From a virus, in IMG/VR virus record IMGVR_UViG_3300042922_000928, positions 1 to 20,151 of that record: 20,151 nucleotides of DNA; one strand, 5' to 3'. Each line of letters starts with the position of its first letter. Position 1 is the first letter of the stretch. The translations under genes and the position numbers were made by a program. The notes beneath the pieces are model-generated. The model had not been told where the DNA came from. It saw nothing but the letters and a program-made list of their open reading frames with translations, and did no database searches. Positions 1-20,151 of this stretch are shown here, piece by piece.

Positions 1-126
1 TTATCCACATTGTGATAAAAAGCTCTAACTTAAAAAATCTATACACATATCCACATTTATTTTTCTTATTTATAGTTATATTTGTGTATAACTTTTTTAA
101 GTTTATCTATTCTTCCCTGTGGATAA
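1..126. other. DnaA-box cluster, possible replication origin
   Basis: Five 9-mers match or nearly match the DnaA box TTATNCACA: 1-9 (plus, exact TTATCCACA), 39-47 (plus, CTATACACA, one mismatch), 47-55 (plus, ATATCCACA, one mismatch), 83-91 (minus, exact TTATACACA) and 118-126 (minus, exact TTATCCACA). Five in 126 bp is far denser than chance, even in AT-rich DNA. DnaA-box clusters with flanking AT-rich DNA are the hallmark of DnaA-dependent origins, so this may be an origin, or a host-DnaA-responsive element, of this replicon. The window begins inside the first box, so the cluster may continue to the left. The alternative is a piece of chromosomal oriC beside an inserted element; no dnaA, dnaN or rpmH is visible to support that. 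Confidence 0.6.
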
Positions 127-132
127 ACTTAA
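97..132. repeat. Large inverted repeat/hairpin overlapping a DnaA box
   Basis: TTAAGTTTATC (97-107) is exactly complementary to GATAAACTTAA (122-132). With two G-T pairs the stem extends inward to 14 pairs (97-110 with 119-132), leaving the loop TCTTCCCT. One DnaA box (118-126) lies in the right arm. There is no T-tract, so it is not a typical terminator. A single-strand or double-strand origin structure is possible for a rolling-circle element, but this is inference. Confidence 0.55.
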
Positions 133-459
133 GTTAGTATTAATTATAAAACCTTGATATTCCTTATATTTAATAAATTAATTATATGTATTATATGACT
201 AATTTTAATGGTTTCAAGAAATATAGGTACGTTTTTAGTACGCTTTTGGTAGGCTATCTCTATAGTTGTTCTGCCTTTATATCTTTATATAATGTAAGAT
301 TTTTTCAAAATATTATTTTATCATTATTAAGGGAGTAGCTTATATAGTTGCTCCCTTTTATTAATATCTTAATAATATACTAATAACATTTTACCAGAAT
401 AAAGGAAATTTACAACATTTAAAGAATACTAATAAATAGTAAGGAGTGGTATTTATGGG
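133..459. other. AT-rich non-coding leader
   Basis: I see no credible gene here on either strand. The stretch contains the terminator-like hairpin near 331 and a short dyad at 225-245 (two GTACG words separated by T-runs). Just before the regulator gene there is a weak promoter candidate, TTTACA at 409-414 with TAAATA at 433-438. A lone AGGAAA at 403-408 matches one half of the palindrome found before the next operon gene. No tRNA-like cloverleaf or attachment-site duplication was recognised. Confidence 0.5.
331..360 (+). terminator. Terminator-like hairpin before the regulator
   Basis: GGGAGTAGC (331-339) pairs with GTTGCTCCC (347-355), allowing two G-T pairs, around a 7-nt loop, and is followed by TTTTA. 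The T-tract is short, so strength is uncertain. It would insulate the regulator gene from transcription coming from the left. Its sequence is clearly related to the minus strand of the hairpin that ends the Rep gene (3534-3558). Confidence 0.5.
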
Positions 460-660
460 GTGAAAAATAGGTTAAAAGAAATTAGGATGAAAGAGTATAT
501 GATGAATCAAATAGAATTTGCTAAGATATTGCAAATCAGCAATACTACTTATAGCAATATTGAAAATAACAATGTACAAGGCAATATAAGTACTATATTA
601 AAAATTGCTAAATTATTAAATAAGCCTGTAGAAACAATTTGGTTCCTAGAAGATGAATAG
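460..660 (+). CDS. XRE-family helix-turn-helix regulator
   Basis: Small 66-residue DNA-binding protein that is essentially one HTH_3/XRE domain of the Cro/CI type. Residues about 17-38 (NQIEFAKILQISNTTYSNIE) form the helix-turn-helix and the remainder makes the helical bundle. It is the first gene of the plus-strand replication module, so it probably controls that module or lysogeny; a palindrome at 732-745 is a candidate operator. The start is GTG at 460, giving the normal N-terminus of the family. The ribosome binding site AAGGAG (441-446) is 13 bases away, but only 8 bases from ATG-GGG-TGA at 455-463, whose stop codon overlaps the GTG. Either this is a two-codon leader with translational coupling, or there is a local indel. 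The family call is firm; the target is inferred. Confidence 0.85.
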   Translation: MKNRLKEIRMKEYMMNQIEFAKILQISNTTYSNIENNNVQGNISTILKIAKLLNKPVETIWFLEDE

Positions 661-731
661 GAACTTTTTTCTTTACATATTTAATTCTTCTATAAGAAAT
701 TATTTTATATTGTAAAAAATATTTTTAAAAT

Positions 732-745
732 AGGAAACATTTCCT
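732..745. promoter_or_regulatory. Palindromic operator candidate upstream of replication genes
   Basis: AGGAAACATTTCCT is a perfect 6-bp inverted repeat with a 2-bp centre, sized for a dimeric HTH repressor. It lies 49 bp before the next start codon. A TATAAC-like -10 sits at 763-768, so bound protein would cover the -35 area. The gene immediately upstream encodes an XRE regulator, the likely ligand. This is inference from position and symmetry. Confidence 0.45.
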
Positions 746-793
746 TGTTTACATCATACATATATAACATAAAAGAAAAAGGAGTTGTTTGTT

Positions 794-1048
794 ATGCCAG
801 TAATAATAATTGGTACTGTAGAAGATGTTCAAACATATCAAGGGAAAAATGGATTTGGAGCCAATATCACAATGTCAACTTTAATTGATAAGAGAAGAAA
901 GTCTTTAACTTTTAACAACAGTGATAGAAGCATAGTAACGCAGTTTGAGGAAAACCTACAGCATGAAGTAACTGTTAAGATCTCACTCAGCCAAAGTAAT
1001 TTTGGTTTAAGACTTGGAGACATAATGGAAGTTGTACCAGCACCTTAA
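794..1048 (+). CDS. Small beta-rich replication-module protein (possible ssDNA-binding/OB-like)
   Basis: 84-residue protein with start ATG at 794, preceded by AAGGAG (the upstream in-frame TTG lies inside that ribosome binding site). I do not recognise a named family with certainty. What is visible is alternating hydrophobic strands, a central segment rich in Lys/Arg (DKRRKSL), a Gly-rich turn (GKNGFGA), and a C-terminal strand ending in RLGDIMEVVPAP. This suggests a small beta-barrel or OB-like fold. It sits between a regulator and an FtsK-type ATPase plus HUH initiator, the slot held in Tn916/ICEBs1 by the small YdcP/Orf22-23-type proteins and in filamentous phages by the ssDNA-binding protein. 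A role in binding single-stranded replication intermediates is plausible but inferred. Its stop codon is followed at once by a hairpin. Confidence 0.75.
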   Translation: MPVIIIGTVEDVQTYQGKNGFGANITMSTLIDKRRKSLTFNNSDRSIVTQFEENLQHEVTVKISLSQSNFGLRLGDIMEVVPAP

Positions 1049-1049
1049 T

Positions 1050-1067
1050 GGAGAGCTTTGCCTCTCC
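1050..1067 (+). promoter_or_regulatory. Intercistronic hairpin
   Basis: GGAGAG (1050-1055) pairs exactly with CTCTCC (1062-1067) and is followed by a pyrimidine run. It lies in the short gap between the small protein gene and the ATPase gene. It could attenuate transcription or protect the upstream mRNA, and it argues for the downstream start at 1099 rather than at the ATG at 1048, which has no good ribosome binding site. Confidence 0.45.
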
Positions 1068-1098
1068 TCTCTCTCTTATTAATTACATGGAGGATATC

Positions 1099-2337
1099 AT
1101 GAAAAGTTATGTGTTTAATAATGTAGATTCTTTTGAACAGAAATTAAATTATTCTCTTGCCACCGTAGGATCTATTATTATTCTTTATGGATTTACTACT
1201 TCTATAGCTTTATGCAATGTAGTAGTTTTACTTGGTGGAGTTATAGCTTACAAATATTTTTCAAATAATTCTTTTAGTAAATTTATAAAAGATAGCTTAT
1301 ATAGATTAGTTAAAAATAATGGATTTTATAAGGTAGAGGATAAAAAATTAATATATAGACCAGAGATATATTATAATTTTACAGATAAATATTTAAAAAT
1401 AAAAATAAGACTTGATGGAAGTCAATATAGAGATACTTATACACAATTAGAAAATCTTTTGGAAGACTTATTCACAATGGAGTGTATATCTAAAGAACAA
1501 TCCACAGGATTTATGGTTTATAAATTAGATAGAACAACTACAGAGAGATTAAATATAACTGAAATAAATAAACTTAAAGGTGACTTTATACCTATAAATA
1601 GTAAATTACAATGGAACTTTAGAAAGTGTCCTCATGCCCTTATAAGTGGTGTAACCGGCAAGGGTAAAACTTATTTCTTAGCATATCTAATAAAAACTTT
1701 TTTACTTCTAAATGCAGATATTAAAATACTTGACCCTAAAATATCTGACTTATCTTACTTAGAAAATTTATTTAATGATTGTGTTGCTAGCTCCTCTTCT
1801 CAAATAGCCAAAATTCTAAGAGAAACTATAGAGAAAATGAATTCTCGTTATGGGCAATTTAAAAAACTTTCTTCCTATAGGTTTGGAAAAGACTATAAAG
1901 ATTATGGATATAGACCTATAGTTATAATTTTTGATGAAATGGCTGCTTTTATGGCATCTGTAGATAAGAAATTGTCTAAAGAAGTTAATGACTACATGGC
2001 TGAAATAATAATGAAAGGTAGGCAAGCAGGCGTGTTTATGATTCTTACTACTCAAAGACCGGATGCTGACGTTATTAAAACCAATATACGTGACCAGTTA
2101 GGCCTTAGAATAGCTCTGGGAGAAATGTCGAAAACTGCATATAGCATGATATTTGGCTCTGATTTTAATTCTCTAGAGCTTAATAGTAATGCTCCTGGTA
2201 ATGGATATATCTTTATAGATGGTGTGAATACAAAGCCAGTTAAGTTTCAAAGTCCATTCTTTGAGCCTAATTACAATTTTGTTAAGGATTTAATCAAGAC
2301 TACCAAAGACAACGAAAATTTTGTGATAACAAAATAA
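1099..2337 (+). CDS. FtsK/SpoIIIE-type DNA translocase (TcpA/Orf21-like)
   Basis: 412-residue P-loop ATPase of the FtsK/SpoIIIE/HerA group, resembling the coupling-protein-like ATPase of Tn916 (Orf21) and ICEBs1 (YdcQ). Start ATG at 1099 follows GGAGG with a 5-base gap; an in-frame ATG at 1048 would add 17 residues but overlaps a hairpin. Visible parts: a hydrophobic membrane segment near residues 20-50; Walker A GVTGKGKT at 184-191; Walker B strand PIVIIFDE with the acidic pair at about 279-280; and the characteristic downstream block with GRQAG, LTTQRPDA and RDQLGLRIALG. It lacks the long N-terminal membrane domain and gamma domain of host FtsK. Expected to pump DNA at the membrane, next to a rolling-circle initiator. 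Whether it serves transfer, partition or replication is not shown by the sequence. Confidence 0.88.
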   Translation: MKSYVFNNVDSFEQKLNYSLATVGSIIILYGFTTSIALCNVVVLLGGVIAYKYFSNNSFSKFIKDSLYRLVKNNGFYKVEDKKLIYRPEIYYNFTDKYLKIKIRLDGSQYRDTYTQLENLLEDLFTMECISKEQSTGFMVYKLDRTTTERLNITEINKLKGDFIPINSKLQWNFRKCPHALISGVTGKGKTYFLAYLIKTFLLLNADIKILDPKISDLSYLENLFNDCVASSSSQIAKILRETIEKMNSRYGQFKKLSSYRFGKDYKDYGYRPIVIIFDEMAAFMASVDKKLSKEVNDYMAEIIMKGRQAGVFMILTTQRPDADVIKTNIRDQLGLRIALGEMSKTAYSMIFGSDFNSLELNSNAPGNGYIFIDGVNTKPVKFQSPFFEPNYNFVKDLIKTTKDNENFVITK

Positions 2338-2364
2338 TGGAATGATTCCGTTGTCTTTGGTAGT
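2299..2364. repeat. 16-bp perfect inverted repeat across the ATPase stop codon
   Basis: ACTACCAAAGACAACG (2299-2314) is perfectly complementary to CGTTGTCTTTGGTAGT (2349-2364) with a 34-base spacer. The left arm is inside the ATPase gene and the right arm is after its stop codon. There is no T-tract. A long perfect dyad directly between an FtsK-type ATPase gene and an HUH initiator gene is where Tn916 and ICEBs1 keep their oriT, so it may be part of an origin recognised by the Rep protein; an mRNA hairpin is the alternative. Confidence 0.65.
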
Positions 2365-2390
2365 AGTTCTTATATATCTCGATACTTATA
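2365..2390 (+). other. Candidate double-strand origin/nick site
   Basis: TTCTTATATATCTCGATA (2367-2384) resembles the nick region of pC194/pUB110-type rolling-circle origins, whose core is close to CTTATCTTGATA with cleavage between G and A. Here the equivalent step would be CTCG^ATA at about 2381/2382. It begins just after the 16-bp inverted repeat and lies about 80 bases before the start of the matching Rep_1 gene. GATACTTA recurs at 2381-2388 and 2429-2436, and a short imperfect hairpin follows at about 2386-2404. The assignment rests on similarity recalled from the plasmid family and on position. Confidence 0.45.
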
Positions 2391-2459
2391 CAAACAAGTG
2401 TAATAATGGCTTAACCGTGGTACTTTGAGATACTTAAAATTGTTTAGGGGGCCATAACC

Positions 2460-3530
2460 ATGGATTTTACAAATGAAACTCTGATGGAAATGAATAAGAG
2501 AAAAATAAATTATAATAACAAATATGCTAACTGGTATATTGAAATGAGCAAAGAGTTAAAAACTCCTTTACAAGCATATTCAGAAATGTTATTTAGAAAA
2601 TCAAAGCGAATTAGAAATTGTCTAAACATATGGACTTGGGATGTTTATAAAAACAATAAATTAATGGACTTACAGAAAGTTAATCGCTGTATGAATAATA
2701 GATTCTGTCCTAATTGCCGCAAATGGGATTTAGCAGGAGCAATACACAATTTAAAAAATCCCTTTAACAAACTATTACTTGAAGGCTATAACCCCTATTT
2801 AGTCACATTAACAATACCAAATATTCACGGGCCAGAATTACGAAATACTATAGAAAAGATGAACAAAGCCTTTAAGAAACTATTTAAAGCATTAAACTAT
2901 TCTCTTAATAAAACTACTAAAGGATTCGACAATAGGCTAATTGAAGTTGATGCAGCTCTTAAGGTTTTAGAAATAACCTACAATTTTACTGCAGACACAT
3001 ACCACCCTCATTTTCACTGTTTATTTTTCTCCCAAGACTATGACCAAAGTCTTTTTCTTAAAACCATGCCTGGGGAATACAGCAATAAAAGAAAAAGTTA
3101 TAATTTCTACTCCCTCATGGATGTGCAAATCATGAAGATATGGACTTTAGCTTATACTGGCCAAAGAATGACCTTAAAAAACTATGATAATTTAAATTTA
3201 GAAGATTTATATTTATGCGATATAAGAGAAATGGATTCTTCCGGTATTGTTGAGGTTCTAAAGTACACATTTAAAGATACAGATATTCCAACCTATGAGG
3301 TATTTAAAACTATCGAGATGGCTATTGAGCGAAAAAGGATAAGACAGGGTTATGGTCTTCTTTATAACTTAAAGCTTGAAGGAGATACTGATGGTGAAAA
3401 ACTTTCACTTGAAGAATTCCTTTCTGAACCTGAGGATCCTGAAGAACTCATTATTTATGAAATTAAACAGCTAGTTAGTAATTATAAAGATTATAGAAAG
3501 ATATCTAGATTTAAAGGTGAAGAAATTTAA
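2460..3530 (+). CDS. rep: Rolling-circle replication initiator, Rep_1 family
   Basis: 356-residue HUH endonuclease of the Rep_1 (pC194/pUB110) family. It nicks one strand at the double-strand origin, stays linked through a tyrosine, and starts rolling-circle replication. Visible motifs: a cysteine cluster C77-x5-C83-P-x-C86, typical of the family; motif LVTLTIPN, the family's LTLTVPN-like strand; the metal-binding HPHFH at 182-186; and the catalytic tyrosine in EVLKYTFK (Y269). Start ATG at 2460 follows AGGGGG. The C-terminus is acidic and extends past the catalytic domain. The gene directly follows the ATPase gene and a candidate nick site, so the module looks self-contained. Rep_1 proteins are normal for small plasmids; finding one beside siphophage structural genes suggests plasmid-like maintenance. 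Family confidence is high. Confidence 0.92.
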   Translation: MDFTNETLMEMNKRKINYNNKYANWYIEMSKELKTPLQAYSEMLFRKSKRIRNCLNIWTWDVYKNNKLMDLQKVNRCMNNRFCPNCRKWDLAGAIHNLKNPFNKLLLEGYNPYLVTLTIPNIHGPELRNTIEKMNKAFKKLFKALNYSLNKTTKGFDNRLIEVDAALKVLEITYNFTADTYHPHFHCLFFSQDYDQSLFLKTMPGEYSNKRKSYNFYSLMDVQIMKIWTLAYTGQRMTLKNYDNLNLEDLYLCDIREMDSSGIVEVLKYTFKDTDIPTYEVFKTIEMAIERKRIRQGYGLLYNLKLEGDTDGEKLSLEEFLSEPEDPEELIIYEIKQLVSNYKDYRKISRFKGEEI

Positions 3531-3561
3531 AAGGAGTAACTATTATTAAGCTACTCCTTTT
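3529..3561. terminator. Bidirectional terminator between convergent genes
   Basis: AAAAGGAGTA (3529-3538) is fully complementary to TACTCCTTTT (3552-3561), and the stem starts within the Rep stop codon. T-runs flank it in both reading directions. It separates the Rep gene from the convergent membrane-protein gene ending at 3564. Its minus strand is close in sequence to the hairpin at 331-355, so related hairpins bracket the replication module in opposite orientation. Confidence 0.75.
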
Positions 3562-3563
3562 CA

Positions 3564-4349
3564 TTATTTCTTTACTCTAACATATTGATTTACATAAGCT
3601 TGTCTTTTTTCCTTTGTAAATATAGGATTAGAAACTTTACTTACCCATTCATCATTATCTTTTATTGTACTCATTTTGAAGCCTAAGAAATTTTCTAGCT
3701 GCTCTTTAGTTATATCTACATAATAAGTTTCTGATTCATTAACAACATCTATGTGTATTTGATTAACATTACTATAATTTCGTATAATCCTAAATGGATC
3801 TTCCATAAGTACTTTATTAATTTTATCTCCAGTTTCAAAATATTGAACATCTTTTTCTACATTCTTAGAATATTTATATGTAACTGTAATTTTATTTTCT
3901 TCTACAACTGCTGATTTTAAATAAGTACCATTGATTTTCATTTTTATATCTTCTGTAATGTCACCCTGCTTAGATTCCACTGATGTATATTGAACTGATG
4001 AATTGGTGTTATTATTTTCATTATTAGATGCATCATTTTGCTTAGCTTTATTTTCTGATGTAGTATTTTGTTGTGTATCTAATGTTTTTTCTGAAGAAGG
4101 AAGTACAGCAATTCCAATTATAAGAACTATAATTCCAACTACTAGCATTATTAATGACTCTTTTTTACGTGTCTTAATTGCAGTAATTCCATGAAATATT
4201 ATAAATGGTATTGCTATTGATATTAAAAGTGTTCCAACTCCTTTATACCCATTTATAAGTGATAATAAAGAAAGTATGTAGTAAATTGACGCAATTATCA
4301 TTTTCCATTTATTACCTGACCTGAATCCTGGTATGTATTTATTTTGCAT
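3564..4349 (-). CDS. Membrane protein with extracytoplasmic domain (moron-like, unknown)
   Basis: 261-residue protein I do not recognise. The N-terminal third holds three hydrophobic segments at about residues 16-35, 38-58 and 64-83. A low-complexity Asn/Ser/Gln-rich linker follows (about 90-120), and then a roughly 140-residue soluble domain with several Tyr/Lys-rich strands. The likely topology places the soluble domain outside the membrane. Start ATG at 4349 follows AAAGGGG. It has its own promoter (4384-4412, minus) and is divergent from the HEPN gene and convergent with Rep, so it is neither in the late operon nor in the replication operon. That is the pattern of a lysogenic-conversion gene; superinfection exclusion at the cell envelope is one possibility, but nothing in the sequence proves it. 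Confidence 0.75.
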   Translation of the reverse strand: MQNKYIPGFRSGNKWKMIIASIYYILSLLSLINGYKGVGTLLISIAIPFIIFHGITAIKTRKKESLIMLVVGIIVLIIGIAVLPSSEKTLDTQQNTTSENKAKQNDASNNENNNTNSSVQYTSVESKQGDITEDIKMKINGTYLKSAVVEENKITVTYKYSKNVEKDVQYFETGDKINKVLMEDPFRIIRNYSNVNQIHIDVVNESETYYVDITKEQLENFLGFKMSTIKDNDEWVSKVSNPIFTKEKRQAYVNQYVRVKK

Positions 4350-4366
4350 ATTTATCCCCTTTAAAG

Positions 4367-4403
4367 TATTAATATTTTATTATATTGTAACAAAATATTA
4401 ATA
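4367..4403. promoter_or_regulatory. 12-bp perfect inverted repeat, operator candidate
   Basis: TATTAATATTTT (4367-4378) is exactly complementary to AAAATATTAATA (4392-4403) across a 13-bp spacer. The right arm lies between the -35 and -10 of the minus-strand promoter and the left arm near its expected start site, so a bound dimer would block that promoter. AT-rich dyads arise by chance more easily than GC-rich ones, so this is moderate evidence. Confidence 0.5.
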
Positions 4404-4412
4404 TATTGACAA
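4384..4412 (-). promoter_or_regulatory. Sigma-A-type promoter for the membrane-protein gene
   Basis: Read on the minus strand, TTGTCA (4412-4407) and TACAAT (4389-4384) are separated by exactly 17 bases, close to the sigma-A consensus. The predicted start site is near 4377, about 28 bases before the start codon at 4349. Confidence 0.55.
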
Positions 4413-4437
4413 CAAATTAATACATTCATGGTATAAT
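4406..4437 (+). promoter_or_regulatory. Extended -10 promoter for the HEPN gene
   Basis: TGGTATAAT (4429-4437) is a consensus extended -10. A perfect TTGACA lies at 4406-4411 but 20 bases away, more than the usual 17, so the extended -10 probably carries activity. The hexamer overlaps the -35 of the divergent minus-strand promoter, so the two promoters would compete or be co-regulated. Confidence 0.55.
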
Positions 4438-4472
4438 AATCTAAAATTTATATTTATAGATTGGAGATACAT

Positions 4473-5378
4473 ATGATTAATAAATTTTATACGGGTATTT
4501 GTTTTAATGATTTAGACATATTTGAGCCTTATGAATTCAATTTAAAACTAAAAAATGGTATAGTATTTAAATTTATGGAGTGCTATTATACTTATGAATA
4601 TACTCAAGAAGATAGATATTTAGATGTCCATTATTATTCTTTAGATAATAATCTTAATACAGCAAATTTAAAAATCAATTACTCATCTTATATCCTTTCT
4701 TATATCTTTTGCACCCCAATAATAGGAGAAGTTAGTCAGCATATATCGTCTAAAACAATTGATAAAATTGATTTATCTGAAACAAAACCTTATACACAAA
4801 AAATACAAAAACTTAATACATTAGAAAATAAAATAAACAACATAAATAAGGACAAAGACTTATTTAATCTTTCTATCAAACATTTTTATAATGGATTTAA
4901 ATATTTTTGTATGGATAGCTTTTTTGAGGAAGCCTTTATTAATTTTTATAAAATAATAGAAATTATATCTAAAGCTTTTTTTGATTTAAAGGAAATACAA
5001 CTGAAAAAATTCAAATCATCTGAAGTAAAAAGTTTTTTAAAAAAATTTATAAAGGATAAAACATTTATAACTTATTCTGACAATAAGATTGATTCTATTT
5101 CAGGAAAATTTAAAAAATTTATATGTAATGAGATAAATGATACATATTCAAAAATATCTTTATTTTGCAATTATAATAAACTTAAATTTAATGAAAATGA
5201 TTTAGGTAAAATTGTAAGTATCCGAAATGATATTGTTCATGGAAATGTAGTTAATGCTAATGATCTTGAAAAATATTTAAATAAATTATTTTTGCTTAGT
5301 CGAGAATTTATAGCTCATTATTTTTTTCATGAAAAATACAAAAACATAGAAATCAATTCATATGTAGGTATAGAGTAA
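4473..5378 (+). CDS. HEPN-domain protein (ApeA-like C-terminus), putative defence/immunity gene
   Basis: 301-residue soluble protein. The start is ATG at 4473 with TTGGAGAT ahead of it; an in-frame TTG at 4461 lies in the ribosome binding site. The C-terminal half is helical and carries SIRNDIVHGN, an RX4H motif (R251 to H256) of HEPN ribonuclease domains, in the context seen in ApeA-type HEPN proteins, where the RN-x-IVHG block is followed by a helix with Tyr/Phe-rich ends. The N-terminal half (about 1-110) is strand-rich, as in the ApeA sensor region, but I cannot name it. Many HEPN proteins cut RNA after phage sensing and halt growth. Its own promoter, very low GC and position between replication and lysis genes fit a moron guarding the lysogen against other phages. 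HEPN assignment is good; anti-phage role is inferred. Confidence 0.72.
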   Translation: MINKFYTGICFNDLDIFEPYEFNLKLKNGIVFKFMECYYTYEYTQEDRYLDVHYYSLDNNLNTANLKINYSSYILSYIFCTPIIGEVSQHISSKTIDKIDLSETKPYTQKIQKLNTLENKINNINKDKDLFNLSIKHFYNGFKYFCMDSFFEEAFINFYKIIEIISKAFFDLKEIQLKKFKSSEVKSFLKKFIKDKTFITYSDNKIDSISGKFKKFICNEINDTYSKISLFCNYNKLKFNENDLGKIVSIRNDIVHGNVVNANDLEKYLNKLFLLSREFIAHYFFHEKYKNIEINSYVGIE

Positions 5379-5384
5379 AAACAA

Positions 5385-5418
5385 AGCCTAGCGTCAGCTT
5401 TTACTCTGACTCTAGGCT
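5385..5418. terminator. Terminator between the HEPN gene and the lysis genes
   Basis: AGCCTAG-C-GTCAG (5385-5397) pairs with CTGAC-T-CTAGGCT (5406-5418), with one mismatch. Read on the minus strand it is followed by TTTGTTTTT, so it best ends the leftward late/lysis transcript; it also sits just after the plus-strand HEPN stop. AGAGTAAAA (5372-5380) and TTTTACTCT (5399-5407) can form a competing stem. Confidence 0.7.
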
Positions 5419-5423
5419 CAAAA

Positions 5424-5750
5424 CTATTTCTGTACCACTTCTTTAGCTACATCAGCAATTATAGTCTTAGCTGCAAAATCAACTAAATTTTTAATGGTAT
5501 TTCTACTTAAATGATCACCAAACTTATTATCAAGTTTATCTAATAGATTTGTTAATTTATCCTCTGCAAAATCTTCTGGATGTAATTTTGCTAAACTTTC
5601 AACAAGTACTTTTGCTTCATTATAATAAGTGTCTCCTAGTTTTTTCTTAACAGTGCCTAAAAGAAGCTTTCCTTTTCTATATGCCATTGGAACAACAAAT
5701 CCTATTACTGCTCCTAATCCACCATAAATATAATTAATGTAATTTTCCAT
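5424..5750 (-). CDS. Single-TM lysis-region protein, LLH-holin-like
   Basis: 108-residue protein with one N-terminal membrane segment (about residues 6-24), then a basic stretch (RKGKLLLGTVKKK) and an amphipathic helical tail. The order of TM anchor, helical A/K/E-rich body and an internal DKL-x-NLLDKL-type repeat resembles the LLH family of phage holins, but similarity is loose. Start ATG at 5750 has a strong GGAGG 9 bases upstream. It is the last gene of the leftward transcript, separated from the endolysin gene by a terminator, so it may be expressed at a different level. It may be a second holin, an antiholin, or an unrelated anchored protein. Confidence 0.6.
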   Translation of the reverse strand: MENYINYIYGGLGAVIGFVVPMAYRKGKLLLGTVKKKLGDTYYNEAKVLVESLAKLHPEDFAEDKLTNLLDKLDNKFGDHLSRNTIKNLVDFAAKTIIADVAKEVVQK

Positions 5751-5764
5751 ATTAAAATACCTCC

Positions 5765-5786
5765 AATTTTTTATATTAAAAAAGAC
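5765..5786. repeat. 22-bp boundary repeat, copy 1
   Basis: The 22 bases here are identical to 7045-7066. In both places they include the T-tract side of a minus-strand terminator and lie just upstream of the next gene's GGAGG-type ribosome binding site. The read-through is an AT palindrome-like segment containing TTTTTTAATATAAAAAA. Confidence 0.7.
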
Positions 5787-5808
5787 AACCCTATAAAAGA
5801 GTTATCTT
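5774..5808 (-). terminator. Terminator after the endolysin gene
   Basis: Read on the minus strand, AAGATAACTCT (5808-5798) pairs with AGGGTTGTCTT (5792-5782), 11 pairs including G-T pairs, around a 5-base loop and followed by a run of Ts. The stem begins within the endolysin stop codon. It would reduce transcription into the downstream 108-residue gene. Confidence 0.7.
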
Positions 5809-6623
5809 AATAATGCCAGTAATGTATTTATTCCAACTACCCCATCAATATTTAATCCTTTCAATTGCTGAAATGTTATAACTTTACTTTCAACAAATCT
5901 ATTGTAGTAATATTTATCAGGTGTTTTTATTCCTAGAAGCTGACAAATTATATCCGTATAGGCGTCATTATGATACCCTTCATATTTAGCTGCAGGCAAT
6001 TTCTTAAATGCTGTCAAAGAAAGTGTTCCAAGTTTCCCATCTATATCAAGTTTTCCAATACCTAAACCATTGATAAGCCATTGTACTTTTTTAACCTTAT
6101 ACATGTTATAGCCGCCCCAGTAACCAGTGTTAGACGGTGCTGGTTGTGGTGAACTTGTAATAGTGGTACTTTGTCCCCCTAGAATCATATTTCTAATATC
6201 ATTTATTGGATAGTTATTACCAGGGCAGTCTGTTGGATAAGGAACTTCTTTATGTCCTATAACATTTTTAATTCCATATTTATTCTTAATATAAATTCCT
6301 AGTTCTTCAATAGATTTCTTTTGAGCCTCTGGCATACTCTCTGAATTATATGAACCTTCTGCACATATAGCAATGGAATGATTATTTACTCCTGGGCAAT
6401 GTGCTCCTGTGGCTCCCTCCGGCCTACCTGTATAAATACTTCCATCTTTCCTCACAAAATAGTGATATCCTATTCCAGCCCAGCCATTTTGTTTATGCCA
6501 ACTATCTATATCATATACAGAACAATTTTTTGCCTCTGCATGATGCAATAGTATTAAATCCGGTCTATTTCCATATACCAGTTGGTTATTTCTAAACTGT
6601 ATATTTGAATTAATAATGTTCAT
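5802..6623 (-). CDS. Endolysin: N-acetylmuramoyl-L-alanine amidase (Amidase_2/PGRP) with C-terminal peptidoglycan-binding region
   Basis: 273-residue lytic enzyme that cuts the amide bond between N-acetylmuramic acid and L-alanine in peptidoglycan at the end of the phage cycle. The N-terminal domain (about 18-145) is Amidase_2: LLHHAEA with zinc ligand H27, a central GIGYHYFVRKDG, GHKEVP (H124) and DCPG (C133), so the H-H-C zinc set is complete. A Ser/Thr/Pro-rich linker (about 155-167) leads to a C-terminal region with two DIDG/NIDG-x-x-G-type turns (KLDIDGKLG and LNIDGVVG), typical of PG_binding_1-like domains. Start ATG at 6623 with AAGGAG upstream; the TTG at 6632 is in the ribosome binding site. 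No signal peptide, so it needs a holin, and the recognisable holin gene lies directly upstream. High confidence. Confidence 0.92.
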   Translation of the reverse strand: MNIINSNIQFRNNQLVYGNRPDLILLHHAEAKNCSVYDIDSWHKQNGWAGIGYHYFVRKDGSIYTGRPEGATGAHCPGVNNHSIAICAEGSYNSESMPEAQKKSIEELGIYIKNKYGIKNVIGHKEVPYPTDCPGNNYPINDIRNMILGGQSTTITSSPQPAPSNTGYWGGYNMYKVKKVQWLINGLGIGKLDIDGKLGTLSLTAFKKLPAAKYEGYHNDAYTDIICQLLGIKTPDKYYYNRFVESKVITFQQLKGLNIDGVVGINTLLALLR

Positions 6624-6640
6624 TTTTATCAATCTCCTTA

Positions 6641-7030
6641 TTATTTCTTTTTTAATTGTTCTAAAGCATTTAATAATTTATCCGGTAATTTAACACCACA
6701 CTTTCCACAATTCTCTAGAATAGAAATTCCCTCATTTGCTATGTAAAAGTAGCAAACAAGTGAACGAAAAACCCATATATTATTGTTTATAAGCCTGTCT
6801 AAAAGTACACCAATTATAATTACTATTAAAATAGATGTCTTTTTAGCTATTCCTTTATAGCCAATTTTGCTATTTAGTTTATTTTGATATGCTGCACCTA
6901 TAAGGCCAGTTACATAATCTATACCCATAAACCAAAACAGCACTGTTAATGGAGTATCCCACCCGCCAAAAATATAATTTAAAACACCCCCAACCCCTGC
7001 CACTATGCCATTAAGTATTCGTCTTTTCAT
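6641..7030 (-). CDS. Phage holin (toxin-secretion/phage-lysis holin family)
   Basis: 129-residue small membrane protein that forms the inner-membrane lesion releasing the endolysin. It starts at ATG 7030, preceded by AAGGAGG; the longer frame to 7081 runs through a terminator. It begins with a basic MKRR and has about three hydrophobic segments (residues 5-20, 26-45, 57-75), the signature-like middle FWFMGIDYVTGLIGAAYQNKLNS-type block with IDYVTG, and an ISILEN-x-x-KCG segment near the C-terminus followed by LPDKLLNALEQLKKK. These features match the phage_holin_4 (Cph1/TcdE-type) family widespread in Clostridium phages. It is followed after 17 bases by the endolysin gene, the usual pairing. 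Confidence 0.88.
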   Translation of the reverse strand: MKRRILNGIVAGVGGVLNYIFGGWDTPLTVLFWFMGIDYVTGLIGAAYQNKLNSKIGYKGIAKKTSILIVIIIGVLLDRLINNNIWVFRSLVCYFYIANEGISILENCGKCGVKLPDKLLNALEQLKKK

Positions 7031-7044
7031 TGATTGCCTCCTTG

Positions 7045-7066
7045 AATTTTTTATATTAAAAAAGAC
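7045..7066. repeat. 22-bp boundary repeat, copy 2
   Basis: Identical in all 22 bases to 5765-5786. It again joins the T-tract of a terminator to the ribosome binding site region of the next gene (here the holin). The two copies lie 1280 bp apart and flank the holin-endolysin pair. Confidence 0.7.
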
Positions 7067-7085
7067 CTGGAATAAATCCAAGTCT
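7056..7085 (-). terminator. Terminator upstream of the holin gene
   Basis: On the minus strand, AGACTTGGA (7085-7077) pairs with TCCAGGTCT (7071-7063) around a 5-base loop, with one G-T pair, followed by six Ts. It lies after the 58-residue gene and before the holin, so it separates structural from lysis expression or sets their ratio. Confidence 0.75.
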
Positions 7086-7093
7086 AATAAATA

Positions 7094-7270
7094 TTATTTA
7101 TAAAGTAATAAAACTATCGTATATGCTAATAATGTCATCATTAAAATCTTTCCAACTGTTTTCGGGTCTCTTGATAAAATTGATAATATTATAAACGTAA
7201 AAGTGAACATCCCCATAAGTTCTCTATGTTGAAGTAATATTTTAATTATATTTAAAAATATCAATATCAT
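7094..7270 (-). CDS. 58-residue two-TM membrane protein in the lysis region
   Basis: Short gene between the tail-fibre gene and the holin. The 58-residue product begins MILIFLNIIKILLQ and has hydrophobic stretches at about 20-33 (MGMFTFTFIILSIL) and 42-57 (ILMMTLLAYTIVLLLY), separated by the hydrophilic turn SRDPKTVGK, so a hairpin in the membrane is likely. AGGAGG lies upstream, only 2 bases from the ATG at 7270 but 8 bases from an in-frame TTG at 7264, which may be the real start. It ends just before a strong terminator. Size, topology and place suggest a small holin, antiholin or baseplate-hub-associated membrane peptide; I recognise no family. Coding support is the ribosome binding site, uninterrupted frame and tight spacing. 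Confidence 0.6.
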   Translation of the reverse strand: MILIFLNIIKILLQHRELMGMFTFTFIILSILSRDPKTVGKILMMTLLAYTIVLLLYK

Positions 7271-7276
7271 TTCCTC

Positions 7277-7327
7277 CTATTTTAATTTTTATTTAATAAT
7301 ACAAATTTAAATTAAAAATTAAAATAG
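7277..7327. repeat. 15-bp AT-rich inverted repeat before the 58-residue gene
   Basis: The 15 bases 7277-7291 are perfectly complementary to 7313-7327 (arms CTATTTTAATTTTTA and its complement) with a 21-base spacer. On the minus strand the hairpin ends right at the AGGAGG of the small gene. It may end or attenuate the fibre-gene transcript or limit translation of the small protein. Because the arms are almost all A/T, functional weight is modest. Confidence 0.5.
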
Positions 7328-7354
7328 AAAAATTGCACTATATTGTTTTATAAG

Positions 7355-10300
7355 CTATATAATATTAGCAATCCATGAAGCAACCCACAGAGCATTTTGA
7401 AGTTGTGCCATACCATTTTGATGTACATTATTTATAAAGTTAGTCTTCATAGTTTTGTTATTCGGATCAAGTTGTGTTGGTGCAGGATTACTTGTATATT
7501 TGTACGTTGGTGCTGAAGTCCATGCACTACTCAAGTAACTACCCAAACAATATACGTTAGGATATTCTGCATTATCCTCAAACACTAGCTGTTCTCTTTC
7601 AGCACATTTATTAGCATTTTGAGTAAATGTACCATCTAAGCCATTACTCATAGGTGGGTTTATCGCTATTTTCATATTTGGGTTAACAGCCAATAGCATA
7701 TCTACCAAAGTTTTTAAATCACGTTCAATTATAGTATTATATAAATCATCCATGGTCTCATCTATGGCGCCTGTCTTATTGTGGTACCCAGTTATATCAT
7801 TTGTTAAAAGAGCTATTATTGCTATATCAGGCACTTCCAAACTATTTGTATCTAAATAATATTGGAAGTCTAACTGAGATGTACTTGAATTCCAGAATGG
7901 GGAATGGAGCACATCAGAGGTGCCTTCTGTATACCTTGTTGTTTCTGCAAAGTCTGTAAGCCTCCAACCCCCGCGGCCCTCACCTTTTTCTACTAATAAT
8001 GGTGGCTGTATGCCATATCCATAATCTATTTCATTGTTTATAGTTCCTAACATAGTAGCAGTTATTCCAAACTTTCCAAGCCAGTATTTTAATGTCTTAG
8101 GTAAATTTCCATTTACTATACTATCACCGATGTAAATTACCTTTTTGCTTGTTGGTGTAATCTCTGATTTATCTTTTACTTTTAATAAAATATCTTTATA
8201 TAATGCATTTGTATTGTCTAAGCGGTACTTTCCTACCACCTTAGTTAAAAAATCCCCTGAAAATGGAACATTGATTTTACCATACTTAGCAAATTGCTCA
8301 GTTCTAGTTGGTAATGGTATTTCAAAGTCTAGTAAATCTGTAGAGTAGTCCTTATTGAAATTAAAATTTTGTGGATTTATACCATATTCTAATCCAGCAA
8401 CCAAGTATAAAGTTTCCGGTATAATAAATTTGTCTGTACCCCATGGAAAGGTAGCTGAACTTGATACAGCATTCCCTGCTGAGAAAAGAACGCTAGCTCC
8501 ATTTATTAATACAGAGAAGGAGCTACTGCTATAATGGCTTTTATAAGTTGCTGTAGGCCCCTGGAATCTAAATAATACTATTGCATTATTTAAAGTCACT
8601 GAATGATTAGCTATACATATTTTATTAGTTGCTAAATCTACGTAACATACTAAAACATAGTTCACATTCGTGCCCGTAACAAAAGGATTCCAGTCATGGG
8701 CAGCTATATTCACATTTAACCCATTACTCATTACCCACAATGAAGAATTAAGTCTAATCCGAGAATTTACTAAGTCAATTTCTATAAGGTCATTGCAGTT
8801 TCCGTATCCAAGTTGTCCAATGTAAATTGGTCTATTTTCCACTGTTTTCGACCCATTAACAGTTACTCCTGTTATATTTGGTATAGGCCCAAATATAGTA
8901 CTATTAATTACATTTGCGTATCCAGTAAAATGGAATAATATAATATGAGGATTAGTAATATTGGAATTTACTGATACCTTTATGGTATTATCAGTTAAGT
9001 CAATATACACAGTTTTTAGATACCATATACTTGGTTCTGAGTATGTTTGCCAATCTTGGGTGGCAATATTTGCAGCAGTATGATGGTATATTATATTCAT
9101 AAGTGATGTTACTCTAAACTTTTTATTTACTGTATCTATTTCTATAGCATTATTAGATGTGTAGCCTATATATCCATAACCTTTGTATGCTGTATTATCG
9201 AAAGTTATCTCATTATTTGATAACATATTCCCAAAGCCGCCGTTCTTAACTCCATTAACTGTCCATACCTGTAAGGTGGGGGCAGACCATATTCTACCAT
9301 TCCATAGTATACCAAGTAATGCTTTATTCCTATCAGAACTAATGAATATATCATTCCATTCGATAGTGTTATTATTCAAATTTACATAAATATACTTGGC
9401 ATATGTTGGATTGCTAGAACTTGCATAAGAGAGTACAGTAGCAGTTACACCAAAATATCCTTTTAAAGTGCATATAGTACCCGCTTGAATAGATATAGTC
9501 TTAGCAGTTGTATTTATGTCTATTCCACCTTGCATTATAAATGCACTTAGATAAGTCATACCCATATCAGTATGTGCTACAGGATTTCCAAAGCCCCCAT
9601 TACTAATTGAGTTAACAGTCCATTGTTGTAATGTAAATGCCCCAAGTATTCTGCTATTCCATATTGCTCCTAAAAATGCATAATCCTCTGTCTGGGAAGA
9701 TGCTAAAGACTCGCTCCATTCAATTGTTTTAGAAGAAGATTTAAAATACAAATACTTTGCATAAGTTGGGTTTGGTGATGTGCTGTAGGATATTACTGTA
9801 TCTGTTCCAAGAAACGTATATCTTTCCTCTCCTGTAGCAATAATGGTTCCTGCTGTTACTGTAATTGTATAAGCAGTTGTATTTACATCTATCCTCCCAC
9901 TTAATATATATGCATTCAAATAGCTATAATTTAACATCGCTGTTCTTATACTTTTATCTTGTAGATAATTTACTGTATTTCCAGCACCATCGTAAATCAT
10001 TATATTGCCTCTGTTAATACCTTCTATTACAGTTCCGTTATATATCAAGGCTAACGTATATTCATTATTTCCAACATTAGAATACGCACTGGTAATTTTT
10101 AACTTAAAGCTATCATTCCCATCTGCATATACTCGATATACATTACTTGTTCCCGATATTGCATCATCAGGAATTGTAACTGATGCGTTTTGTACTTGTG
10201 TATGGTTGTTATTATACACAATGAACAATCCACTAGCCGTGATTAACTTAGTTTTAAAATTAATTGATAATCCAGATTTCTGTATTATTTGACCCCATGG

Positions 10301-10921
10301 ATTTTTTAAATGTATATTTAATATACTTCCATTAGCAATCCCAGTACTCTGATACTGACCTCCTGGAGTCCATGTAGAACCATTCCAATAATTCCATTTT
10401 CCATCATCTAATGTTAAATAAATATAGTTGTGGTTAGCTGTAGTATCTGCTTGTAATGCTGCTAAATTACTATAAACAGCTCTAGGAGAAGCATCTGCTA
10501 AATTAACTTTATTTAAAGCCTCCAGCAATGCATTAAATTCACTTGTCGAAGCAATCACCTGATCAATGAGAGAATCTTTAATTGTTATATAAAAAATAGA
10601 TGAATTTATAAGGTTTTGATCTGATTCATATATTTTCAATTGACATGTAGTAACTCCATGTACAGCCACTATTTGATCAGTTAGTTCTACAAGAATTTGT
10701 CCTCTGCTGACATTTTCTATGTCAACATTGTTAAAAACAAGTGCTCCATCTGGTTTTATCATATATATTCTTACAGTATATCCGGTAAGGTCCATTGGAA
10801 GAGAATTTGATTGTAAATAAAACCTTATCTTCCTACCTGTATCTCCTTGATTTGCACTTATTGTCTGTATAAGATCCTTATCAATATCAAAAATAATCTC
10901 TTTAGGTTCCATTAATCCCAC
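7355..10921 (-). CDS. BppU-type baseplate/tail fibre protein with C-terminal SGNH hydrolase domain
   Basis: 1188-residue tail-tip protein. The N-terminal about 130 residues look like the BppU N-terminal domain (DIDKDLIQTISANQGD, PMDLTGYTVRIYMIKPDG, strand-rich) that docks on the baseplate. A short helical link and a WNYWNGSTWTPGG-type segment follow. The middle is built of two different tandem repeats, about 123 residues twice (residues 334-579) and about 120 residues twice (about 578-817). The last about 260 residues are an SGNH/GDSL hydrolase: block I IYIGDSIVNG (serine near 933), block III LLTNDI (near 1040) and block V NNVHQNG (His near 1167), where the usual Asp three before His is Asn. 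Likely it binds and de-acylates surface glycans during adsorption. Start GTG at 10921 lies 7 bases after GAGGAGGG; an ATG follows at 10912. It lies downstream of Tal as expected for a receptor-binding protein. Confidence 0.85.
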   Translation of the reverse strand: MGLMEPKEIIFDIDKDLIQTISANQGDTGRKIRFYLQSNSLPMDLTGYTVRIYMIKPDGALVFNNVDIENVSRGQILVELTDQIVAVHGVTTCQLKIYESDQNLINSSIFYITIKDSLIDQVIASTSEFNALLEALNKVNLADASPRAVYSNLAALQADTTANHNYIYLTLDDGKWNYWNGSTWTPGGQYQSTGIANGSILNIHLKNPWGQIIQKSGLSINFKTKLITASGLFIVYNNNHTQVQNASVTIPDDAISGTSNVYRVYADGNDSFKLKITSAYSNVGNNEYTLALIYNGTVIEGINRGNIMIYDGAGNTVNYLQDKSIRTAMLNYSYLNAYILSGRIDVNTTAYTITVTAGTIIATGEERYTFLGTDTVISYSTSPNPTYAKYLYFKSSSKTIEWSESLASSQTEDYAFLGAIWNSRILGAFTLQQWTVNSISNGGFGNPVAHTDMGMTYLSAFIMQGGIDINTTAKTISIQAGTICTLKGYFGVTATVLSYASSSNPTYAKYIYVNLNNNTIEWNDIFISSDRNKALLGILWNGRIWSAPTLQVWTVNGVKNGGFGNMLSNNEITFDNTAYKGYGYIGYTSNNAIEIDTVNKKFRVTSLMNIIYHHTAANIATQDWQTYSEPSIWYLKTVYIDLTDNTIKVSVNSNITNPHIILFHFTGYANVINSTIFGPIPNITGVTVNGSKTVENRPIYIGQLGYGNCNDLIEIDLVNSRIRLNSSLWVMSNGLNVNIAAHDWNPFVTGTNVNYVLVCYVDLATNKICIANHSVTLNNAIVLFRFQGPTATYKSHYSSSSFSVLINGASVLFSAGNAVSSSATFPWGTDKFIIPETLYLVAGLEYGINPQNFNFNKDYSTDLLDFEIPLPTRTEQFAKYGKINVPFSGDFLTKVVGKYRLDNTNALYKDILLKVKDKSEITPTSKKVIYIGDSIVNGNLPKTLKYWLGKFGITATMLGTINNEIDYGYGIQPPLLVEKGEGRGGWRLTDFAETTRYTEGTSDVLHSPFWNSSTSQLDFQYYLDTNSLEVPDIAIIALLTNDITGYHNKTGAIDETMDDLYNTIIERDLKTLVDMLLAVNPNMKIAINPPMSNGLDGTFTQNANKCAEREQLVFEDNAEYPNVYCLGSYLSSAWTSAPTYKYTSNPAPTQLDPNNKTMKTNFINNVHQNGMAQLQNALWVASWIANII
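8470..9184 (-). repeat. Tandem ~120-residue repeat pair inside the fibre gene (type 2)
   Basis: Two units offset by 360 bp encode related strand-rich modules. Shared positions include Y-I-G-x-x-x-x-N-x-x-IEID-x-VN-x-x-x-R near the start, AAHDW/IATQDW in the middle, a YIDL/YVDL-x-TNK strand, and I-I/V-LF-x-F-x-G toward the end. Borders are approximate. Duplication followed by divergence is the likely origin. Confidence 0.6.
9185..9922 (-). repeat. Tandem 123-residue repeat pair inside the fibre gene (type 1)
   Basis: Units 9554-9922 and 9185-9553 are offset by 369 bp. Both encode YL-[NS]-A-[YF]-I with GRIDVNTTA/GGIDINTTA, then a V-I/L-SY-[SA]-[TS] strand, NPTYAKY, TIEW, ALLG/AFLG-x-[IL]-WN-x-RI and QQWTVN/QVWTVN ending in NGGFGN. 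The regular spacing and shared Gly/Asn turns suggest stacked trimeric fibre modules. Confidence 0.7.
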
Positions 10922-10923
10922 AC

Positions 10924-11151
10924 CTATTCCCTCCTCTTCAATTCTTTTTTCTCTACATCTACATAGAATTGGCTTTTATTAAACATCAAATTATTCTGAA
11001 TGTTATTATCATCTTCCAAAACAATATAATCCCATATAAGACTTAGGTCATCTTTATTGGAACTAAAAAAGGACATATCCTGCTCTCCACTACAGAAAGC
11101 TTTGATATCTCCTGTTGATTTAGAATAAAATATAGTTATTTTTTTATCCAT
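10924..11151 (-). CDS. Small baseplate-region protein, unknown
   Basis: 75-residue, acidic, soluble protein starting MDKKITIFYSKSTGDIK at ATG 11151, with AAGGAGG 5 bases upstream. I recognise no family. It lies between Tal and the BppU-type fibre gene and ends 2 bases before the fibre's GTG, so it is translated in the same operon and may be coupled to it. Small proteins in this slot of Firmicutes siphophages are often baseplate accessory parts or chaperones. The N-terminal strand pattern (ITIFYS, IKAFCSG) suggests a small beta fold. The coding call is good; the role is unknown. Confidence 0.75.
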   Translation of the reverse strand: MDKKITIFYSKSTGDIKAFCSGEQDMSFFSSNKDDLSLIWDYIVLEDDNNIQNNLMFNKSQFYVDVEKKELKRRE

Positions 11152-11160
11152 AGAACCTCC

Positions 11161-12981
11161 TTAAGCAGTTACTACATATGTTATCTGAAAGTCAATCTTT
11201 GGGCTATTTGAAGGATTAGCTATCTCAGTAGCTATACAAGTACCCTTTATCTTTATACTTGCATTTTCATAATCTGTTGATTCAGAATCTACTATTACTT
11301 CATATGTCTTTAAAACAAATCCTTCTGCTAAATTTTGAAGTGAAGCTGCTTGGGCTACCGCCGTAAATTGTCTATTCTTAAATTCATCTGGGAGCTGCAC
11401 AATTATATCATTTTGGCTATCAGGAATAATTGCAACTCCAACATACATCATTGAATGATAAGCATAACTAGCATCATTTATAACTTTATTTGCTCCTGAT
11501 CCTGAAAGCTCTGTTTTGCTTCCATCTGAATGAGTAACAATTATCTTATTATCTCCAAGGCTAATGCTTAATGTTCCATCAGAACTTTCTATTGTAGCAG
11601 TTTTTAATATTTCTGTATTCAATTCACCAGTGTCAACAAACTTTGCTACAATATGACCATCAGCTGTTATGGCAACTTCAAAAGGTCCATTTACACCATT
11701 AGAAGAATATCCAAGGCCAGAAAGATTAAATCTCCATACATGAACTGCAGTATTTACATCCTCAGTATCCATTATAAAAAGCTCTTGCGGATGATCTTTG
11801 GGATATAAAAGAATGTTTCCTCCACTATTACCTGTTATTTTAGATGTGGCACTGTCAATTGCATTACTTAAAAAACTTTTTGTTGGAAATTCTTTAACTG
11901 CATCTTTTACAGCAGTATTTATAGAGTTATTTACAGCACTTGTATATTTAGCTTTTACATCTCCAATTTCAACAGATTCATTTTTCTCTGTTATAACATT
12001 AAATTCAATCTTTATAACTTTAGCAGTTGCAGTAATATTTAATCTTTCATTATCAACCAAAACAGTGTCCCCGAGGCCTACTCTTTCAAGGTTAGCAACT
12101 CCTTTATATTCTTCCGTCTGCCATAATGGCTCAAATTTAACTGTCATACTTACTTTAGCTTTGTCTTTATCTCCAGTATCAAAATACTTCTCTGCTGCAG
12201 TTCTAAGAGTATCAACGCTAGTAACTGTTTCATCACTGGCAAAATCTACAGATATAATTCTCTTATACTGATATTTATTAGCCTCAGAACTATAAACATA
12301 TTTTTCTGGAAGATAAACTTCTGTGCCATCTTCAAGTTTTTTAAAGGGATAAATACCAGTTATAACTCCCTCTATATTGAATTTTGCATTAAGGCCAGTT
12401 AGATTTTTTCTCCATGATATCTTTACTCCATTATCATTTCCACGTCTGCTCTTTAAGCTGATATTAAAGTTATCTCTTTCAATTTCTCCGCCCCATACAT
12501 CTAATAATGAACCTTCAACTCCAGCTATAGCTTGCAATGGATTAAGCTTTTTTAAGGCTGTACTAGAAAGATTTTCTTTATCACTTGTGAAATTAAATTG
12601 TGTAGGATATGCTAAGTTCTCTTCAATTTGCTCCATGGCATAAATAGCAGATTGATTTTCAACCTCTAAAGATTCAATAAAGTTTCCTGCAAGATCATAA
12701 GTTATATGCTGAGCATAAATAGCTATAGAATCTGATTCCTGGTCTTTTTCATAATCATATATTCTGAATAACTGCGGCTCCTGAGTATCATTTGATTTAA
12801 CTTTAATAATGAGTTCATAATCAATGATATTAAATAAACTTCCTGAAGCATCATATTTAATTTTCAGTTCGCATACTCCATTAAGCTCCTCAGTTACCAT
12901 TACAGATATTGTATCAGCCATAATTCCAAGTCCATTATGAGTAAAGTCTGTTTCATCTTTTTTATAAAGAATTGGGAACAA
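11161..12981 (-). CDS. Tail-associated protein Tal (prophage endopeptidase tail family)
   Basis: 606-residue baseplate hub protein. The N-terminal about 370 residues match the Prophage_tail/gp27-like fold: opening MFPILYKKDETDFTHNGLG, LFRIYDYEKD, a VSMTVKFEPLW-type strand and the conserved VGLGDTVLVDNERL followed by TATAKVIKIEFNVITEKNESVEIGD. A helical link (about 350-380) leads to a second, strand-rich region with SSDGTLSISLGDNKIIVTHSDG and a terminal domain of unknown role. It caps the tail tube below Dit and opens at DNA release; some relatives carry a peptidoglycan hydrolase, but I see no clear catalytic motif here. Start TTG at 12981 is supported by GGAGGTGG a few bases upstream; it is the first codon after the Dit stop. 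Confidence 0.85.
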   Translation of the reverse strand: MFPILYKKDETDFTHNGLGIMADTISVMVTEELNGVCELKIKYDASGSLFNIIDYELIIKVKSNDTQEPQLFRIYDYEKDQESDSIAIYAQHITYDLAGNFIESLEVENQSAIYAMEQIEENLAYPTQFNFTSDKENLSSTALKKLNPLQAIAGVEGSLLDVWGGEIERDNFNISLKSRRGNDNGVKISWRKNLTGLNAKFNIEGVITGIYPFKKLEDGTEVYLPEKYVYSSEANKYQYKRIISVDFASDETVTSVDTLRTAAEKYFDTGDKDKAKVSMTVKFEPLWQTEEYKGVANLERVGLGDTVLVDNERLNITATAKVIKIEFNVITEKNESVEIGDVKAKYTSAVNNSINTAVKDAVKEFPTKSFLSNAIDSATSKITGNSGGNILLYPKDHPQELFIMDTEDVNTAVHVWRFNLSGLGYSSNGVNGPFEVAITADGHIVAKFVDTGELNTEILKTATIESSDGTLSISLGDNKIIVTHSDGSKTELSGSGANKVINDASYAYHSMMYVGVAIIPDSQNDIIVQLPDEFKNRQFTAVAQAASLQNLAEGFVLKTYEVIVDSESTDYENASIKIKGTCIATEIANPSNSPKIDFQITYVVTA

Positions 12982-13668
12982 TTATAACCACCTCCAGCGT
13001 GGTATAAGTTCTAATTTTGTTATTCCTCCATCAAAACTTATATTGTTTTCCCCTGAAGATAAAATTGGGAAAACTCCAACCATTTTATCATTCCTGGAAG
13101 AGATTATACCGTTAACTGTCTTATAAGCATTCATCATGTCGCGATCCACCTCTACAAAATCATCAATTGTAACCTGAAAAGATTGACCGTTAATATACAC
13201 CTTTCCAGTTCCTGCACCATATATCTTTATATAAGGTTCAGCCTCATAACCTTGATTAAAAATAGTAGTAGCTCCACTGATATTTATAGTTACATCTTCT
13301 TCATAATCAAATGGATCTAAAAGAAAATCTACTATGAACTCCCCGTATTCTTCTACTTCATTGGTAGCTGTTTCAATGGTCACATTTTTTATTTTGTTAT
13401 ATATGTCTGGATCATCACTAAACTTTAAAATCTTTGCATTTAAAAGTACATTTTTAAATACTCTAAACACACTCTTAAAGGGTACATCCTCAAGAAAATT
13501 AAACTTAACTTTCAAAGGCTTGTTTTTATATCCAAACTTCTTAGTCAGTGATCCATGCCTTCCTCTAATCTCTATAATCTCAACATCTCTCTCAGCTGTA
13601 GGAATTTCAGACCTTTCCTTAACACTTAAATAATACTCAGAAACAGCAATTCCATCTAAATACAACAT
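12982..13668 (-). CDS. Distal tail protein (Dit, SPP1 gp19.1-like)
   Basis: 228-residue protein forming the hexameric ring that joins tail tube and baseplate. It starts at ATG 13668, overlapping the tape-measure stop by one base (TAATG), with GGGGGA upstream; the longer frame to 13683 lies inside the tape-measure gene. The N-terminal half is the family type: YLDGIAVSEYYLSVKERSEIPTAERD-like opening, RGRHGSLTKKFGYKNK, and FLLDPFDYEED at the end of the first domain. The C-terminal half (from about residue 130) is the carbohydrate-module-like galectin domain with EAEPYIKIYGAGTGKVYINGQ. It ends in a Trp/Arg-rich IPRWRWL. Position between tape measure and Tal fits exactly. Confidence 0.88.
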   Translation of the reverse strand: MLYLDGIAVSEYYLSVKERSEIPTAERDVEIIEIRGRHGSLTKKFGYKNKPLKVKFNFLEDVPFKSVFRVFKNVLLNAKILKFSDDPDIYNKIKNVTIETATNEVEEYGEFIVDFLLDPFDYEEDVTINISGATTIFNQGYEAEPYIKIYGAGTGKVYINGQSFQVTIDDFVEVDRDMMNAYKTVNGIISSRNDKMVGVFPILSSGENNISFDGGITKLELIPRWRWL

Positions 13669-16600
13669 TAAGCATTCCCCCAAGCAGCCTTTTGTCTTCT
13701 ATCTGTTTTTCCCATACCTTCATTTACAGTGTCGATTAATCTATCCATATCAGCATCATTTCTTACGGTAGCATTAATTACTATGTTGTTATTATTAGTG
13801 ACACTTTGTGCAAGTTTTGACTCTGCCATTTGTGGAAGACTTGAAAGCATTCTATTTGCTACAGCATCAGCAAAAGGGTCCATAGCATGACCAACAAGTG
13901 GAAGTGCTGCTTCTTTTCCAGCTTCACCAATACCAATTACATTGGCTTGATCAAAAATACCTCCATTTGCATACCAATCAACTCCCAGGTGTGGAACGGA
14001 TGGAGGCTTAAGACTAAATTCCCCTGTCAATTTGAAATGGGGCAATGGCGGTAAATTAACTTTAGGCAAACTAAGCTTTATACCAGTAAAGAATCCCTTT
14101 ATTGTATTTATGATATTTGATACAGTATTCTTTGCAGCCTCAATAGGTCCAGTAATAGCAGACTTAATGCCATTCCATACAGAAGAAGTTACTGCTCTTA
14201 TACCATTCCATACTCCAGAAACCACAGACATTACACTATTTACTGCACTAGAAACACCGGATTTTATGGTATTCCATACAGATGATATTACACTTGTAAT
14301 ACTATTCCACACGGAAGAAGTAACTCCACTTATAACATTCCAAATTACAGTTATTATTGATAGTACTGTACTTATTGCCCCTTGAACATTAGATTTTATA
14401 GAATTCCATACCCCTGAAATAAATCCTGAAATAGCACTCCATACTGCTGAGGTTACAGCACTTATAGAATTCCATACCGCCGATATAAATGAACTTACAG
14501 CATTAAAAATTGGAATTACAAAGGCTGCTATAGCATTCCATATAGTAGAAAGTGCTGTTGTAATGGTGTTCCAAACTGTAATTGCTACATTTTTAATTCC
14601 TTCCCATAAAAATGAAAAAAACTGAGCTATGGGTTCCCATATAGGCCTTGTTAAAGCTACAATAATATTCCATGCTGCTATAAGAATTGAAGTTATAAAG
14701 AGCCATGCTCCTTGAAATATAGCTTTCACAAGTTCCCACATGAATTGAAAGAATATAACAATACCATTCCATATAGTTGATGCAACCATTACTATTCCAT
14801 TCCATATACCACTCAAAAACCCTGTTATACCTGTCCAAATACTAATTGCTCCACTTACTATTCCGTTCCAAATACCGGTAAAAAATAAGGCTAATCCACT
14901 AAAAATAGACTGAGCATAGGATGAAATACTCTGCCATAGAGTCCCAATCCAGGTTGTAAAAGAAGTCCATATACCTTGAAGCCACGTGACAATAGTTCCC
15001 CAGTTTTTAATTAAAAGTACAATTCCAGCAATAGCCGCTGCCACAATTGCTACTATAGCTATAATAGGTAACAGTGACGTATCCAGTGTAAAAATTGCAA
15101 TGGCTAGTGCTGCTATAATTGGAGTCATAATGACAAATACAGCCATAAGCCCTGAGAAAATTTCTATAAAAAGTCTAACCGGTTCTGGTAAACTTGCAAA
15201 TCCTTTTGCTATAGTACCAATAAGTTCAATTAAAGGTGTACGTGCCTCCATAAGATCCATTCCTATAGGTTTAAGAACATCCTGTAATTCTCTTAAGGAT
15301 TGTTGCCATTCTTCAGTCAATGATCTTTGAGACATCTGATCTGCTTTTCCTTTAACATCATCTATTGCATTACCAGTAGTAGCAAAGGCTGCAACAGCTT
15401 TATCTCCTAAATCTTCATATTGTGTTCCCATGGCCACAACACCCATATTATATTTTTTAGTATTGTCGCTGGTACCAGCTATATCTTTATTTATAGATTG
15501 AAATACCTGTGCCGCTGTAGCTTTTCCATTTGAATACTGCTTGAATAAATTTTGAGTATTCTTTGAATACTGTCCTATGTTTTTTCCAAGAGAGCCATCC
15601 CTTAGCCTTATTCCAAACTCTTTTACTGCATCAGCTGCCTTATCTGTATTAAATGCTCCTGAAACCATTCCTTGATTAATTATATTAAGCATATCCTTAG
15701 CATTGAATCCAGCTTGTGAAAATTGTGGAGAATATTCATTCAAGGTATCCAGAAAATCATCTGAATAATTGAGTCCACTTTGAAAACCTGCAGCTATTAT
15801 ATCTAAAGAATCATCAGCAGACATGCCAAAATTTTTCATTATCTGTGAAGCCGCTCTTACATTTTCATTTACATCAGTATCTGTATGCTTGCCTATACCA
15901 ATAATCTTATTTGTTACACCTTCAAGCTGAACATCATTCAAATCACCCATATTGGTTTTAACGGTTTGAACGGCCTTAGAAGCTGACTCCATAGAATCTG
16001 TTACTCCATGTTCAAACACTCTGCTTACAATCTCTTGAGTCTTTTCAGCTTCCTGAGAAGTCATTCCAAAATTATTTTGTATATCTTGCTGACTATCAAC
16101 AATTTGAGAAGAACCTTCAACAGCAGACTTTCCAAGTTCAATTATCTTTTCTCCCACACCAGAAAGAATTTCAGCTGCTCTCATGAAATTTCCTGCAGTA
16201 ATTTTCTTTCCTATGCTATCAAGAGTTTCAGCTGCATCCGCTCCACTGCCTTTAATATTGCCAAGTTCATTATCAAGATTAGCAACAGCTGTTTTTGCTT
16301 CATTAAGCTTTGCAGCCATTTTATTAGCTTCAGTAGAATTTTGACCATATTCTTTTTCTACTAAATTTAATTGCCTCTCTAAATTAGAAATTACCTGTTT
16401 TGCCAGGTCCATTTGTCTTTTAACATGTTCTTGTGCTGCGGCAAACTTTTCTGCTTCATCTGCAGTATCTCTCATTTTAGCCTTTTGAAGTTCATATTCA
16501 CTTGAAAGTTTTCTACTGGAAGATTCCAGGTTTGATTGTTCATTTTGAAGCTGAGAAAGGGCCTGTTTTCTCTTTATAGATTCACTGGTTGCCTCTGATT

Positions 16601-16976
16601 CAGCCTGTTTTACTTTATTTAGCTCAGTAGTTGTTTGTGCAATTTTATTAGCTAACTGCTGTTCAGCAATTTGAGCACTTCTTAAACTTGTTTCCATTTT
16701 TGAAGCTTCTATAGAATTTTCGCCAAACTGCTTTTTTACAACTTCAAGCTGCTCTGCCGTAGATTTTGTCTTTTGCTGAGAAACTTCATATTGTCTTTGA
16801 AGATTATTTAAAACAGATGAAAGCTTTTCAGATTCAGTTCCGGTAATCTTCAATTGCTCTTGTTCAAGTTTAAGCTCCTGCCTCATATCCTTTGAAGCTT
16901 TGTTCATCTCAGACATTGCCTTATTAAATTCTTCATTGAAAACTCTAAATGTTACCTGTGCTTCATTATTTGCCAA
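13668..16976 (-). CDS. Tape measure protein
   Basis: 1102-residue protein that sets tail length and is injected with the DNA. Residues 1-245 are a long charged coiled coil (many Q/E/K/L heptads). A middle domain follows with GMTSQEAEKTQEIVSRVF and MKNFGMSADDSLDIIAAGFQ, the PhageMin_Tail/TP901-core pattern. Residues about 595-655 are hydrophobic membrane-type segments. Residues about 655-970 are an 11-residue Trp repeat (W-N-x-I...W), and the C-terminus carries YANGGIFDQANVIGIGEAGKEAALPL, typical of tape measures. The start is TTG at 16976, with AGGAGG 8 bases upstream, overlapping the end of the T frame by 11 bases. By the usual 1.5 angstrom per residue rule the tail would be about 165 nm. 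Highly confident. Confidence 0.95.
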   Translation of the reverse strand: MANNEAQVTFRVFNEEFNKAMSEMNKASKDMRQELKLEQEQLKITGTESEKLSSVLNNLQRQYEVSQQKTKSTAEQLEVVKKQFGENSIEASKMETSLRSAQIAEQQLANKIAQTTTELNKVKQAESEATSESIKRKQALSQLQNEQSNLESSSRKLSSEYELQKAKMRDTADEAEKFAAAQEHVKRQMDLAKQVISNLERQLNLVEKEYGQNSTEANKMAAKLNEAKTAVANLDNELGNIKGSGADAAETLDSIGKKITAGNFMRAAEILSGVGEKIIELGKSAVEGSSQIVDSQQDIQNNFGMTSQEAEKTQEIVSRVFEHGVTDSMESASKAVQTVKTNMGDLNDVQLEGVTNKIIGIGKHTDTDVNENVRAASQIMKNFGMSADDSLDIIAAGFQSGLNYSDDFLDTLNEYSPQFSQAGFNAKDMLNIINQGMVSGAFNTDKAADAVKEFGIRLRDGSLGKNIGQYSKNTQNLFKQYSNGKATAAQVFQSINKDIAGTSDNTKKYNMGVVAMGTQYEDLGDKAVAAFATTGNAIDDVKGKADQMSQRSLTEEWQQSLRELQDVLKPIGMDLMEARTPLIELIGTIAKGFASLPEPVRLFIEIFSGLMAVFVIMTPIIAALAIAIFTLDTSLLPIIAIVAIVAAAIAGIVLLIKNWGTIVTWLQGIWTSFTTWIGTLWQSISSYAQSIFSGLALFFTGIWNGIVSGAISIWTGITGFLSGIWNGIVMVASTIWNGIVIFFQFMWELVKAIFQGAWLFITSILIAAWNIIVALTRPIWEPIAQFFSFLWEGIKNVAITVWNTITTALSTIWNAIAAFVIPIFNAVSSFISAVWNSISAVTSAVWSAISGFISGVWNSIKSNVQGAISTVLSIITVIWNVISGVTSSVWNSITSVISSVWNTIKSGVSSAVNSVMSVVSGVWNGIRAVTSSVWNGIKSAITGPIEAAKNTVSNIINTIKGFFTGIKLSLPKVNLPPLPHFKLTGEFSLKPPSVPHLGVDWYANGGIFDQANVIGIGEAGKEAALPLVGHAMDPFADAVANRMLSSLPQMAESKLAQSVTNNNNIVINATVRNDADMDRLIDTVNEGMGKTDRRQKAAWGNA
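14065..15010 (-). repeat. 11-residue (33-bp) Trp repeat array in the tape measure
   Basis: About 24 tryptophans recur at 11-residue steps or multiples (for example GIWNGIV, TVWNTI, SVWNSI, GVWNGI), which at DNA level gives an ATTCCA-type word roughly every 33 bp. Phase breaks occur at a few places (one Trp replaced by Phe; 22-residue gaps). Such hendecad arrays are known in Gram-positive siphophage tape measures. Confidence 0.85.
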
Positions 16977-17516
16977 CTTTTTTCATCCTCCTTTCCTCTT
17001 CATAAGATTTCCATGATTCAATGGCCAGTTTATTTTCTGCAATAAGTTGAATAGAACCTAATGGCAATTCCCAAAAATCTCGTTCATTTATGCCAAAAAT
17101 AAAAACGTAGAGTGCATATAAGTCCTCTACGTTTTCAATCTGGATTTCTGGGAGTTTTACTTTTTTCCGCTATTCAAAGCCGCCTTTTTATTAAAATTCT
17201 CCTGGAATTTTTTCTTTGCCTTCTTTGAAATAACACTAGTGAATATAGGCATATCTGTTTCCATATCAAGAGAATAATTTTCGAGAAAATCATTAAATTT
17301 CATATACCTTTGCTTATTCGCCTGCCGATATGCTGCATAAACTGCCTGAAGAACAGCTACTGGATCAAGGTCAACTCTGTTACTTCCCTTCTTGGGCATA
17401 AATCCCTGAAGAAAAATACCATCAATTATTCCTTCTTTCTGTAAATTAAAAAGAGTCAAGGCAGTTACATTTACATCAACTTCCTTGACTGTTCCATCAT
17501 TAAATTCAATTTCCAT
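16966..17516 (-). CDS. Tail assembly chaperone GT, -1 frameshift product
   Basis: A programmed -1 slip at A-AAA-AAG (17166-17160), in the phase GGA AAA AAG directly before the TAA stop of the shorter G product, moves ribosomes into a 64-codon extension that ends at 16966. The extension begins VKLPEIQIENVEDLY and contains NERDFWELPLGSIQLI, the small hydrophobic/Trp pattern typical of T domains, and ends with a charged ESWKSYEEERRMKK. The fusion would be 183 residues. The position between major tail protein and tape measure is exactly that of lambda G/GT and its many Firmicutes equivalents. GT is thought to bring the tape measure to the tail tube protein. An 11-bp hairpin lies 24 bases beyond the slip site. 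Confidence 0.82.
17102..17135 (-). promoter_or_regulatory. 11-bp mRNA hairpin downstream of the slip site
   Basis: AAAACGTAGAG (17102-17112) and CTCTACGTTTT (17125-17135) are perfectly complementary around a 12-base loop. In the mRNA the stem begins 24 bases after the A-AAA-AAG slip site. Stimulatory hairpins usually sit 5-9 bases away, so a direct frameshift role is uncertain; it could equally be an mRNA stability element. Confidence 0.55.
17157..17516 (-). CDS. Tail assembly chaperone G
   Basis: 119-residue protein, the unshifted product of the chaperone gene. It starts at ATG 17516 with AGGAGG upstream. The N-terminus (MEIEFNDGTVKEVDVN) is a short strand region, followed by helices with LFNLQKEGIIDG and AVYAAYRQANKQRYMKFNDFLENY, as in the gpG-like tail chaperones of Gram-positive siphophages, and a basic C-terminus ending KKAALNSGKK that contains the slippery codons. 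It coats the tape measure during assembly and is absent from the finished tail in known systems. It follows the major tail protein gene by 11 bases. Confidence 0.82.
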   Translation of the reverse strand: MEIEFNDGTVKEVDVNVTALTLFNLQKEGIIDGIFLQGFMPKKGSNRVDLDPVAVLQAVYAAYRQANKQRYMKFNDFLENYSLDMETDMPIFTSVISKKAKKKFQENFNKKAALNSGKK

Positions 17517-17527
17517 TATTTAACCTC

Positions 17528-18100
17528 CTATGGTGTTGCAATTTTTACAAGAGCAGGAGTAAAGTTTGTTCTCCATGTATCTTTAAGCGTCTCATCAGTT
17601 ATTTCATCCTCAAAAGCTTCATAATAGCAGTTTCCATTTTCATCTATCATTGCATCAAACTCTAGTTCAAGCTCTGCAACTTCATCTGCACCATTTTCAA
17701 TTTTTAATGTTAGACCTGTATTTGAAGAACAATTTGGGAAAGCAATCAATTTTACTAAATCTTCAAAGTCATCTATTACATCTGCAGTTAAAGTAAATGA
17801 TTTTAAATTACTGTTTTTACCATAGCTGTATACACCAGCTTTTAAATTGTCACTTGATATTCCAAAAAGTTTTCTATAAGGTTCAACCTTCACATGAGCA
17901 TTTATTTTTAAAGTCATCTTTCTTACTTTACTCTTACTTTTGACTTGCACACCTTCGCAATTTTTCACAATAGTAAATACTTCTGTTTCTCCTTCAATTT
18001 GCCCTATACATCCAAGTATTGTAGAAGTAGTTTCCCCTATAAACTTAATACCCATATTGGTTATTCTCACAGAATCAAACTCTTCAATTGTTATAGCCAT
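17528..18100 (-). CDS. Major tail tube protein
   Basis: 190-residue structural protein that stacks as hexamers to make the tail tube. It starts at ATG 18100 after GGAGAGTGATA. It is beta-rich throughout, with many alternating strands (KVRKMTLKINAHVKVEPYRKLFG, SFTLTADVIDDFED, ELELEFDAMIDENGNCYYEA) and a C-terminal TWRTNFTPALV, the general pattern of siphophage tube proteins (phage_tail_2/TTP group). Assignment relies on size, strand pattern and position, directly upstream of the chaperone pair and downstream of the tail-completion genes. Confidence is high for the role, lower for the subfamily. Confidence 0.85.
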   Translation of the reverse strand: MAITIEEFDSVRITNMGIKFIGETTSTILGCIGQIEGETEVFTIVKNCEGVQVKSKSKVRKMTLKINAHVKVEPYRKLFGISSDNLKAGVYSYGKNSNLKSFTLTADVIDDFEDLVKLIAFPNCSSNTGLTLKIENGADEVAELELEFDAMIDENGNCYYEAFEDEITDETLKDTWRTNFTPALVKIATP

Positions 18101-18104
18101 ATTA

Positions 18105-18524
18105 TCACTCTCCTAATGTTTTATTAATTTCTCTAACAACAGCACTATTTAAATCAGAAATAATATCTGGTTTAACTTTATTTAACCCCTTTTCAATAAA
18201 CTCCTTAGGGTTATTCCCTTTTGAAGTACCTATACCAAGGTCAGGATATTTTAAATAATTAAACTTTGTACTGGGACCTATTTTAAAAGCCAGATTGCTA
18301 TGTTTTACCTTTAGAGCTTTGTTATCCCTGGCATGTTTTTTATTTAAAATTCTACCTTTCCAAGATGATATAGGTATTTCTTCTTGAATTACTATTTGGG
18401 CCAAAGGTGCACTGGTAGATCTTAGCCTTTTATTTATTATGCTTTCAGATATTCCGGGAATCTTCTCAATATTTTTAATTAATTCATCTACACCTTTTAG
18501 CTCCATATTCCATTTAGCACACAT
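18105..18524 (-). CDS. HK97 gp10-like tail-completion protein
   Basis: 139-residue basic protein of the HK97 gp10 type. It opens with MELKGVDELIKNIEKIPG, the hallmark pattern (G-x-x-E-L-x-x-x-I/L-x-x-x-P), followed by a helix and a strand-rich Lys/Arg centre (SSWKGRILNKKHARDNKALKVKHS, FKIGPSTKFNYLKYPDLG) and a helix near the end. It starts at ATG 18524, overlapping the previous stop by 11 bases, with a weak AGGT-type ribosome binding site, so translational coupling is likely. It helps join head and tail in related phages. Confidence 0.75.
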   Translation of the reverse strand: MCAKWNMELKGVDELIKNIEKIPGISESIINKRLRSTSAPLAQIVIQEEIPISSWKGRILNKKHARDNKALKVKHSNLAFKIGPSTKFNYLKYPDLGIGTSKGNNPKEFIEKGLNKVKPDIISDLNSAVVREINKTLGE

Positions 18525-18918
18525 ATTTAATTGACCTGGTAAAATTAAATTCTATGGCATCAACAAAGGAATCTTCATTGCCCTTTTGTATGCTTCCTTT
18601 TGTAGAATCTACTAAAAAATATCCTTTACTCTCTAATATGCTTATGACATCAATTTGAATGCCGTCAAGGTCATCTACTCCCTCAGCATAAAATCTTACA
18701 AGTATATCCTGTATTAAAGTAAATTTCTTTTCCTCCGGTCTTCTCATTCCGCCTGTCTCAAAAATAATATACTTATATATGCTACCCAAATCATTTTTAA
18801 GCTCATCTTCACTTACATTGTCTTGAAATACTTTTATTTTAAAATTGCTTTCAAGATTAGTTATTAAATCATTATCTAGTCTCTTTAATCTTTCCTTTGT
18901 TTTCTCATTCACTAACAT
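18514..18918 (-). CDS. Tail terminator/neck protein (probable)
   Basis: 134-residue protein starting at ATG 18918 (LVNEKTKERLKR), preceded by GGAGGG; a longer frame to 18996 would overlap the previous gene heavily. It has an N-terminal helix, then IYKYIIFETGGMRRPEEKKFTL, ILVRFYAEGVDDLDGIQIDVISILESKGY and a final strand, consistent with small alpha/beta tail-terminator (minor capsid 3-like) folds. In this region of siphophage genomes the slots are connector, closure, gp10-like and terminator; the gp10-like gene is the neighbour, so terminator is the best guess. Exact subfamily not proven. Confidence 0.6.
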   Translation of the reverse strand: MLVNEKTKERLKRLDNDLITNLESNFKIKVFQDNVSEDELKNDLGSIYKYIIFETGGMRRPEEKKFTLIQDILVRFYAEGVDDLDGIQIDVISILESKGYFLVDSTKGSIQKGNEDSFVDAIEFNFTRSIKYVC

Positions 18919-19258
18919 CGCCCTCCACTTTATGCAAATAAAAATAGAGATATTTCCTATCTCTATCAGCCTTAATAATGTTATAGTCAGCATCATTAAT
19001 TTTTATAATTAAATTATCCTTATTTATATTCTTTAATAAGGGCGGCATTGGAGTTTTAATCTTAATATCAAGAGTGGACCCCATAGCTCCAAATTGCAGA
19101 TAGTCATTTTCCCTAACAGATAATTCCCTATAAAAAAGAGAACCGGATGAAACAAAAGTTTTTCCAATTCTCTTGCGGGATTCTGAACGTAAAGTTTCAT
19201 ATTTACCATATTGAAGTATGCCATCATTAAAAGTCTCACGAATCTGTTCCAGTGCCAC
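18905..19258 (-). CDS. Head closure/head-tail adaptor protein
   Basis: 117-residue beta-rich protein. It contains FNDGILQYGKYETLRSESRKRIGKTFVSSGSLFYRELSVRENDYLQFGAMGSTLDIKIKTP-like strands, ending in NIIKADRDRKYLYFYLHKVE, which resembles SPP1 gp16-type head closure proteins with their R-x-x-D-x-x-x-F/Y-LYL ending. GTG at 19258 is 9 bases after AAGGAG and is my preferred start; ATG at 19267 touches the ribosome binding site and ATG at 19282 lies deeper in the connector gene. It overlaps the preceding connector gene, a sign of coupled translation. The role follows from fold pattern and order. Confidence 0.72.
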   Translation of the reverse strand: MALEQIRETFNDGILQYGKYETLRSESRKRIGKTFVSSGSLFYRELSVRENDYLQFGAMGSTLDIKIKTPMPPLLKNINKDNLIIKINDADYNIIKADRDRKYLYFYLHKVEGDVSE

Positions 19259-19556
19259 TACTCTCATCTCCTTCAGCAACATATTGCTTAAGAGCTGTAT
19301 CTAGAATTAACCTGCTAAGTTCTTTATGGTAGTTAATCTCAAAATCATCTAAGGCATTATTCCAATCATATCTGCATCTCTCAAGTAAAAGTTCTCTTTC
19401 AGTTGAACCATCTTCAAATGTAAACTCTATATCACAAAGCTCATTAAAATATTTCTGACCTCTAACAATCATTTTCATTAATTGTGAATTTGATTCATCC
19501 CAGGTGATTTGAAGTTTATCTTTTAAATCAGTTAAAAGACTATCATTCAAAGCCAT
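19236..19556 (-). CDS. Head-tail connector protein (gp6-like)
   Basis: 106-residue mostly helical protein (MALNDSLLTDLKDKLQITWDESNSQL opening, MKMIVRGQKYFNELCDIEF, and a long C-terminal helix with RLILDTALKQYVAEG), fitting the gp6/DNA-packaging connector family that forms a ring below the portal. Start ATG at 19556 overlaps the upstream stop by one base (TAATG). It lies two genes downstream of the capsid protein and one upstream of the closure gene, the normal place. Confidence 0.78.
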   Translation of the reverse strand: MALNDSLLTDLKDKLQITWDESNSQLMKMIVRGQKYFNELCDIEFTFEDGSTERELLLERCRYDWNNALDDFEINYHKELSRLILDTALKQYVAEGDESSGTGTDS

Positions 19557-19885
19557 TACTTAGCTAGCTCCTCTTCATTTGTAGTCTCTTTATTCTCAGT
19601 GACTACTTCTTTTTTCACTTCCTCTTTAGATGCATTTTCCTTGCTTTGTGAAGTATCCTCTACTTTTTCATCTTTACTTACTTCCTCTGCAGGCTTATCT
19701 TCAACCTTTTCTTCTTTTATTTCCTCACCTAAAAAAGCTATTTTATATTTATTTCTCTTTGACCTCAAGAAAGTAACTCTTTTAGGATCTGCTTCAAACC
19801 CCTCTGATGGATATACATCTCCTTTATTGTATACAAGATTTTCATGATTTTTTTCAAGAAAAGTATTTATAACTTTATATGCCAT
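19556..19885 (-). CDS. Post-capsid small protein with acidic/lysine-rich tail
   Basis: 109-residue protein with two parts. Residues 1-50 (AYKVINTFLEKNHENLVYNKGDVYPSEGF..., shown here only in outline) match the short N-terminal domain common in small proteins encoded next to capsid genes of Firmicutes phages: a K-V-I strand, an F-x-x-x-x-N-x-x-x-Y-x-x-GD-x-YP turn, then a helix. Residues 51-109 are a low-complexity Glu/Lys run with no hydrophobic core, probably disordered. Start ATG at 19885 has GGAGG 8 bases upstream; the TTG at 19900 is inside that ribosome binding site. Function is not known; capsid-associated or assembly roles are guesses from position. Confidence 0.75.
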   Translation of the reverse strand: MAYKVINTFLEKNHENLVYNKGDVYPSEGFEADPKRVTFLRSKRNKYKIAFLGEEIKEEKVEDKPAEEVSKDEKVEDTSQSKENASKEEVKKEVVTENKETTNEEELAK

Positions 19886-19911
19886 TTTTATTACCTCCAA
19901 TTAATTTATTA

Positions 19912-20151
19912 TTAAGGTTCAGGAATTTCAGTTGAAAGTCCAGTTATATCAAAAATTAAAAAACTATTGTTGTCCTTAGGGTGTCCATTAGCATATTGTT
20001 TTGTTACATATACATCTTCATCTTCAATAATATGAACTTCTGTAGCACGAACAATCTGTTTAGAAGAACCAACACTAAGAAAATAATTTTTGGCAATTCC
20101 AGCTATCATTTTACCTGTTGGCACAGCTATAGATTGAATTACAGTTGCCGG
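19912..20151 (-). CDS. Major capsid protein, C-terminal part (5' end outside window)
   Basis: The open frame enters from the right edge without a start: residues PATVIQSIAVPTGKMIAGIA continue upstream, so this is the end of a longer gene (GTG at 20124 is an internal codon, not a start). The visible 79 residues contain IAGIAKNYFLSVGSSKQIVRATEVHIIEDEDVYV and QYANGHPKDNNSFLIFDITGL, which fit the C-terminal A-domain/P-domain end of HK97-fold capsid proteins, with the usual strand-turn-strand pattern and a ...FLIFDI-x-GL... ending. It is first in the late operon section seen here, followed by the small acidic protein. Family assignment from pattern and position. Confidence 0.72.
   Translation of the reverse strand, partial: PATVIQSIAVPTGKMIAGIAKNYFLSVGSSKQIVRATEVHIIEDEDVYVTKQYANGHPKDNNSFLIFDITGLSTEIPEP

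Follow-up and report, generated by a model that had tools for sequence, protein, structure and literature searches.

A rare clostridial phage gene for a probable HEPN-domain protein is a candidate single-protein anti-phage effector

What does a 301-codon gene with a HEPN-type catalytic motif do between the replication and lysis genes of a clostridial phage, and could it protect the host cell against other phages? The stretch of DNA analysed here (the window) comprises 20,151 bases and corresponds to a virus record that may be a fragment; the gene occupies positions 4473–5378 on its plus strand, from an ATG at 4473 to a stop codon ending at 5378, and encodes a protein of 301 aa. Under the open reading frame's own base composition, the chance of a stop-free run of 301 codons is approximately 1e-14, and this is a real gene. 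An in-frame TTG is present upstream at 4461 but is the less likely start, because a GGAG ribosome-binding site directly precedes the ATG at 4473. At 20.4%, the GC content of the HEPN gene is the lowest among the main genes measured, the others falling between 25 and 36%.

The HEPN gene is rare, with one relative in all the collections searched. This relative (P0002) is a protein of 303 aa that is 30–32% identical to the window protein over the full length (304 columns; BLASTP E = 9e-27), and is found in one Clostridiaceae genome and in an IMG/VR prophage from the same locus (L015). Credible relatives were present in one of 207 Clostridiaceae genomes, one of 391 genomes of the class and one of 398 genomes of the phylum, always the same genome. 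Weak matches were rejected as relatives in three instances, two being unrelated reading frames (G010 and G186) and the third a short broken frame (G465). Searches of phages and plasmids with either protein as the query (50,697 phage records for the window protein) gave no further relatives, viral contigs yielded none beyond the one already described, and none was found by a scan of genome contigs. Since a single relative is known, conservation here rests on one comparison. Identity between the two proteins is 34% in the N-terminal half and 30% in the C-terminal half; with conservation so similar in the two, the N-terminus probably contributes to function and is not a loose tail.

The relative is located at one end of a 33-kb prophage that has an integrase at the other end. 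The late genes of this prophage (terminase, portal, major head, tail, tape measure and Dit) are on the minus strand; like the HEPN gene in the window, the relative runs the other way, on the plus strand. Besides the HEPN gene, comparison of the window genes revealed only a 28%-identical stretch of the tape measure protein in common between the two phages. Because the relative resides in an otherwise unlike phage, the HEPN gene seems to pass from one unlike phage to another while keeping a comparable position and orientation. Three other genes of the relative's prophage were noted. A 244-aa reading frame (10526–11260, plus strand), in the same orientation as the HEPN relative, begins 24 bases past it and has no counterpart after the HEPN gene of the window. 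A 990-aa protein (13153–16125, minus strand) contains a SGGDYDGDIFQV stretch, which we take to be reminiscent of YonO/RdRP-type RNA polymerases, and a 348-aa protein (18826–19872, plus strand) has a start that presumably resembles DUF4062 proteins.

We examined the basis for a HEPN assignment. A direct read placed the motif R251-N-D-I-V-H256 at positions 5223–5240 (plus strand), exactly the residues given for it by the first-pass annotation. The protein contains three occurrences of RX4H, at R48, R251 and R277. When its sequence is shuffled, one or more RX4H turn up in 5.8% of cases (R[ND]xxxH in 1.0%); RX4H alone is weak evidence for HEPN. The occurrence at R251 is nonetheless more than chance, since R251, N252, H256 and the adjoining G257 are kept in the only relative, where the motif reads RNKLAHG, and the other two occurrences are lost. 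The sequence signatures described for HEPN domains are Rx4-6H with a polar residue after the R, and Ex3[KR] in helix 2 (PMC3710099). Both are present in the window protein and in the relative, the second as E163-I-I-S-K167 (4959–4973, plus strand), with the E and K identical in the relative.

The sole Pfam match of the window protein is to HEPN_RiboL-PSP (PF18735; E = 1e-4, residues 169–279), with a score of 22.7 bits that lies below the curated cut-off of 28.4 bits; the top Pfam match of the relative is to the same family (E = 0.01). Further tests were made because the window protein is compositionally biased, being rich in K, N, I and F, and because the protein of a neighbouring gene gives spurious Pfam matches at similar E-values. 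An independent HEPN profile was made from 15 clostridial HEPN proteins of the RiboL-PSP type; on it the window protein outscored 500 of 500 of its own shuffles, and the relative 499 of 500. Profile–profile comparison with this clostridial profile using hhalign gave E = 6e-5 and a probability of 65%, on the RN...HG block. The window protein gave no match to a PADLOC defence model with a meaningful E-value, and the relative had a single PADLOC match, to the HEPN portion of Csx1 (E = 0.0013). The HEPN domain proposed in the first-pass annotation is thus borne out by weak but concordant evidence: the Pfam match, a profile score that none of the 500 shuffles reached, and two signatures kept in the relative. 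On these sequence comparisons the HEPN fold class is well supported, and the window protein is very probably a HEPN protein.

The structure of the window protein was modelled twice with AlphaFold, from the single sequence and with the two-sequence alignment, both models being of low confidence (mean pLDDT 37–38). The model with a pLDDT of 37.8 contains helices at residues 129–146, 152–170, 241–255 and 262–283; in this low-confidence model E163 lies in helix 152–170 and R251 near the end of helix 241–255, a placement that agrees with the HEPN helix order described previously (PMC3710099). The N-terminal part is beta-rich in the low-confidence models, which suggest a protein of two parts: residues 1 to approximately 128, which are unrecognised, and residues approximately 129–301, which are predicted to be helical and HEPN-like. 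A PDB fold search with the second model gave no match, which is of little meaning because that model is of low confidence. There was also no match in a PDB sequence search.

The surroundings of the HEPN gene bear on how it might be expressed. To its right, Pfam and PHROGs identified the late genes on the minus strand: a small protein (5424–5750), an amidase (5802–6632) and a holin (6641–7081), which form the end of the late operon (5424–7081), and then fibre, tail, Dit, tape measure, major tail and neck proteins. On the other flank lies a module on the plus strand (460–3530; Pfam/PHROGs) that encodes an HTH protein, a small protein, an FtsK-like protein and a Rep_1 protein (2460–3530). Between this module and the HEPN gene is a divergent gene on the minus strand (3564–4349) for a membrane protein of 261 aa, with which the HEPN gene has its upstream intergenic region in common. 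The gene is therefore placed between replication and lysis genes, with Rep_1 on one side and the amidase and holin on the other, and stands alone in the sense that both of its neighbours are on the opposite strand, as the first-pass annotation had it. No other recognised defence genes were seen within the 20,151-base window.

A promoter of its own had also been claimed for the HEPN gene. A putative promoter was read directly at 4406–4437 (plus strand), consisting of TTGACA (4406–4411), a 20-nt spacer and the extended −10 element TGGTATAAT (4429–4437), which agrees with the claim as a consensus match only. A consensus promoter scan, which covered spacers of 16–18 nt only, misses this site with its 20-nt spacer, and the count of promoter-like sites that it found around the HEPN gene was no higher than in shuffles. 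The promoter-like sites of the divergent membrane gene and the HEPN gene are close together. Downstream, a bidirectional terminator-like hairpin at 5385–5418 separates the HEPN gene from the convergent late operon, with predicted folding energies of −20.4 kcal/mol (z −3.5) on the minus strand and −18.3 kcal/mol (z −4.6) on the plus strand.

The HTH-FtsK-Rep module is also present in two other clostridial phage contigs, L008 (5717–9092) and L009 (7241–10448). The Rep and FtsK proteins are 61–66% identical among the three, and the module adjoins lysis genes in each. The three contigs are otherwise unlike, L008 having a tail sheath, and, with respect to the late genes, the module of the window is oriented the other way round from those of the other two. 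With its Rep_1 protein of rolling-circle type, it resembles the replication and mobilisation modules of plasmids and integrative elements. The L008 and L009 contigs end at most approximately 220 bases from Rep. In neither is there a HEPN gene between the lysis genes and the module, so the HEPN gene and its membrane-protein neighbour look like an accessory insertion. The N-terminal ~100 aa of the membrane protein were found in 13 of 200 Clostridiaceae genomes, but the genome carrying the HEPN relative was not among these; as the two do not co-occur, the membrane gene is not supported as an obligate partner of the HEPN gene. The C-terminal half of the membrane protein resembles an SPbeta/phi3T phage protein (29% identity).

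The promoter-like site, the strand opposite to the late genes, the lowest GC content, and the occurrence of the relative in an unlike prophage at a comparable position by the end of the late operon together support the description of the gene as a moron, whose role is somewhat more likely than not an anti-phage one. The explanation that we prefer, which draws on analogy and has somewhat better than even support in our judgement, is that the gene encodes a prophage-carried, single-protein abortive-infection effector expressed during lysogeny. In the scheme that we infer, from fold and dimerisation through RNase activity, lysogenic expression and N-terminal sensing to the anti-phage outcome, the gene would be transcribed in lysogens from its own promoter and against the direction of the late genes. 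The C-terminal HEPN domain would pair into a dimer, in which R251 and H256, helped by N252 and E163, would make up the active site of a metal-independent RNase. Until it bound a molecule made by an invading phage, the N-terminal half would hold the protein silent, and RNA cleavage by the activated protein would then halt the cell before the invader multiplies.

Three other explanations were weighed against this one. The protein could be the toxin of a toxin–antitoxin or RNA–antitoxin pair that stabilises the phage or its plasmid-like Rep module. HEPN toxins are frequent in toxin–antitoxin pairs, an addiction system would benefit the adjoining Rep/FtsK module, and an RNA antitoxin is present for a prophage AbiF (PMC12373285). 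However, no nucleotidyltransferase or other small partner gene adjoins the HEPN gene, the divergent membrane gene and the HEPN relative are not found together, and the window contains no Rfam RNA at gathering score, with no AbiF-type RNA near the HEPN gene even at a relaxed threshold. We consider a toxin of this kind unlikely. That the protein is no active RNase at all, being either a degenerate or nucleotide-binding HEPN-like regulator or a helical protein that is not HEPN and matches through its composition, seems to us improbable: R, N, H and G and the ExxxK signature are kept at 30% overall identity where two chance RX4H occurrences are lost, and all 500 shuffles of equal composition were outscored. 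The low-confidence models, the sub-threshold Pfam score and the biased composition would speak for it. Least probable is a phage weapon against the host, an RNase that degrades host or competing mRNA or inactivates host tRNA in lytic growth, as might be read from the conserved RNase-type motif and the adjoining late operon, since the HEPN gene runs against the late genes with its own promoter-like site and a terminator-like hairpin between, and its absence from L008 and L009, which carry the same module, and from the 50,697 phage records argues that it is not a core lytic gene.

If the abortive-infection reading is true, a clostridial, sequence-unrelated counterpart with a new sensing half would join the few tested prophage HEPN effectors. 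This would support single genes that combine a new sensor with a HEPN RNase as a recurring prophage route to host protection, with the general picture of phage-borne defence unchanged.

Several known HEPN systems invite comparison. ApeA is a HEPN anti-phage protein with an ApeA-NTD1 domain (PMC3710099), and the window protein resembles it in having a beta-rich N-terminus, here in low-confidence models only, followed by a HEPN domain with RNxxxH. However, the clostridial ApeA proteins (L053 and L054) are approximately 480–520 aa long, with an N-terminal domain of approximately 270–300 aa, compared with 301 aa in total for the window protein. There is no Pfam match to ApeA_NTD1 or HEPN_Apea, and profile comparison with hhalign gave a probability of 0.6%; we therefore rejected membership of the ApeA family, and the 'ApeA-like' context suggested by the first-pass annotation does not hold. 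In PF18735, the match on the window protein spans the RX4H motif, whereas the clostridial PF18735 proteins checked are without its N-terminal half. A HEPN-MNT system was rejected on the length of the HEPN protein (301 aa) and on its neighbours, a membrane protein and a small late-operon protein. AbiF-Cd, encoded within the lysis module of a C. difficile prophage, is a HEPN-like toxin with R202 and H207 (PMC12373285), and the likeness extends to a clostridial-type prophage, a site adjoining lysis genes and a HEPN-like protein with RX4H. The window protein has no Pfam match to Abi_2, and membership of AbiF/Abi_2 was rejected for want of this domain, of an AbiF-type RNA and of sequence similarity.

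The Tha-1 and Tha-2 proteins of Staphylococcus aureus prophages are HEPN anti-phage proteins activated by phage tail proteins. Tha-1 has 301 aa, with an unrecognised N-terminus and a C-terminal HEPN domain whose RNase is activated by a tail protein of the incoming phage (PMC11087260). Within the cI operon, Tha is overlapped by an antisense gene, Ith, that encodes its inhibitor (PMC11087260). The HEPN gene, by contrast, lies outside a cI operon and next to the end of the late operon, has a promoter-like site of its own, and contains no Ith-like antisense reading frame, only frames of 29 and 32 codons. Similarity of the window protein to Tha-1 and Tha-2 was not significant by BLASTP, and the profile–profile probability was 0.3%; Tha-1 and Tha-2 have no detectable similarity to each other by BLASTP either. 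Membership of Tha by sequence was rejected for lack of a BLASTP or profile match and of an Ith-like antisense gene. In design, the likeness is that of a single prophage gene for approximately 300 aa with no recognisable N-terminal domain and a C-terminal HEPN domain, and Tha-1 has RNSIMHG where the window protein has RNDIVHG, both of the form RNxxxH(G). Analogy with Tha and AbiF makes an anti-phage effector role plausible. More tentatively, it is possible that the window protein and its relative represent a new family of prophage HEPN effectors, with two members so far, in which a new N-terminal domain would sense a phage component and which would be a clostridial functional counterpart of Tha with a different N-terminal domain. 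Of the known systems, Tha is the closest working analogue of the window HEPN protein, with prophage AbiF as a second.
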